This document shows positions 1-64,000 of a DNA stretch of 64,000 bases, piece after piece. Source of the DNA: Massilia polaris (lineage in GTDB: Bacteria > Pseudomonadota > Gammaproteobacteria > Burkholderiales > Burkholderiaceae_D); contig NZ_JABBGG010000013.1 of assembly GCF_012927275.1 (NCBI RefSeq), positions 1 to 64,000 of the forward strand. The letters run 5' to 3'. Position numbers and translations under genes: made by a program. Each line of letters starts with the position of its first letter. Position 1 is the stretch's first letter. The notes under the pieces are model-generated. The model did no database searches, had not been told where the DNA came from, and was given only the letters and a program-made list of their open reading frames with translations.

Positions 1-82
1 GGGCGACCAAATTGTAGCCGGCGGTGCCGGACAAATACTGCTGGACGACAGCGAGCTTAAATTGTTCGGTGTACTTCGACAT
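1..82 (-). CDS. IS3-family transposase OrfA, N-terminal part (cut by window start)
   Basis: The reverse strand starts with ATG at 82 and reads MSKYTEQFKLAVVQQYL, then continues off the window edge. This matches the start of IS3-family OrfA proteins, whose helix-turn-helix domain binds the element's ends. The family normally makes the full transposase by a programmed frameshift between OrfA and OrfB; OrfB would lie to the left and is not visible. Only 27 codons are present, so intactness cannot be judged. Confidence 0.8.
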   Translation of the reverse strand, partial: MSKYTEQFKLAVVQQYLSGTAGYNLVA

Positions 83-88
83 GAAAAA

Positions 89-117
89 CCCCAAAAGTTG
101 GTGTCCAACTTTTGGGG
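89..117. repeat. Perfect 13-bp inverted repeat at the IS terminus
   Basis: CCCCAAAAGTTGG (89-101) and its exact complement (105-117) are separated by TGT. The arm is part of the IS terminal repeat, duplicated in inverted orientation just upstream of the transposase start. The hairpin could block read-through transcription into the transposase or be a double binding site for it; both are inferences. Confidence 0.7.
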
Positions 118-166
118 TTCAGTTCAAACCAGCGAGGCATTTTTGCATGCGTCTTGCTAAAGCGTA

Positions 167-736
167 TTAAGCCTTGGCGGTAGCGCGTGCCGTAACTTTA
201 TCAGCAGCTTGCGTGAACTGGTTTACAGCCGAATTGACGTTGGTCTCGATGACCTGAGCGGCCTGCTTTGCGGTCTTGGTGAACTGCTCGTAACCAGCGT
301 TGGCATTGTTGATGCCTGCCTTGAACGCAGCAACTGCGTTTTCGGTGCCGGCCGGGGCATTGCGCGATACTTCGTCAACCAGCGACATAACCTTGCGGCC
401 GTTCTCGGCGATCTGCTCTTCAGCTGCGCGGCTGAATTCTTGCTGGGTGCCCGCAGCGATGGCGGCTACCTGGCGGCCATACGACAGTGCTTTTTCAGCG
501 GTCGGCTGGGCCTGGGCTGCGCTCAGGGTGAAGAACTCTTGCGGGTTCTTGGCGCCCAACAGCTGCTTGGCGGTCTGGGTCGACTCTTCCAGCGTTGCCT
601 TGGCAGCGGTAATGTTCAGTTCGACCAGCTTTTCCACGCCTTCGAATGCTTTCGAGGTTAGCGACGAGAAGATCGCGAACTGTGCGTCGAGGTTGGCTTT
701 GGTGGCGTTCGAAAATTGTTCAGGGAATGCAAACAT
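167..736 (-). CDS. phaP: Phasin family protein (PHA granule surface)
   Basis: This 189-residue protein begins [20 protein letters not shown] and has the amphipathic, Ala/Glu/Lys-rich helical character of the Phasin_2 family. Conserved blocks are a VEKLVELN segment near residue 35 and a [11 protein letters not shown] segment near residue 60. Phasins coat cytoplasmic polyhydroxyalkanoate granules and control their size and number. There is no signal peptide. A GGAG ribosome site lies just upstream of the ATG at 736. The gene stands alone, next to an IS end, and no other PHA genes are in the window. Confidence 0.9.
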
Positions 737-1084
737 ATAATTTCTCCAGATGTGTTGAAACCGTTTTATTGATCAATTGTTGCAAACTACCGGTGAAACA
801 GGGAATCTCGATACCTTGGCCGTTGTGCGGCGCAACAAGGTCCTATTTTAATGAAATTGAACCTGAAGTCAAGCGTTCATTGTGCGCCGCACCATTTTTA
901 TTGCTTTCCCTTTCCGTACGTCATTTCTTTGACGCATTTTTATGCGAATCGGCTAGATTCTCATAGGGGGAAATGCTCTCGCGCAACGTTTGGCGCCAGC
1001 ACATGCTAGACTGATTTTTTTCCGCGCTATCGACCACTTTCCGCGCACCGCAACGCCTACCCGCGCTCCGGCGCGTATTGATCC
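737..1084. other. Intergenic region between divergent phasin and DMT exporter genes
   Basis: About 350 bp with no credible gene. It must hold the promoters of both divergent genes. The half next to the phasin is AT-richer than the surroundings, but no clear -35/-10 pair could be assigned. Confidence 0.5.
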
Positions 1085-1999
1085 ATGTCAAACAGTCCTG
1101 CAGAAAATGTTGCGTCGCGCCACCCTGACTCCTGGCTTGCCCCGATTCCGATTTTCTTTGTCTTCCTGTGGAGCACCGGTTTTATCGTCGCGAAGTTCGG
1201 GCTGCCGTATGCGCCCCCGCTGACCTTCATCCTGTTGCGTTGCGGACTGGTGCTGGTGGCGCTGCTGCCATGGGTCGTGATTGCCAGGGCGCCGTGGCCC
1301 AGGGGGAATATCCTTCACCTGGCGGTCGCCGGCCTGTTGCTGCAAGCGGGATACATTGGCGGGGTGTGGTCCGCCATCAAGATTGAGATGCCTGCCGGCG
1401 TATGCGCGTTGATTGTCGGCATGCAGCCGATTCTGACCGCCGCAGCCGCGCCGCTGATCGGCGAGACCGTGCGCCGCCGGCAGTGGTTCGGGCTGATGCT
1501 CGGCCTGGCTGGCGTCGGTCTTGTGGTGTATTCGAAGATCAACCTGTCGGGCCTGTCCCCACTGGCTATTGGCTACTGCCTGTTTGCACTGGCAAGTATT
1601 ACGGCAGGGACAATGTACCAGCGCCGTTTCTGCCCGAGTTTCGACCTGCGTACCGGCACCGCTGTCCAGTTCGCCGCTGCCTTCGCGGTCATGTTGCCGC
1701 TGGCAGTGGTGTTTGAGGACCTCGATCCCGGTCTTGCCACAGTAAAATGGACCCCTGAGTTCATCGCCGCATTGCTGTGGTCCGGGTTGGCGCTCTCGAT
1801 TGGCGCGATCTTCCTGCTCTTCAAGCTGATCAGGCGCAGCGAGGCCACCGCGGTCACCAGCCTGCTGTACCTGACGCCGCCGACCACGGCCATCATGGCG
1901 TGGCTCGCGTTCGGTGAATCGTTGAGCCTGGCGGGCGTGGCCGGTATGCTGGTCGCCGTCGCGGGTGTCGCATTGGTTGTCAAAAAACAGGAGAAGTAA
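1085..1999 (+). CDS. DMT-superfamily (EamA) inner-membrane transporter
   Basis: The 304-residue protein has about ten hydrophobic segments arranged as two EamA repeats, the first opening with WSTGFIVAKFGLP near residue 30 and the second near residue 165. EamA transporters usually export amino acids or other small metabolites; the substrate cannot be read from sequence. Its TAA stop shares one base with the start of the nitroreductase gene, so the two are translationally coupled. No strong ribosome site precedes the chosen ATG. Confidence 0.88.
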   Translation: MSNSPAENVASRHPDSWLAPIPIFFVFLWSTGFIVAKFGLPYAPPLTFILLRCGLVLVALLPWVVIARAPWPRGNILHLAVAGLLLQAGYIGGVWSAIKIEMPAGVCALIVGMQPILTAAAAPLIGETVRRRQWFGLMLGLAGVGLVVYSKINLSGLSPLAIGYCLFALASITAGTMYQRRFCPSFDLRTGTAVQFAAAFAVMLPLAVVFEDLDPGLATVKWTPEFIAALLWSGLALSIGAIFLLFKLIRRSEATAVTSLLYLTPPTTAIMAWLAFGESLSLAGVAGMLVAVAGVALVVKKQEK

Positions 2000-2694
2000 T
2001 GATAGCAAGCCAGCAACAGGAAATTGTCGATGCCGCCATCACCTCGCGCCGGTCGATCCGCGCATTTCTGCCGACGCCGGTAGCACGCGAAGATATCGAG
2101 AAAATCCTGGACGTCGCATCGCGCGCCCCCTCCGGAAGCAACACCCAGCCGTGGAAGGTGTACGTGCTGACCGGGCAGGCGAAGGAGCGGCTTTCCGACG
2201 CGATCACGGCCGCTTATGCCGATCCGGCCCAGGCCCGCGAGCACACCGAGGAGTACGCGTATTACCCGCGCGAATGGGTGGCGCCGTATGTCGACCGCCG
2301 CCGCAAGGTGGGATGGGACCTGTACGCGCTGCTCGGCCTGACGCGGGAAAACAAGGCGGGAATGGCGGCCCAGCACGCGCGCAACTACCGATTTTTTGAC
2401 GCGCCCGCCGGTCTTATCTTTACGATCGACCGGATCATGGACCAGGGCTCGTGGCTGGACTACGGCATGTTCTTGCAGAGCATCATGGTTGCAGCGCGCG
2501 GACGCGGACTCGACACCTGCCCGCAGGCGGCATTTACGCAGTTCCACCGCATTATCGAACAGCAGCTTAGCCTGCCGGGCAATGAGATGCTGGTGTGCGG
2601 AATGGCGCTCGGTTACGCCGACAGGAGCAAGATTGAAAATTCACTCATCACCGAGCGCGACCCTGTCCCGGGCTTCGTCCGGTTTTTGGAATAA
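1999..2694 (+). CDS. Nitroreductase family protein (FMN-dependent)
   Basis: The 231-residue protein shows the FMN-binding SRRSIRAFLPTPV motif at residues 17-29 and the APSGSNTQPWKVYVLTG block near residue 40, both standard for NfsB/PnbA-type nitroreductases. A second conserved segment (CPQAAFTQFH) lies near residue 175. Such flavoenzymes reduce nitro compounds or quinones with NAD(P)H in the cytoplasm. The start overlaps the previous stop by one base, which suggests co-expression with the exporter. The real substrate is unknown. Confidence 0.9.
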   Translation: MIASQQQEIVDAAITSRRSIRAFLPTPVAREDIEKILDVASRAPSGSNTQPWKVYVLTGQAKERLSDAITAAYADPAQAREHTEEYAYYPREWVAPYVDRRRKVGWDLYALLGLTRENKAGMAAQHARNYRFFDAPAGLIFTIDRIMDQGSWLDYGMFLQSIMVAARGRGLDTCPQAAFTQFHRIIEQQLSLPGNEMLVCGMALGYADRSKIENSLITERDPVPGFVRFLE

Positions 2695-2781
2695 GCGCGT
2701 ATACTGGTGAAGCAGAAGAGATTATTTGTTGCGCGCGGGCCTTGCACTGTTGCACGAGGGTTTCTTTGAATGTTAAGTTGC

Positions 2782-2809
2782 TTGTGATCGCTGAGTGCTT
2801 TGCTACACT
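2782..2809 (+). promoter_or_regulatory. Probable sigma-70 promoter of the PBP7-like gene
   Basis: TTGTGA (2782-2787) and TACACT (2804-2809) are separated by 16 bp, about 40 bp upstream of the start codon at 2850. The match is moderate and no start site is mapped. Confidence 0.45.
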
Positions 2810-2849
2810 GCAACGAGAAGTAAATCCGTAGCGTCAGAGGAATTTCCAG

Positions 2850-3923
2850 ATGTTCAAGTTAGCGTTGAGTGCTCTTATCTCCTTGTTGTTTGCCATGACC
2901 CCTGCAGAGGCGGCCAAGGTCGAGCAGCGCGGCAGCTCGGCGACAGTCAAGAAGCAGGTTGTTAAAAAGAGCACGGCGAAAAAGCCGCGCTACAAGCGCC
3001 GCGAAGCCGCCGCCAACCGTGTCACGGTCACCACGCGCGACAAGTCGGTCCGCCGCGTCATCACCGTGCGCGGCAAGCGCAAAGTGGTATACCAGCGCCT
3101 GACCGCGGCAGCGCAGGTCGTCCGTTCGATCACGGCGGGCGACAAGGCCGGCCTCAACCTGACCCGCGATCCGCTCGACCTGGCTTCCAGCGTCGCGCTG
3201 GTGCTGGACCAGACCAATTCCGAAGTCCTGTTTGAAAAAAACGCCGGCGTGGCCTTGCCGATCGCATCGATCACCAAGCTGATGACCGGCCTGGTCGTCG
3301 TCGAGGCGCAACAGGACATGGACGAAATGCTCACCGTGTCGGACGACGACGTCGACCGCGAAAAATTCACGACCTCGCGCCTGCGCGTCGGCTCGCGCCT
3401 GAGCCGCCGCGAAATGCTGCACATCGCGCTGATGAGTTCAGAGAATCGCGCTGCAGCCGCACTGGGCCGTAATTATCCGGGCGGCATCCAGGGATTTGTT
3501 GCGGCGATGAACGCGAAAGCGCATGAACTGGGCATGAGCGACACCCGCTACGTCGATTCCAGCGGCCTGTCGAGCCGCAACGTGGCCAGCGCACGCGACC
3601 TTGCCAAGCTGGTCATGGCGGCGCACCAGCAGCCGCTGCTGCGCGAGTTCTCCACCGATCCGGGTTCCGCCGTAGCCGCCAATGGCCGGCTGGTTCAGTA
3701 CCGCAATACCAACTACCTGGTGTCGCTGCCGGACTGGGATATCGGCCTGCAGAAGACCGGCTTCATCAACGAAGCAGGACGTTGCCTGGTGATGCAGACG
3801 ATCATCCAGGGGCGCGCTGTGATCATGGTGTTCCTCGATTCCAAGGGCAAACAGTCGCGAACGGCGGACGCCGGCCGCATGCGGCGCTGGCTCGAGGCAC
3901 TCAAGCCGCCTGGCTTGTCGTAG
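2850..3923 (+). CDS. pbpG: D-alanyl-D-alanine endopeptidase (PBP7-like, peptidase S11)
   Basis: This 357-residue periplasmic protein has a signal peptide ending near residue 21 and then an unusually Lys/Arg-rich linker (about residues 28-85). The S11 domain follows, with all three active-site motifs: SITK with S140/K143, SEN at 197-199 and KTG at 302-304. The family cleaves D-Ala-meso-DAP cross-links in peptidoglycan during wall remodelling. There is no C-terminal amphipathic anchor like those of PBP5/6, which favours PBP7 over DacA. The gene has its own promoter and stands alone. Confidence 0.92.
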   Translation: MFKLALSALISLLFAMTPAEAAKVEQRGSSATVKKQVVKKSTAKKPRYKRREAAANRVTVTTRDKSVRRVITVRGKRKVVYQRLTAAAQVVRSITAGDKAGLNLTRDPLDLASSVALVLDQTNSEVLFEKNAGVALPIASITKLMTGLVVVEAQQDMDEMLTVSDDDVDREKFTTSRLRVGSRLSRREMLHIALMSSENRAAAALGRNYPGGIQGFVAAMNAKAHELGMSDTRYVDSSGLSSRNVASARDLAKLVMAAHQQPLLREFSTDPGSAVAANGRLVQYRNTNYLVSLPDWDIGLQKTGFINEAGRCLVMQTIIQGRAVIMVFLDSKGKQSRTADAGRMRRWLEALKPPGLS

Positions 3924-4104
3924 GCGGCGGCCGCACGGTTTCACGCTGACCGGCCGCCTGTACCGGCACATCCGAGCGCGTCAGCTTGTCGCGCATCACC
4001 ACAAGGTTTCACTCGTCATCATCCCCGCGTTGGCGGCAGCGCTGCCGGCGCTTGCCAGGCGTCCTGATGAGCGACAGGCAAAGCGATATTGCCTGGACGG
4101 CGCG

Positions 4105-4884
4105 CTAGCGCACTGGCGAATATCCGAGGGTCGCGGAAATCTTGGCTGCCGTGGTCACCAGGTCTTCCAGCCACTCTTCCTGCAAGCGGTCGGCTGGCGC
4201 GGAAATCGACAGGCCGGCGACCAGTTTGCCCGAGTCATCATGAATGCCGGCTGCCATGCAGCGCACACCCAGTTCCAGCTCTTCATTATCGCGCGCGTAG
4301 CCGCGCGCCCGCACCAGGCTCAGCTCGCGCTCGAGCTTGGACAAGTCGGTGATCGAATTCTTGTTGTGTCCGGCGAGACCAGTTCGCGTCGCGTAGGCGC
4401 GGATGGCTTTCGGATCATCCACGGAGAGGAACAGCTTGCCGGTCGAGGTCAGGTGCAGCGGACCGCGTCCACCGATCGCGCGCACCACCTGCATGCCGGA
4501 GCGTTCCGAGAACGCACGGTCGATATACACGATCTCATCGCCTTGCCGAACCGAAAGATTAATCGTCTGCTGAGTCTTCTTGTGCAGTGCGCGCATGAAG
4601 TCCAGGGCCGCCTCCCGCACCGACAGGCGGCTCTTGACCACGTTGCCCAGTTCCAGCAGGCGCATGCCGAGGCGATACGTGCCAGGCTCGACCCGGTCCA
4701 CAAAGCGGGTAACCACCATGTCGTTCAGGATCCGGTGCGCCGTCGAGGGGTGCAGCCCGGATACCTTCGACAATTCCTTCAGGCTGACCGGGTCCGCGTA
4801 CGTGGCGAGCGCATCAAGCAGGGCGACCATCCGTTCGATCACCTGGATCGACGTCTTCGCGGGTTCGACAGTTTCCATTTTCAT
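4105..4884 (-). CDS. IclR family transcriptional regulator
   Basis: The 259-residue protein has a winged helix-turn-helix at about residues 15-75 (SLKELSKVSGLHPSTAHRIL is the recognition region). An IclR effector domain fills the rest, ending with the typical ISAPADRL segment near residue 225. IclR proteins bind operator DNA and respond to small aromatic or short-chain acids. No catabolic operon sits beside it, so its target cannot be inferred. It diverges from dgkA across about 150 bp, and an imperfect palindrome at 4906-4925 is a possible self-regulatory site. Confidence 0.92.
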   Translation of the reverse strand: MKMETVEPAKTSIQVIERMVALLDALATYADPVSLKELSKVSGLHPSTAHRILNDMVVTRFVDRVEPGTYRLGMRLLELGNVVKSRLSVREAALDFMRALHKKTQQTINLSVRQGDEIVYIDRAFSERSGMQVVRAIGGRGPLHLTSTGKLFLSVDDPKAIRAYATRTGLAGHNKNSITDLSKLERELSLVRARGYARDNEELELGVRCMAAGIHDDSGKLVAGLSISAPADRLQEEWLEDLVTTAAKISATLGYSPVR

Positions 4885-4905
4885 GATGTGGTTGGTGCGC
4901 TGCAG

Positions 4906-4925
4906 TATAAGTAGAATACTTTATA
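4906..4925. promoter_or_regulatory. Imperfect palindrome upstream of the IclR gene, possible operator
   Basis: TATAAGTA and TACTTTATA face each other around GAA, 22 to 41 bp upstream of the regulator's start codon; one arm has an extra T. Autoregulation from such a position is common for IclR proteins. Binding here is inference. Confidence 0.35.
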
Positions 4926-5035
4926 CCATAATGTGAAAAGAACTGACAATCGCCCTCGACCATCGCATGCTGAAACCTCGTACAATTTCGCGGCGCGGGG
5001 CATAATGGCGCCCTAACATGCACATTTGAAAACCC

Positions 5036-5425
5036 ATGGAACAACAACCTGTCAGCGAATTCAAAAGTAAGGGCGGATTCAAGCGCATCATTGGCGCCTT
5101 CGTCAACTCGATCGATGGCTTCCAGGCGGCGTGGCGCCATGAACACGCGTTCCGTCAGGAACTGATTGTCGTGTTGATCGCGACTGTTGTGGCGCTGCTT
5201 CTGCCTGTGTCGGCCTTCCAGAAAGTGTTCCTGATCTCGGTCCTGTTGCTGGTCCTCCTGGTCGAGATCATCAATTCGGCGATCGAGGCCGTGGTCGACC
5301 GCATCTCGCTCGAACACCATCCCCTGTCCAAGCGCGCCAAGGACTTGGGCAGCGCCGCCGTGGCGCTGTCGATCATGATTGCAGCGCTTGCCTGGATCGT
5401 CGTTCTGTCGAATCGTTATTACTAA
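5036..5425 (+). CDS. dgkA: Diacylglycerol kinase
   Basis: A 129-residue integral membrane protein with the DgkA signature EIINSAIEAVVDRIS near residue 80, followed by KRAKDLGSAAV. Three hydrophobic segments fit the small homotrimeric enzyme. It phosphorylates diacylglycerol released by periplasmic glucan or LPS modification, returning it to phosphatidate in the inner membrane. The N-terminus is slightly longer than in E. coli DgkA. It is transcribed divergently from the IclR gene. Confidence 0.95.
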   Translation: MEQQPVSEFKSKGGFKRIIGAFVNSIDGFQAAWRHEHAFRQELIVVLIATVVALLLPVSAFQKVFLISVLLLVLLVEIINSAIEAVVDRISLEHHPLSKRAKDLGSAAVALSIMIAALAWIVVLSNRYY

Positions 5426-5526
5426 ATAACTACATAGTTAGTCCAAGATTGTCGATCTGGCGCACAATATGAGAGTGCAATTTTTGCCATGATCAAGGGC
5501 TTCTTTAACTTTCTATGGAGATGACG

Positions 5527-6165
5527 ATGACATTACGCTTGGGCGACACCGCGCCGGACTTTGAGCAGGACTCTTCAATCGGCAGCATCCGTTTCCATGA
5601 GTGGGCGGGCGATGCGTGGGTAGTGCTGTTTTCGCACCCGGCTGACTTCACGCCAGTCTGCACGACCGAGCTTGGCCTCACCGCCAAGCTCAAGCCAGAG
5701 TTCGACAAGCGCAACGTGAAGGCGATCGCGCTGTCGGTCGACCCGGCTGACGCGCACAAAACCTGGATCAAGGATATTGAAGAGACGCAAAAGACGGTGG
5801 TCGGCTTCCCGATTGTCGCCGACAGCGACCGCAAGGTATCGACCTTGTACGACATGATCCACCCGGAAGTGTCCGCCACGGCAACGGTGCGTTCGCTGTT
5901 CGTGATCGATCCGAACAAAAAAATTCGTCTCACCATCACCTATCCGATGAGTACCGGCCGCAATTTCGATGAAGTGCTGCGCGTGATCGACGCGCTTCAG
6001 TTGACCGATGGCTACACCGTGGCCACGCCCGGCAACTGGAAGGATGGCGATGACGTGATCATTCCGCTGACCGTGCAGGATCCGGATGTCATCAAGCAGA
6101 AGTATCCGAAAGGGTTCAGGGCTGAAAAGCCGTACCTGCGCCTGACGCCGCAGCCGAACAAGTAA
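5527..6165 (+). CDS. 1-Cys peroxiredoxin (Prx6/AhpC-TSA family)
   Basis: The 212-residue protein carries the peroxidatic motif HPADFTPVCTTE with C45. No second conserved cysteine stands at the 2-Cys resolving position, so it fits the Prx6 subfamily. The C-terminal extension ending in KPYLRLTPQP is also typical. It reduces hydrogen peroxide and alkyl hydroperoxides in the cytoplasm. Two earlier in-frame ATGs exist at 5515 and 5521. I chose 5527 because GGAG (5517-5520) is six bases upstream and homologues begin M-x-LRLGD. Confidence 0.93.
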   Translation: MTLRLGDTAPDFEQDSSIGSIRFHEWAGDAWVVLFSHPADFTPVCTTELGLTAKLKPEFDKRNVKAIALSVDPADAHKTWIKDIEETQKTVVGFPIVADSDRKVSTLYDMIHPEVSATATVRSLFVIDPNKKIRLTITYPMSTGRNFDEVLRVIDALQLTDGYTVATPGNWKDGDDVIIPLTVQDPDVIKQKYPKGFRAEKPYLRLTPQPNK

Positions 6166-6282
6166 GGAGCGCTTTGGGGGCAGTCAGGCCAATTCCCCCG
6201 AAACCGCATAAGCAAATGAGGAAGCTGTTGTTTGGTTTACAGCTGAGCCCCTTTACCCTAGGAGTCACTTTGGGGGTTCTTC

Positions 6283-7056
6283 ATGTTGCTGACATACATA
6301 GTTTCGGGTTTTGCGGTCGGCCTGCTGGTCGGGATGACCGGTGTCGGCGGCGGCTCCTTGATGACCCCGCTCCTCACACTGGTGTTCGGCGTGCCGCCTT
6401 CGGTTGCCGTCGGCACCGACCTGGCCTTCGCGTCCATCACCAAGACCGCCGGCACCGTCACCCATCGCCTGCGCGGAACCGTGCACTGGGACATCGTCAA
6501 GCTGCTGTGCATCGGCGCCTTGCCGGCGGCCGTGCTCGCCACGCTCGCACTCAAGCATTTCGGCACGCTCGACGCTGAGATCGGCCAGCTGATCCGCTAT
6601 TCGATCGCCGGCTCGGTGCTGCTGACCGTGGTCGCGCTGCTGTTCAAGGGAAAAATGCTGGCCTGGATTAACGCCAGGCCGGAACGCCAGCTGCAGGGCA
6701 GGGCGCTGGCGTCCGCCACAATCATCTCGGGCGCCGTCCTCGGCACGCTGGTCACCATTTCCTCCATCGGCGCCGGCGCCATCGGTGCGACGCTGCTGGT
6801 GATGCTGTACCCACGCCTCAGTTCCGCCGAAGTGGCGGGCACCGACATCGCCTACGCCGTGCCGCTGACCGCGATCGCCGCACTCGGCCACTGGTGGCTG
6901 GGCTCGATCAACTGGGAGCTGCTCGCCCTGCTGCTGATCGGCTCGCTGCCCGGCATCACGCTCGGCTCGTGGGTGGCACGCGCCGTACCTGAGCGTTTCC
7001 TGCGCGGCCTGCTCGCGATGACGCTGACCGGCGTCGCCGCCAAGCTGATCTACTAA
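6283..7056 (+). CDS. TauE/SafE family sulfur-compound permease
   Basis: The 257-residue membrane protein opens with the family signature GFAVGLLVGMTGVGGGSLMTP and repeats a related motif (SSIGAGAIGATLL) near residue 165, giving about eight helices in two halves. TauE/SafE proteins move sulfite, sulfonates or other sulfur anions. It lies about 105 bp upstream of cysTWA on the same strand, which points to sulfate or sulfite handling. Substrate and direction are not determined by sequence. Confidence 0.88.
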   Translation: MLLTYIVSGFAVGLLVGMTGVGGGSLMTPLLTLVFGVPPSVAVGTDLAFASITKTAGTVTHRLRGTVHWDIVKLLCIGALPAAVLATLALKHFGTLDAEIGQLIRYSIAGSVLLTVVALLFKGKMLAWINARPERQLQGRALASATIISGAVLGTLVTISSIGAGAIGATLLVMLYPRLSSAEVAGTDIAYAVPLTAIAALGHWWLGSINWELLALLLIGSLPGITLGSWVARAVPERFLRGLLAMTLTGVAAKLIY

Positions 7057-7068
7057 GGCTAAGACACG

Positions 7069-7091
7069 AATCGTCTATGCAAATGACGATT
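7069..7091. promoter_or_regulatory. Inverted repeat upstream of cysT, possible operator
   Basis: AATCGTC (7069-7075) and GACGATT (7085-7091) are separated by nine bases, in the 106-bp gap before cysT. A CysB-type regulator would be expected to act there, but I cannot match this repeat to a CysB consensus. Confidence 0.3.
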
Positions 7092-7162
7092 ACTTCGTTT
7101 GTATTCTGATCACTGCATGAGACGATTGTTCCTTATCTGCAATATGTGAGCAAGGGGATGCA

Positions 7163-8014
7163 ATGCCCGTAACGATTACTACGCCGCGCGCCGCGCCGTA
7201 CCGGGTCATGCCCGGTTTCGGGCTGACGCTCGGTTTCACCATCCTGTACCTCGCGCTGATCGTCCTGATCCCGCTGTCGGCGGTGTTCCTGAAAACCTTC
7301 ACCATGACGTGGGAGGCTTTCTGGAGCGCCGTGACCTCCGAGCGCGTGATGGCTTCCTACCGCCTGACCTTTGGCGCGTCCTTAATCGGCGCCTTCATCA
7401 ACGTCATCTTCGGCGGCATCGTCGCCTGGGTGCTGGTGCGCTACCGCTTTCCCGGCAAGCGCTTCATCGACGCGCTGGTCGACCTGCCGTTCGCGCTGCC
7501 GACCGCGGTGGCCGGCATCACGCTCACCGCGCTGTATTCGTCGAACGGCTGGATCGGCCAGTACCTCGAAAAAGTCGGCATCAAGGTCGCCTTTACGCCG
7601 CTAGGCGTCGTCGTCGCGCTGACCTTTATCGGCCTGCCTTTCGTCGTGCGCACGGTGCAGCCGGTGCTTGAGGAAGCCGAGCGCGAACTCGAGGAAGCCG
7701 CGGCCAGCCTTGGCGCCTCGTCGTTCCAGACCTTCGCGCGTGTGGTCTTCCCGACCATCATGCCGGCGCTGCTGACCGGGTTCGCCCTGGCCTTCGCACG
7801 CGCCACCGGCGAGTATGGCTCGGTGATTTTCATCGCCGGCAACCTGCCGATGGTCTCCGAGATCACCCCGCTGTTCATCATCACCAAGCTTGAACAGTAC
7901 GACTACACCGGCGCCACCGCCATCGCGGTCGTGATGCTGCTGGTGTCCTTCATCCTGCTCCTGTCGATCAACATGCTGCAGGCGTGGACGCGTAGAAGGG
8001 CAGGCAAGAAATGA
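7163..8014 (+). CDS. cysT: Sulfate/thiosulfate ABC transporter permease CysT
   Basis: The 283-residue protein has six predicted helices and the EAA loop [20 protein letters not shown] near residue 175 that contacts the ATPase. The [20 protein letters not shown] region near the C-terminus is characteristic of CysT (CysU). It forms the inner-membrane channel with CysW. AAGGGG lies five bases upstream of the ATG. Its stop overlaps the cysW start by four bases. No periplasmic sulfate-binding protein gene is adjacent, so Sbp or CysP must be encoded elsewhere. Confidence 0.96.
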
Positions 8015-8928
8015 GCGCCGTCATCCCTGATACCAAACCAGTCGTTGTTGCGCGCCGCGGCGAACTGCCGACGACTTCCAACGTGTTCGAGCCTGCGTGG
8101 GTTCGGATCACGCTGATCGCCATCGCGCTGACATTCCTCACGCTGTTCCTGTTCGTGCCGCTGGTCGCGGTGTTCGTGCAGGCGCTCGCCAAGGGCTGGG
8201 ACGCGTATGCCGCGGCCATCGTCGACCCGGACGCCATCTCGGCGATCAAGCTGACGCTGATTGCAGCCGCCATCTCGGTGCCGCTGAACCTCGTGTTCGG
8301 CGTGTGCGCAGCATGGTGCATCGCGAAGTTCGAATTCCGCGGCAAGAATGTGCTGCTTACGCTGATCGACCTGCCGTTCTCGGTGTCGCCGGTGATCGCG
8401 GGCCTGATCTATGTGCTGATGTTCGGCGCGGAGGGATGGTTCGGCGCCTGGCTAATGGAGAACGATATCAAGATCCTGTTTGCGGTGCCGGGCATCGTGC
8501 TGGCGACCGTGTTCATCACCTTCCCGTTCGTGGCGCGCGAACTGATCCCGCTGATGCAAGCGCAGGGCAACGAGGAAGAAGAAGCCGCGCTGGTGCTGGG
8601 CGCTTCGGGCTGGAGCACCTTCTGGCGCGTGACGCTGCCGAACATCAAATGGGGCCTGCTGTACGGCGTCATCCTGTGCAACGCGCGGGCGATGGGCGAG
8701 TTCGGCGCGGTGTCGGTGGTGTCGGGGCATATCCGCGGCGAGACCAACACCATGCCGCTGCACGTCGAGATCCTCTACAACGAATACAACTTTGCCGCGG
8801 CCTTCGCCGTCGCCTCGCTGCTGGCGCTGCTGGCGCTGGTGACCCTGGCGATCAAGGCCTTCGTCGAATGGCGCCTGCACGAATCGACGCCGACCGAAAC
8901 CGCAGCAGCACGCATCCTGGAGCACTGA
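8011..8928 (+). CDS. cysW: Sulfate ABC transporter permease CysW
   Basis: The 305-residue partner of CysT starts within an ATGA overlap with it. It carries its own EAA loop ([18 protein letters not shown] near residue 190) and the CysW-typical segment [19 protein letters not shown] near residue 230. Six helices are predicted. It pairs with CysT and the CysA dimer to import sulfate or thiosulfate. The next gene, cysA, begins one base after its stop. Confidence 0.96.
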
Positions 8929-8929
8929 A

Positions 8930-10003
8930 ATGACCATCGAAGTCAGGAACATCAACAAACGCTTTGGCGAGTTCGTCGCCCTCGATAACGTCTCGCTGCA
9001 GTTCCCGCAAGGCGAACTGACCGCGCTGCTCGGGCCCTCCGGCTGCGGCAAGACCACGCTGCTGCGCATCATCGCGGGCCTCGAGCACCCGGACTCCGGC
9101 CAGGTGCTGCTCGACGGCGACGACGCCTCGGCGCGCCACGTGCGCGAGCGCCAGGTCGGCTTCGTGTTCCAGCACTACGCGCTGTTCAAGCACATGACCG
9201 TATTTGAAAACGTCGCCTTCGGCCTGCGCGTCAAGCCGCGCAAGGAGCGGCCGAGCGAAGAGCAGATCCGCCAGAAGGTGAAGCAGCTGCTTGAGCTGGT
9301 GCAGCTGGACTGGCTGTCCGACCGTTATCCGCCGCAGCTGTCGGGCGGGCAGAGGCAGCGCATCGCGCTGGCGCGCGCGCTGGCGGTGGAACCGCGCGTG
9401 CTGCTGCTCGACGAACCGTTTGGCGCGCTCGATGCCAAGGTGCGCAAGGAACTGCGCCGCTGGCTGCGCCGTTTGCACGACGAGCTGCACGTGACCAGTA
9501 TCTTCGTCACCCACGACCAGGAAGAAGCGCTGGAAGTTGCCGACCAGGTGGTGTTGATGAACAAGGGGAAGGTCGAGCAGCTTGGCACGCCGGACTCGGT
9601 GTACAACCATCCGGCGTCGCCGTTCGTGTATGGCTTCCTTGGAAATGTGAACCTGTTCCATGGGCGCGTGCATGAGGGCGTGCTGGCCAGCGGCGGCGTC
9701 AACTTCGATGTGCCGGATCACGCTGAGGTGCAGGATACGCAGGGCATCGCGTATGTCCGGCCGCATGACCTGGATGTCGACCGTTATGTCGCGGGCGCCG
9801 AGGGAATAGTGGTGAAGCTGCGCCGTGCGCACGCGATCGGGCCGCTGGCGCAGCTGGACCTGGAGCGGGAAGATAATGCGCAACTGATCGAGGCGGTGAT
9901 TCCGAACGAACGGTTCGCGCAACTGCAGCTGAAGGAGGGCGAGACCTTGCTGGTGAAGCCGAAGCGGATGCAGGTATTTGTGGATCAGGGCGCGGCTATT
10001 TGA
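8930..10003 (+). CDS. cysA: Sulfate/thiosulfate ABC transporter ATP-binding protein CysA
   Basis: The 357-residue ATPase has Walker [10 protein letters not shown] at 35-43, signature LSGGQ at 137-141, Walker B ending D161-E162 and the switch histidine in FVTHDQEEA. The C-terminal regulatory region (about 240-350) contains the [10 protein letters not shown] block found in CysA. It energises CysT/CysW and is the last gene of the cluster. It converges on an aldo/keto reductase gene 27 bp away, with no clear terminator hairpin between. Confidence 0.96.
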
Positions 10004-10030
10004 TGGCGGATGCGCTTTTACGGGTATCGC

Positions 10031-11077
10031 TTATTGGCCCGGGTTGGTGATCCGCGTGTGGATGGCGTTGATCGCTTCAACCACGTCATCGGACAGTGTC
10101 GCCTGTGCCGCGTCGATATTTTCCTTCAGCTGCGCCAGCGTCGTCGCTCCAATGATCGTCGACGCCACAAACCACCGCGAATAGCACCACGCGAGCGCCA
10201 TCTGCGCCGGCGTCATTCCGTTCGCCCGCGCCAGCCCGACGTACTCCTTCACCGCCTGCAGTACCGGCGGCCGCAAATAGCGCGGGCTCCAGTTCGGCGG
10301 GAAGATGGTCAGCCGCCCATGCGCATTCGGATTATCCAAATACTTCCCGCTCAACTGCCCGAACGATAGCGGGCTATACGCCAGCAGGCTGACGTTCGCG
10401 CGCATGCAGGTCTCGTCCAGCAGGCTGGTCTCGAAGCCGCGCGCGGTCAGGTTGTACAGGTTCTGGATCGTCGCAATGCGCGGCAGGCCCTTCATCTCGG
10501 CCTGCTTGACGTATTCGCACACGCCCCACGCGCTTTCATTCGACACGCCCACGTTGCGGATCTTGCCCGCGTCGATCAGCTCCGCGAGCGCGGCCAGCGT
10601 CTCTTCAATCGCCACGTCCGGCCGTTCCTTCACCGGGTCGAACGCGGTCGCGCCAAACACCGGCACGTTCCGGCTCGGCCAGTGGATCTGGTACAGGTCG
10701 ATGTAGTCGGTCTGGAGCCGCTGCAGGCTGGCGTCCACCGCCGCGCGGATGTTGACTGCGTCGAGGTTGTTCTTGCCACCCCTGATCCAGTGCAGCGCCG
10801 GATTCGGCCCCGCGACCTTGGTGGCCAGTACGACCTGGCCGCGCTTGCCTGACTTCTTGAGCCACGATCCAATAAAGCGTTCGGTCGATCCCTGCGTCGC
10901 CGCACGCGGCATGACGGGGTACATCTCGGCGGTGTCGATGAAGTTGATACCGCGCTCGAGCGCATAATCGAGCTGGCCGTGGGCTTCGGCTTCGCTGTTT
11001 TGTTCGCCGAACGTCATCGTGCCCAGGCAGATGCTGGATACTTCAAGCTTGCTCGCGCCGAGAAGCACTCGTTTCAA
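10031..11077 (-). CDS. Aldo/keto reductase (Tas-like)
   Basis: The 348-residue TIM-barrel enzyme keeps the catalytic tetrad: D48 and Y53 in [13 protein letters not shown]87 in VVLATKVAG, and the histidine of [11 protein letters not shown]. The insert after Y53 ([12 protein letters not shown]) matches the Tas/YghZ branch. The family reduces aldehydes and ketones with NADPH. Its start overlaps the end of pyrD by four bases, so it is the last gene of a five-gene minus-strand cluster. The substrate is not known. Confidence 0.9.
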
Positions 11078-12117
11078 CTGACGCCCTTGATCGCTTTCGC
11101 GCAGTCGCGCACCAGTGCCGGGCCGGCGTAAATCAGGCCGCTGTACAGCTGCACCAGCGAGGCTCCCGCCTCAATCTTGGCCCTGGCATCGGCGCCGCGC
11201 ATGATGCCGCCGACGCCGATGATTGGAATGGCGTCACCGAGTTCGCGCTTGAGCGCGCGCACGACGATCGTCGATTGCTGGAACACAGGCGCGCCCGACA
11301 GGCCGCCTGCTTCTTCGCTGTGGCGTTGGTTCTCGACTTCGCGGCGGCTGGTGGTGGTGTTGGTGGCGATGACGCCGTCGATCTTGTGGCGCAGCAGGGC
11401 GGCAGCGATGTTCGCGATCTGGTCCGCATCGATGTCGGGTGCGATCTTGAGCGTCAGCGGCACGTATTTCCTGTGCTGGTCGGCCAGGCGCGACTGCGCT
11501 TCCTTCAGGCGCGCGAGCAGCGAATCGAGTTCGGACGCGTCCTGCAGCTGGCGCAGGTTCTTGGTGTTCGGCGACGAGATGTTGACCGTCACGTAGCTGG
11601 CGTATGGGTAGACCTTCTCAAGGCAGGTCAGGTAGTCGTCGGCCGCGCGTTCGATCGGCGTGTCGGCGTTTTTGCCGATGTTCAGGCCAAGCACGCCTTC
11701 CTTGTTTTGGTAGAAGCGCGATGCCTGTACGTTGGCGACGAATGCGTCGACGCCGCCGTTGTTGAAGCCCATGCGGTTGATGATGGCGTGCTTGGCCGGG
11801 ATGCGGAACATGCGCGGCTTCGGGTTGCCGGGCTGCGCGCGCGGCGTGACAGTTCCCACTTCGATGAAACCGAAGCCGAGCGCCGCAAGGCCGTCGATGT
11901 AGGCGCCATCCTTGTCCAGGCCTGCCGCGAGGCCGACCGGGTTGGGGAAGGTGATGCCCATGACGGTGCGCGGGTCGGGATCGGGTTTGCGAATGGCGCC
12001 AGTCAGGCCGAGGCTGGCGGCGCGGCGCAGGGCCGGCAGGGTCAGGTTGTGGGCCGATTCGGCGTCCATTGCGAACAGCATCGGGCGGGCAAGCGCGTAC
12101 AGCAGTTTTTCGGACAT
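11074..12117 (-). CDS. pyrD: Dihydroorotate dehydrogenase, quinone type (class 2)
   Basis: The 347-residue enzyme has the class 2 features: an N-terminal membrane-association helix (residues 1-40), [13 protein letters not shown] near residue 60, the NRMGFNN block and [12 protein letters not shown] near residue 178 that includes the catalytic serine. It oxidises dihydroorotate to orotate at the inner face of the membrane and passes electrons to quinone in pyrimidine synthesis. The gene lies 53 bp downstream of bpt and overlaps the aldo/keto reductase start. Confidence 0.97.
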
Positions 12118-12170
12118 GGGGTACTCAGGTTGGACAGACCGCCCATTTTACCGTGTGCGGACGGCGCCGC

Positions 12171-12899
12171 CTATCGATCGAGCTGGCTCCAGCTGCCGTT
12201 GATGCGCGCCTCCAGCGGGCGGAAGTTGATTTTGTACGCCATCTTGGGACTCTGCTCGATCCAGTAGCCGAGGTACACGTGCGGCAGACCGAGTTCGCGC
12301 GCCTGGCCGATCTGCCACATCACGTTGTAGGTGCCGAACGAGGCGCCCGGCACGTCCGGGTCGAAGAAGGTGTAGACCGATGACAGGCCATCGGACAGCA
12401 CGTCGATGATGGAGACCATGCGCAGCACGCCGTCCGGCTCGCGGAATTCGACCAGCCGTGTGTTGACCCGGCTTTGCAGCAGGAACTGCGCGTACTGGTC
12501 GCGGCTGTCCTGGTCCATGCCGCCGCCGGGGTGGCGCGTGGTCTGGTAGCGCAGGTAGAGCGCGTAGTGCTCGTCCGAGAAGCTGAGGTTGGCGACGCTG
12601 GCTAGCAGCGACGAATGGCGCGCCCACGCGCGCCGCTGGCCGCGGCTGGGGATGAATTCCCCGGCCTTGACGCGCACCGGGATGCAGGCGTGGCAGCCGT
12701 CGCAGTAAGGCCGGTAGGTGAAGATGCCGCTGCGCCGGAAGCCGTTTTTGACGAGCTCGGAATAGACGTCGGCGTTGATCAGGTGGGAAGGGGTAGCGAC
12801 CTGCGAGCGGGCGTGCCGCGCATCGAGGTAGCTGCACGGGTACGGCGCGGTCGTGTAGAACTGCAGCGTGGCGAATGGCAGGTCGTTCAGGTGCGTCAT
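12171..12899 (-). CDS. bpt: Aspartate/glutamate leucyltransferase (Bpt)
   Basis: The 242-residue protein has the N-terminal PYPCSYL motif and the cysteine cluster [16 protein letters not shown] near residue 65, then the GNAT-like C-terminal domain ([17 protein letters not shown] near residue 205). Bpt adds leucine to proteins with N-terminal Asp or Glu, marking them for ClpS/ClpAP. Bacterial relatives are often labelled arginyltransferase, but the bacterial form uses leucine. It sits directly downstream of aat, so both bacterial N-degron transferases are co-encoded. Confidence 0.93.
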
Positions 12900-12960
12900 A
12901 CGGATGGTCTCGAAGCCGAGTGGTTTACCCTGATTCTATTGTAACGAAACTTTGCCAAGT

Positions 12961-13689
12961 CTAGCGCGCGTCCGTCAATGGCGGCACCGGTTTCCAGGCC
13001 TCGATTTCACCCTGCCGGATGGCCGCCCGCAAATGTTCGAGGAAGGCGGCGCGCGGGATCGGCGCGGCGCCAAGCGATGCCAGGTGGCCGGTCTCCTGCT
13101 GGCAGTCGACCATACGCACGCCTTCGCTGCGCAGGAAGCCTACCAGGTAGGCGAGCGCGATCTTGGACGCGTCGGTCACCCGCGCGAACATCGACTCGCC
13201 GTAGAACATGCGGCCGATGCAGACGCCGTAGGCGCCGCCGACCAGCTCGCCATCGAGCCACAGCTCCGCCGAGTGGGCGTGGCCAAGCGCATGCAGGCCG
13301 GTATAGCCGCTGATGATCTCTTCGGATATCCAGGTGCCGGGCCCGTCCCGGCGCGGGGCGGCGCAGGCGCGCATCACCTGCTCGAACGAGGTGTCGAAGG
13401 TGACCTGCCAGCGGCCGCCGTCGATCCGGCTGCGCTCGACCTTGCGCAGTGTCTTGCGCAGGCTGTCGCTGATGCGGAAGCGGTCGGTGTGCAGCACCAT
13501 GCGCGGGTCGGTCGACCACCACAGGATGGGCTGGCCTTCGGAAAACCACGGGAAGATGCCGTTGCGGTAAGCGGCCAGCAAGCGGCGCGGCGACAAATCG
13601 GCCCCGGCCGCGAGCAGGCCCGGCGCGTCGATGGTCAGCGCCTCGGATACGTCGGGGAACGGCGTAGTCGTTTCAAGCCACGGAATCAT
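12961..13689 (-). CDS. aat: Leucyl/phenylalanyl-tRNA--protein transferase
   Basis: The 242-residue protein shows the Aat hallmark [18 protein letters not shown] near residue 42, the [17 protein letters not shown] block near residue 140 and the C-terminal [15 protein letters not shown]. It transfers Leu or Phe from tRNA to proteins with N-terminal Lys or Arg, creating ClpS degrons. It lies 9 bp after the Nudix gene and 61 bp before bpt on the same strand. Confidence 0.97.
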
Positions 13690-13698
13690 GATGAGCGT

Positions 13699-14280
13699 TT
13701 AACCGGCGTCGCTGGACATGCGCATCGAGCGCACAAGGTCGCGGCTATGGAAGCCATAGCTGCCGCCCTCACGCATTTTGACGCGGTCGGCGAAGAACAG
13801 TTCCAGCGTGGTGCGTATGGTCGGGAAGGCGAGGTCGTCCCACGGGATGTCCTGCTCGGAGAACAGCTGGACGTCCAGGCTTTCGACGCCGGCCGCAAAG
13901 TCGAGGTCGAGCAGGCGGGCCAGGTAGAACAGGTGCACTTGGTGAACCTGGGCAACGTTCAGCAAGGTGAACAGTTCGCCCAGTTCGACGTTGGCGCCGG
14001 CTTCTTCCTCGGTTTCGCGGATGGCGGCCTGGGCGGTGGTCTCCTCGTTTTCCATGAATCCGGCGGGCAAGGTCCAATAGCCATAGCGCGGTTCGATTGC
14101 GCGCTTGCACAAAAGAATCTTCAGCTCGCCATCTTGCTCCCAGACGGGGATCGATCCGACCACCAGCTTCGGATTCTGGTAATGGATGGCCTCGCACTGC
14201 GCGCACACGTAGCGTGGCCGGTTGTCGCCCTCGGGAACGCGCAAGTCGACAGGATGGGCACACTCGGAACAAAATTTCAT
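13699..14280 (-). CDS. Nudix hydrolase with N-terminal zinc ribbon
   Basis: The 193-residue protein starts with a zinc ribbon (C4, C7, C26, C29) and has a Nudix box at about residues 74-96 (GFMENEE...REtEEEAGA) with all catalytic glutamates. This arrangement resembles NudC-like proteins that act on NADH or nucleoside diphosphate derivatives, but it is shorter than NudC, so the substrate is open. It is the first gene of the cluster leading to aat, bpt, pyrD and the aldo/keto reductase. Confidence 0.88.
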   Translation of the reverse strand: MKFCSECAHPVDLRVPEGDNRPRYVCAQCEAIHYQNPKLVVGSIPVWEQDGELKILLCKRAIEPRYGYWTLPAGFMENEETTAQAAIRETEEEAGANVELGELFTLLNVAQVHQVHLFYLARLLDLDFAAGVESLDVQLFSEQDIPWDDLAFPTIRTTLELFFADRVKMREGGSYGFHSRDLVRSMRMSSDAG

Positions 14281-14400
14281 AGTCGCTTGGAATAATGGTG
14301 TTTCGCTTACTTTACACCGATTGCGGCTGCTGTGCCGTACCTCTACCGGCGGCGCTTGTCGCCCCGCGTGCTGCTATCGCACATCTTATTCGGATTAATA

Positions 14401-14429
14401 TTGCCTAATTAGGCAAAGGCCCTTATAAT
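14401..14429 (+). promoter_or_regulatory. Promoter of the initiator tRNA gene, -35 inside a palindrome
   Basis: TTGCCT (14401-14406) and a perfect TATAAT (14424-14429) are separated by 17 bp, ending 11 bp before the tRNA. The -35 hexamer is the left part of the perfect 16-bp palindrome TTGCCTAATTAGGCAA (14401-14416). A regulator bound there would directly compete with RNA polymerase. Confidence 0.75.
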
Positions 14430-14440
14430 GATTGCACAGA

Positions 14441-14517
14441 CGCGGGGTGGAGCAGTCTGGCAGCTCGTCGGGCTCATAACCCGAAGGTCACAGGTTCAAA
14501 TCCTGTCCCCGCAACCA
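14441..14517 (+). tRNA. tRNA-fMet (initiator, anticodon CAT)
   Basis: The 77-nt gene folds as a cloverleaf with anticodon loop CTCATAA. Two initiator features are visible: the unpaired C1/A72 at the end of the acceptor stem, and three consecutive G-C pairs (GGG/CCC) next to the anticodon loop. TTCAAAT forms the T loop, and CCA is encoded at 14515-14517. It is a single gene with its own promoter and terminator. Confidence 0.97.
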
Positions 14518-14523
14518 AATTTT

Positions 14524-14560
14524 AAAGCCGTTGAATCTTGCAAAAGATCAACGGCTTTTT
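14524..14560 (+). terminator. Rho-independent terminator of tRNA-fMet
   Basis: AAAGCCGTTGA (14524-14534) pairs perfectly with TCAACGGCTTT (14548-14558) across a 13-nt loop, and the stem runs into a T tract. It starts seven bases after the tRNA. Confidence 0.9.
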
Positions 14561-14600
14561 CATTTGCGTCTCCGCTTTGGGGGGGGCAGGGAGAACGCCC

Positions 14601-15473
14601 TTACGTGAGCGTGGCCCAGAGGTGGGCCGCGGCCATCGTGCGGTGCGGTTTATAGTTCGCGAGCAGCGCTTCCGTGCGCGCCATGTCAGGCTTGGCTTCT
14701 TCGCCGAGCAAGCGCTGCAAAGCCGCGCGGATCGCGACGTCGCCGTGCAGCGAGCAGTCGGGGTAGCCGTAGCCGCGCAGGAGCGCGTAGTTGACCGTCC
14801 ATGGGCCGATGCCTTTGACCGCCAGCAGCGCGGCACTGGTGGCCTCGATGTCGGCGGTGCGTTCCAGCGAGAGCGATCCGGCGTCGACCAGCTGCGCGAG
14901 GCGCAGCAGTGTCTCCGCTTTCGAACGCGAGAATTTACGGGTGGTGAGGTCTTCCACGGACAGCCTGGCCACTTCGTCCGCCTCGGGATAGCACCACAAG
15001 CCGCTGCTGTGCTGGCGGCCGGCCTGCAGGATGAAGGTGCGGCGCAGCGCGATCGCGAAAGTCAGGTTGATCTGCTGGCCGATGATCGCCCAGGTCAGAG
15101 CCTCAAAGATCGTCGCGGACTGTACGATGCGCAGGCCGGCGTTGCGGCGGACCGCGCCCCCCATTAGCGGATCGTTTTCGGCGGTCTTCAGGAACGGGGC
15201 CGGATCGATGCGCAGGCCGAGAATATTGAGCAGCGCGTCGTCCAGCAGCGACCGGGCGCGCGGCGTCAGTTCGGCATCGGCCTCAATACCGATACGCGCC
15301 GCAGCGGGCGCAAGCGCGATATCGAGCGCCACCGGCACGCCATCCAGCACCACGCCTTTGCGGATGCGCGTTGCCGTTACCTGCTCGGCGACGCCCTCGG
15401 CATCGCGTCCGTGAAATGCGAGGACGTCGCTACTGCGGTAGCCATCCGGGAGTGCAATCGATATCTGCTGCAA
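14601..15473 (-). CDS. alkA: DNA-3-methyladenine glycosylase II (AlkA-type, HhH-GPD)
   Basis: The 290-residue protein has an AlkA N-terminal domain (about 1-100) followed by the helix-hairpin-helix GPD fold. The hairpin is VKGIGPWTVNY near residue 225, with the probable catalytic aspartate in SLHGDVAI about 20 residues later. It removes alkylated bases from DNA. The frame has no early ATG; TTG at 15473 is the likely start, with AAGG upstream and the exporter stop only nine bases before, suggesting translational coupling. Confidence 0.88.
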   Translation of the reverse strand: MQQISIALPDGYRSSDVLAFHGRDAEGVAEQVTATRIRKGVVLDGVPVALDIALAPAAARIGIEADAELTPRARSLLDDALLNILGLRIDPAPFLKTAENDPLMGGAVRRNAGLRIVQSATIFEALTWAIIGQQINLTFAIALRRTFILQAGRQHSSGLWCYPEADEVARLSVEDLTTRKFSRSKAETLLRLAQLVDAGSLSLERTADIEATSAALLAVKGIGPWTVNYALLRGYGYPDCSLHGDVAIRAALQRLLGEEAKPDMARTEALLANYKPHRTMAAAHLWATLT

Positions 15474-15482
15474 CGGTGTGCC

Positions 15483-16385
15483 TTATTTGCTTTTTGGAGA
15501 AAGCGGCACGATAGCACGGCTCAGGAAGGCTGGGCGGAAGCCGGTGACCAGCGCCGTGCCCGTGATGACGATGGCAGCGCCAAGGATCGTGTGCCATCCC
15601 ACCAATTCGCCGAGGAACAGCGCGCCCCACAGGATGCCGAACAGCGGATTGAGGAAGGTGACGGTAAGCGCCGACGTCGGGCCGACATCCTGGATCAGCT
15701 TGAAGTAAAGGATGTATGCGATGCCGCTGCACAGGATGCCCAATGCGAGCGCGGCCCCCATGATGCCGATGGTCGGTTCCGCCGGTGCAGGGAAGAAGGG
15801 CAGCACCGGTATAACGAGCAGCGTGGCGGCCCACATGCTGCCGTGCGCATTGGCGAACGGTTCGACACTTTCAGCCGTCTTAGCGTATGCACTGGCGACG
15901 CTGTAGCTGACTGCCGCCACAAGCGCCGCCGCAATCGCGACGGCGGCGCCGGGACGCGATGTCACCTGGTCGAAGCCCACCAGCAGCGCGACGCCCGCGG
16001 TGCCGAGGATGAGTCCCAGCGCGCTGCGGCCGGATATCGCCTGGCGCGACCACAGGGCGCCGATCAGCGCGCCCCACATTGGCGCGGTGGCGTTCAGTAC
16101 CGACAGCACCGACGCCGACAGCGTGCGCGCCGCAAACGCGAACAGCAGGAACGGGAAGGCCGAATTGAGCAGGCCGAGGATAAGGTAATGCTTCCAGTTG
16201 GCGCGCAGGTCGAGCCGCTTTTTGAGAATGACGCCGACGATCGCGAGGAACACGGCCGCGAAGCCGACGCGGTACTCGATCAGCACCGCGGGCCCGAGCA
16301 CCGGCGCCGCGATGCGCATGAACAGGAAGGAGCTGCCCCAGATCGCGGCAAGCAGCACGAGGCGGAGCATGTTGGCGGTGTTCAT
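15483..16385 (-). CDS. DMT-superfamily (EamA) transporter
   Basis: The 300-residue membrane protein begins with the EamA opening LLAAIWGSSFLFMRI and has about ten helices in two repeats; the second repeat includes ALALGILCSGIAYILYFKLI near residue 210. It probably exports a small metabolite. It is only about 31% likely by eye to share a substrate with the 1085-1999 paralogue, since few stretches look alike. It is the upstream partner of the alkA-like gene. Confidence 0.87.
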   Translation of the reverse strand: MNTANMLRLVLLAAIWGSSFLFMRIAAPVLGPAVLIEYRVGFAAVFLAIVGVILKKRLDLRANWKHYLILGLLNSAFPFLLFAFAARTLSASVLSVLNATAPMWGALIGALWSRQAISGRSALGLILGTAGVALLVGFDQVTSRPGAAVAIAAALVAAVSYSVASAYAKTAESVEPFANAHGSMWAATLLVIPVLPFFPAPAEPTIGIMGAALALGILCSGIAYILYFKLIQDVGPTSALTVTFLNPLFGILWGALFLGELVGWHTILGAAIVITGTALVTGFRPAFLSRAIVPLSPKSK

Positions 16386-16460
16386 TCAGCGATCCCGGTT
16401 CTTAAATTGTTATTGTCGTTTGCCTGCGCCGGCCCGTGATAGCCGGTTCTTGCTTTCGAA

Positions 16461-17441
16461 TCAGGCCTGGCCGTCGGCGTGCTTCACACGCAGCTGTTGC
16501 GGCACGCCGTTCTTGATGGCCGTGAGTTCGGCCAGGATCGATATCGCGATTTCCGACGGCGTCTTGCTGCCGATGTAAATTCCGATCGGGCCATGCAGGC
16601 GCGCCAGCTGTTCGTCGTTCAGGTCGAACTCTTTCAGGCGCTCGCGCCGCTTCGCATTGTTTACGCGCGAGCCGATCGCGCCGACGTAGAAGGCGTCCGA
16701 CTTCAGCGCTTCCATCAGCGCCAGGTCGTCGAGCTTGGGATCGTGGGTGAGGGCGACAACGGCGCTGCGATGGTCGAGCCGCGCTTCGATGACCAGGTCG
16801 TCCGGCATGGAATGCACCAGTTGCACGCCCGGCAGCTGCCAGCCTGCGCGGTATTCTTCGCGCGGGTCGCACACCGTGACGTAGTAATCCATCGCGGTGG
16901 CCACTTGCGCGAGGAAGCGCGACGGCTGCCCGGCGCCGATGATGAACAGGCGCCAGCGCGGGCCGTGGATCGTGGTCAGTACGCCGTCAGCGATCTGCTG
17001 CACCGCGCCGGCGGGGGCGGGGGACAAGGTCACTTCGCCGGTTTGCAGCTTAAGGTTGCGGGCGACCAGTTCGTGGCGGTCGAGGCGCTCGAGCAGGTCG
17101 ATGATGGTGCTGGCGCTGGACAGCGGCTCGATCGCCAGTTCGATGGTGCCGCCGCAGGGCAGGCCGAAGCGGTGGGCCTCGTCCGCGGTGATGCCGTAGC
17201 TGACGATCTCGGGGACGGTGCGCGTGATGCCGCTCTGGCGCACGCGCTCGATCAGGTCGCACTCGATGCAGCCGCCCGAGACCGAACCGACCACGCGGCC
17301 GTCATCGCAGATCGCGAGCGTGGCCCCGATCGGGCGCGGACTGGAGCCCCAGGTTTTGATGACTGTGATGAGTTCGCAGCGGTGGCCGGCGCCGATCCAG
17401 CCCGCTGCGGTCTTGAGAACTTCGAGGTCTATGCTGTCCAT
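16461..17441 (-). CDS. xdhC: XdhC family molybdoenzyme maturation protein
   Basis: The 326-residue protein has the N-terminal XdhC/CoxI motif (TWGSSPRPIGATLAI at about 30-44, then GSVSGGCIECDL near 53) and a C-terminal Rossmann domain (ALTHDPKLDDLALMEAL and VGAIGSRVNNAKRRERL). XdhC binds molybdenum cofactor and helps sulfurate it before insertion into xanthine dehydrogenase-type enzymes. No such enzyme is adjacent here. It diverges from a small membrane-protein ORF 46 bp away. Confidence 0.9.
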   Translation of the reverse strand: MDSIDLEVLKTAAGWIGAGHRCELITVIKTWGSSPRPIGATLAICDDGRVVGSVSGGCIECDLIERVRQSGITRTVPEIVSYGITADEAHRFGLPCGGTIELAIEPLSSASTIIDLLERLDRHELVARNLKLQTGEVTLSPAPAGAVQQIADGVLTTIHGPRWRLFIIGAGQPSRFLAQVATAMDYYVTVCDPREEYRAGWQLPGVQLVHSMPDDLVIEARLDHRSAVVALTHDPKLDDLALMEALKSDAFYVGAIGSRVNNAKRRERLKEFDLNDEQLARLHGPIGIYIGSKTPSEIAISILAELTAIKNGVPQQLRVKHADGQA

Positions 17442-17487
17442 CGATCGAATATACTGTGTGCTCCAGGACTAAGGAGCAAGTGGGAAG

Positions 17488-17622
17488 ATGGACAATCATA
17501 AAAGAAAAGACGACGGCTCGCCGAAGTTCGGTCGTTTATTGCTGGTGCTGGTAGCGACCGTGGCGATGCTGGGCGTGCTGACGTACGTGATGGCGGTGTT
17601 TTTCCCGGATTTCCCGAGCTGA
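17488..17622 (+). CDS. Small single-pass membrane protein, unknown function
   Basis: A 44-codon frame starting MDNHKRKDDGSPKF has a charged head, one strong hydrophobic helix (about residues 17-39) and a short FPDFPS tail. AAGGAG lies 11 bases before the ATG and GGGAAG is closer, so initiation is credible. It is divergent from xdhC and ends just before a strong hairpin at 17631. I do not recognise the family. Small size limits confidence. Confidence 0.5.
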   Translation: MDNHKRKDDGSPKFGRLLLVLVATVAMLGVLTYVMAVFFPDFPS

Positions 17623-17630
17623 TCATCCCG

Positions 17631-17656
17631 GACATTCCCGCATTTGCGGGAATGTC
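17631..17656. terminator. Strong hairpin between convergent genes, REP-like
   Basis: GACATTCCCGC (17631-17641) and its exact complement (17646-17656) enclose ATTT. Further weaker pairing extends the stem on both sides. It lies between the convergent small-protein gene and M48-like gene and could terminate both, though there is no T tract. The CATTCCCGC core resembles dispersed betaproteobacterial palindromes. Confidence 0.55.
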
Positions 17657-17669
17657 GGGGATGTGGGGA

Positions 17670-18758
17670 TTACGGCACCAGCGGTTTGCCCGCGGCTTTC
17701 CTGGCCTTGATGTCGGCAATCGTCTTCTCGATCACCGCGATGCGGTACGCAGTCGCCGGATGATTCGCGACATACCCGTTCAGCACCGTCGCCGGATGGG
17801 TTGACGCCAGCCGCTTCCAGAACTCGGTCGCACCTTCAATCCGGTAGCCGGCGCGCGCCAGCAGGTACATCGCCAGGTTGTCCGCTGCGCCGTCCAGTTC
17901 CTGCGGCATCGCCTTGATGCCGCCGCTGCCGATGGTTACCGACGTGTCAGGCCGGGTGCTCATCAGATTGTCGATGATGCTGCCGATCGTGCTCGCGTTG
18001 CGCTGCGACGAGGCGTGGCCCAGCATGTTGTGCGCCATGCCCTTGGCCATCAGGTAGGCAAGCTCTTCGTCGGCTTCGACGAAGTTGATCATCCCGCGCG
18101 TCACCATCACGCGCGAGCCATCCGCGTACGAGTTGATGTTGTCCGAGTTCCCGAGTTCGACGCCGAAGCCGCAGGCGCGCGTGACGGGAATCGACAGCTG
18201 CTTCTGCTTCGTATCGCGTTCGACGACGAAGGGCAGCGTGGACTGGGCGCGTACCAGCGGCCCGAACACCGCACCTGCCAGCGTCGATGCATTCGCGCCA
18301 GTCGGCAGCGGCTTGCCGCCCGCCGAAACCAGTCGGTCTCCAATCTCAAGGCCGGCCTTGGCCGCGCCGCTTCCGGCCAGTACGCCGGTCACTTGCAGGC
18401 GATCGTTCATGCCGAGGGCGAGGTGCGCGGCTTCGTTGTACTCGCCAGGATAGGAGTAGCGGTTCTTGGCGGTGAAGCCAAGCAGGTTGCGCGCCTGGTT
18501 TTTGCACAGCGGCGCGTTGTTGATCAACAGCGGCGCCGCGACGCGGTAAAGGCGGTCCTGGAGCGCCGCCATTTTGGTCAGCATTTGCGCCGCAGCGGCC
18601 ATGCGCGGCGTGATCGCCGGGCGCTGGTCTTCCTGCGGCGGACGATCCGGTTTGCCCGGAAATGCAGGTGCAGTCGGCTGGATGGTGCCGCATGCGGACA
18701 GGAGTAATGCTAACGATATGCCCAGCAATGCCGGGCGGTGACCGACGAAACGGGTCAT
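17670..18758 (-). CDS. M48-like lipoprotein with PDZ domain and degenerate zinc motif
   Basis: From the ATG at 18758 the 362-residue protein has a lipoprotein signal ending LLLSAC with C23 as lipid anchor. A PDZ-like domain follows at about 119-194 (AAKAGLEIGDRLVSAGG), then an M48 peptidase-like region. The family motif HEXXH is replaced by KGMAH (239-243), losing the first histidine and the catalytic glutamate, while the second histidine and the downstream ELDGAADNLA segment remain. It is therefore probably not an active zinc protease. I chose 18758 over an upstream ATG that overlaps dut, because the signal peptide then begins at residue 1 and GAGGAC precedes it. Confidence 0.8.
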   Translation of the reverse strand: MTRFVGHRPALLGISLALLLSACGTIQPTAPAFPGKPDRPPQEDQRPAITPRMAAAAQMLTKMAALQDRLYRVAAPLLINNAPLCKNQARNLLGFTAKNRYSYPGEYNEAAHLALGMNDRLQVTGVLAGSGAAKAGLEIGDRLVSAGGKPLPTGANASTLAGAVFGPLVRAQSTLPFVVERDTKQKQLSIPVTRACGFGVELGNSDNINSYADGSRVMVTRGMINFVEADEELAYLMAKGMAHNMLGHASSQRNASTIGSIIDNLMSTRPDTSVTIGSGGIKAMPQELDGAADNLAMYLLARAGYRIEGATEFWKRLASTHPATVLNGYVANHPATAYRIAVIEKTIADIKARKAAGKPLVP

Positions 18759-18774
18759 GGTAGTCCTCACTTTA

Positions 18775-19224
18775 TTATTGTTTTCCGGTGCTTCCGAAAC
18801 CGCCGGCACCGCGTTCACTCGCATCGAAATCTTCAACGACGTTAAAGCCAACCTGCAGCACCGGCACGATGATCAGTTGCGCGAGGCGCTCCATCGGGTT
18901 GAGCGTGAAGGCGGCCTGGCTGCGGTTCCATGTCGATACCATCAGTTGTCCCTGATAGTCAGAATCAATTAAGCCTACCAGATTCCCCAGAACAATGCCG
19001 TTCTTGTGGCCCATGCCGCTGCGCGGCAGTATCATCGCGGCGTAGCCCGGATCTCCGACGTGGATGGCGAGGCCGGTCGGCACCAGGACGGTCTGGCCAG
19101 GCTCGATGGTGACCGCTTCGTCGATGCAGGCACGCAGGTCCAGCCCCGCGCTGCCGGCCGTTGCATACGCCGGCATCTGTTCTTTCATGCGTGGGTCGAG
19201 GATCTTGACGTCGATTGTTTTCAT
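18775..19224 (-). CDS. dut: Deoxyuridine 5'-triphosphate nucleotidohydrolase
   Basis: The 149-residue trimeric dUTPase has its five motifs in order: [43 protein letters not shown], and the C-terminal [10 protein letters not shown] that closes over the site. It hydrolyses dUTP to dUMP, keeping uracil out of DNA and feeding dTMP synthesis. It follows coaBC by 11 bp on the same strand, the same dfp-dut order as in E. coli. Confidence 0.98.
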
Positions 19225-19235
19225 TGTTGGTTCTG

Positions 19236-20462
19236 TTATTTGAGCAGGGAGCGCTTTTCGATGCGCTTTGCGATTTCTGAAATCAGCTGGCGCGCCAGCG
19301 TAAGCTTGTCTGCGCGCGGCAGCACTGTGTGCCCGCTGTCGTCGAACAGCACGATCGTGTTGTCATCCTGCCCGAAGGTGTGGTGGCCGATATTGCCCAC
19401 CAACAGAGGAATGCCCTTTTTCTCGCGCTTGACGGCGCCGTATTCGACCAGGTTTTCCGATTCGGCCGCAAAGCCGACGCAGTACGGCCAGCCGGAGATC
19501 GAGGTGGTCGATGCTACCGAGGCCAGGATGTCCGGGTTCTGCTCGAACTGCAGGTTGGGCGCGCCGCCGTCATCCTGCTTCTTCATTTTCTGGTCGCTGG
19601 CATTGGTGACGCGCCAGTCCGCGACCGCGGCCACGCCGATGAAGACGTGCTGGCCGCCGACGGCCGCCATGACAGCGTCGTACATCTGGGCCGCGCTCTT
19701 GACGTCGATGCGGCGCACGCCGTGCGGGGTTGGCAGGGTGGTGGGGCCGGACACCAACGTGACTTCGGCGCCCGCCTCACGGGCGGCGCGGGCAATCGCA
19801 TAGCCCATCTTCCCGGATGACAGGTTGGTAATGCCGCGCACCGGGTCGATTGCTTCGAACGTCGGCCCGGCGGTCAGCAGCACGCGCTTGCCGGCCAATA
19901 CCTTGGGCTGGAACGAGGCGACCAGCTCTTCGAGCAGTTCTTCCGGCTCCAGCATGCGGCCGAAGCCAACTTCGCCGCAGGCCTGCTCGCCGGCCGCAGG
20001 GCCGAAGATGCAGGCGCCATCAAGCGCCAGCTGGCGCACGTTGCGCTGGGTTGCCGGGTTTTCCCACATCTCGACGTTCATCGCGGGCGCCACCAGCAGC
20101 GGCAGGCGGCGCGGGCGCGCCACGCACATGGTCGACAGCAGGTCGTCGCAGGCGCCGTGGGCCAGCTTGCGGAGGAAATCGGCCGAGCACGGCGCGATCA
20201 GGATCGCATCGGCGTCGCGGGTGAGGTCGATGTGGGCCATGTTGTTGGCCATGCGCGGGTCCCACTGGTCGGTGTAGACCGTGTTCCCGGACAGCGCCTG
20301 CATCGTCACCGCGGTGATGAAATGCGTCGCGGCGTCGGTCATCACGACCTGCACCGAGGCGCCTTCCTTCGTCAGCGAGCGGCACAGCTCCGCCGCCTTG
20401 TAGCACGCTACCCCGCCGGACAGGCCGAGGACGATTTTCTTACCCTTCAGGTCCATCGTCAT
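19236..20462 (-). CDS. coaBC: Bifunctional phosphopantothenoylcysteine decarboxylase / phosphopantothenate--cysteine ligase
   Basis: The 408-residue protein joins an FMN-binding CoaC half ([16 protein letters not shown] near residue 13; [16 protein letters not shown] near residue 126) to a CoaB half beginning about residue 190 ([27 protein letters not shown]). It catalyses two successive steps of coenzyme A synthesis. It lies between lspA and dut on the minus strand. An alternative ATG two codons in (MDLKGKK) is possible. Confidence 0.97.
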
Positions 20463-20477
20463 GTGCCGCCCCTTTGC

Positions 20478-20993
20478 TTAGTTCTTGTTCACGCGCCGCA
20501 GTTCGTCGTAGATGAACAGCACCGCGCCGATGAAGATGGCGCTGTCGGCGATGTTAAACGCCGGGAAGTGCCCCAGGCTGCCGAAGTGGAAGTCGAGGAA
20601 GTCGATCACGTGGCCGTAGGCCAGGCGGTCGATCACATTGCCGATCGCTCCGCCCATGATCAGCGCCATCGCCCAGCAAAACATGCGCTGGCCGGCGTTC
20701 TTGCGCAGCTGGGTGATGATGAACACCACCGCGATGACGCCGATCGCCGTGAAGAAGTAGCGCTGCCAGCCGCTTTCGTTGGACAGGAAGCTGAAGGCGG
20801 CGCCGCGGTTATACGCCAGCACCAGGTTGAAGAACGAGGTGACCACGCGTTCTTCGCCGTACACGAACAGCCGTTCGATCGTGATCTTGGTGATCTGGTC
20901 GAGCAGGATCACGATCGCTGCGATGCCCAGCCACGGAGTGAGGCTGGAGCGCGCTTTCGAGGAGGCGGAGAACGTCGATTTTTTGGTTGCCAT
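20478..20993 (-). CDS. lspA: Lipoprotein signal peptidase (SPase II)
   Basis: The 171-residue protein has four membrane helices. Its conserved regions are NRGAAFSF near residue 60, [19 protein letters not shown] near residue 113 with the first catalytic Asp, and FNIADSAI with the second. It cleaves prolipoprotein signals in the inner membrane. It lies 19 bp downstream of ileS, the common ileS-lspA pairing. Confidence 0.97.
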
Positions 20994-21012
20994 TGGTGGT
21001 CAGGTAGGTGGT

Positions 21013-23931
21013 TTATGCGAAGGCGCGTTTTTCGCCGCTGCCGAACAGGTTGCTGTAGCAGCGGCCGCACAGGCCCGCGTGCTCGGCGTGGGTGCCGACA
21101 TCAAGGCGGTAGTGCCAGCAGCGTTCGCACTTCGGTGCGGCGGACGCCGTCACGGCGACCGCTTCCTCGGCCTCGCTGGCGACTTCCTCGGTGCTGGCGC
21201 TGGAGGTGATGAACACGAACTTCAGCTCATCGTCCAGGCTCGCCAGCGCCTTGTACTTGTCGCCCGAGGCCTTGATAGCCAGCTCGGCCTGCAACGACGA
21301 GCCGATGGCGCCAGAGCCGCGTACTTCTTCGAGTTGCTTGGTCACTTCGGCGCGCACTTCACGCAGCGTCGCATACTTCGCCATCAGGGTGGCGGCGTCC
21401 GCTACTTCCGGCAGCGCCCAGTAGGTCTGCGTGAAGATGGTTTCGTCGCTGTCCTGGTAAGCCTGTTCGCCCGCGAATACCGCCCACGCTTCTTCGGCAG
21501 TGAACGACAGCATCGGCGCCATCAGGCGCAGCAGGCTTTGCGTGATGTGCCACAGCGCGGTTTGCGCCGAACGGCGCGCGTGCGAATCGATCGCTGTGGT
21601 GTACAGGCGGTCCTTCAGGATGTCGAGGTAGAAGCCGCCCAGGTCTTCGGAGCAGTAGTTCTGCAGGCGCGACACCACCGGATGGAACTCGAACGATTCG
21701 TAGTGCCTGCCGATGTCGGCCTGCAGCGCGGCCATGCTGGCCAGCGCGTAACGGTCGATCTCGAGCAGGTCGGACACCGCGACTGCGTTCTTCGCATGGT
21801 CGAAGTCCGAGGTATTCGCCAGCAGGAAGCGCAGCGTGTTGCGGATGCGGCGATACGATTCCGTCACGCGCTTGAGGATCTCGTCGCTGATCGACAGCTC
21901 TCCCGTGTAATCGGTCGAGGCGACCCACAGGCGCAGGATGTCGGCGCCGAGCGTGTCGGAGATCTTCTGCGGCGCCAGCGTGTTACCCAGCGACTTGGAC
22001 ATCTTCTTGCCTTCCGCGTCGACGGTGAAGCCGTGCGTCAGCAGCGCCTTGTAGGGCGGCTGGCCATTGAGCATCGAGGACGTCAGCAGCGACGAGTGGA
22101 ACCACCCGCGGTGCTGGTCCGAGCCTTCGAGGTACAGGTCGGCCGGGAACTGCGACTGGCCCGCGTGCGAACCGCGCAGCACGGTCTGGTGGGTGGTGCC
22201 GGAATCGAACCAGACGTCGAGGGTGTCCTTGTTCTTGATGTACATGGCGGCGTCGTCGCCGAGGAAGTCGGCCGGCTCCACTTTCAGCCAGGCGTCGATG
22301 CCTTCCTTCTCGATCAGCTGGGCGACTTTTTCCAGCAGTTCAGGGGTGTTCGGGTGCAGCTCGCCGGTCTCCTTGTGGATGAAGAAGGCCATCGGCACGC
22401 CCCACTGGCGCTGGCGCGACAGGGTCCAGTCCGGACGGTTGGCGATCATGCCGTGCAGGCGCGCCTGCCCCCAGTCCGGGAAGAACCGGGTCTCCGAGAT
22501 GCCTTTGAGCGCGCTCTCGCGCAGGGTGGCGCCGCCGCCTTTCGGGGTGATGTCCATGCCGGCGAACCACTGCGAGGTGGCGCGGTAGACGATCGGGGTC
22601 TTGTGGCGCCAGCAGTGCATGTAGCTGTGATCGAACATCTTCAATTCGAACAGGGCGCCTGCTTCGGTCAGCGCGGTGCAGATCGGCTTGGACGCTTCCC
22701 AGATCGTCATGCCGCCGAACAGCGGCAGGGTGGATGCGAAGCGGCCGTCGCCCATCACCGGGGTCAGGATTTCGTCGTCCTTCATGCCGTGCGCCTTGCA
22801 CGAGATGAAGTCGTCCTGGCCGTAGGCGGGCGCCGAGTGGACCACGCCGGTGCCGCTTTCGGTGGTGACGTAGTCGGCCAGGTACAGCGGCGAGCGGCGG
22901 TCGAAGAACGCGTCCTTCGCGTGCAGCGGGTGCTTGAAGTCGATGCCGCCCAGTTTTTCGCCGGTGGTGGTTGCGACCACTTTGCCTTCGAGCTTGTAGC
23001 GCTGCAGGCAGGCTTCGACCAGGTCGGCGGCGAGGATCAGCAGCAGCGGCTTGCCGTCACGGCTGGTCTCGACCAGCGCGTAGGTGATCTCAGGGTTGAC
23101 GTTGAGCGCCTGGTTGGACGGGATGGTCCATGGCGTCGTGGTCCAGATGACGATGAAGCCGTCGCCCGCCGGCAGGGCAGGCAGGCCGAAGGCGGCCGCC
23201 AGCTTTTCAGGTTCGGCGAACGGGAAGCCGACGTCGATCGCCGGGTCGCGCTTGTCCTGGTATTCGACTTCCGCCTCGGCCAGCGCCGAGCCGCAGTCGA
23301 AGCACCAGTTGACCGGCTTCAGTCCGCGGTAGACGTAGCCTTTGTCGAGCATCTTGCCGAGCGAGCGCAGTTCGTCCGCCTCGTTACGGTATGCCATCGT
23401 CAGGTACGGGTTGTCCCACTCGCCCAATACGCCCAGGCGGATGAAGTCCTTCTTCTGGCGCTCGACCTGCTCGTGCGCGTAAGCGCGCGCCTTGGTCAGC
23501 ACTTCGGCGGTCGGCAGGTTCTTGCCGTACTGTTTTTCGATCTGGATCTCGATCGGCATACCGTGGCAATCCCAGCCCGGCACGTAAGGCGCATCGAAGC
23601 CGGCGATGGTGCGCGCCTTGACGACCATGTCCTTCAAAATCTTGTTGACCGCGTGGCCGAGGTGGATGTCGCCGTTGGCGTACGGCGGGCCGTCGTGCAG
23701 CACGAACATCGGACGTCCCTTGGCGGCCTTGCGGATGCGCTCATAGACCTTCTTGTCCTGCCACTGCTTGACCCAGCCCGGTTCGCGCTTGGCCATGTCG
23801 CCGCGCATCGGGAACGGGGTGTCGGTCATGTTGACCGGGTATTTGCTTTCCGGTTTCTTGCCGCCCTTCGGGGCTTGCTGTGGTTTTTGCTGGTCTGCTG
23901 GTTTGCTGGTATCGGACATGTTTTTCTTCAA
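21013..23931 (-). CDS. ileS: Isoleucine--tRNA ligase
   Basis: The class I synthetase of up to 972 residues shows the HIGH-type motif ([11 protein letters not shown] near residue 68), a large editing domain, the KMSKS motif ([10 protein letters not shown] near residue 645) and a C-terminal zinc module with CERCWHY and CGRC. Two starts four codons apart exist (23931 and 23919); the later one has GAAG six bases upstream. It follows ribF by 58 bp and precedes lspA, giving the classic ribF-ileS-lspA order. Confidence 0.97.
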
Positions 23932-23989
23932 TCGTGTGTATCTGGTTTTTCGGGATGAGGCGCGCCGCGCGGCGGCATGGTGGTCCCGG

Positions 23990-24961
23990 TCAAATTCGGT
24001 CGGTCGCGGTCAGGGCGCCGGCGCGTTGTGCGAAGTAGTCGCGCGCCTGGCCCGAGTCGCGCGCGATGGCGGCGGTCAGGGTGTCGAGGTCGTCGTACTT
24101 TTCCTCGTCACGGATTTTTTCGAGGAACTCGACCCGTAGCAGCTTGCCGTAGCAGGACTCGGAAAAATCGAACAGGTGCACTTCGAGCAGCACGCGGCCG
24201 CTGTCGTCGACGGTCGGGCGCACGCCCATGCTGGCCACGGCAGGCAGCGGATACGCGGCGAGGCCGTGGACCTGCACCACGAAGATGCCCGACAGGGCGG
24301 GGCGGTGCGCCACGCGCAGGTTCAGGGTGGGGAAGCCGAGCGTGCGTCCCAGCTTCTGGCCGTGGATAACGTGGCCGGAGATGGCGTAGGAGTGGCCGAG
24401 CAGCTCGCGCGCGGTGGCCAGGTCGCCTTCAGCCAGCGCGCTGCGCACGGCCGACGAGGAGATGCGGCGCTCTCCATGCATCACGGTGGGCAGGGTCTCG
24501 ACTTCGAAGCCGTGGCGCTTGCCGGCTTCCTTCAGCATCTCGACATTGCCGGCGCGTTTGGCGCCGTAGCAGAAGTCGTCGCCAACCATCAGCCATTTGA
24601 CGTGCAGGCCATCGGCCAGCACGCGCTGGGTGAAGTCTTCCGGCGCGATCGAGGCGAAGTGTTCGTTGAAGTGTTCGACGATGACGCGGTCGATGCCGGC
24701 GGCGGCAAGCGACTCGAGCTTGTCGCGCAGGTTGGCGATGCGCCTGGGGGCCTTGGACGGGTCCTTCAGGCGATCGGCGAAGAACTCGCGCGGATGCGGC
24801 TCGAAGGTCATCACGGCGGCTTCGATGCCGAGGCGGGACGCGGCTGCGCGCACGCGCGCCAACAATGCCTGGTGGCCCAGGTGGACACCGTCAAAGTTGC
24901 CGATCGTGAGAGCACAAGGCGCGCGCGCCCTGTCGTTGGGAAGTCCCCGAAAAACCTTCAT
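23990..24961 (-). CDS. ribF: Bifunctional riboflavin kinase / FAD synthetase
   Basis: From ATG 24961 the 323-residue enzyme starts [10 protein letters not shown] and has the FAD synthetase nucleotidyltransferase motif [13 protein letters not shown] near residue 20. The riboflavin kinase domain starts around residue 185 ([11 protein letters not shown]). It converts riboflavin to FMN and FAD. The open frame extends 72 codons further upstream, but that stretch covers a palindromic repeat, lacks family similarity and is rejected as coding. Confidence 0.95.
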
Positions 24962-25141
24962 AGGATTTGTGGCCGGAAAATCTGCTGCTAAATAGTGGAT
25001 TATACGGTCAAGTTGCGTGTTGCACACGGTATAGGGAAGGGCGGGGCGATTTGCGGCGGCGGAATGCGGGCTTTGTCCTTTTCCACCCAACGACGCGTCG
25101 CCGTATTTCGGAGAAGCACCGCCATTCAACATCGGCAACAT

Positions 25142-25280
25142 CGGGGTCCGTCCCCGGGGACAGACCCCGAAGGTCAAAAAGGCGGGTGCGCCTCGGCGGC
25201 GGCCACGCTTCCCGCCCTACGAAGAGATGAATGGTTATACGTCCTTAACCTTCGGGGTCCGTCCCCGGGGACGGACCCCG
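25142..25280. repeat. Composite palindromic repeat unit upstream of ribF
   Basis: Two GGGGTC...GACCCC palindromes lie at 25142-25169 (one mismatch) and 25253-25280 (perfect, 28 bp). Each is flanked on its inner side by AAGGT/ACCTT, so together they form a 33-bp inverted repeat around about 73 bp. The interior contains a GGCGGGTGCGCC...CCCGCCCTACG segment. This looks like a dispersed non-coding repeat. The region 24962-25357 holds no gene. Confidence 0.75.
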
Positions 25281-25299
25281 AATTGAGTGTTCAACAAAG

Positions 25300-25332
25300 A
25301 AAAAGGCGCTGCCGGCTTTCGCTGGCAGCGCC
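25300..25332 (-). terminator. Rho-independent terminator of the tonB-exb-TPR operon
   Basis: GGCGCTGCC (25305-25313) pairs with GGCAGCGCC (25324-25332), and on the minus strand the stem runs into CTTTTTCTTTG. It lies 25 bp beyond the stop of the TPR gene. Confidence 0.85.
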
Positions 25333-25357
25333 CTCTAAGGCGTTTTTCGCGTTGCGA

Positions 25358-26587
25358 TTACAGCGACATGATCGTGTAACGTGCGATTTCAGCCGTGCCG
25401 TCCTTGCCGCCAACCGTGCGCAGCGTGGAGACAGCTTTCGACTTGTTGCCAGCCATGGCGTATGCCTGGCCCAGGCGCAGCTTGGCGTCGTCAGGACGCT
25501 TCAGGTCGCCAGCTTTGATCGCGGATTCCATCATCGCGATGCCTTTGGCGTTCTCGCCAGCGCTGACCAGCGCGTAGCCGAGGCTTACCAGGCCGTCCTT
25601 GTCGCCAGTCTTGACCAGGTCAGCTTCGTTCGCTGCTGCCTTGGTCTTGATCTCGGCCAGGTTCTTGTCGGCCAGGTCCTTCAGGCGCTGGTGGCGCGCG
25701 GCATCCGGGCCTACGCCGAGGATGCCTTCCTTGTAGCCGCGGGTAATGATCTTGACCGCTTCGCCGGCCGCGCCGTCACGCAGAACCAGCTGGGCCAGTT
25801 CCATGTAGTCGCTCGGCTTTTTCAGCATGTTGTGGTGCATGCGCAGGCGCAGCACGTCCACCGACAGGCGCGAGGAGAAGCCGGGCTTGCCCGAGATGCG
25901 GTTCAGCAGGATCAGCCAGTAGCTTTCCTTCGGGTAGTAGGTGGCCAGCTTTTCGACGGTGTTGATGTAGCCGTTCTTGTCGCCACCCTTGTTCTGGATG
26001 TTCGACAGCATCTGCAGCTGGTCTTCCTGCGGGCGGCGTCCGGCTTTTTCATCCGCTTGCAGGTCGGCCTGGAGCAGGCGGGTGGCTTCGCCGGTCTTGC
26101 CCATCGCGAAGTAGTTCTGGATCAGGTAAGCGCGCAGCTTCGGATCGTGACGGTCCTTGAGCTGGCGTTCGATCGCGGCATTGGCCTTGCCGAAGTCGCG
26201 CGCGCGCATGTAGATGCCAATCAGGCCTTCGGAGAACTGGGCTTTTTCAGTGGCGCCGAGCTTGCCCGATGCGATCAGGCTCTCGAACGAACGGGCCGCG
26301 GTGTCGTAATCGCCGGCAGCCGAGGCCGCGGCAGCGCGCACGCGCTCGATCAGGTAGGACTCGTTGGGGGTCTTGTTGCTGACGCCGTCGGCCTTGCGCA
26401 GTTCTGCCAGCGCTTCTTTGTTCTTGCCCGACTTCATCAGCTTCTGCGCGTTTTGCAGTGGGCCGCCGATTTCCGCGCGCACCGCTTCAGCAGCGTGGGC
26501 GATCGACAGTCCGATGACTGGGGTTGCAGCGATAAAACCGAGAGCGGCCAACACGAGGCCGAGGTGCGCGATGCGGGATTTGATCAT
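25358..26587 (-). CDS. Secreted TPR-type repeat protein of the Ton operon
   Basis: The 409-residue protein has a signal peptide ending near residue 32 (AHA-AEA). The remainder is helical and Ala/Lys-rich, with degenerate tetratricopeptide-like pairs such as SGKNKEALAELRKA near 54 and YALVSAGENAKGIAMMESAIKAG near 345. It is the last gene of the cluster after two exbD genes, separated by a strong hairpin. A periplasmic scaffold or accessory role in TonB-dependent uptake is inferred only from position. No specific family name can be given. Confidence 0.75.
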   Translation of the reverse strand: MIKSRIAHLGLVLAALGFIAATPVIGLSIAHAAEAVRAEIGGPLQNAQKLMKSGKNKEALAELRKADGVSNKTPNESYLIERVRAAAASAAGDYDTAARSFESLIASGKLGATEKAQFSEGLIGIYMRARDFGKANAAIERQLKDRHDPKLRAYLIQNYFAMGKTGEATRLLQADLQADEKAGRRPQEDQLQMLSNIQNKGGDKNGYINTVEKLATYYPKESYWLILLNRISGKPGFSSRLSVDVLRLRMHHNMLKKPSDYMELAQLVLRDGAAGEAVKIITRGYKEGILGVGPDAARHQRLKDLADKNLAEIKTKAAANEADLVKTGDKDGLVSLGYALVSAGENAKGIAMMESAIKAGDLKRPDDAKLRLGQAYAMAGNKSKAVSTLRTVGGKDGTAEIARYTIMSL

Positions 26588-26610
26588 TTAAGTTCTTTCA
26601 ATCAAAAGCG

Positions 26611-26635
26611 AAACAGCAGGGAATCCCTGCTGTTT
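26611..26635. promoter_or_regulatory. Perfect 12-bp hairpin between exbD2 and the TPR gene
   Basis: AAACAGCAGGGA (26611-26622) faces its exact complement (26624-26635) around a single A, and part of the arm recurs at 26640-26652 (CAGGGAATCCCTG). It sits 24 bp upstream of the TPR gene start in the same transcript, so it may attenuate transcription or protect upstream mRNA. Confidence 0.6.
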
Positions 26636-26680
26636 CTCACAGGGAATCCCTGCGTTGTACGTCAATCAAACGATAGCGAC

Positions 26681-27109
26681 TTACTGGAACTGTTCGTTGC
26701 CGACCATGCCGATCTTGGTCACGCCAAGACGCTGTGCAGAAGCCATGACACCGGCTACAGATTTGTAAGCCACCAACTTATTAGGACGCAGATGTACTTC
26801 TGGCTGGTCTGCCATCGCTGCGACCGAAGCAAGCTTCGACTCAAGCGTAGCACGATCTGGAACAACCTGGCCGTCCCACAGGATGGTGCCATCGAAGTCG
26901 ACGTCGATGGTGACGACGACAGGCTTGATGTTGCTTGGCGGTGGATTGCCAACAGGCATGTTCAGATTGACCGAGTGGTTTTGCTTCGGAATCGTGATGA
27001 TCAACATGATAATCAAGACCAACATTACGTCGATCAGGGGTGTCATGTTCATTTCCATCATCGGTTCCGGATCGCCACCAGCTTTTGGAGCTCCGACACT
27101 CATACTCAT
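26681..27109 (-). CDS. exbD: ExbD/TolR family biopolymer transport protein (second copy)
   Basis: The 142-residue protein has one N-terminal helix (about 22-42) preceded by the conserved NMTPLIDVMLVLLI-type motif, here MNMTPLIDVMLVLIIMLI, with the proton-path Asp. The C-terminal periplasmic domain ends MVGNEQFQ. ExbD couples proton flow through ExbB to TonB. It is the second of two tandem ExbD-like genes, 72 bp after the first. Confidence 0.92.
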   Translation of the reverse strand: MSMSVGAPKAGGDPEPMMEMNMTPLIDVMLVLIIMLIITIPKQNHSVNLNMPVGNPPPSNIKPVVVTIDVDFDGTILWDGQVVPDRATLESKLASVAAMADQPEVHLRPNKLVAYKSVAGVMASAQRLGVTKIGMVGNEQFQ

Positions 27110-27181
27110 AATGTTTCCTTTAATGGTGGGACTTTACCGGCCGGACCACTCCAGAGGAGGGCCCGGCGCGGAGGAAGGATC

Positions 27182-27619
27182 TTAACGACCGCCAGTTTTA
27201 TCTGGCGGTTCGGTAATGAATCCAACCTTCTGAATCCCAGCACGCTGTGCCGTGTAAATCACCTTGCCGACGTATTCGTAGCGGGTTTCCTGGTCGCCAC
27301 GAACATGTACTTCCGGCTGCGGCAGCTTAACGGCTTCCTGCTTCAGGAATTCGAACAGCTCCGTCGTATCGGCCAAACGCTTCTGGCCCAGATACATGTC
27401 ACCATCTTTGTTGACAACGATGTTGACGTTGGTAGGTTTACTCTTCAGGGCCTGGTTGGTTTCCGAAGGCAGCGCAACGTTTTGCAGCTTCAGGACAACC
27501 GGGCTCGTAATCAGGAAGATGATGAGCAGAACCAACATAATGTCGACAAGCGGCGTCGTGTTGATTTCTGACATCACTACATCTTCATCTCCGGATTCGG
27601 AGCCGACGCTCATTGACAT
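27182..27619 (-). CDS. exbD: ExbD/TolR family biopolymer transport protein (first copy)
   Basis: The 145-residue paralogue carries INTTPLVDIMLVLLIIFLI near residue 18 with the essential Asp, and a periplasmic domain with VHVRGDQETRYEYV near residue 105. It differs from the second copy in the periplasmic half, so the two are not recent duplicates. It starts four bases after the exbB stop. Confidence 0.93.
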   Translation of the reverse strand: MSMSVGSESGDEDVVMSEINTTPLVDIMLVLLIIFLITSPVVLKLQNVALPSETNQALKSKPTNVNIVVNKDGDMYLGQKRLADTTELFEFLKQEAVKLPQPEVHVRGDQETRYEYVGKVIYTAQRAGIQKVGFITEPPDKTGGR

Positions 27620-27622
27620 GAT

Positions 27623-28585
27623 TTACCCAATCTTTTTAGCACCAGCAGCACGACCTGCTTCGCTGGTGGACATTGCACCGGAGATCAGAACCGAGTGAAC
27701 GTCGGCGCTGAACGAGCGAACATCTTCCATTGCCGACTTGTTGCGGCGGACCAGCCAGTTGTAACCCAGAACTGCTGGAACTGCGACGAACAGACCGAAC
27801 GCGGTCATGATCAGTGCTTCACCAACTGGACCTGCGACCTTGTCGATCGACGCGTTACCCGACATACCGATAGCGGTCAGCGCGTTGTAGATGCCCCAAA
27901 CGGTACCGAACAGGCCGATGAACGGCGAGGTCGAACCAACGGTTGCCAGGAACGACAGGCCGTCTTGCAGACGCGACTGAACTTTTTCAACAGCGCGCTG
28001 GATCGACATCGTTACCCAGGTCGACAGGTCGATCTGCTCAAGCAGGGCGCCGTCGTGGTGCTGGGTTGCCTTGGTGCCGGTTTCAGCGATGAAGCGGAAC
28101 GGGCTGCCTTCTTTCAGGGTTGCCGAACCGGCTGCGATCGACGAAGCTTTCCAGAACTTGGCCTGGGCTTCTTTCGACTGCTTCATGATCTTGGCCTGGT
28201 CGATCAGCTTGGTGATCAGGATGTACCACGAACCCATCGACATCAGCGACAGGATGATCAGGGTGCCTTTCGACACGAAGTCGCCTTCTTCCCAGAGGGC
28301 TTCGATGCCGTACGGGTTCTTGACTTCTTCTTTTTCGCCGGCAGCGACGTCGCCAGCCGGTGCCGCTTCAGCAGCTGCAGCGTCAGCCGCAGGAGCTGCA
28401 GCGTCAGCTGCCGGTGCGGCTGCGTCAGCTGCCGGTGCGGCTGCGTCAGCTGCAGGTGCAGCTGCTTCAGCTGCAGGTGCAGCTGGTGCGTCCGCGAACG
28501 CTGGTGCGGAAACCAGTGCGCCGGCAGCCGTGAGCGAGAACAGGACAGCCGCCAACATAGCGGACAAACGGGTATTCTTAAACAT
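27623..28585 (-). CDS. exbB: ExbB/TolQ/MotA proton channel protein with signal peptide and repeat region
   Basis: The 320-residue protein starts with a signal peptide (about 1-31) and an Ala/Pro/Asp heptad-like repeat (about 33-78). Three helices of the MotA/TolQ/ExbB domain follow, with FIGLFGTVWGIYNALTAIG near residue 215 and GEALIMTAFGLFVAVPAVLGYN near residue 250. It forms the pentameric channel driving TonB. The periplasmic N-terminal extension is like that of long ExbB proteins. It follows tonB by 87 bp. Confidence 0.93.
   Translation of the reverse strand: MFKNTRLSAMLAAVLFSLTAAGALVSAPAFADAPAAPAAEAAAPAADAAAPAADAAAPAADAAAPAADAAAAEAAPAGDVAAGEKEEVKNPYGIEALWEEGDFVSKGTLIILSLMSMGSWYILITKLIDQAKIMKQSKEAQAKFWKASSIAAGSATLKEGSPFRFIAETGTKATQHHDGALLEQIDLSTWVTMSIQRAVEKVQSRLQDGLSFLATVGSTSPFIGLFGTVWGIYNALTAIGMSGNASIDKVAGPVGEALIMTAFGLFVAVPAVLGYNWLVRRNKSAMEDVRSFSADVHSVLISGAMSTSEAGRAAGAKKIG
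28352..28489 (-). repeat. 21-bp tandem repeat inside exbB
   Basis: The coding sequence repeats a seven-residue unit (APAADAA) about four to five times. The nucleotide copies are close to identical (GCTGCGTCAGCTGCCGGTGCG-type units). In-frame slippage could change the length of the periplasmic arm. Confidence 0.8.
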
Positions 28586-28672
28586 GCTTCCTCCAAATTT
28601 ATAAAATAATCAGTTCGCTGAACGTATCGACAACGAAAATCACAGTTTGAGACCTGACTGCTGTCTCGGTTT

Positions 28673-29332
28673 TTATTCCAGCGTCCAGACGTATTGCATT
28701 GTCATCCAAGCTTGTTCCGGCTTGCCGTCATTCATACCTGGCTTGAAACGGCACTTCGAGATGCCGCTTACCGCCGCTTTGTCCAGATCGCGGAAGCCAG
28801 ACGACTTGACGATCTTGGAATCTGCCACCCGGCCATCAGTACCGATCAGGAACTGCAGGGTCACGGTGCCGGTCTCTTCGTTGCGCAGCGAGGCTTTAGG
28901 CCATTCTGGTTTTGCGCAAGTGCTGAAATCGGCAACCGCTGCCACGCGCATCGGAGCGGCTTTGGCTACTGGTGCTGAGGTCGGTGCTGGTGGGGCCGGT
29001 GGGGCAAGCTCGTTGCTCGCCGGTTTAACGCTCGTCGCATTCGAGATCGCGTTTTGTACCGGCGGAGGCTGCTGCACGTTCACTTCAACCGGGGGAATGA
29101 ATGGTGGCGGTGGAGCCTTCATTTCCGGTGGTGGTGGCGGCGGCGGTGCTTCCGGTGGTGGCGGAGGCGCTACCTCTTCAATAATCTTTGTCTCCACGGC
29201 TTCGGCCATTTTGGTGACCATACGGGTCCCGAGACCGCTGACGATGCCCCATGCCACGAGAGCGTGGAGGATGACAACGACCGCGATACCAGTGAAATTC
29301 TTTCCCGGGTCCTTCTCATGCGAAAAATTCAT
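28673..29332 (-). CDS. tonB: TonB energy transducer
   Basis: From the ATG at 29332 the 219-residue protein has one N-terminal helix (about 14-32), a proline-rich spacer (about 48-78, with runs of five to seven Pro) and a C-terminal TonB domain with VTLQFLIGTDGRVADSKI near residue 160. It passes proton-motive force from ExbB/ExbD to outer-membrane receptors. GGAG lies nine bases before this ATG; an upstream in-frame ATG at 29386 lacks such a site. It is the first gene of the tonB-exbB-exbD-exbD-TPR operon. Confidence 0.93.
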   Translation of the reverse strand: MNFSHEKDPGKNFTGIAVVVILHALVAWGIVSGLGTRMVTKMAEAVETKIIEEVAPPPPPEAPPPPPPPEMKAPPPPFIPPVEVNVQQPPPVQNAISNATSVKPASNELAPPAPPAPTSAPVAKAAPMRVAAVADFSTCAKPEWPKASLRNEETGTVTLQFLIGTDGRVADSKIVKSSGFRDLDKAAVSGISKCRFKPGMNDGKPEQAWMTMQYVWTLE

Positions 29333-29421
29333 GCCTGCTTTCTCCAATACCAACTCTTTTTTGTTGCTACTAAACCCACAAAACACGACAAAATCTTGAG
29401 CCGCATCCGGGACATCAAAGA

Positions 29422-29450
29422 ATTATACCTACGAATTCTTTTTTTCACAT
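29422..29450 (-). promoter_or_regulatory. Probable promoter of the tonB operon
   Basis: A perfect TATAAT lies on the minus strand at 29422-29427, about 90 bp before the tonB start. A weak -35-like TGTGAA sits 16 bp further upstream. No convincing Fur box was seen around it. Confidence 0.5.
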
Positions 29451-29465
29451 ATGTTTTTGCATGCG

Positions 29466-29517
29466 AAAACCCTCTCGCAGCGAGCTCTTCCGGTAGTTCG
29501 GAAGGCGCCGCAGAGGG
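29466..29517 (-). terminator. Terminator hairpin between spoVR and tonB
   Basis: On the minus strand CCCTCT...AGAGGG form the base (29512-29517 with 29470-29475) and CTTCCG/CGGAAG an inner stem, followed by GGGTTTT. It separates the spoVR transcript from the tonB promoter. The gap from 29333 to 29812 contains this, the promoter and the inverted repeat at 29598, but no gene. Confidence 0.7.
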
Positions 29518-29597
29518 CCGGAAACTAGTTCAAGAAAGAAAGAAAAGACAGAATTACAATCTGTTGTGCATTTGCCTGGGTGCCGTTGTAAATTCGC

Positions 29598-29618
29598 ATT
29601 GCCATAGAATATGGCAAT
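29598..29618. promoter_or_regulatory. Perfect 9-bp inverted repeat downstream of spoVR
   Basis: ATTGCCATA (29598-29606) and TATGGCAAT (29610-29618) enclose GAA. This has the size of a dimeric regulator's operator. It lies about 170 bp upstream of the tonB -10, beyond the hairpin, so its target is unclear. Confidence 0.4.
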
Positions 29619-29812
29619 ACATTGGTGCCAAAGTAAGTCAGCCCGCAAAAGATTATTCAGATGGGCATGGCTAATATTATAACTATAGCCAGTTTCGGTA
29701 AGCGGTGGCGTTCTGTTGAAAGTCATGCGGGGGGATGGCAGGGGCGGGGACTTGCTGGTCCTGGTATAGCCACAGGTTATGCCAGGACCAATACTCTACA
29801 TACGGCAGGCGG

Positions 29813-31345
29813 CTAGTCGCGCTGGCGCTTTTCGCGCTTGACGTCGAGGCTGCTGACCACTTGCCCGGACGGGTCGACCGTCTCGAGCCTGACGTCGAAG
29901 CCCCACAGGCGGGCCACGTGGCGCAGCACCTCCTGGGCCTGCTGGTTCAGCGGGCGCCGCTGGAACTGGGTGTGGCGCAAGGTCAGTGCGCGGTCGTCGC
30001 GCGTATTGACCTGCCAGACCTGGATGTTCGGCTCGCGGTTGCCCAGGTTGTACTGCTCGGCCAGTTGCTGGCGTACGTAGCGGTAGCCCGCTTCGTCGTG
30101 GATCGCCGAGACCGTCAGCTTGTCGTTCCTGTCGTCGTCGAGGACGGCGAAGAAGTGGAAGTCGCGGATCAGCTTGGGCGACAGGTACTGGGCGATGAAG
30201 CTTTCGTCCTTGAAGTTGCGCATGGCGAAATCAAGCGCCTTCTTCCAGTCGGTGCCGGCCATGCCGGGGAACCACTCGCGGTCCTCCGGTGTCGGGTTCT
30301 CGCAGATGCGGCGGATGTCGCTCATCATCGCAAAGCCAAGCGCATACGGGTTGATGCCGCTGTAGTACGGGCTGGTGGCGGGCGGCTGGTAGACCACGTT
30401 GGTATGGCTCTGCAAGAACTCGAGCATGAAGCCGTCGCCGACCACGCCCTCTTTATATAGTTCCTGCAAGATCGTGTAGTGCCAGAAGGTGGCCCAGCCT
30501 TCGTTCATCACCTGGGTCTGGCGCTGCGGGTAGAAATACTGCGAGATCTTGCGCGTGATGCGCACCAGCTCGCGCTGCCACGGCTCCAGCAGCGGCGCGT
30601 ACTTCTCTATGAAGTACAGCAGGTTCTCTTCCGGCTCGGGCGGGAAGCGCGGCACCGCCTCGTCGGCCACTTCCTCGTCGCGCCGCGGCACCGTGCGCCA
30701 CAGCGCGTTGACCTGCGACTGTGCATACTCCTCGCGCTCTTTCTGGCGCGCGTTCTCCTGCGCCATCGACAGCTTGGCCGGGCGCTTGTAGCGGTCGACC
30801 CCGTAGTTTTGCAAGGCATGGCATGAATCGAGCAGCAGCTCCACCGCGTCGATGCCGTGGCGCCGCTCGCATTCGGCGATGTAGTTCTTCGCAAACACCA
30901 TGTAGTCGACGATCGCGTCGGCATCGGTCCAGGTGCGGAACAGGTAGTTTCCCTTGAAGAAGGAGTTGTGGCCGTAGGCGGCGTGGGCGATCACCAGCGC
31001 CTGCATCGCCAGGCTGTTCTCTTCCATCAGGTAGGCGATGCACGGGTTCGAGTTGATGACGATTTCGTAGGCGAGGCCCATCTGGCCGCGCTTGTAGCTC
31101 TTCTCGGTGGTCAGGAAGTGCTTGCCGAACGACCAGTGGTTGTACGAGACCGGCATGCCGACCGAGGTGTAGGCATCCATCATCTGCTCGGCGGTGATGA
31201 TTTCGAGCTGGTTCGGGTAGGTGTCGAGGCCGAAGCTGCTGGCCACGCGGCGGATTTCCTCGTGCGCGTGCTCGATCAGGTCAAAGGTCCACTCCGACTG
31301 TTCGGGCAGGGCGCGCGGATTTTTCGGGTCTCTGGGCATCGTCAA
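29813..31345 (-). CDS. SpoVR family protein (YcgB-like)
   Basis: The 510-residue protein matches the SpoVR family: it opens with SEWTFDLIEHAHEEIRRVA and contains VINSNPCIAYLMEENS near residue 91, MNEGWATFWHY near residue 283 and YQPPATSPYYSGINPYALG near residue 318. The biochemical role is unknown; in Bacillus the namesake affects spore cortex, and in enterobacteria it is stress-induced. It starts 11 bp after the DUF444 gene and completes the conserved prkA-DUF444-spoVR set. Confidence 0.94.
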   Translation of the reverse strand: MTMPRDPKNPRALPEQSEWTFDLIEHAHEEIRRVASSFGLDTYPNQLEIITAEQMMDAYTSVGMPVSYNHWSFGKHFLTTEKSYKRGQMGLAYEIVINSNPCIAYLMEENSLAMQALVIAHAAYGHNSFFKGNYLFRTWTDADAIVDYMVFAKNYIAECERRHGIDAVELLLDSCHALQNYGVDRYKRPAKLSMAQENARQKEREEYAQSQVNALWRTVPRRDEEVADEAVPRFPPEPEENLLYFIEKYAPLLEPWQRELVRITRKISQYFYPQRQTQVMNEGWATFWHYTILQELYKEGVVGDGFMLEFLQSHTNVVYQPPATSPYYSGINPYALGFAMMSDIRRICENPTPEDREWFPGMAGTDWKKALDFAMRNFKDESFIAQYLSPKLIRDFHFFAVLDDDRNDKLTVSAIHDEAGYRYVRQQLAEQYNLGNREPNIQVWQVNTRDDRALTLRHTQFQRRPLNQQAQEVLRHVARLWGFDVRLETVDPSGQVVSSLDVKREKRQRD

Positions 31346-31356
31346 TACTCTCTCGG

Positions 31357-32625
31357 CTATTTCACCTGCTTCTTGAACAATTCGCGGAACACCGGATAGA
31401 TGTCGGCCGGCGTGACGATCTTCTGCATCGAGAAGTTACGGTGATGATCCATCACTTCGGCGTACTGTTCCCACAGGTTCTGCTGCGGACCTTCGGTGAT
31501 CTCCACGTAGGTGTAATACTGCACCTGCGGCATGATGGCGTTGATCAGCAGCTGCTTGCACAGCACCGAGTCGTTGTCCCAGTTGTCGCCGTCGGAAGCC
31601 TGCGCCACGTAGCTGTTCCAGTCGCCGCTGCCGTAACGCTCGCTGATAATTTTCTGCAGCAGGTGCAGCGCCGACGACACCACGGTGCCGCCCGATTCGC
31701 GCGAGTGGAAAAATTCGTTTTCGTCCACCTCGGCCGCTGCCGTATGGTGGCGGATGAACACCACATCGATCTTGTCGTAGACGCGCTTGAGGAACAGGTA
31801 CAGCAGGATGAAGAAGCGCTTGGCGGTGTCCTTGCGGCCTTCGTCCATCGAGCCGGAGACGTCCATGATGCAGAACATGACGGCCTGGGTGCTCGGCTTG
31901 GGCACCTTGATGCGGTTGCTGTAGCGCAGGTCGAACGGGTCGATGAAGGGGATCGCCAGCAGCCGGGTGTGCTGGCGCTGCAGCTCCTTCTTCACTTCCA
32001 GCACCGCCGGGTCGTCCTCGGGCATGCCCTCGGCCAGCATCCGGGTCAGCTCATCCTCGAGGCGCGCGATCTCCTTGCGCGAGCCGCCGCCCACCGCGAT
32101 GCGCCGCCCCAGCGCGCCGCGCAGGGAGCGCAGCACATGGATGTTGGACGGCGTGCCGGACATGTTGAAGCCGGCGCGCTGGTTCTTGAATTCGGGCGTC
32201 TGCGTCAGCTGCGTCTTGATCATGTTGGGCAGCTCGAGGTCCTCGAAGAAGTAATTCATGAATTCTTCGCGCGTGAGCTCGAACATGAAGTCGTCCTGGG
32301 TGGTGTCCTCGCTGTTGCCGGCCCGTCCCCGTCCGGCCCCGCCGCCGCTGCGCGGGCGGTTGAACTGGTCGCCTTTCTGGTATTCGGTATTGCCGGGGTT
32401 GACGGTCTCCCACACGCCGCCATGCGCGTGGCCGAAATGCGGCTCGCCCACGTCCTTGACGGGGATCGAGACCTTTTCGCCGTTCTCAATGTCGGTGATC
32501 GAGCGGCCCTTGATGGCGCGCCCGACGGCATCCTTGATCTGGCTCTTGTAACGCCGTAGGAAGCGCTCGCGGTTGATCGCTGACTTGTTCTTGCCTTGCA
32601 AGCGTCGGTCGATGAGGTAAGTCAA
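31357..32625 (-). CDS. DUF444 (YeaH/YhbH) family protein
   Basis: The 422-residue protein has the family N-terminus (YLIDRRLQGKNKSAINRERFLRRYK) and a von Willebrand A-like half with the metal site DVSGSMDEGRKD near residue 250. The segment from about 80 to 110 is Gly/Arg-rich. It acts with PrkA kinase in stress and nutrient-limitation responses; its direct function is unknown. It lies 63 bp after prkA and 11 bp before spoVR. Confidence 0.94.
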   Translation of the reverse strand: MTYLIDRRLQGKNKSAINRERFLRRYKSQIKDAVGRAIKGRSITDIENGEKVSIPVKDVGEPHFGHAHGGVWETVNPGNTEYQKGDQFNRPRSGGGAGRGRAGNSEDTTQDDFMFELTREEFMNYFFEDLELPNMIKTQLTQTPEFKNQRAGFNMSGTPSNIHVLRSLRGALGRRIAVGGGSRKEIARLEDELTRMLAEGMPEDDPAVLEVKKELQRQHTRLLAIPFIDPFDLRYSNRIKVPKPSTQAVMFCIMDVSGSMDEGRKDTAKRFFILLYLFLKRVYDKIDVVFIRHHTAAAEVDENEFFHSRESGGTVVSSALHLLQKIISERYGSGDWNSYVAQASDGDNWDNDSVLCKQLLINAIMPQVQYYTYVEITEGPQQNLWEQYAEVMDHHRNFSMQKIVTPADIYPVFRELFKKQVK

Positions 32626-32688
32626 AGCGGACCTCCTGCTGAAATTCGTGCCCGGACGGCGCGCCTGCGCCGGTCCGGTACTTCCATC

Positions 32689-34611
32689 TTACGACGATTT
32701 TCGAACGCGCAGGTACCATTCGCACAGCAGGCGCACCTGCTTGGCGGTATAGCCTTTTTCCACCATGCGCGCGACGAAGTCGGCATGCTTGTTGGCGTCT
32801 TCCGCACTGGCTTTTGCATTGAACGAGATCACCGGCAGCAGTTCCTCGGTATTCGAGAACATTTTCTTCTCGATTACCGTGCGGAACTTCTCGTAGCTGG
32901 TCCACGCCGGGTTTTTCCCGCCGTTGGTGGCGCGTGCGCGCAGGCCGAAGTTGACGATCTCGTTGCGGAAATCCTTCGGGTTCGAAATGCCGGCCGGCTT
33001 CTCGATCTTTTCCAGTTCGGCGTTCAGCGCTTCGCGGTCGAAGCTTTCGCCGGTGTCCGGATCGCGGAATTCCTGGTCCTGGATCCAGAAATCGGCAAAC
33101 GTCACGTAGCGGTCGAAGATGTTCTGGCCATACTCCGAATAGCTTTCGAGGTAGGCGGTCTGGATCTCCTTGCCGATGAAGTCGACATAACGCTGCGCCA
33201 GGTGCTCCTTGACGTACGAGAAGTAGCGCTGCTCGAGCTCGGGCGCGAACTGCTCGCGCTCGATCTGCTGCTCCAGTACATACAGCAGGTGCACCGGATT
33301 GGCCGCCACTTCCGAATTGTCGAAGTTGAAGACCTTCGACAAAATCTTGAAGGCGAAGCGGGTCGACAGGCCGTTCATGCCTTCGTCCACGCCGGCGTAG
33401 TCGGCGTATTCGTGGATCGACTTGGCTTTCGGGTCGGTGTCCTTCAGGTTGTCGCCGTCGTACACCAGCATCTTCGAGAAGATGCTGGAATTCTCCGGAT
33501 CCTTCAGGCGCGACAGGATCGCGAACTGCGCCATCATCTTCATCGTGCCGGGCGCGCAAGGCGCTTTCTCGAGCGACGAATTGCGGATCAGTTTTTCGTA
33601 GATATGCACTTCGTCCGACACGCGCAGGCAGTACGGCACCTTGACGATGTAAATACGGTCGAGGAAAGCTTCATTGTTGCGGTTGTTGCGGAAGGTCTTC
33701 CACTCCGACTCGTTCGAGTGCGCCAGCACGATGCCTTCGAACGGAATCGCGCCGAAGCCCTCGGTGCCTTTGTAATTACTCTCCTGCGTGGCCGTCAGCA
33801 GCGGGTGCAGCACCTTGATCGGCGCCTTGAACATCTCGACGAATTCCATCAGGCCCTGGTTGCCGAGGCACAGGCCGCCCGAGTAGCTGTAGGCGTCCGG
33901 ATCGTCCTGCGCATAGTCTTCCAGCCTGCGGATGTCGACCTTGCCGACCAGCGAAGAGATGTCCTGGTTGTTCTCGTCGCCCGGCTCGGTTTTCGAGATG
34001 GCGACCTGCTTGAGCACCGACGGGTAGCGCTTCACCACGCGGAACTTGTTGATGTCGCCATTGAACTCGTGCAGGCGCTTGACCGCCCACGGGCTCGGGA
34101 TGGTGCGCAGGTAGCGCCGCGGGATGCCGTAGTCTTCTTCGAGGATGACGCCGTCTTCGTCTTCGTTGAACAGGCCAAGCGGCGACTCGTTCACCGGCGA
34201 ACCCTTGATCGCGTAGAACGGCACCTGTTCCATCAGGTGCTTGAGCTTTTCCGCGATCGACGACTTGCCGCCGCCGACCGGGCCAAGCAGGTAGAGGATC
34301 TGCTTGCGTTCCTCCAGTCCTTGCGCCGCGTGGCGGAAGTACGAGACGACCTGCTCGATCACTTCCTCCATGCCGTAGAACTCCGCGAATGCCGGATACA
34401 GTTTGATGACCTTGTTGGCGAAGATGCGCGACAGGCGCGTGTCGTTACGCGTGTCGACCAGTCTCGGCGCGCCGATCGCCGCAAGCATTCGCTCGGGCGC
34501 GCTGGCGTAGGTCAGCGGATCCTTCTTGCACAGTGCCAGATACTCGGAAAGCGAATATTCCTCTTCACGGGTACGCTCGTAGCGAGCTGCGTAGTTGTCA
34601 AAAATGGTCAT
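32689..34611 (-). CDS. prkA: PrkA family serine protein kinase (YeaG-like)
   Basis: From ATG 34611 the 640-residue protein begins MTIFDNYAARYERTREEEYS and has an AAA-type ATPase with P-loop LLGPVGGGKSSIAEKLKHLM near residue 110, then the PrkA C-terminal domain. I prefer this start to an ATG 17 codons upstream because AAAGGA sits seven bases before it. In E. coli YeaG is induced under nitrogen and stationary-phase stress. It leads the prkA-DUF444-spoVR operon. Confidence 0.95.
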   Translation of the reverse strand: MTIFDNYAARYERTREEEYSLSEYLALCKKDPLTYASAPERMLAAIGAPRLVDTRNDTRLSRIFANKVIKLYPAFAEFYGMEEVIEQVVSYFRHAAQGLEERKQILYLLGPVGGGKSSIAEKLKHLMEQVPFYAIKGSPVNESPLGLFNEDEDGVILEEDYGIPRRYLRTIPSPWAVKRLHEFNGDINKFRVVKRYPSVLKQVAISKTEPGDENNQDISSLVGKVDIRRLEDYAQDDPDAYSYSGGLCLGNQGLMEFVEMFKAPIKVLHPLLTATQESNYKGTEGFGAIPFEGIVLAHSNESEWKTFRNNRNNEAFLDRIYIVKVPYCLRVSDEVHIYEKLIRNSSLEKAPCAPGTMKMMAQFAILSRLKDPENSSIFSKMLVYDGDNLKDTDPKAKSIHEYADYAGVDEGMNGLSTRFAFKILSKVFNFDNSEVAANPVHLLYVLEQQIEREQFAPELEQRYFSYVKEHLAQRYVDFIGKEIQTAYLESYSEYGQNIFDRYVTFADFWIQDQEFRDPDTGESFDREALNAELEKIEKPAGISNPKDFRNEIVNFGLRARATNGGKNPAWTSYEKFRTVIEKKMFSNTEELLPVISFNAKASAEDANKHADFVARMVEKGYTAKQVRLLCEWYLRVRKSS

Positions 34612-36232
<1,621 letters not shown>

Positions 36233-36238
36233 ACGCAC

Positions 36239-38770
36239 ATGCTGAGCCAATCCCTGCGCATGACGGCGCGCGACTGGCGCGCCGGCGAACTGCGCTTCCT
36301 GCTGATCGCCCTGATCGTCGCCGTCTCGGCGCTGTCGGCGGTCGGCTTCTTCATCGACCGCATGCGCACGGGCCTGAACCGCGACGCGCACCAGCTGCTC
36401 GGCGCCGACCTGCTGGTCGGCGCCGACCAGCCGGTCCAGCCCGAATGGCGGCGCGAAGCCGAACGGCGCGGCCTGGTGCTGGCCGATACGGTCGTCTTCC
36501 CAAGCATGGCGCAGGCGGGCGAGGGCGAAGACTCGATGGCCCAGCTGGCGTCGATCAAGGCGGTCTCCAAAGGCTACCCGCTGCGCGGCCAGGTCAAGAT
36601 CACGCAAGACCCGGCGCAGGCTGGCGAAGCGCTGGGCGAACGCACGCGCGACACGCCGGCGCCGGGCACGGTGTGGGTCGACCCGCAGATACTCACCGCG
36701 CTGAACACCCGCGTAGGCGGCGCCATCACGGTGGGCGACAAGCGCTTCGCGATCGCCCAGCTCATCGCCACCGAACCGGACCGCGGCGCCGCGTTCGTCA
36801 ACTTCGCCCCGCGCGTGATGATGGCGCTGGACGACCTGGCCGCGACCGGGCTGGTCGAAAACGGCTCGCGCGTGACTTACCGCATGCAAGTGGCTTCGCC
36901 ATCGAACAACGACATGGCGCGCGTCTCCGAATACGAAGCCTGGCTCAAGAACCAGATCTCGGCTGGCAAGGTCAAGGGCGTGCGCATCGAGTCGCTCGAA
37001 AACGGCCGCCCTGAAATGAACGCGACGCTGGACCGCGCCGACCGCTTCCTGTCGCTGGTCGGCCTGCTGTCGGCGATGCTGGCCGCGGTGGCGGTCGCGA
37101 TGGCCGCGCGCCGCTTCATGCTGCGCCACCTCGACGCCTGCGCGATGCTGCGCTGCCTCGGACTCACGCAAAACCAGGTCACCGCGCTGTACCTGATCGA
37201 ATTCACGCTGGTTGGCCTGGCGGGCAGCCTGGTGGGCGTGCTGGTTGGCTTCGGCGCGCACTACATCCTGCTCGAACTGCTTGGCAACCTGGTCGCCGCC
37301 GACCTGCCGCCGGTTTCGCTGCTGCCCGCATTCCAGGGAGTCGCAACCGGCATGCTGCTGCTGGTTGGCTTCGCGCTGCCGCCGGTGCTCCAGCTGCGCA
37401 ATGTCCCGCACAACCGCGTCATCCGGCGCGAGCAGGCAGCGCCGAAGCCGATGGCGCTGGCCACTTACGGGCTGGGCATCTGCGTGTTTGTCGGACTGCT
37501 GCTGTGGCAGGCGGGTGATATCAGGCTGGCACTGCTGACGGCGGCCGGCTTCCTGTTCGGCTTTGCCCTGTTTGCGCTGGTGGCATGGCTCGGCCTCCGC
37601 TCGCTCAAGCGGCTGCGCGGCGCGTTCGACAACCAGAGCTGGCGGTTTGCCGTCACCTCGCTGCAGCGCCGTCCCGGCGCGACCGTCGTGCAGGTGGTAT
37701 CGCTGGCGATGGGCCTGATGGCGCTGCTGATCCTGACCGTCGTACGCGGCGACCTGACGCAGGCGTGGCGCACCGCGACCCCGCCCGATGCGCCAAACCG
37801 TTTCGTGATCAACATCCAGGGCGACCAGAAGCCGGCCATTGAACAGCGCCTGCGCGGCGCCGGGGTGAAGGAAGTGGTGCTGTATCCGATGATCCGCGGC
37901 CGCCTGACCTCGGTCAACGGCACGGCGATCACGCGCGACACCTACGACAACGACGACGCGCGCCGCATGTCCGACCGCGAGTTCAACCTGTCGACGATGA
38001 AGGACATGCCGGCGACGAACGAGATCGTCGCCGGCAAGTGGTTCAGCGACGCACCCGGCGTGGCCGAGGCATCGGTGGAGCAGGGCATCGCGAAGACGCT
38101 GCGGCTCAAGCTGGGCGACGTCATGCGCTTCAATATCGGCGGGCTCGATGTCGATGCGAAGGTCACCAGCCTGCGCAAGCTGGAGTGGGGATCGATGCGG
38201 GCCAACTTCTTCGTCATCGTTAATCCGGCCGCGATGGAGTCGGCCGCGCAGACTTACATGACGGCGTTCCACCTGCCGGGAGACGGCGCAGCGCTTGGGA
38301 ATTCGCTGTCGCGCGAGTTCCCCAACCTGACGGTGATCGACGTCAGCGGGATCATTCGCCAGGTGCAGGAAGTGGTCGATCAGGTGGTCGTGGCGGTCGA
38401 GTTCCTGTTCATGTTCACGCTGGCTTCAGGAGTGCTGGTTCTGTATGCGGCGCTGATGGCCTCGCAGGACGAGCGCACCCGCGAGGCCGGGCTGCTGCGC
38501 GCGCTGGGGGCGACGCGCAAGCAGCTGTCGCGGGCCCAGTGGATCGAGTTTTCGCTGGTGGGCGGGCTGGCCGGGTTGCTGGCGGCAACGGGGGCGGCGG
38601 CGTTGGGCTGGGCCTTGGCGACGTACCAGTTCAAGTTCCCGTGGACGTTTAGCCCGACGGTCTGGCTGGCGGGTGTGGTTGTCGGGGCGCTGTGCGCGAT
38701 TATCGGCGGATGGCTGGGATTGAGAATGGTGCTCAGGCAGCCGCCGTTGCAGACCTTGCGCGAAGCCTAA
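36239..38770 (+). CDS. Large FtsX-type ABC transporter permease (YbbP-like)
   Basis: The 843-residue protein starts with an N-terminal helix (about 19-37), a long periplasmic domain, an FtsX domain of three or four helices (about 265-390), two further central helices, a second periplasmic domain, and a second FtsX domain at the C-terminus (about 715-835). This matches YbbP-like permeases. Its usual ATPase partner (YbbA-like) is not encoded next to it. Only six bases separate it from the deaminase gene. The substrate may be a lipid or lipoprotein, but that is inference. Confidence 0.88.
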   Translation: MLSQSLRMTARDWRAGELRFLLIALIVAVSALSAVGFFIDRMRTGLNRDAHQLLGADLLVGADQPVQPEWRREAERRGLVLADTVVFPSMAQAGEGEDSMAQLASIKAVSKGYPLRGQVKITQDPAQAGEALGERTRDTPAPGTVWVDPQILTALNTRVGGAITVGDKRFAIAQLIATEPDRGAAFVNFAPRVMMALDDLAATGLVENGSRVTYRMQVASPSNNDMARVSEYEAWLKNQISAGKVKGVRIESLENGRPEMNATLDRADRFLSLVGLLSAMLAAVAVAMAARRFMLRHLDACAMLRCLGLTQNQVTALYLIEFTLVGLAGSLVGVLVGFGAHYILLELLGNLVAADLPPVSLLPAFQGVATGMLLLVGFALPPVLQLRNVPHNRVIRREQAAPKPMALATYGLGICVFVGLLLWQAGDIRLALLTAAGFLFGFALFALVAWLGLRSLKRLRGAFDNQSWRFAVTSLQRRPGATVVQVVSLAMGLMALLILTVVRGDLTQAWRTATPPDAPNRFVINIQGDQKPAIEQRLRGAGVKEVVLYPMIRGRLTSVNGTAITRDTYDNDDARRMSDREFNLSTMKDMPATNEIVAGKWFSDAPGVAEASVEQGIAKTLRLKLGDVMRFNIGGLDVDAKVTSLRKLEWGSMRANFFVIVNPAAMESAAQTYMTAFHLPGDGAALGNSLSREFPNLTVIDVSGIIRQVQEVVDQVVVAVEFLFMFTLASGVLVLYAALMASQDERTREAGLLRALGATRKQLSRAQWIEFSLVGGLAGLLAATGAAALGWALATYQFKFPWTFSPTVWLAGVVVGALCAIIGGWLGLRMVLRQPPLQTLREA

Positions 38771-38779
38771 GGCCCGAAG

Positions 38780-38807
38780 GCGGATTGCCGCCAAGGCAGC
38801 AATCCGC
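38780..38807. terminator. Hairpin between convergent permease and jqsR genes
   Basis: GCGGATTGC (38780-38788) pairs perfectly with GCAATCCGC (38799-38807). There is no T tract on either side, so it is a weak or bidirectional terminator at best. It lies in the 58-bp gap between the two stops. Confidence 0.5.
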
Positions 38808-38828
38808 GATGCGTGCCCGGGGGAGGAA

Positions 38829-39830
38829 TTATTGCTGCCCCTGGTGCGTGCGCAAAAAATCGTTGTATGAGTAAGTCTCGTTCGCGATCACCCCCGCCTC
38901 GAGCCTGAACAGCGCCCAGAAGTAATTCTGCTCGCCCCTGCACACCTGCGCCGCTGCGACGTACTTGTGCCACTCATTCGCAAACGCCGCCGTGTACATC
39001 CCGTCGCCGTCATGGAAGTAAGGGATCACGCGCCGCTCCTGCAGTGCGTCGAGCAGCGATTGCGGCGCCGCGTTGTCGATGGCGATCTCGTAGTGCGCAT
39101 TCATCCCGGCCTCGCTCTCCACCACCAGCAGCATCGCGCGGCCCGCGGTGTCGTACATCAGCAGCCCGGCCGGATTCGGGAACAGATAGTGCTCGACGAT
39201 CCTGTGTTCCGCCACCAGATCGCGCACCAGCGCCGCCACCGCCGGATCGGCCACGAAGCTGTAGCTGTGCAGCGCGAGCAGGTCGCGCAGCGGTTCCGAG
39301 CGGGCCGAAAAATACTCGCGCTGCAGCGCATGGATCTCGCTTTCGAGCCGCTCCAGCGCATTCTCGTCGCTCTTTTTGATGTAGCGGTCGATCAGCCCGC
39401 GATTGAAGGCATCGACCGCCACCTTCTCGTCCGCCGCTCCGGTGAAGAGGATCTTCTTGCACGGCAGGTGGCGCACCGCTTCGCACAGTTCGACCCCGTT
39501 CATCTGCGGCATCGAGTAGTCGACCACCAGCACCGATGGCGTCATGAAGCGCCGCGCCTGGAAGCTGATGCGGTGGATCTGGTCGAGGTCGAGCGCGACG
39601 CTGCATTGCGCCGTCCTGCGCGGATAGGTGTCGTAACTGGCCGACAGCGCACCTTCTGCCTGGTCCGGCATGCCGGGTTGCTGCGATAGCCAGGCCAGCG
39701 CGCTGCTGGTGTCGTGGAAGGCGACGCTGGCGAGCGTCGGGTCGAGCTGGAACGACAGGCTGCGCAGGAAGTTGTCGCTGTCGTCGACCAGGACCGTCAG
39801 GCTGGGGTGGTGGTAGATGGGGAGGGACAT
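38829..39830 (-). CDS. jqsR: Quorum-sensing response regulator JqsR/LqsR-like
   Basis: The 333-residue protein has a receiver domain with acidic D16/D17 and phosphoacceptor D104 in LVVDYSMPQMNG, then FTGAADEKVAV and the lysine pair in YIKKSD. About 40 extra residues (52-95) separate the second and third strands, as in LqsR. The C-terminal half (160-333) has no recognisable helix-turn-helix, so DNA binding is doubtful. It lies 16 bp after the kinase gene and is probably its phosphorylation target. The family link rests on architecture and neighbours. Confidence 0.85.
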   Translation of the reverse strand: MSLPIYHHPSLTVLVDDSDNFLRSLSFQLDPTLASVAFHDTSSALAWLSQQPGMPDQAEGALSASYDTYPRRTAQCSVALDLDQIHRISFQARRFMTPSVLVVDYSMPQMNGVELCEAVRHLPCKKILFTGAADEKVAVDAFNRGLIDRYIKKSDENALERLESEIHALQREYFSARSEPLRDLLALHSYSFVADPAVAALVRDLVAEHRIVEHYLFPNPAGLLMYDTAGRAMLLVVESEAGMNAHYEIAIDNAAPQSLLDALQERRVIPYFHDGDGMYTAAFANEWHKYVAAAQVCRGEQNYFWALFRLEAGVIANETYSYNDFLRTHQGQQ

Positions 39831-39846
39831 GGGGGCGCCGATACGG

Positions 39847-41157
39847 TTAAGCGGCCAGCGCAGGCGCGGGCGCCGCCAGCTGAACCTTGGGGAATTCGAG
39901 CACGAACATCGTGTAGCCGTGTTCGCGCGAGGCGACGCGGATGCTGGCGTGCCAGGCTTTGATGATCTCCTTGCACAGCGCGAGGCCGATGCCGGAGCCG
40001 GAACTTGGCGGATACGAGTAGAAGCGTTCGAACACCAGTGGCAGCTGCGACGGCGCGATGCCGCAGCCGGTGTCGATGAACAGCAGGCGCGGCGTCGTGC
40101 GGGCGCCGTCGACCACGATGCGGATCCTGCCTTTGCCGGCGCGATGCAGCGCCTTGAGCGCGTTCCTCAGCAGGTTGAGCACGATGACGACGGACAGTTC
40201 GTAGCGGCCGGCGAAGCTGAAGTCTGCGCGGATGTCCACCGTGACGGCGGTGCGCTGCGAATTACCGGTGAACGGGTAGCGCCTGATAACCGATTCGACG
40301 ACGTCGGCCATCGACACGTATTCGTTTGCTTCCAGCTGCTGGTTCACGGCCGACGCCGACAGCAGGAAAAGGTCGATCATGTGGTTCATGTGCCTGACCT
40401 CGAACTGGATGCGCGCCATCGCTTCGCTCATCGCGTGCCAGTCGGCTTCTCCCGGCAGGCCCGGTTTGCCGAGCCGGCGATTGATGCCGCGCGCATTGGC
40501 GTCGATAGTGACGAGGGGCGTGCGCAATTCGTGCGATACCGCCGCCAGCCCGTGCGCCATCCCCGCCAGCTTTTCCTGGGCCAGCACGCGGCGGCCCACC
40601 TTGGCGATCGATACGACAAAGATCGTGAAGCCGTACAGCGGCAGCTGTTCCAGTACCTCGTGGCTGAGCAGGAAGGCAGGGTCGTCGACCAGCGCGAACA
40701 CCAGGCAGGCGAGGGCGGTGCCGACCAGGTAGGAGCACAGCGCCCACCGCGTATCGAAGTGGAACAGCACGATCAGGCCAATCAGCAGCGACTGGGCCCA
40801 GACGGCCGCGCCGTGGTTCATCAGGTACATGAAGCTGAAGAAGAACGGCAGCACGTAGGTGACGCCAACGAAGATGTAGGCCTTCATTACCTTCGGCGGG
40901 AACGGCTGGCGCGAGCACACCGCCGGCAGGCATAGCGCGGCGCCGGCGAGGCGCAGCGCAAGGCTTTCGAACTCCTGCGGGAACCACCAGGTCCAGACCG
41001 CGTAATACAGCGGCAGGCCGATGCAGCCGACCCACGCCAGCATCATGAAGCGGGTGGACGCGTGGCTGTACTGGCGATCCTGGCGCACCAGCCAGAGCAG
41101 CATTGCCTGCTGTCCCTTGCCGAAACCCGCCTTCACCCTGTCAATCCATTGATCCAT
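39847..41157 (-). CDS. jqsS: Membrane sensor histidine kinase JqsS (CqsS/LqsS-like)
   Basis: From ATG 41157 the 436-residue protein has six hydrophobic helices (about residues 36-185). A HisKA domain follows, with H209 in AVSHELRTPL, then a HATPase domain with NLLRNALKAL, DTGCGIAPSQ and GSGIGLALCKEI. CqsS-type kinases use such six-helix modules to sense alpha-hydroxyketones. There is no C-terminal receiver, unlike Vibrio CqsS and like LqsS. The frame continues to a GTG at 41190, but the ATG is preferred. Confidence 0.88.
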   Translation of the reverse strand: MDQWIDRVKAGFGKGQQAMLLWLVRQDRQYSHASTRFMMLAWVGCIGLPLYYAVWTWWFPQEFESLALRLAGAALCLPAVCSRQPFPPKVMKAYIFVGVTYVLPFFFSFMYLMNHGAAVWAQSLLIGLIVLFHFDTRWALCSYLVGTALACLVFALVDDPAFLLSHEVLEQLPLYGFTIFVVSIAKVGRRVLAQEKLAGMAHGLAAVSHELRTPLVTIDANARGINRRLGKPGLPGEADWHAMSEAMARIQFEVRHMNHMIDLFLLSASAVNQQLEANEYVSMADVVESVIRRYPFTGNSQRTAVTVDIRADFSFAGRYELSVVIVLNLLRNALKALHRAGKGRIRIVVDGARTTPRLLFIDTGCGIAPSQLPLVFERFYSYPPSSGSGIGLALCKEIIKAWHASIRVASREHGYTMFVLEFPKVQLAAPAPALAA

Positions 41158-41189
41158 GTAAATCCGCCATTTTTCACGCCAAGGCCCCA

Positions 41190-41304
41190 CTCAATGTTGA
41201 GCTGGCGCAAATTGATAATTGTCAAATGCGATCTTGTCGCACCTTTGCAATCAGGCACTTGATCTGGCTCAATGTTGCACGCCGCTGCGAAATTGTTGAG
41301 CAAC
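41190..41304. promoter_or_regulatory. jqsS-jqsA divergent control region with repeated TTGAG-type motifs
   Basis: The 191-bp space between the divergent genes has CTCAATGTTGAG (41190-41201, near-palindrome), GCTCAATGTTGCA (41267-41279) and GTTGAGCAAC (41295-41304, with GTTG/CAAC arms). The repeats share a CTCAA/TTGAG core. They could be binding sites of a regulator of autoinducer synthesis. No regulator is known to bind them. Confidence 0.4.
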
Positions 41305-41348
41305 GCGAGGACACACAATGAACTTCTTTTACCAAGGAGAAAGAAATC

Positions 41349-42593
41349 ATGACACTCGCTGCCCGCCAACAAAGCCTGTTTATCCGCGCCGAACAGTGCC
41401 TGCCGTCGTTCGTGACCAGGCGCATGGATGAGCACTACATCACCCGCGTCGAGCAATTGCTTGGCGGTGAACACTTGCATGTCTGGAAACCTGCGGAGGC
41501 GGGCGCCATCATGCTCGCCGGGAATGACTACCTCTGCATTTCCGGCGAGCCCACCCTGCTCGCGGCCCAGGCCCGTTGCCTGCAGTCCAGCCAGGCCGGC
41601 TTGCTGATGTCGTCCGTGTTCCTCCAGGAAGGCAGCCGCCAGCACCAGCTCGAAGCGAAGCTGGCGAACTTCATGGGCGCCGAGGATGGCGTGCTGGCGC
41701 AATCGGGCTGGGCGGCCAACGTCGGCCTGATCCAGAGCATCGCCGAGCCGGGGGTGCCGGTGTACCTCGACATGCTGGCCCACGCTTCGCTGTGGGAAGG
41801 CGTGCAGTCGGCGCGCGCCGAAGGGGTGCCGTTCCTGCACAACGACGCCGGCAACCTCGCGCGCCAGCTCGAGAAGCACGGCCGCGGGGTGATCGTCGTC
41901 GACGCGCTGTACAGCACCAACGGCAGCGTCGCGCCCTTGCACGACATCGTCGATATCGCCGAACGCAGCGGTTCGATCCTGATCGTCGACGAATCGCACT
42001 CGCTGGGGACGCATGGCCCGCGCGGCGCCGGCATCGTGGCCGAGATGGGCCTGGAGGACAGCGTCCACTTCCGCACAGCGTCGCTGGCCAAGGCGTTTGC
42101 CGGGAGGGCGGGATTCATCACCTGTTCGAACAAATTCAAGGGTTACTTCCTGTCCGCCTCGCGTCCGGCGATCTTCAGTTCCTGCCTGCTCGAACACGAG
42201 CTGGCATGGTTCGATGCCGCGCTCGACCTGATTTCCGAGGCGGGCGCGCGCCGCGCCGCGTTGCACGCGAACGCCAGGCAGGTGCGCGAAGGCCTGCGCG
42301 AGCTTGGCTACAACGTCGACGACGGCACCGAACAGATCATCGCGCTGGAGGCAGGCCCGGAACCGAAAACGCTGGCGCTGCGCAAAGCGCTCGAACGGCG
42401 CGGTGTCTATGGCGCGGTGTTCTGTGCACCGGCCACGGCCAAGAACCGCTCGCTGGTGCGCCTGACGCTGAACTCCGGCCTGACAAGCGACGCGATCCGC
42501 CGCCTGCTCGACGCCTGCGACGACATGCGCGGCGAAGTCGATCTGGAAAGCTGGTCGTCGACGCGCCGTTCCCGCCGCCTGACGCTGGTCTGA
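41349..42593 (+). CDS. jqsA: Alpha-hydroxyketone autoinducer synthase JqsA (CqsA/LqsA-like)
   Basis: The 414-residue PLP enzyme of the alpha-oxoamine synthase family has DESHSLGTHGPRG (D214, H217) and the Schiff-base lysine K248 in TASLAKAFAGRAG. The block MSSVFLQEGSRQHQLEAKLANF near residue 87 is of the CqsA type. It differs from KBL and BioF in its SLAKAFAGRAG context. CqsA-type enzymes condense an acyl-CoA with SAM or an aminobutyrate to give alpha-hydroxyketone signals. AAGGAG lies nine bases before the ATG. It is divergent from the jqsS-jqsR pair. Confidence 0.9.
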   Translation: MTLAARQQSLFIRAEQCLPSFVTRRMDEHYITRVEQLLGGEHLHVWKPAEAGAIMLAGNDYLCISGEPTLLAAQARCLQSSQAGLLMSSVFLQEGSRQHQLEAKLANFMGAEDGVLAQSGWAANVGLIQSIAEPGVPVYLDMLAHASLWEGVQSARAEGVPFLHNDAGNLARQLEKHGRGVIVVDALYSTNGSVAPLHDIVDIAERSGSILIVDESHSLGTHGPRGAGIVAEMGLEDSVHFRTASLAKAFAGRAGFITCSNKFKGYFLSASRPAIFSSCLLEHELAWFDAALDLISEAGARRAALHANARQVREGLRELGYNVDDGTEQIIALEAGPEPKTLALRKALERRGVYGAVFCAPATAKNRSLVRLTLNSGLTSDAIRRLLDACDDMRGEVDLESWSSTRRSRRLTLV

Positions 42594-42635
42594 ATCCGCG
42601 CATCCAAATAAAAAAATAATGAAGGAGTGTCCAAA

Positions 42636-43403
42636 ATGTCCACCTTGTCCCTGTTCTTCGAAATCTCCGCGTTCTTCCTCGCCGTGTACGCGCTGTGCGC
42701 GGGCGGCGCATACCTGCTGGTCTGGACCCTGGGGCGCGAGCGCTATGCGGCGCACCGCATCCAGCAGCGCCCGCGTCCAGCGCAGGTAAGACGCGAAATC
42801 TTCTGGTCCGTCGTCTCGATCCTGATCCTCTCATCGCTGCTGACCGTCACCTGGCTGATCGCGGAAGCGGGATGGAGCCTCGGCTACTTCGATGTGGCTG
42901 ACCATGGCTGGACCTACCTCGCCGCATCGGTGGCGATCATGGCCATCGTCCACGACACCTACTACTATTGGGCGCACCGCTTCATGCACCATCCGAAGGT
43001 CTTCCGCCACGTGCACAAGCTGCACCACACCTTCACCAACCCGACGCCGTTTGCCAGCTACGCCTTCCATCCGCTTGAAGCAGTCGTTGAAGTGGCCTGG
43101 TACGCGCCGCTGGCCTTCGTGCTGCCGGTGCACCCGTATGCCGTGGCCGCGTACATCGTCGTGCTCACCGTGCTGAACGTGATCAGCCACCTTGGCTACG
43201 AGTTTTACAGCCCCGGCATCGCACGCTGGTTCATCACCAGCACCCACCACAACATGCACCATGCGCGCGCCAAGGGCCACTTCATGTTGTACTTCAACCT
43301 GTGGGACCGCTGGATGGGCACCAACATGCCGGAATATGAGGCCGCCATGCAGCGCAAGGAAGACGACGCGGTTCCGCTGCGCTATCATGGCGCACATGAG
43401 TGA
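42636..43403 (+). CDS. Fatty acid hydroxylase / sterol desaturase family membrane enzyme
   Basis: The 255-residue protein has four helices and the three histidine clusters of the family: HRFMHH at 114-119, HVHKLHH at 125-131 and HHNMHH at 204-209, which bind a di-iron centre for oxygen-dependent hydroxylation or desaturation. The start at 42636 has GAAGGAG eight bases upstream; a GTG at 42627 lies in that site. It begins 42 bp after jqsA and overlaps the hemoglobin gene by eight bases. Modification of a lipid or of the autoinducer is conceivable from position only. Confidence 0.9.
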   Translation: MSTLSLFFEISAFFLAVYALCAGGAYLLVWTLGRERYAAHRIQQRPRPAQVRREIFWSVVSILILSSLLTVTWLIAEAGWSLGYFDVADHGWTYLAASVAIMAIVHDTYYYWAHRFMHHPKVFRHVHKLHHTFTNPTPFASYAFHPLEAVVEVAWYAPLAFVLPVHPYAVAAYIVVLTVLNVISHLGYEFYSPGIARWFITSTHHNMHHARAKGHFMLYFNLWDRWMGTNMPEYEAAMQRKEDDAVPLRYHGAHE

Positions 43404-43785
43404 ACCTACTACCCTGTATGAAGTCATCGGCGGCGAAGCGCGCGTGCGCGAACTGGTCGACCGGTTTTACGACCTGATGGAGCTGGAGCCGGAATTCGCG
43501 GGCATCCACGCGATGCATCCGAAGCCGAACGACAGCTCGCGCGACAAGCTGTTCATGTTCCTGTCCGGCTGGATGGGCGGGCCGGACCTGTTCGTCGAAA
43601 AGTACGGACACCCGCGCCTGCGCGCGCGCCACCTGCCGTTCGCCATCGGATCCGGCGAACGCGACCAATGGCTGCGCGCGATGGCGTGGGCGATGGAAGA
43701 CGTCGGCATCGAAGAAGCGCTGCGGCTGCGGCTGATGGAGTCGTTCTACCAGACCGCCGACTGGATGCGCAACAAGGCCGACTGA
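43396..43785 (+). CDS. Group II truncated hemoglobin
   Basis: The 129-residue globin has B10 tyrosine in VDRFYDLM, the distal region FLSGWMGGPDLF, proximal H79 in RLRARHLPF and the group II tryptophan W92. It binds heme and O2 or NO in the cytoplasm. Its ATG lies inside the end of the desaturase gene (eight-base overlap), so they are translationally coupled; an in-frame ATG three codons upstream is also possible. An oxygen-supplying or NO-detoxifying role next to an O2-dependent di-iron enzyme is inference. Confidence 0.92.
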   Translation: MSEPTTLYEVIGGEARVRELVDRFYDLMELEPEFAGIHAMHPKPNDSSRDKLFMFLSGWMGGPDLFVEKYGHPRLRARHLPFAIGSGERDQWLRAMAWAMEDVGIEEALRLRLMESFYQTADWMRNKAD

Positions 43786-43789
43786 CTAC

Positions 43790-45109
43790 ATGACCCAACT
43801 TGAATTTCTTGCACTGGCCGCACTCGCCGTCGTCGTGATCGCGCTGCAGCTGGCATTGCTGCTGCGCGGGCGCGGGCGCGACTCCGAACGGATGGAGCGC
43901 GAACTGCGCGCCGAACTGCAGGCCAGTGCGCAGGCGACCCGCCAGGAACTGGGCGGAACGCTCGCGCAGTTCCACGGCGCCACTGTCCAGCAGCTCGACA
44001 GCCTGCGCCAGCAAAGCATGCTGCAAGCCAGCAGCGGGCGCGAGGAACAGGCGGTGGCGCTCAAACGTTTTGCGGACACCCTCCAGCGCACGCTGACGAC
44101 GCTGACCGAGTCGCACTCGCAGCGGATGATGGAAGTACGCGCGACGCTGGAAACCAGGATCAAGGACCTCCAGGCCGATAACGCGGCGCGCCTTGAAGAG
44201 ATGCGCAAGACCGTCGACGAAAAGCTGCACGCCACGCTGGAAACCCGCCTGACCGAATCGTTCAAGCAGGTGTCGGAGCGGCTGGAGAGGGTGCACCAGG
44301 GCCTGGGTGAAATGCAGCAGCTGGCGCTGGGCGTCGGCGACCTGAAGCGCGTGCTCACCAACGTCAAGACGCGCGGCACCTGGGGCGAGGTGCAGCTTGA
44401 GATGCTGCTGGAGCAGGTGCTGACCGTCGACCAGTATGCGAAGAACGTCGAGACGGTCGCCGGCACCAACGCCCGCGTCGAATTCGCGATCAAGCTGCCA
44501 GGCATGGTCGACGGCGGCGCGCCGGTGTGGCTTCCGATCGACGCCAAGTTCCCGAAGGAGCAGTACGAACGTCTGGTGGAAGCGGCCGACCGGGCCGACG
44601 CCGAAGGTGTCGCGCTCTACGGCAAAGAACTCGAACGCGCTGTACGCAACGAGGCCAAGACGATCTGCGAGAAGTACGTCTCGCCGCCGCACACCACCGA
44701 CTTCGCGATCCTGTTCCTGCCGACCGAGGGCCTGTACGCCGAAGTGATGCGCCGTCCGGGTCTGGCCGACGACCTGCAGCGCACGCTGCGCGTGTCGATC
44801 GCCGGGCCGTCGACCCTGGCCGCGATCCTCAACAGCCTGCAGATGGGCTTCCGCACGCTGGCGCTGGAGAAGCGCTCGTCGGAAGTGTGGGAAGTGCTGG
44901 GCGCTGTGAAGACCGAATTCGGTAAATTTGGCGATGTGCTCCACGCGACCAAAATGACGCTGGAGAAGGCGGCCAAGAACATCGAGAACGCCGAAGTCCG
45001 CAGCCGCCAGATGGCGCGCAGGCTGAAATCGGTGGAAGCACTCCCGAGCGAAGCGGCGCAGCTGCTGCTTGGACCCGAAATCGAAGCAGGAGATAGCGAC
45101 ACCCCTTAA
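43790..45109 (+). CDS. rmuC: DNA recombination protein RmuC
   Basis: The 439-residue protein has one N-terminal helix (about 5-23), a long coiled coil (about 30-175) and the RmuC nuclease-like domain with [20 protein letters not shown] near residue 190 and [15 protein letters not shown] near residue 245. RmuC limits inversions at short inverted repeats. The start is four bases after the hemoglobin stop, so it may be read through from the jqsA operon. Confidence 0.95.
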
Positions 45110-45132
45110 CGGTTGAAAAGCCAGGAGCCCGG

Positions 45133-46665
45133 ATGCGCAACAAGGTCGTTACGGCAGCAGAAGCGGTACAACGGATTTGCGACGGGGCGACTGTCGCAAC
45201 CGGCGGTTTTGTCGGCGTGGGCTTTGCGGAGAACATCGCAGTGGCGCTTGAACAGCGCTTCACCTCCACCGGCCTGCCGCGCGACCTCACGCTGGTGTAT
45301 GCGGCAGGTCAGGGCGACGGCAGGGACCGGGGGCTGAACCATTTCGCGCACCAGGGCCTGGTAAAGCGCGTGATCGGCGGCCACTGGGGGCTGGTGCCCA
45401 AGCTCCAGGCGCTCGCTATCGATAACGAGATCGAAGCGTACAACCTGCCGCAGGGCGTCATCAGCCAGCTGTTCCGCGACACCGCCGCCGGCAAACCGGG
45501 CCTGCTGTCGTCAGTCGGTGTGGGCACCTTCGTCGATCCGCGCTACGGCGGCGGCAAGATCAACGAACGCGCTCGCGACGATCTCGTCGAGCTGATGACG
45601 ATCGGCGGCGACGAATACCTGTTCTACAAGGCCCAGCCGATCGACGTGGCCATTATCCGCGGCACCACCGCTGACGCCAATGGAAACGTCACGATGGAAA
45701 AGGAAGCGCTGACGCTCGAAGCGCTGGCGATTGCGATGGCGGCGCATAACTCCGGCGGTATCGTAATCGTGCAGGTCGAAAAAGTCGTCGATGCCGGAAC
45801 GCTCAACGCGCGCCAGGTGAAGGTGCCCGGCATCCTGGTGGACTACGTCGTCGTCTCCGAAAAGCCCGAGTACCACCAGCAGACGTTCGGAACGACGTAC
45901 AGCGAAGCGTATGCGAGCGAAGTCCGTGTTCCGCTATCGTCCATCAAACCTGCACCGTTGTCGGAGCGCGTGATCATCGCGCGGCGCGCTTTGATGGAAC
46001 TGCATGAGGGCGACGTCGTCAACCTCGGCATCGGCATGCCGGAAGGCGTGGCGCAGGCGGCGGCAGAACGGCAGATGCTCGACAAGATCACGCTGACGGC
46101 GGAAGCCGGCGTGATCGGCGGCATGCCGGCATCGGGCCTCGATTTCGGTACGGCGACCAATGCCGAAGCGGTGATCGACCAGCCCTACCAGTTCGATTTC
46201 TATGACGGCGGCGGGCTCGATGTGGCGGTGCTCGGGCTGGCGCAGGCGGACCAGCACGGTAACCTCAATGTCAGCAAATTCGGTTCACGCCTTGCTGGAG
46301 CGGGTGGCTTCATCAACATCAGCCAGAACGCGAAGAAGGTGGTCTTCGTCGGGACCTTTACCGCAGGCGGGCTGGAGATCGCTGTGGAAGGTGGGCTACT
46401 GCGGATCGTGAGCGAAGGCCGCAGCACGAAGTTTGTCGATCAGGTTGAGCATCGCACGTATTCGGGCGAGCATGCATACCGTCGCGGCCAGGAAGCAATC
46501 TACATTACTGAGCGCTGCGTCTTCAGGCTGGTCGAGAGTGGACTGGAGCTGATTGAAATCGCGCCGGGTGTGGACCTCGAGCGCGATGTGCTGGCGCAGA
46601 TGGATTTCAAACCGGCGGTGAGCGCATCGCTCAAGCTGATGTCCGCCGATCTCTTCGCATCATGA
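45133..46665 (+). CDS. Acyl-CoA:carboxylate CoA-transferase (YdiF-like)
   Basis: The 510-residue protein joins both CoA-transferase halves in one chain. The N-terminal half has [16 protein letters not shown] near residue 21, and the C-terminal half has [12 protein letters not shown] and the catalytic Glu E324 in [12 protein letters not shown]. Single-chain forms of this type are propionate or acetoacetate CoA-transferases. The enzyme swaps CoA between an acyl-CoA and a free acid via a glutamyl-CoA intermediate. It lies 23 bp after rmuC. Confidence 0.92.
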
Positions 46666-46667
46666 GT

Positions 46668-47252
46668 CTAGTGATGTTCCTGACCTAGCCGGCTCTCGAT
46701 ACGTGTGTCGGGAACCAGCCAGATCGCTGCCGTAGCCGCGTACACCGCGAAACCGATCCACGGGTGTACGAATGACAGCGCAATGCCGGACAGGTAGAGC
46801 ACGAGCGACAGGTTGCCCTTGCGGTCGGAACCAATCGCCTCGGCCAGCATCGTGTTCTCCTGGTGATGGCTGGTCAGGCTGCGCACCAGCACAGCGTAAG
46901 CGACTGCGCACATGAACAGCACGAAACCGTAGGCGGCGACCGGGAGGGTGGCAAAGTGATTCTCTCCCATCCAGCCAGAGACGAACGGAATCAGGGAGAG
47001 CCAGAACAGCAGGTGCAGGTTAGCCCACAAGACGCGGCCGCTGATCGAGTGCGCCGCGTGCATCAGGTGATGATGGTTGTTCCAGTAGATGCCGACGTAA
47101 ATGAAGCTGAGCACGTAGCTGACAAATACTGGCCACAAAGGCGCGAGTGCCTGCAGGTCCGTTGCGTGCGGGACCTTCAGTTCCAGCACCATGATGGTGA
47201 TGATAATCGCGATGACGCCATCGCTGAATGCTTCAAGCCGGTTTTTGCCCAT
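46668..47252 (-). CDS. TMEM175/DUF1211 family membrane protein
   Basis: From ATG 47252 (GGAG eight bases upstream) the 194-residue protein starts MGKNRLEAFSDGVIAI. The FSDG motif is the selectivity-gate signature of TMEM175 potassium channels; about six helices follow. Bacterial members are one-repeat proteins that form tetramers. An upstream ATG at 47288 would add 12 residues. It converges on the CoA-transferase, with two bases between stops. Confidence 0.9.
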   Translation of the reverse strand: MGKNRLEAFSDGVIAIIITIMVLELKVPHATDLQALAPLWPVFVSYVLSFIYVGIYWNNHHHLMHAAHSISGRVLWANLHLLFWLSLIPFVSGWMGENHFATLPVAAYGFVLFMCAVAYAVLVRSLTSHHQENTMLAEAIGSDRKGNLSLVLYLSGIALSFVHPWIGFAVYAATAAIWLVPDTRIESRLGQEHH

Positions 47253-47402
47253 CCACTTTTCTCCGTATTTACTTTCGGCAGCCGCCATCGGCTAGCTAAC
47301 TGAGCGTACCGCCATCGCTAAATGCTTCAAGGTTTTTTTCCACTTCCCTGCCTCAGTTATGCTGATCCCGCCAAATCAGTGTTCGATTTTGGCCCATATG
47401 CT

Positions 47403-47840
47403 TCATACGCAGCGATGCGGGCCTAACAGCCTGACAGGAATGCCAAGGGTTGCGCCTGATATGGCCATGCCGCGATCTAATGTATAGACAGCCGCCCCAT
47501 GTGCTGCGGCGACAGCGAGATGCAATCCATCACCTGCACGCAATGCCGTACGCCAGCCATCTAACAGAATCACCGCCTGACGATGATCAGCATCGTCTAC
47601 CGCAATGCGATACAGCTGGGGCGCAACCGATCGACTGTAGGTGTCGACCACGTCATGGGCCGCCGCTTTGCTGAGCTGCCTTGTACGCACTTTCACCCCG
47701 AGCGCCGACAGCAACTCGACCTCCGTCCAGCTGCTGATGGCAAGCGGCGCGCCGGCACTCAACATAAATGCCTCGGCAACGGCGCTGCTGGCTTCGGGTA
47801 TCAGGTATGCGATTAATACGCTGGTATCAACGTAACGCAT
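47403..47840 (-). CDS. vapC: PIN-domain toxin (VapC-like RNase)
   Basis: The 145-residue protein carries the PIN acidic residues: D5 in MRYVDTSVL, E40/E42 in SSWTEVELLSAL, D104 in ALRAGDGLHLAVA and D122 in YTLDRGM. VapC-type toxins cut RNA with Mg2+ at these residues. The ATG overlaps the antitoxin TGA by one base (TGATG), the usual coupling. The frame also has a TTG one codon earlier. All catalytic positions are intact. Confidence 0.92.
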   Translation of the reverse strand: MRYVDTSVLIAYLIPEASSAVAEAFMLSAGAPLAISSWTEVELLSALGVKVRTRQLSKAAAHDVVDTYSRSVAPQLYRIAVDDADHRQAVILLDGWRTALRAGDGLHLAVAAAHGAAVYTLDRGMAISGATLGIPVRLLGPHRCV

Positions 47841-48076
47841 CAATAACGATCGCTATCCCGAAGCCCTCGAATGAATTCGCCCGCAGCCTCGGTTTGTTGC
47901 GGTAATCGGGCGCGAAGTTCCGCCAGGCTGGGAAGCTGTTGACGAGCCGGCGTGCTGCGGATGAGGCGCACAACGGCTTGGCCGCGTTTGGTGATGGTGA
48001 CGTCTTCACCCGCTTCCACCATTGCAATCAGCCGGCTTAGTTGGGCCTTGGCCTCTGCCAGAGTGAAGGTGTGCAT
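47840..48076 (-). CDS. Phd/YefM-type antitoxin
   Basis: The 78-residue protein begins MHTFTLAEAKAQLSRLI and contains EDVTITKRGQAVVRLI at about 24-39, the Phd/YefM DNA-binding fold. The C-terminal half (PSLAELRARLPQQ) would bind and neutralise the toxin. It starts the operon and, by family analogy, should repress it together with the toxin. The 172-bp gap before moeA's end holds its promoter but no other gene. Confidence 0.9.
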   Translation of the reverse strand: MHTFTLAEAKAQLSRLIAMVEAGEDVTITKRGQAVVRLIRSTPARQQLPSLAELRARLPQQTEAAGEFIRGLRDSDRY

Positions 48077-48248
48077 GATTTCCTCATGACTATCCAGATG
48101 GTCATTAAATCATAGCATGGGAATCGGGGACGAAGGTGCTCGCCCTCGTGACTTCGACTTTGATAAAGGCGCTCACCGGAACCGGCCACGGGCAGTTCTC
48201 CGATAGCTATTTCCGCCAGCGCAACTCGAACAGGTCCTCCGTTTCGAG

Positions 48249-49532
48249 CTATGCGAGGCCCTCAAACAGAATCACGTCGACCATATGTCCCGCAGCGACA
48301 TTGCCTTGCTCGTCATGCAGCACGACCATGCAGTTCGCCTCCGACATCGAGCGCAGGATGCCTGATCCCTGCGAGCCGGTGATCCGAACCTGCTGTTCGC
48401 CATGCTCGTTCGTCGACAAGATGCCGCGCTGGTATTCGGTGCGTCCCGGCTTCTTGCGCAATGCGCCAGCCGACTTCACCTTCACCAGCAGCTGCGGCGC
48501 CTCCGCACCCATCATGCGCAGCAGGGCCGCGCGGGCGAAGAAGTAGAACGACACCATCACCGCTACCGGATTGCCGGGGAGGCCGAACAGGAAGGCGCTC
48601 TTGCCGTTCGAATTGATGCGGCCGAAGGCCAGTGGACGGCCGGGCCGCATGCCGATCTTCCAGAACGTGACGTCGCCCAGTTCGGCCATGATCTGCTTCG
48701 TGTAGTCGGCGGCACCGACCGACACGCCGCCCGAGGTGATCACCGCGTCGACGTTTTCGCATGCAGTGCGCAGCGCCTGTTCCAGCGCTGCCGGATCGTC
48801 GCGCACGATGCCCATGTCGACGATGTCGCAGCCGAGCCGCGTCAGCATGCCGAACAGGGTGTAGCGGTTGCTGTCGTAGACGCAGCCGGCTTCAAGCGGT
48901 TCGCCGATGGAACGCAGCTCGTCGCCGGTGGAGAAGAACGCGACGCGCAGGCGGCGCATCACCGGGATTTCCGCGATGCCCAGCGACGCGATCAGGCCAA
49001 GGTCGGCCGGGCGGATGATTTTCCCTTTTGCGATCGCCGCGCTGCCCGCCAGCAGGTCTTCGCCGGCGAAGCGGCGATTGTCGCCGGTACGGATGGTGCC
49101 AGGGGTGATCGTGATGGTGGTCTCGCCGATCGAGCCCACATGTTCCTGCGGGATTACGCTGTCGCAGCCTTCCGGCATGACGCCGCCCGTCATGATGCGG
49201 ACGCATTCGCCTGGTTGTGGAACGATGCCCGATGGCCGGCCCGCATACACCGTGGCGATTGCCTTCAGCGTCGTGGCTGACGATTCGCTCAGGTCCGCGC
49301 CGCGCAGTGCGTAGCCGTCCATCGCCGAGTTGTCGTGGGCCGGAACGCTGATCGGCGAGATGATGTCGGCGGCAAGGACGCGGTCCAGCGCGGAGCGCAG
49401 CGCGACTTTTTCAATCGCGCTGACAGGGGTGATGAAGTCGTTGATGATGCGCTGCGCGTGGCGCACGGGAAGCGCATCTGGATCGTAGTCGGACAGGCAG
49501 CTGGTAACGTCGTTCAGTGTCGTGTTCTTCAT
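48249..49532 (-). CDS. moeA: Molybdopterin molybdotransferase
   Basis: The 427-residue protein has the MoeA domains: PAHDNSAMDGYAL near residue 62, GVMPEGCDSVIPQEH near residue 112, and the MoCF-binding TSGGVSVGAADYTK near residue 265. GLPGNPVAVMVSFY follows at about 340. It inserts molybdate into adenylylated molybdopterin. Its start overlaps the mobA stop by four bases, so it is the last gene of the minus-strand molybdopterin operon. Confidence 0.97.
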   Translation of the reverse strand: MKNTTLNDVTSCLSDYDPDALPVRHAQRIINDFITPVSAIEKVALRSALDRVLAADIISPISVPAHDNSAMDGYALRGADLSESSATTLKAIATVYAGRPSGIVPQPGECVRIMTGGVMPEGCDSVIPQEHVGSIGETTITITPGTIRTGDNRRFAGEDLLAGSAAIAKGKIIRPADLGLIASLGIAEIPVMRRLRVAFFSTGDELRSIGEPLEAGCVYDSNRYTLFGMLTRLGCDIVDMGIVRDDPAALEQALRTACENVDAVITSGGVSVGAADYTKQIMAELGDVTFWKIGMRPGRPLAFGRINSNGKSAFLFGLPGNPVAVMVSFYFFARAALLRMMGAEAPQLLVKVKSAGALRKKPGRTEYQRGILSTNEHGEQQVRITGSQGSGILRSMSEANCMVVLHDEQGNVAAGHMVDVILFEGLA

Positions 49533-50146
49533 TCTTCTTCGCTCTCGAACTGCTGCAGTTCGCGCAGGGTGTTGATGTTGCGGAAGGCGCTGGCGTCGTC
49601 GAAGCGCACCCGCACGACCTTGATCGCGCCGTACCAGCCATCCATGCGGCGGCCGCCGGTAGCAAGGAAATTGGCGAGATGGGGCAGGGCAGCTCTTTTG
49701 ACGAGGGCGAAGACCGGGTGCGGCTGGACGCGCATTTCGCCGCTGTCGCCCGGCTCCTCGGTTTCCGCCAGCGCCAGGTCGGCGCCGTTTTCTTCAAGCG
49801 CCGCCGACAGGCGTTCGACGAGATCCGCCGGCAGGAACGGGGAGTCGCACGGCGCGGTCACGAGATAGTCGGTAGTGCAGCGGCGCAGGCCTGTTTCGAG
49901 CCCGGCCATCGGACCTTCGAAGCCTTGCAGATCGTCCGGCCAGACTGGGACGCCGAACGCCGCGTACTGATCGAGGTTCTGGTTTGCGTTGATGGCAACC
50001 GATGCCACCTGCGGCGCAAGCCGTTCGATAACGTGCGTCGCCATCGGCTTTCCGCGGAACGTTTGCAGGCCCTTGTCGACGTGGCCCATGCGGCTACCGC
50101 GCCCGCCTGCCAGGATCAATCCGGTAATCTTGGTACGTTCTGTCAT
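49529..50146 (-). CDS. mobA: Molybdenum cofactor guanylyltransferase
   Basis: The 205-residue protein starts with the nucleotide-binding motif GLILAGGRGSRMGHVDKGL at about 9-27 and has TAPCDSPFLPADLVERL near residue 96. It attaches GMP to molybdopterin to make the bis-MGD form. The ATG is shared with the TGA of a 57-codon ORF upstream (ATGA), and its own stop overlaps moeA. Confidence 0.96.
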   Translation of the reverse strand: MTERTKITGLILAGGRGSRMGHVDKGLQTFRGKPMATHVIERLAPQVASVAINANQNLDQYAAFGVPVWPDDLQGFEGPMAGLETGLRRCTTDYLVTAPCDSPFLPADLVERLSAALEENGADLALAETEEPGDSGEMRVQPHPVFALVKRAALPHLANFLATGGRRMDGWYGAIKVVRVRFDDASAFRNINTLRELQQFESEEE

Positions 50147-50316
50147 TGCTTGAAACGCTTCCTGCTGGCTGATTGCTTTCGAGGCTTGTATGGCGGAGGT
50201 TGATTTCGCTTAAACGAGTCCATATTCTCAAATTCTCGAAGTAACGAAAAAAATAACGTCCAGTCGTTTGTTGTCGATTTAGTTCGACGCCATTCCAATT
50301 TTTTCTGATCTGTCAT
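50143..50316 (-). CDS. Small basic protein of unknown function between moaA and mobA
   Basis: A 57-codon frame begins MTDQKKLEWRRTKSTTNDW and ends with the very basic, proline-containing tail PPPYKPRKQSASRKRFKQ. GGGAG lies about eight bases before the ATG. It starts 20 bp after the moaA stop, and its TGA overlaps the mobA ATG by four bases. Both junctions suggest it is translated within the operon. I do not recognise the family. Confidence 0.6.
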   Translation of the reverse strand: MTDQKKLEWRRTKSTTNDWTLFFSLLREFENMDSFKRNQPPPYKPRKQSASRKRFKQ

Positions 50317-50336
50317 GACGACTCTCCCTATCGTGA

Positions 50337-51446
50337 TTAGCCGCCGATGTATGACATTTCGACTTTTCTCGCTCCGAGTACCAATCCCTCGGTGTTAATC
50401 GTTCGCGTTTCAGAATAGCGGTCAGTCCGCGCGCGCCAGATGTGGGCAATCGCGGTCGAGATTTCGGCGTCGCTGCGGCCGTCGCGCAGCAGCGCGCGCA
50501 GGTCGCTGCCGCGCGTCGCGAACAGGCAGGTGTACAGCTTGCCCTCGGTCGACAGGCGCGCGCGCGAGCAGTCGTGGCAGAAGGCCTGGGTGACGCTGGA
50601 GATCACGCCGATCTCGCCGCCACCGTCCGCGTAGCGCCAGCGCGCCGCGGTCTCGCCGGTGTAGTTCGCGTCGATCGGCAGCAGCGGCATGTCGGCCGAG
50701 ACGCGGCGCACCACTTCGGCCGACGGCACCACCTCGCGCATGTTCCAGCCGTTCGATGCGCCGACGTCCATGTATTCGATGAAGCGCAGGATGTATGGGC
50801 TGCCCTTGAAGTGGCGCGCCATCGGTACGATTTCCTGGTCGTTCATGCCGCCCTTGACGACCATGTTGACCTTGATCGGTCCTAGCCCGGCCTTGTGCGC
50901 GGCATCGAGGCCGTTCAGCACGTCGGCGACCGCGAAGTCGACGTCGTTCATGCGCTTGAAGATGGCGTCGTCGAGCGAGTCGAGCGATACCGTCACGCGG
51001 TTCAGGCCAGCGTCTTTCAGCGACTGCGCTTTTTTCGCGAGCAGCGAGCCGTTGGTGGTCAGCGTGAGGTCGAGCGGTTTGCCGCCCGGTGTGCGCAGCT
51101 CGGCCAGCATGCCGACCAGGCGTTCGAGGTTCTTGCGCAGCAGCGGTTCGCCGCCGGTGAGCCGTAGTTTTTCAACGCCGTGCGCGACGAACAGGCGCGC
51201 GATGCGGGTGATTTCTTCGAACGACAGCAGCGAGGTTTGCGGCAGGTAGGCGTAGTCCTTGTCGAACACTTCCTTCGGCATGCAGTACACGCAGCGGAAA
51301 TTGCAGCGGTCCGTGACCGAGATGCGCAGGTCGTGCAGCGGGCGTGCGAGCGTATCGCCCAGCAGGCCGGTGGGCGTTTCGAGGACTCGCGGAATCACGG
51401 GCGAGGTGTTGCGTTCGTCCCGGAACATGATTGTTTTTTCAGCCAT
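50337..51446 (-). CDS. moaA: GTP 3',8-cyclase (molybdopterin synthesis)
   Basis: From ATG 51446 the 369-residue radical SAM enzyme has the cluster motif [12 protein letters not shown] near residue 48 and a second C-terminal cluster ([21 protein letters not shown] near residue 290). It ends [12 protein letters not shown], with the GG tail that is required in MoaA. It makes the first intermediate of molybdenum cofactor from GTP. Its ATG lies inside the last codons of chrA (eight-base overlap). A later ATG at MFRDER is possible. Confidence 0.96.
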
Positions 51447-52791
51447 TCCAATACGATAGCATGAGGCCAGCAAGGGCGCAGGCGGCAATCAGTTTGATGG
51501 TCCCTGTCTTGAACCGGAACAGTGCGATGCATGCCGCCGCGCTGATCGCTACCGCTGGCCAGTCGATGCGTCCGTCAACGAAAAATACATGCTGCCCGAA
51601 GAACAAGGCAAGGCTGACGATGACGCCGACCACGGCTGCCGAGATCGCCGTCAGCGGCGCAGTCATGCGGACGTTCCCGCGCGTTGACTCGACCAGCGGG
51701 CCGCCGGCGAGAATGAAAATGAATGACGGCAGGAATGTGAAGAAGGCAGCCACTGCCGCTCCGGCAACGCCGGCCAGCAGCAGGCTGTCGGTGCCGAACA
51801 GTGCGTGGGTCCAGCCGCCGACGAAGCCGACGAAGGCAACGATCATGATCAGCGGGCCGGGCGTGGTTTCGCCGAGGGCGAGGCCATCGATCATCTGGGT
51901 GGCGGTCAGCCAGTGGTACTGCTCGACGCCGCCCTGGTAGACGTACGGAAGCACGGCGTACGCGCCGCCGAAGGTCAGCATGGCGGCTTTGGTGAAGAAC
52001 CAGCCCATCTGCGCCAGCGTGTGGGAGGCGCCGTAGCGGCTTGCCAGCAGCAGCCAGACCGCTGCGCCGAGTCCGCCCCCGATCAAGGCGACTTTCAACA
52101 GGTGTTTGGGTGAAAAGCGTGCGTGCGCCGGGGTTGGGGTTATGTCGTCGATGATCGCCAGGCCGTACGACGCCTTGCTGTCGAGTGTCGCGCCGCCGAC
52201 CTGGAACAGGTGCGGCCATGCGCGGCCACCGGTCAGGCCGATCACTGCGGCTGCCAGGACGATGGCGGGGAAGGGCAGGCCGACAACTGCAATTGCGAGG
52301 AAGGCGGCGATGGCGATTGCAATCATCGCGGGATTGCGCAGTGAGCGCGTGCCGATGCGCCAGGCGGCGGCGAGGACGATGGCCACGACGGCTGGTTTGA
52401 TGCCGTAGAGGGTTCCAGCAACGACGGGCAGGCTGCCGTAGGCGAGGTAGATCCATGACAGCAACATCAGGAGCAGCAGCGATGGGAGCACAAACAGCGC
52501 GCCAGCAATGATGCCGCCGCGCGTGCGGTGCATCAGCCAGCCGATGTAGACGGCAAGCTGGGTGGCTTCGGGACCGGGCAGTAGCATGCAGTAGTTGAGC
52601 GCGTGCAGGAAGCGCTGCTCCGAGATCCAGCGGCGGCGTTCGACCAGTTCGGTGTGCATCATCGCGATCTGGCCGGCGGGGCCGCCGAAGCTGATGAAGC
52701 CGAGTTTGAGCCAGTACCAGAAGGCCCGGGACAGGGTAACTGGGGGAGGAGCGGTGTCGCGGGGAAGCATCGTTTGCATAAGCCTCGTCAT
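51439..52791 (-). CDS. chrA: Chromate transporter ChrA, long-chain type
   Basis: The protein of about 450 residues has two homologous CHR domains, the first with [22 protein letters not shown] near residue 27 and the second with [20 protein letters not shown] near residue 265. About ten to twelve helices are predicted. It is likely to expel chromate. The start is unclear: ATG at 52791 has no strong ribosome site, and ATGs at residues 5 and 8 are alternatives. Its end overlaps moaA, so it is joined to molybdopterin genes. Confidence 0.9.
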
Positions 52792-52796
52792 CAAAC

Positions 52797-52825
52797 AAAA
52801 AGGGAAGCACGAAGCTTCCCTTTTT
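52797..52825 (-). terminator. Rho-independent terminator of rne
   Basis: AAAAAGGGAAGC (52797-52808) pairs with GCTTCCCTTTTT (52814-52825) over a five-base loop, with the T run on the minus strand in the right place. It is 21 bp beyond the rne stop and separates rne from chrA. Confidence 0.9.
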
Positions 52826-52846
52826 ATGTATCAACCACCCATCGGA

Positions 52847-55800
52847 TTATTGACGGGTATCGACCTGGATCAGCGGCTCGTCAGCTTGCGGCGGCAATGG
52901 CTTGCGCTCGCGCGGCTTGCGGGCCGGTGGAGCAACTTGCGCCGCTGCTTCCTGCGCTGCGCGCAGCTTTGCAGGATCGGTCGATGCCATCACCAGGCCT
53001 GCCGAACCGAGCAGCTCGTTGATGTCGGCGATCGGTGCCGGTGCAGCCGCGGCTGCCGGGGCTACAGCAGCTGGAACAGGAACAGGGGCTGGCGCAGGTG
53101 CTGCTTCCACCTTCGCTGGCTCGGCTGCAACAGGCTCCGCGACCAGTTCCGCTACCGGATCAGGCGTGAAGATGGTCGGCTCGGCATACGATGGCTCTGC
53201 CGCTACAGGCGCCGGAGCTACCTCTGCTGCGATCGGCTCAACTGCTACTGGAGCTGGTGCTGCAGCTTCGGCCACAACCGGAGCCGCCGTCACTTCAGCT
53301 GCAGCCGATGCTTCGGCCATCGCTTCGGAAGCCACATACTCTGCCGATGGAACCGGCGCAGCGCCGGATTCAGCGACGGCTGCGGCGACGACCGCGGTCG
53401 CTGCCATTGGCGCTTCCGCGACTGGCGCTTTCTCTTCAGCTAGCGGGGCAGCTTCGACGACGGGTGCCGCTTCCGCGACCGCAGCCGCCTCAACTGGCAC
53501 TGCCGCTACGGCGCTTGCTTCAGGAGCAACGCTGAACGTTGCTTCAGCAGCTTGTTCGCCTTCGCCTTCGAGTTCGCCTTCCTGGCCTTCCATGCCGTCA
53601 ACCTGGTCGCGATCGCGGCGATTGCGGTTGCGGCCGCCACGACGACGGCGGCGGCGCGGTTCATCGCCGCCAGCTTCGACTTCGATCTCTTCACCGTTCG
53701 GGCCGATGGTGATGATGGTCTTCGGCGCCAGTGCTTCCTGCTCGGCAACTTCGCCGCCAACATTCACGACAGCTGCCGCGGCTGCCACGACAGGCGCCAC
53801 TGCCAGCTCGTCGGTACGGCTTTCGATGGCCGGGGTGCGCTCGGCGCGCTCGCGCGGCTGGCGTGCCGGACGCTCAGGACGCTCGCCACGCTCTGCACGC
53901 TCGCCACGCGGCGCCGCTGCCGTTACCTCGGCCTGCTCGCGTGGCTCACGCGGCGGACGCGGCTGGCGCGGTGGACGCGCTGGCTTGGTGTCGGCTTCCG
54001 CTGCCTTGACGGTGTCGTCCTGGCCAGCTTTTGGTTCGCGCTCGTCACGCTCACGGCCGCCTTGCTTGGCGCCACGGCCACGGCCACGCGGGCCACGGAC
54101 ATTGCGGTCGCCACGGTCGCCGGCTGCCGGCTTGCTCGGCGCTGCAGGTGCTGGCGGGGCGACCACGACGGTTTCTTCAGGGCCGAAGATGAAGGCCTTC
54201 AGCTTGGCGAAGAACCCTTGTTCCGCCGGTGCGGTCAGCACTGGCGCGGTAACCTTCGGCACTTCGACGGTCGAGCGGTCCACCACAGGCGCAGGCTGGG
54301 CCGGGGTGATGGTCTTGACGACGGCTTCCTGGCGCGGCTTGACGTCTTCCTTCTGGCGCTTGCTGTAGGCCATGTCGGTCTCAGCCTGCTCAGCCAGGTT
54401 ATAGCTGGCCTGGGTGTCTTCGAGGCGCGGGTCGTCGTGCTTGATGCGCTCGAGCTTGTAATGCGGCGTGTCAAGGTGCTTGTTCGGGATCAGGATCACG
54501 CTGATGCGGTGACGGTTCTCGATCTTCAGCACTTCGCCGCGCTTTTCGTTGAGCAGGAAGGCGGCGACGTCCACTGGCACTTGCACGTGGATGGTGGCCG
54601 AATTTTCCTTCATCGCCTCTTCCTGGATGATGCGCAGGACTTGCAGGGCCGACGATTCGGTGTCGCGGATGTGGCCGGTGCCGGAGCAGCGCGGGCAGGT
54701 CACGTGGCTGCCTTCGGACAGTGACGGACGCAGGCGCTGGCGCGACAGTTCCATCAGGCCGAAGCGCGAGATCTTGCCCATCTGGACGCGGGCGCGGTCG
54801 TGGTGCAGCGCGTCTTTCAGGCGGGTTTCCACCTCGCGCTGGTTCTTCGCCACTTCCATGTCGATGAAGTCGATCACGATCAGGCCGCCCAGGTCGCGCA
54901 GGCGTAGCTGGCGGGCAACTTCTTCGGCCGCTTCGCAGTTGGTGTTGAAGGCGGTCGTTTCGATGTCCGAGCCGCGCGTCGCGCGCGCCGAGTTGACGTC
55001 GACCGAGACCAGCGCTTCGGTGTGGTCGATCACGATGGCGCCGCCCGATGGCAGCGGCACGGTGCGCGAGTACGCGGTTTCAATCTGGTGTTCGATCTGG
55101 AAGCGCGAGAACAGCGGCACGTCGTCGCTGTAACGCTTCACGCGGTGCACCATGTCGGGCATCACGTGGCTCATGAACTGATGGGCCTGCTCGTAGATGT
55201 CGTCGGTGTCGATCAGGATCTCGCCGATGTCCGGCTGGAAGTAGTCGCGGATCGCGCGGATCACCAGCGAGGATTCCTGGTAGATCAGGAAAGCGCCATT
55301 GCCTTGCTTGCCGGCGCCTTCGATCGCGCGCCACAGTTGCATCAGGTAGTTCAGGTCCCACTGCAGTTCTTCGACGTTGCGGCCGATGCCTGCGGTGCGG
55401 GCGATCACCGACATGCCTTGCGGCAGGTCGAGCTTGTCCATGGTTTCGCGCAGTTCCTGGCGCTCTTCGCCTTCGACACGGCGCGATACGCCGCCACCGC
55501 GCGGGTTGTTCGGCATCAGCACGAGGTAACGGCCGGCCAGCGAGATGAACGAGGTCAGGGCAGCGCCCTTGTTGCCGCGTTCTTCCTTCTCGACCTGGAC
55601 CATGATCTCCTGGCCTTCGCGCAGCGCATCCTTGATCGATGCGTTACGCACGTCGACGCCTTCGCGGAAGTAGGTACGCGCGACTTCCTTGAATGGCAGG
55701 AAGCCGTGGCGGTCTTCGCCGTAGCTGACGAAGCAGGCTTCCAGCGATGGCTCGATGCGGGTGATCACGCCTTTGTAGATATTCGACTTGCGCTGTTCGC

Positions 55801-55900
55801 GACCCGCCGTTTCGATATCGATATCGATCAGTTTCTGACCGTCGACAATCGCTACGCGCAGCTCTTCTTGCTGCGTAGCGTTAAACAACATACGTTTCAT
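52847..55900 (-). CDS. rne: Ribonuclease E
   Basis: The 1017-residue endoribonuclease has the S1 domain (about 38-119) and the catalytic half, with aspartates in ALVSVDVNSARAT and GGLIVIDFIDME near residues 300 and 345. The zinc-link is CPRCSGTGHIRDTESSA near residue 405. The C-terminal half from about 520 is disordered, with Arg-rich RNA-binding stretches (about 590-700) and then long Ala/Val/Pro/Glu low-complexity sequence. It processes rRNA and tRNA and decays mRNA at the membrane. It is divergent from rluC. Confidence 0.97.
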   Translation of the reverse strand: MKRMLFNATQQEELRVAIVDGQKLIDIDIETAGREQRKSNIYKGVITRIEPSLEACFVSYGEDRHGFLPFKEVARTYFREGVDVRNASIKDALREGQEIMVQVEKEERGNKGAALTSFISLAGRYLVLMPNNPRGGGVSRRVEGEERQELRETMDKLDLPQGMSVIARTAGIGRNVEELQWDLNYLMQLWRAIEGAGKQGNGAFLIYQESSLVIRAIRDYFQPDIGEILIDTDDIYEQAHQFMSHVMPDMVHRVKRYSDDVPLFSRFQIEHQIETAYSRTVPLPSGGAIVIDHTEALVSVDVNSARATRGSDIETTAFNTNCEAAEEVARQLRLRDLGGLIVIDFIDMEVAKNQREVETRLKDALHHDRARVQMGKISRFGLMELSRQRLRPSLSEGSHVTCPRCSGTGHIRDTESSALQVLRIIQEEAMKENSATIHVQVPVDVAAFLLNEKRGEVLKIENRHRISVILIPNKHLDTPHYKLERIKHDDPRLEDTQASYNLAEQAETDMAYSKRQKEDVKPRQEAVVKTITPAQPAPVVDRSTVEVPKVTAPVLTAPAEQGFFAKLKAFIFGPEETVVVAPPAPAAPSKPAAGDRGDRNVRGPRGRGRGAKQGGRERDEREPKAGQDDTVKAAEADTKPARPPRQPRPPREPREQAEVTAAAPRGERAERGERPERPARQPRERAERTPAIESRTDELAVAPVVAAAAAVVNVGGEVAEQEALAPKTIITIGPNGEEIEVEAGGDEPRRRRRRGGRNRNRRDRDQVDGMEGQEGELEGEGEQAAEATFSVAPEASAVAAVPVEAAAVAEAAPVVEAAPLAEEKAPVAEAPMAATAVVAAAVAESGAAPVPSAEYVASEAMAEASAAAEVTAAPVVAEAAAPAPVAVEPIAAEVAPAPVAAEPSYAEPTIFTPDPVAELVAEPVAAEPAKVEAAPAPAPVPVPAAVAPAAAAAPAPIADINELLGSAGLVMASTDPAKLRAAQEAAAQVAPPARKPRERKPLPPQADEPLIQVDTRQ

Positions 55901-56582
55901 TTTTATTAACTCCGCGGCCCGCAGGCCGATCCAGTGCCGCTTTTTAAAGCGGCAAAAAGTACACGGGATGTACGCGAGAAGGTGGAGTGCCGGAGGTGGG
56001 TATGCCTAAGCGTACGGCGCGCTGACGCTGCGCGTCATGGCCGTAACAGGCGCTGTGGGGTCGATCGACATGCCGAGTGCACGCATCACCTGCAACTTGC
56101 CGAATGCAGCCCGGTCAAACTGGGGCACGGCTGAAAGCCAGGCGGTGAGCAAATCAATGGCCAGACCGCGGTTTGGCGAACATACAAAGGCTTGGATACC
56201 CAGGCATACAGTCTGCCTTTACCTCACAAGCCTCAGGTACGAGGCGCAAATCCGGTCGGGCGAAAACGACAAGCGTTATCGACGCCATCATCCGGCGAGC
56301 CCGCCTACAGGCCGGCTTGCCGGTACTTATCCTTAAAATTCCAAGCAATCCAATTCAGCACTCATGCGCGGTATCCGATTACAACTACGGTGCAACCCTG
56401 ATTCGCGCAGGAATGTGCGTACACATTTTTTTCCATCGAATTTGCAATTTGGCGAGGCCGATGGAGACGCCCCTGTGTAAAATATCGTTTTAATTCTTAC
56501 ACCAGCAGAGGTTTGACCGCCGCCTGTCGATTATATATTCAAAATGAAGGACTTAGAGAGATTTTCTGGGAAGACAGAGCAA
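55901..56582. other. rne 5' leader and rne-rluC divergent promoter region
   Basis: About 680 bp without a supported gene. Most of it is probably the long rne 5' leader; RNase E leaders are known to carry structures for autoregulation. A stable stem of ten pairs (CCGGCGAGCC, 56292-56301, with GGCTTGCCGG, 56314-56323, one G-U) lies in this region. The short open frames on the plus strand lack ribosome sites and family similarity. Confidence 0.5.
56513..56539 (+). promoter_or_regulatory. Probable rluC promoter
   Basis: TTGACC (56513-56518) and TATATT (56534-56539) are separated by 15 bp. Transcription would start near 56546, after the first in-frame ATG at 56544, so this promoter argues for translation starting at 56583 instead. 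Confidence 0.5.
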
Positions 56583-57587
56583 ATGAAGATGCAAAACGAT
56601 GTTGTTCCCCCTTCATCACAGCCGGCGCCACAACAACCGCAAGCGCAGTTCGTCACAATTACCGAAGAAGAAGCTGGCCAGCGTATTGACAACTACCTGC
56701 TGCGGATCTGCAAGGGCGTGCCGAAAAGTCACGTCTATCGCATCCTGCGCTCGGGCGAAGTACGTGTCAACAAGGGCCGTATCGACCAGATGTACCGCCT
56801 CGAAAGCGGCGACGTGGTGCGCATCCCGCCGGTCCGCATCGCCGAAAAAGCCAGCCAGGCCGCCGTTCCCGGCGCCGAATTCGCGATCCTGCACGAGGAC
56901 GCCCACCTCTTGATCATCGACAAGCCAAGCGGCGTGGCGGTGCATGGCGGCTCGGGCGTGTCGTACGGCGTGATCGAGCAGCTGCGCGCGGCGCGCCCGG
57001 ACGCCAAGTTCCTGGAACTGGTGCACCGCCTCGACCGCGAAACGTCGGGCCTGCTGCTGCTGGCCAAGAAGAGGTCAGCGCTGACCAACCTGCACGAACA
57101 GATGCGCGACGGGCTCACCGACAAGCGCTACCTGACCATGGTGGCGGGCGACTGGCAGAACGCGCGCCAGCACATCAAGCTGCCGCTGCATAAATACACG
57201 ACGGCCGAAGGCGAACGCCGCGTTTGCGTGCAGGCCGGCGGCATGGAGTCGCACACTGTGTTCAGCCTGCTCCGAAAGTGGAACAAGTTCGCCTTGCTGG
57301 AAGCCGAGCTGAAGACCGGGCGTACCCACCAGATCCGCGTTCACCTGGCATCGTCGGGCTTCCCCATCCTCGGTGACGACAAATACGGCGATTTCGCCCT
57401 CAACCGCCTGCTGCTCAAGGCCGACGACAGCCGCGGCGCCCTCAAGCGGATGTTCCTGCACGCGCACCAGATCACGTTTACCCACCCGGAAACCGGCAAG
57501 CCGATGACGATAAATGCACCGTTACCGGCAGAATGCGAGCGTTTCTTGGTAAGCTTGGGAAAACCGCAGGCGACTGCGAAGCGCTAA
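56583..57587 (+). CDS. rluC: 23S rRNA pseudouridine(955/2504/2580) synthase
   Basis: The 334-residue protein has an S4 RNA-binding domain (about 25-80) and the RluA-type catalytic domain with D151 in VHRLDRETSGLLLL and KTGRTHQIRVHLAS near residue 240. It makes pseudouridines in 23S rRNA helix 35 and the peptidyl transferase region. It faces rne and leads the operon with HAD, Rieske and S49 genes. The start at 56583 (or 56589) is preferred to 56544. Confidence 0.95.
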   Translation: MKMQNDVVPPSSQPAPQQPQAQFVTITEEEAGQRIDNYLLRICKGVPKSHVYRILRSGEVRVNKGRIDQMYRLESGDVVRIPPVRIAEKASQAAVPGAEFAILHEDAHLLIIDKPSGVAVHGGSGVSYGVIEQLRAARPDAKFLELVHRLDRETSGLLLLAKKRSALTNLHEQMRDGLTDKRYLTMVAGDWQNARQHIKLPLHKYTTAEGERRVCVQAGGMESHTVFSLLRKWNKFALLEAELKTGRTHQIRVHLASSGFPILGDDKYGDFALNRLLLKADDSRGALKRMFLHAHQITFTHPETGKPMTINAPLPAECERFLVSLGKPQATAKR

Positions 57588-57664
57588 AACACTTTTTGTG
57601 GACTCATTGCAGTCCACTGAACAAATACCTGGACAGGAGCCGGCCGCATGCGCGGCTGGAGAAC

Positions 57665-58324
57665 ATGGCAAGAAAGCAATTTGATCTGATCGTCTTCGAT
57701 TGGGACGGCACACTGATGGACAGCACCGCCACCATCGTCAAATGTATTCAGGCAGCAGCGAAGGACCTCGGTTTGCCGGTCCCGAATGATGAAGCAGCGT
57801 CGCACGTAATCGGGCTGGGCCTGTTTGAGGCGATGCAGGCAGTCATGCCGGGCATCGACCCGGCGATGTACCCGCGCATGGTGGAACGTTATCGCTTCCA
57901 TTTCCTGTCGAAGGACCACGATCTGGTGCTGTTCGACGGCGTTCGCGAAATGCTGACTGAACTGTCGCAGCAGGCGTATTTCCTCGCCGTCGCCACCGGC
58001 AAGAGCCGGGTAGGGCTGAACCGCGCCCTGAACGCCGTCGGCCTGCTGTCGCTGTTCGACGCAACGCGTTGCGCCGACGAGACATTTTCCAAGCCACACC
58101 CTGCAATGTTGCAAGAATTGACAAGGGAATTGGGCCAGGACCTGCGCCGCACCGTTATGATCGGCGATACCACCCACGACTTGCTCATGGCCAATAACGC
58201 TGGCGCGTCCGGAATTGCGGTACAGTATGGCGCCCATCCGGTCGACCAGCTGCACGCCTGCGCGCCGCTGTATTCGGCCAGCACGGTTGGCGAATTGCAT
58301 CAGTGGCTGGCTGAGAACGCCTGA
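57665..58324 (+). CDS. HAD-IA family hydrolase (phosphoglycolate phosphatase-like)
   Basis: The 219-residue protein has HAD motif I with nucleophile D12 and D14 in VFDWDGTLMDS, motif II in LAVATGKSRVGL near residue 105, the K of FSKPHPAM near 143, and motif IV in MIGDTTHDLLMANNAG near 165. The cap domain at about 20-85 places it in subfamily IA with Gph-like enzymes. The start follows GGAG. Its stop TGA shares a base with the Rieske gene ATG. The substrate is uncertain. Confidence 0.92.
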   Translation: MARKQFDLIVFDWDGTLMDSTATIVKCIQAAAKDLGLPVPNDEAASHVIGLGLFEAMQAVMPGIDPAMYPRMVERYRFHFLSKDHDLVLFDGVREMLTELSQQAYFLAVATGKSRVGLNRALNAVGLLSLFDATRCADETFSKPHPAMLQELTRELGQDLRRTVMIGDTTHDLLMANNAGASGIAVQYGAHPVDQLHACAPLYSASTVGELHQWLAENA

Positions 58325-58707
58325 TGGCTGGCGAAACAGCGAACGAGGTATTCATTTGCGAGTCCGATGCCGTTGCTGAAGGCGGCAGGGGTGTGCGTTT
58401 TCCGGTGCTGGCGTTTGGCGATGCCGCCACCGGCTTCGTGGTGCGCTACGACGGCAAGCCGCACGCCTACCTGAACCGCTGCGCCCACGTTCCTATCGAG
58501 CTGGACTGGGCCGAAGGCGAGTTTTTCGAATCGAGCGGACTGTACCTGATGTGCGCCACCCATGGGGCGATCTACGTTCCCGACAGCGGCCTGTGCGCCG
58601 GCGGCCCCTGCAAGGGAGGCCGGCTGCGCCCGATCGCCGTGCGTGAGCTGGACGACAAGATTTACTGGCAGCCGGACGAATTCATTCGTCCGCCGCAGGC
58701 GAAGTGA
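58324..58707 (+). CDS. Rieske [2Fe-2S] domain protein
   Basis: The 127-residue single-domain protein has the cluster ligands C53/H55 in NRCAHVPIELDW and C77/H80 in CATHGAIY. It lacks signal peptide and membrane helix, so it is a soluble ferredoxin-like carrier or the subunit of an unknown enzyme. It sits between a HAD phosphatase and an S49 peptidase; this order recurs in Burkholderiales, but its role is not known. Confidence 0.92.
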   Translation: MAGETANEVFICESDAVAEGGRGVRFPVLAFGDAATGFVVRYDGKPHAYLNRCAHVPIELDWAEGEFFESSGLYLMCATHGAIYVPDSGLCAGGPCKGGRLRPIAVRELDDKIYWQPDEFIRPPQAK

Positions 58708-58728
58708 TTGTTTGAACCAAAAGCGAGT

Positions 58729-59724
58729 ATGAACGAGAACCCGAATAACCAACCCGACAGCCGCACGACACCACGCGAGCTCAGCTCTAACTGGGAGCGT
58801 GAAACGCTGGAAAAGCTGATGTTCGCCACGCTGAAGGAACAGCGGGCGGCGCGGCGCTGGCACATCTTCTTCCGTTTGCTGATGATCGGCATCGCGGTGG
58901 TTGGACTGTGGATCTTTTTCGACCTGAGTATCCCTGGCGACGATGCCGAGGCGCTGGGCCGCCACACGGCATTGATTGAAATTGAAGGCAATATCGAAGA
59001 AGAAGGCAGCGGCGCGGCCGACAATGTCATCCCCTCGTTGAACAAGGCGTTCTCCGATAACGGCTCGGTCGCAGTGGTGCTGCGGATCAACAGCCCGGGC
59101 GGCAGCCCGGTGCAGGCGGGCATCATCGTCGACGAGATCAAGCGCCTGCGGCGCGGCTATCCGGCCAAGCAGCTGTATGTCGTGGTCGACGAAATGTGCG
59201 CCTCCGGCGGCTACTACATCGCCGCCGCCGCGGACCGCATTTTCGTGAACAAAGCGAGCATCGTCGGCTCGGTTGGCGTGCTGATGGACGGATTTGGCTT
59301 CACCGGCACGATGGAGAAGCTGGGCGTCGAACGGCGCCTGATGACGGCCGGCGAAAACAAGGGCTTCCTCGATCCGTTCAGCCCCCAGTCGGATAAGCAC
59401 AAGGCGCACGCGCAGGCGATGCTCAATGAAATCCACCAGCAGTTCATCGGCGTGGTGCGGGCAGGGCGCGGCAAACGCCTGAAAGAAACCCCGGAAACCT
59501 TCTCCGGCCTGTACTGGAGCGGCGCGAAAGCCGTCGAGATGGGCCTGGCGGACGGCTTCGGCACGGTCGACAGCGTGGCGCGCGATATCGTCAAAGTCGA
59601 AGATATTGTCGACTACACCGCCCACGAAGGATTGCCTGAGCGCGTGCTGAAGAAGTTCGGCGCGGCGGTCGGCGAAGGCGCGGTCAAGGCGATGGGCCCA
59701 GGAAATCTTCCCCAACTGCGCTGA
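58729..59724 (+). CDS. sppA: S49 family signal peptide peptidase (SppA-like)
   Basis: From ATG 58729 the 331-residue protein has one N-terminal helix (about 48-65). The S49 domain contains RINSPGGSPVQAG near residue 119, the nucleophile S159 in DEMCASGGYYIA and the base K211 in GENKGFLDPF. It degrades cleaved signal peptides in the inner membrane. A TTG start at 58708 is possible but less likely. It is the last gene of the rluC operon. Confidence 0.94.
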   Translation: MNENPNNQPDSRTTPRELSSNWERETLEKLMFATLKEQRAARRWHIFFRLLMIGIAVVGLWIFFDLSIPGDDAEALGRHTALIEIEGNIEEEGSGAADNVIPSLNKAFSDNGSVAVVLRINSPGGSPVQAGIIVDEIKRLRRGYPAKQLYVVVDEMCASGGYYIAAAADRIFVNKASIVGSVGVLMDGFGFTGTMEKLGVERRLMTAGENKGFLDPFSPQSDKHKAHAQAMLNEIHQQFIGVVRAGRGKRLKETPETFSGLYWSGAKAVEMGLADGFGTVDSVARDIVKVEDIVDYTAHEGLPERVLKKFGAAVGEGAVKAMGPGNLPQLR

Positions 59725-59744
59725 TATTCCGATACATATTTACC

Positions 59745-59772
59745 TTGAATGTTCGGGCAGGTGTTCTATATT
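59745..59772 (+). promoter_or_regulatory. Sigma-70 promoter of a putative small RNA
   Basis: TTGAAT (59745-59750) and TATATT (59767-59772) are separated by 16 bp, about 20 bp after the sppA stop. No protein start follows, but a structured region and terminator do. Confidence 0.55.
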
Positions 59773-59778
59773 AAGACC

Positions 59779-59953
59779 TGTAGTTCATTCTAAGGGGGGG
59801 CGCTATTACCAATCCACCGATTTGGCATCATATTGACTGAAGGAAGCGAACTACCGCTGCATCATGTAATGCGGTACTGAGAGAATTCTAATTCCTCGTA
59901 GTGTGTCCCAGACGGGACTTGGAAACGACGGTGCAATGCCGTCGTTTTCTTTT
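59779..59953 (+). ncRNA. Putative small regulatory RNA
   Basis: A transcript of about 170 nt would run from the promoter's start (about 59779) to a strong terminator. It has no good reading frame but several short hairpins: GAAT/ATTC with outer GAG/CTC near 59878-59898, GTCCC/GGGAC (59905-59918) and the terminator stem. GGA motifs occur at ACTGAAGGAAGC and near ACTTGGAAAC, which could be targets of an RsmA/CsrA protein. I recognise no known RNA family; it is not a tRNA, tmRNA or 4.5S RNA. Confidence 0.5.
59923..59953 (+). terminator. Rho-independent terminator of the putative small RNA
   Basis: AAACGACGG (59923-59931) pairs with CCGTCGTTT (59939-59947) over a seven-base loop, followed by TTTTCTTTT. 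The T-rich tail is also the left target duplication of the MITE-like element. Confidence 0.8.
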
Positions 59954-60070
59954 GCTATGTCGCCGTTAAGTGTGGAAATGTGCACGTCGCCTGCGCGCGA
60001 AGTCGGGTCCGCCAGTGGCGGGCACGCGTTGGTAGTGAAGGCGCATTCCACACTTTACGGTGACATAGCC
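59954..60070. mobile_element. MITE-like element of 117 bp with terminal inverted repeats
   Basis: The left end reads GCTATGTCGCCGTTAAGTGT and continues to 59980. The right end (60044-60069) is its near-perfect complement, with two substitutions and one single-base gap over about 26 bp. The nine bases TTTTCTTTT occur on both sides (59945-59953 and 60071-60079), as expected for a target duplication. The interior is non-coding. No transposase is present, so it would depend on a full-length relative elsewhere. Confidence 0.7.
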
Positions 60071-60112
60071 TTTTCTTTTGCCGTTCGGGTTTCGCGGAAA
60101 CGGTATAAACGC

Positions 60113-60496
60113 TTAGCCGACGCAGGACCGGTCGCAGCGCTCATCTTCGGCGTTCAGGCGGTACAGGATTGGACGGGTTGCGCCGGATCCTGCCAGGGCG
60201 GCGGCGTCATGGGCATCGACCGGCTGCGAAAAGCCGCCGCGCGCGATCCAGTCCTGCAGGCCTTGCTGGGTTTTTGCGTACCAGCACGCGCGCGCCGACT
60301 GGCTGTGCGGCAGGTTCAGGTTGGCACAATGCCGGCGGCTGCCGTCCTGCCAGCGCGCGATCACGAATTTCGCCGCGATGTGCGCGGCACGGCTCAACGC
60401 CGACTGCTCGTTGATGCCATGCGCGTCAGCACAGGTCGTACCAGCAAGGTCCCCGGCGGTGTTGAAATCCCGATCAGAATCTTGATTGACGCTCAT
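60113..60496 (-). CDS. Hypothetical protein
   Basis: A 127-codon frame starts MSVNQDSDRDFNTAGDL after AAGGGGA, about eight bases upstream. It contains several Cys and His residues (RHCANLNLPH, ARACWYAKTQQGLQDWI, ERCDRSC). There is no signal peptide or helix, and I do not recognise a family. A plus-strand frame over the same DNA runs through the MITE and is less likely. The gap 60497-60740 holds no other gene. Confidence 0.4.
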   Translation of the reverse strand: MSVNQDSDRDFNTAGDLAGTTCADAHGINEQSALSRAAHIAAKFVIARWQDGSRRHCANLNLPHSQSARACWYAKTQQGLQDWIARGGFSQPVDAHDAAALAGSGATRPILYRLNAEDERCDRSCVG

Positions 60497-60740
60497 GCTG
60501 TTTCCCCTTTTTACGTTGTCGGCTTCGCGTTCGGCTTAAGGACGAGCTAGGTATTTTTACCAGAATCATTCAGCCGATTCCTAATGATGTTTCAGTGTAT
60601 CAACGCGAAACCGGTCACTCTTGATCTTCCTCAAATGTGCAGCTTGCGCCGACTCAAATACCTAAAAACAATGAACTTTCCGCAAGGCACTGTCCAAAGC
60701 GTCCTTCCGAGCCCCCGGGCGTTCTGTTAAAGTCTCGCCC

Positions 60741-61454
60741 ATGAGCAAATTATCCCTGGACCGCATCCTGCAATCGCAAGGTTTCGGCACCCGCAAATAC
60801 TGCCGCGCGCTGATCGAAGACGGCGACGTTGCGATCAACGGCGAGATTCAAGACAGCTACAAGAGCACGGTCGACACCGATAACCTCGTCCTCGAGGTGT
60901 TCGGCGACGAGTGGAAGTACCGCCAGCACGTCTACATCGCGCTGAACAAGCCGGGCAACTTCGAATGTTCGCGCAAGCCGAGCCACCATCCCGGCGTGCT
61001 GACCCTGCTGCCGGAACAGTTCACCTGGCGCGATGTGCAGCCGGTGGGCCGCCTCGACCACGACACCACCGGCATGCTGCTGATGTCGGACGACGGCCCG
61101 TTCATTCATGCGCAGTCGTCGCCGAAGCGGCACGTTCCGAAAATCTACCAGGCCGCCACGGCCGAACCGGTCACGCCGGAGCTGATCGAACAGCTGCTGG
61201 CGGGCGTGCAGCTGCATGACGAACCGGCGCCGCTGGCGGCACTGTCGTGCGTGCAGCGCGGCGACAAGCTGCTCGAGATCGTCCTCGAACAAGGCAAGTA
61301 TCACCAGGTCAAACGCATGCTGGCCGCGGCCGGCAACCACTGCAGCGCGCTGCACCGCTCCGCCATCGGCGGCCTGACGCTCGAATCGCTCGGCCTGGCC
61401 GAAGGCGAATGGTGCTTCCTGGAGCAAGCACAGCTGGACCTGCTCGTCCCGTAA
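60741..61454 (+). CDS. rsuA: RsuA-family 16S rRNA pseudouridine synthase
   Basis: The 237-residue protein has an N-terminal S4 domain (about 1-50) and the RsuA/RluB-type active site GRLDHDTTGMLL with D106. KYHQVKRMLAAAGNHCSALHR near residue 188 matches the K-(F/Y)HQVKRM motif of the family. It probably modifies U516 of 16S rRNA; RluE or RluF specificity is possible. It is followed by an FAH-family gene 14 bp later. Confidence 0.9.
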   Translation: MSKLSLDRILQSQGFGTRKYCRALIEDGDVAINGEIQDSYKSTVDTDNLVLEVFGDEWKYRQHVYIALNKPGNFECSRKPSHHPGVLTLLPEQFTWRDVQPVGRLDHDTTGMLLMSDDGPFIHAQSSPKRHVPKIYQAATAEPVTPELIEQLLAGVQLHDEPAPLAALSCVQRGDKLLEIVLEQGKYHQVKRMLAAAGNHCSALHRSAIGGLTLESLGLAEGEWCFLEQAQLDLLVP

Positions 61455-61468
61455 CCTCCAACGAACAC

Positions 61469-62467
61469 ATGAAACTTGCAACCATCAACGACGGTACGCG
61501 CGACGGCCAGTTGGCTGTTGTCTCGCGCGACCTGAAAACCGCGCACCTCGCCGACGGCATCGCCCCGACCATGCAGGCAGCGCTCGACGACTGGGCGTTC
61601 ATCGCGCCGCAGCTGAACGAACTGTCGCAGCTATTAAATAGCGGGCGCGGGCGCCGCACCTTCGACTTCGACCCCGCCAAATGCATGGCGCCGCTGCCGC
61701 GCGCCTACCAGTGGGCGGATGGCTCGGCGTACGTGAACCACGTCGAACTGGTGCGCAAGGCGCGCAACGCCGAGATGCCGGAATCGTTCTGGGAAGACCC
61801 GCTGATGTACCAGGGCGGCAGCGACGATTTTATCGGGGCGATGGACGACATCGTGCTGGCCCATGAAGAGTGGGGCATCGACTTCGAAGCGGAAGTGGCC
61901 GTCATCACCGGCGACGTGCCGATGGGCGCGACCGCCGACGAGGCTTACCAGCAGATCCGGCTCCTGATGCTGGTGAACGATGTCTCGCTGCGCAACCTGA
62001 TCCCGCCTGAACTGGCGAAAGGCTTCGGCTTCCTGCAATCGAAACCGGCCTCGAGTTTTTCGCCGGTGGCGGTGACGCCGGACGAACTGGGCGATGCGTG
62101 GAAGGGCGGCAAAGTGCACCTGCCACTGCGTTCGACCTGGAACGGCAAGCTGGTTGGGCAGCCGCATGCGGGTGTGGACATGGTCTTCAATTTCCCGCAA
62201 CTGGTGGCGCACCTGTGCAAGACGCGCAACGCGCGGGCCGGCAGCATCGTCGGGTCGGGCACGGTGTCGAACAAGGACGCCAGCCGCGGCTATTCCTGCA
62301 TCGCCGAAAAGCGCTGCCTGGAAATGATCGCCGACGGCGTCGCCGGCACGCCGTTCATGCTGTTTGGCGACACGATCAAGATTGAGATGCTGGATGGCGC
62401 CGGAAAGTCGATCTTCGGTGCCATCGAGCAGACCGTGAAGCAGGCTGAAGCGAAGCGTTCGCGGTAA
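61469..62467 (+). CDS. Fumarylacetoacetate hydrolase family protein
   Basis: From ATG 61469 the 332-residue protein begins MKLATINDGTRDGQLAVVSR and has the FAH C-terminal fold, with metal-binding residues in IVLAHEEWGIDFEAEVAVI near residue 129 and GSGTVSNKDASRGYSCI near residue 263. FAH enzymes cleave C-C bonds in tyrosine or aromatic degradation. The N-terminal FAA_hydrolase_N region is present. The frame extends upstream into the pseudouridine synthase gene, but that part is out-of-frame coding. The exact reaction is unknown. Confidence 0.92.
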   Translation: MKLATINDGTRDGQLAVVSRDLKTAHLADGIAPTMQAALDDWAFIAPQLNELSQLLNSGRGRRTFDFDPAKCMAPLPRAYQWADGSAYVNHVELVRKARNAEMPESFWEDPLMYQGGSDDFIGAMDDIVLAHEEWGIDFEAEVAVITGDVPMGATADEAYQQIRLLMLVNDVSLRNLIPPELAKGFGFLQSKPASSFSPVAVTPDELGDAWKGGKVHLPLRSTWNGKLVGQPHAGVDMVFNFPQLVAHLCKTRNARAGSIVGSGTVSNKDASRGYSCIAEKRCLEMIADGVAGTPFMLFGDTIKIEMLDGAGKSIFGAIEQTVKQAEAKRSR

Positions 62468-62555
62468 GCGCAAACGGCTGGGCGAACGCCATTGCGATGC
62501 CTCCAAATCTGGTGTAACGTAGTTTTGTAGTTACGTCGCTACACTGGAGGGCGCC

Positions 62556-62813
62556 ATGGGCACCGTCACGACATTAAATGGCCGCGAGTTCAACCAGAAT
62601 ACAAGCGAAGCAAAGAAGGCCGCCGAAAAAAGTCCCGTATTCATCACGGATCTCGGGCGACCTACCCATGTCCTGCTCTCGATTGAGGATTACCAGCGCC
62701 TCGAAGGATGGGGACGCAAGATCACCGACCTTTTGTACATGGAAGGTGTTGCCGAGATCGAGTTGGAAATGCCGACCTTTCCAGATGTTGCGGTAGCCGC
62801 CGACCTGTCCTGA
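62556..62813 (+). CDS. Phd/YefM-type antitoxin, orphan
   Basis: The 85-residue protein begins MGTVTTLNGREFNQNTSEAK, contains SPVFITDLGRPTHVLLSIEDYQRL at about 26-49 and ends VAVAADLS, like antitoxins paired with FitB/VapC-type PIN toxins. It appears intact, with a GGAG-type site upstream. The toxin gene that should follow is reduced to a fragment. It could still repress its own promoter or neutralise a related toxin, but not the 47403-47840 one by obvious similarity. Confidence 0.88.
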   Translation: MGTVTTLNGREFNQNTSEAKKAAEKSPVFITDLGRPTHVLLSIEDYQRLEGWGRKITDLLYMEGVAEIELEMPTFPDVAVAADLS

Positions 62814-62819
62814 AAGGCG

Positions 62820-62937
62820 GGATCTGAAGCAGGGGGCATGCTCAAAATGTGGTTCGAGAATCATATTCTTCCCGCACTATGGAAGTATCCTCGACGTTAA
62901 TGTCGCAGTGGCGCGGCGAAGCCTGATCGCTAATTAA
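62820..62937 (+). pseudogene. Relic of a PIN-domain (VapC/FitB-type) toxin
   Basis: Just after the antitoxin stop, one frame reads GGMLKMWFENHILPA and a second frame, shifted by one base near 62877-62880, reads YGSILDVNVAVARRS. Together they resemble the central stretch of FitB-type PIN toxins, where a WFE..ILPAF.GRIL.VD..VARR run is typical. The N-terminal half with the first catalytic Asp and the C-terminal part are gone. Identification rests on this short match. Confidence 0.55.
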
Positions 62938-62960
62938 TTACCCGACAATAGGGGATGTAC

Positions 62961-64000
62961 ATGCTGTCATCCGATGCGGCCAGCAACTGGCCGGTTCCGA
63001 CCGTACATTCCCCCAACATCGGCGCGGTGCGCCTGGCCGCGGGGCTACTGCAGGGCATGGTTCTTTACCTGCTGTATCAGGCAGTCAAAGACAAAGCATG
63101 GCCGGCGACTGAGCCTTTATTGTCAGGTCCACTGCTGCTGGTGTGGCTGATTGTTCCGGTCATCTTTATCTCCAGCCTGGGCGTGCTAAACCGGCGACAG
63201 CTTATCATTTGGATTCCGGCAGCCGCCGCCGTGCTGGCCGCCCTCGGTGTTTACGACGTCTGGCGTGCTGCCAGCCTGAATGCGGCGCCGTACGCGGCGA
63301 ATAACAAGTCGGTTCACCTTTCCAGTCAACTCATCTTTGTCTCGACGGTCGGGTTCTTCATTGCACAGTCGCTGATCATGGCCGCCGCTGGCGAGAAGCG
63401 CCGCATCGCCTCGTACCCGGCTTACTTTGAAACCGCGTGGAAGCAATTCGTGCAACTCGCTTTCAGCGGATTGTTCGTCGGGGTCGTCTGGCTGGTCTTG
63501 TTATTGGGTTCGGAGCTGTTCATGCTGATCAAGCTGGACTTCCTTCGCAAGCTGATCAACGAATCGTGGTTCGTCATTCCGGTGATCGCCTTTGCTTTTT
63601 CGTGCGCGATGCACATCACCGACGTGCGCCCGGCCATCGTGCGCGGCATCCGCACCTTGCTGCTGGTGCTGATGTCGTGGATCCTGCCGGTCGCCGTGCT
63701 GGTCATCGGCGGCTTCCTGCTTAGCTTGCCGTTCACCGGCCTTGAACCGCTGTGGGATACCCGCAGCGCCACGGGGGTATTGCTCGGTGCGGCGGCCCTG
63801 TTGATTGTGCTGATCAATGCCGCCTTCCAGGACGGCGCGCCGGACGTGGCGGCTGCGCGGGTCGTCCAGGGCAGCGTCCGTCTCGCGGCCTTGCTGCTGG
63901 TGCCGATAGTGGTGATCGCCATGTACGCGCTGGGACTTCGCGTAGGCGACTACGGGTGGACAACAAGCCGGATCCTGGCAGCCGCGTGTCTCATCGTTGC
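62961..64000 (+). CDS. DUF4153-type multi-spanning membrane protein (cut by window end)
   Basis: An open frame of at least 346 codons starts MLSSDAASNWPVPTVHSPNI and shows at least eight hydrophobic segments, among them AAGLLQGMVLYLLYQAV near residue 27. FETAWKQFVQLAFSGLFVGVVWLVLLLGSELF near 157 is the block on which the DUF4153 call rests. AGGGG lies six bases before this ATG; an ATG two codons earlier overlaps that site. The frame has no stop before 64000. Function is unknown. Confidence 0.72.
   Translation, partial: MLSSDAASNWPVPTVHSPNIGAVRLAAGLLQGMVLYLLYQAVKDKAWPATEPLLSGPLLLVWLIVPVIFISSLGVLNRRQLIIWIPAAAAVLAALGVYDVWRAASLNAAPYAANNKSVHLSSQLIFVSTVGFFIAQSLIMAAAGEKRRIASYPAYFETAWKQFVQLAFSGLFVGVVWLVLLLGSELFMLIKLDFLRKLINESWFVIPVIAFAFSCAMHITDVRPAIVRGIRTLLLVLMSWILPVAVLVIGGFLLSLPFTGLEPLWDTRSATGVLLGAAALLIVLINAAFQDGAPDVAAARVVQGSVRLAALLLVPIVVIAMYALGLRVGDYGWTTSRILAAACLIV

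Follow-up and report, generated by a model that had tools for sequence, protein, structure and literature searches.

The window, a 64,000-nt stretch of Massilia polaris DNA (contig NZ_JABBGG010000013.1), contains a locus in which jqsR and jqsS are divergent from jqsA; downstream of jqsA come the genes for a membrane hydroxylase of family PF04116 and for a truncated hemoglobin (trHb) (Table 1). Upon rereading of the sequence, these five genes showed the same order and strands as in the original prediction. That prediction did not include rmuC, which starts 4 nt past the end of the hemoglobin gene, or the two copies of TTGAN6TCAA found in the jqsS-jqsA gap. Some of the gene starts have alternatives: jqsS could begin at an upstream GTG at 41190 instead of the ATG at 41157, and the hemoglobin at 43387 instead of the ATG at 43396. 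For the hydroxylase, the most likely start is the ATG at 42636, which has AAGGAG upstream, rather than the GTG at 42627.

Table 1. Genes and sequence features of the jqs locus and its downstream neighbors, with positions in the window
Feature	Position	Strand	Description	Profile match or basis
jqsR	38829..39830	-	receiver-domain protein, 333 aa	PF00072 3.3e-9
jqsS	39847..41157	-	sensor histidine kinase, 436 aa	HATPase_c 5.4e-19; HisKA 4.7e-5, under gathering score
JAI-1 motif copy 1, TTGATAATTGTCAA	41212..41225	.		exact match to published TTGAN6/7TCAA
JAI-1 motif copy 2, TTGATCTGGCTCAA	41259..41272	.		exact match to published TTGAN6/7TCAA
jqsA	41349..42593	+	CqsA/LqsA/JqsA-type autoinducer synthase, 414 aa	NF005526
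Membrane hydroxylase, jqs-linked clade	42636..43403	+	255 aa, 42 nt behind jqsA	PF04116 9.1e-26
Hydroxylase gene 3' end, probably reading through older hemoglobin leader	43370..43403 (approximate limits)	+		
Truncated hemoglobin (trHb)	43396..43785	+	129 aa	PF01152 3.5e-39
rmuC	43790..45109	+		PF02646 3.3e-78

The identification of the core as a Jqs quorum-sensing locus was correct. JqsA scores 550.7 bits against the NCBIfam profile of alpha-hydroxyketone autoinducer synthases (NF005526; curated cutoff, 428), and its gene is adjacent to and divergent from that of a kinase whose HATPase_c match is above the cutoff and whose HisKA match is below it. This combination of a CqsA-family synthase with a kinase beside it places the locus among the Cqs/Lqs/Jqs systems. 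The genes jqsA, jqsS, and jqsR lie side by side, with TTGAN6/7TCAA upstream of jqsA, the features that define the Jqs subtype of Janthinobacterium and Duganella in the available text of PMC5080296. In JqsR, the Pfam receiver match spans residues 94 to 159, and the Pfam search gave no second domain. The TTGAN6TCAA form is found in 4 copies across the window versus 0.35 expected, the TTGAN7TCAA form in none, and copies of the JAI-1 motif occur at a roughly equal distance in loci L033 to L035, the last of which belongs to a relative without the hydroxylase. jqsR is present together with jqsS at 37 of the 40 jqsA loci that were fetched from the family, and the sequences of jqsR, jqsS, and jqsA are all of the type native to this family. 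Coevolution of the receptor was considered and rejected: alignment columns shared by the hydroxylase carriers but not by L035 number 6, 3, and 6 in JqsS, JqsA, and JqsR, respectively, versus 7, 2, and 4 in a mirror control. A comparison of identities in the sensor and kinase parts of JqsS revealed no special divergence. A recombination point inside jqsA was also discarded, as identity to L035, followed in 150-base steps, ranges from 78.7 to 86.0% without a jump.

The hydroxylase scores 91.3 bits against PF04116, above the gathering score of 31, and this profile matches all 5 members of the clade alignment (A2). Its histidines 106, 114, 118, 127, 130, 131, 185, 205, 208, and 209 are invariant in 44 hydroxylase sequences and correspond to the PF04116 histidine clusters predicted to bind two metal ions. 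The predicted model has a pLDDT of 92.4, falling below 50 at residues 250 to 255. The nearest fold among the matches listed is Scs7p, a lipid hydroxylase, although this list says nothing against other folds; a PDB sequence search gave no match at E values up to 1 and Foldseek none at E values up to 0.001. The sole NCBIfam match is to the ornithine lipid hydroxylase OlsE (E value, 3e-4), and an identity with OlsE was rejected, as the score of 20.2 bits compares with an equivalog cutoff of 475. With dN/dS values of 0.085 and 0.20 in three genomes, the gene is under purifying selection. A foreign base composition was sought and rejected, the GC (62.2%) and GC3 (85.2%) resembling those of the neighbors.

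Within the family, conservation of gene order, the test by which the original prediction could be refuted, turns out against the hydroxylase. jqsA was found in 77 of the 294 family genomes sampled (E values up to 1e-80) and a close hydroxylase in only 3 of these 77: besides the window, M. agrisoli and a single relative; within the genus, 3 of 17 genomes have it. Judging from the family genomes searched, a hydroxylase 42 nt behind jqsA is found only in this species group; 40 of the 77 jqsA loci were fetched and mapped, and the absence of the hydroxylase from the other genomes comes from the family-wide search.

The assignment of the hydroxylase to the synthase, which own-family gene order fails to support, is instead supported by distant bacteria. 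Among the matches listed, the nearest outside relatives (58 to 62% identity) all come from one gammaproteobacterial family, and in 7 of 8 genomes the hydroxylase gene follows that of a jqsA-type synthase on one contig; in the eighth, the two genes are on separate contigs. Every genome among these matches that has a close relative also has a synthase. One of the searches took genomes named in an earlier list rather than a random draw; its positive control came from outside it, genome G1011, which matched when searched likewise. Trees were built from 49 hydroxylase and 47 synthase rows, a subset of the loci found (the synthase of L250, a gene with in-frame stops, was used to the first stop past the aligned start). 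The jqs-linked hydroxylases form one clade with 100/100 support, set off by 18 clade-specific residues and found only in quorum-sensing loci among the matches listed. The accompanying synthases are not a clade according to an AU test of a grouping named after the tree had been viewed. In both lineages the hydroxylase is directly behind the synthase, despite rearranged receptor genes. The more distant hydroxylases that were fetched have no jqs locus within the flanks covered. Their context was abandoned as a guide to function, since 10 neighbor proteins from 7 loci share no common theme (those recognized by Pfam are two DUF2807 proteins, a transporter, a glutamine synthetase, a kinase, a response regulator, and a protein with ankyrin repeats). 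No relative was found in viral_contigs. Among plasmids, 94 records have a hydroxylase match, all below 60% identity, and 7 have a synthase match at E values up to 1e-60.

On balance, we lean toward a Jqs-type alpha-hydroxyketone system to which a dedicated oxygenase has been added for tailoring of the predicted signal. The presence of relatives at the same type of locus in distant bacteria suggests that the hydroxylase customizes the signal. jqsA and the hydroxylase gene would be cotranscribed from the region with the two JAI-1 motifs, and we propose that the hydroxylase level therefore tracks signal production. Using oxygen at a di-iron site made of the conserved histidines, the enzyme would oxidize an acyl chain, either in the product of JqsA or in the acyl coenzyme A from which that product is made, and JqsS would read the resulting modified signal. 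The hemoglobin and rmuC would be older neighbors outside this mechanism.

The same gene could instead be an output of the circuit, with the hydroxylase modifying membrane lipids rather than the signal and the synthase operon tying lipid change to cell density. The PF04116 family holds sphingolipid, ornithine-lipid, and sterol enzymes, and both the match to OlsE, far under its cutoff, and the Scs7p fold point the same way. We regard this as unlikely, given the persistence of the gene directly behind the synthase where receptor genes have been rearranged and the finding that, among the matches listed, close relatives always share their genome with a synthase. Slightly less likely still is signal turnover, in which the hydroxylase would oxidize the finished signal within the circuit and lower its activity, as an off-switch or for a sharper response. 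The linkage, clade, and selection evidence serves turnover as well as it serves tailoring, and an unchanged receptor fits turnover better if JqsS still reads the unmodified JqsA product. However, cotranscribing a signal-destroying enzyme from directly behind the synthase gene would make little sense without separate regulation, and a simple, insensitive scan found no plus-strand promoter between jqsA and the hydroxylase gene. A chance insertion functionally unrelated to the signaling genes would agree with the presence of the hydroxylase in so few genomes of the genus and with a 3' end that may be an accidental frame through an old hemoglobin leader; this is very improbable in view of the purifying selection in three genomes, the exclusive clade, and the recurrence of the pairing in a distant family (8 of 8 genomes among the matches listed).

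The hemoglobin, which the original prediction had attached to the signaling genes in an extended operon, is judged to be a neighbor that belongs to the local chromosome and lies outside the signaling locus. trHb was found in 256 of the 294 family genomes (E values up to 1e-35) versus 77 for jqsA; this rejects it as a Jqs component, which should be present with jqsA and not without it. We fetched 20 loci chosen from the hemoglobin matches (19 from genomes without a jqsA match and one from G256, which has jqsA elsewhere). In 11 of these, trHb adjoins a permease gene (within 200 bp) with no jqs genes between, and in 19 rmuC is beside trHb. A promoter-like hexamer is found upstream of trHb in 46 of 51 loci, with the leader-motif expectation taken from simple letter shuffles. 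The permease-trHb-rmuC arrangement is evidently a conserved block, found without jqs genes too and with its promoter-like leader kept, and rmuC is a neighbor traveling with the hemoglobin gene. The hemoglobin start at 43396 does fall inside the hydroxylase gene, but the resulting 8-nt overlap looks like an insertion scar: by eye, the hydroxylase 3' end resembles the non-coding trHb leader of L035, and the overlap probably exists because the hydroxylase frame runs into this older leader. That the hemoglobin feeds oxygen to, or protects, the hydroxylase within the system is hardly credible, despite the overlap, a junction identical in the two relatives, and the presence of trHb behind jqsA, in the same orientation, at 31 of the 40 fetched jqsA loci, since trHb is so much more widespread than jqsA, joins permease and rmuC genes without jqs genes, has its own promoter-like leader, and gave no tblastn match to a homologue in the flanks that were fetched around the jqs-hydroxylase loci of the gammaproteobacterial family.

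If signal tailoring is true, the gain of a single gene would be enough to give bacteria a private version of a common signal and would tie the alpha-hydroxyketone signaling class to oxygen. More tentatively, it is possible, though rather doubtful, that the locus represents a new signaling branch in which a dedicated membrane enzyme that depends on oxygen hydroxylates or desaturates the autoinducer, which then serves as both a lineage mark and an oxygen report, and in which the gene for this enzyme is transferred from one locus to another, otherwise unrelated, and settles behind a resident synthase, changing the signal of the species in one step. The post-synthase steps of the CqsA-type pathway are only partly known, and a hydroxylase behind the synthase offers a direct handle on them.

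The Jqs systems of Janthinobacterium sp. HH01 and HH102 have, in the available text of PMC3566124 and PMC5080296, the same three adjacent genes and TTGAN6/7TCAA upstream of jqsA, as in the window; the accessible part of the former, a 2013 paper, gives the structure of JAI-1 as unknown. The word "hydroxylase" does not occur in PMC3566124 and occurs twice in PMC5080296, both times for the violacein gene vioD. In the available portions of PMC5080296, PMC10491745, and PMC8527658, it is unconnected to cqsA or lqsA, and searches of the open-access literature, judged partly by title and abstract, gave no published account of a synthase-linked hydroxylase. CqsA/CqsS of Vibrio and LqsA/LqsS/LqsR of Legionella share with the window a homologous synthase and a kinase beside it, but the post-synthase steps described in the accessible text are spontaneous hydrolysis and a dehydrogenase, with no oxygenase beside the synthase (PMC3376566, PMC3285556). 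Scs7p, OlsE, and the sterol enzymes have the family profile, the conserved histidines, and the nearest solved fold in common with the window hydroxylase, which falls in a separate clade. In Pseudomonas quinolone signaling, the monooxygenase PqsH hydroxylates a quorum-sensing molecule in a late step. PqsH is a flavin enzyme unrelated to the hydroxylase described here, and its signal is unrelated too, but late-step oxygenation of a quorum signal is what it shares with the proposed tailoring.

The window contains all five genes of the original prediction, those for the receiver protein JqsR, the histidine kinase JqsS, the synthase JqsA, a membrane hydroxylase (Pfam ID PF04116), and a truncated hemoglobin. 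jqsS and jqsR are divergent from jqsA, whose product scores well over the curated cutoff for alpha-hydroxyketone autoinducer synthases in a profile search. In JqsR, the Pfam receiver match begins at residue 94 (profile position 39), although acidic residues of the kind expected where the domain begins are found at 16-17; the domain therefore seems to contain an insertion. The C-terminal half of JqsR gave no Pfam match. Two exact copies of TTGAN6TCAA, a form of the published JAI-1 motif (TTGAN6/7TCAA), lie in the jqsS-jqsA intergenic stretch, and both are kept in Massilia agrisoli. The 300 bp ahead of jqsA contain this motif at 31 of 39 loci from the window's family and at none of 15 loci elsewhere, 7 of which belong to gammaproteobacterial hydroxylase carriers. 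The window has two additional exact copies, listed with other features in the table.

Coordinates and handles of features in the window and in related loci
Feature	Location	Position	Remark
jqsR	window	38829-39830	
Hydroxylase gene	window	start most likely ATG 42636	42 nt behind jqsA
Hemoglobin gene	window	start 43396	8-nt overlap with hydroxylase gene
Hemoglobin-leader hexamer	window	43383-43388	TATCAT
rmuC	window		starts 4 nt past hemoglobin end
JAI-1 copy	window	1078-1091	overlaps first codons of transporter-like frame 1085-1999 (named by eye)
JAI-1 copy	window	60621-60634	~106 bp upstream of pseudouridine-synthase-like gene 60741-61454 (named by eye)
Receptor-only jqs loci	L122, L123, L124 (genomes G155, G177, G219)		
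Receptor-only jqs loci, by coordinates	G067, G133, G210, G228, G282, G288		
Partial, split, or lone jqsR	L120 (G070), L125 (G106); by coordinates, G108, G235		
Stretch with distant same-superfamily hydroxylase gene	L139 (G045)	7066-10822	directly ahead of type VI secretion VgrG-like gene (by eye)
MMPL/RND-type transporter gene	L263	10590-13205	Pfam MMPL
MMPL/RND-type transporter gene	L265	11018-13210	by eye
MMPL/RND-type transporter gene	L147	4172-6577	Pfam MMPL

The hemoglobin gene, predicted to be an attached part of the jqs locus, is judged instead to be its neighbor. Of the 40 jqsA loci fetched from the family, 31 have it downstream of jqsA in the same orientation, but it is encoded in 256 of 294 sampled family genomes (E values up to 1e-35), versus 77 for jqsA (up to 1e-80). 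Among 20 hemoglobin-centered loci, all but one from genomes in which jqsA gave no match, rmuC follows hemoglobin in 19, and in 11 no more than 200 bp separate the hemoglobin start from the end of the permease gene that in the window lies upstream of jqsR. Since permease and rmuC adjoin hemoglobin in genomes lacking jqsA, the jqs genes are, as judged from gene order, placed within an older permease-hemoglobin-rmuC block, which is often preceded by the gene add. A TATCAT or TATGAT hexamer is present near the hemoglobin start in 46 of 51 loci (0.5 expected), 6 to 7 nt before the ATG in nearly all, and would be compatible with a leaderless transcript whose -10 element it forms.

A jqsR homologue (E values up to 1e-25) without jqsA (up to 1e-80) is encoded in 18 of the 294 family genomes. 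Three such loci (L122 to L124) lack a synthase but have full-length jqsS and jqsR in the customary position, and the two inspected (L122 and L124) retain the kinase and receiver motifs; receptor-only loci may detect signals of other organisms. In four genomes, a partial, split, or lone jqsR is left beside hemoglobin, apparently the same locus decayed further.

A close hydroxylase (at least 88% identity) is encoded in 3 of the 294 family genomes, the window's included, all among the 17 of the genus. In each of the three it stands behind jqsA. Another 8 family genomes encode distant hydroxylases (37 to 40%), all of them away from jqs loci. Among named genomes, a scan yielded at least 80 loci, of which the best three, from M. 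agrisoli MAHUQ-52 (94%; the closest named genome among the matches listed, with jqsA 95% identical), a metagenome-assembled genome (MAG) labeled Klebsiella pneumoniae (61%), and a gammaproteobacterial MAG (59%), all adjoin jqs genes. The other 77 listed (up to 45%) lack adjoining jqs genes, save for one generic kinase match. The Klebsiella label is likely to be an error, because this genome and the 59% MAG belong to one family.

In 150 genomes sampled from that gammaproteobacterial family, a hydroxylase is found in 19 (E values up to 1e-40) and a close version (E < 1e-114) in 8, in each case adjoining jqsR and jqsS homologues. In seven of these, the hydroxylase contig also carries, upstream, the synthase gene or the 3' end of it; one is G295, where most of jqsA is on a second contig whose end is identical over 141 bases to the hydroxylase contig. 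In G1011, the eighth, the contig breaks off 143 bases past the match start and jqsA is elsewhere in the assembly. Distant hydroxylases were listed at 12 places in this family, and the 8 places fetched had no jqs genes; jqsA was absent from a further 30 family genomes. When 244 genomes were sampled across the order, G295 alone had a close member, and no jqs genes lay within 1.5 kb of the other 9 matches. Gene order at the gammaproteobacterial jqs-hydroxylase loci differs from that in Massilia, with jqsA and the hydroxylase gene followed by jqsR and jqsS on the opposite strand. In three loci, jqsS adjoins an MMPL/RND-type transporter gene, whose product is a possible signal exporter.

The 11 jqs-linked hydroxylases form a single clade (bootstrap/SH-aLRT 100/100). 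The synthase tree places the Massilia carriers inside their own family as sisters to L035 (genome G203), their closest relative that lacks the hydroxylase, and hydroxylase possession requires at least two changes on it. A tree uniting all hydroxylase-bearing synthases was rejected (P = 1.85e-40) by the AU test, chosen once the tree was known. On these phylogenies, the simplest reading would be that the hydroxylase came to the Massilia locus unaccompanied by its partner synthase; the vehicle was possibly a donor carrying the synthase-hydroxylase pair together. Ancient presence followed by many losses is also possible but requires more events.

The hemoglobin start does lie inside the hydroxylase gene, as predicted, but this overlap reads as a scar of such joining: the hemoglobin leader in L035 is, by eye, almost like the closing hydroxylase codons of the window, so the hydroxylase frame seems to cross an old hemoglobin leader and stop within the hemoglobin start. 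The hydroxylase structure model (mean pLDDT, 92.4) drops below 50 at residues 250-255, which agrees with the scar reading.

In the open-access literature, judged mostly by titles and the openings of abstracts, no description of a synthase-hydroxylase/desaturase pair was found. According to a 2012 review in the Cqs/Lqs literature (PMC3376566, PMC3285556), most clusters consist of synthase and kinase homologues only, and some add a regulator. The extra gene named there for the Legionella cluster is hdeD.
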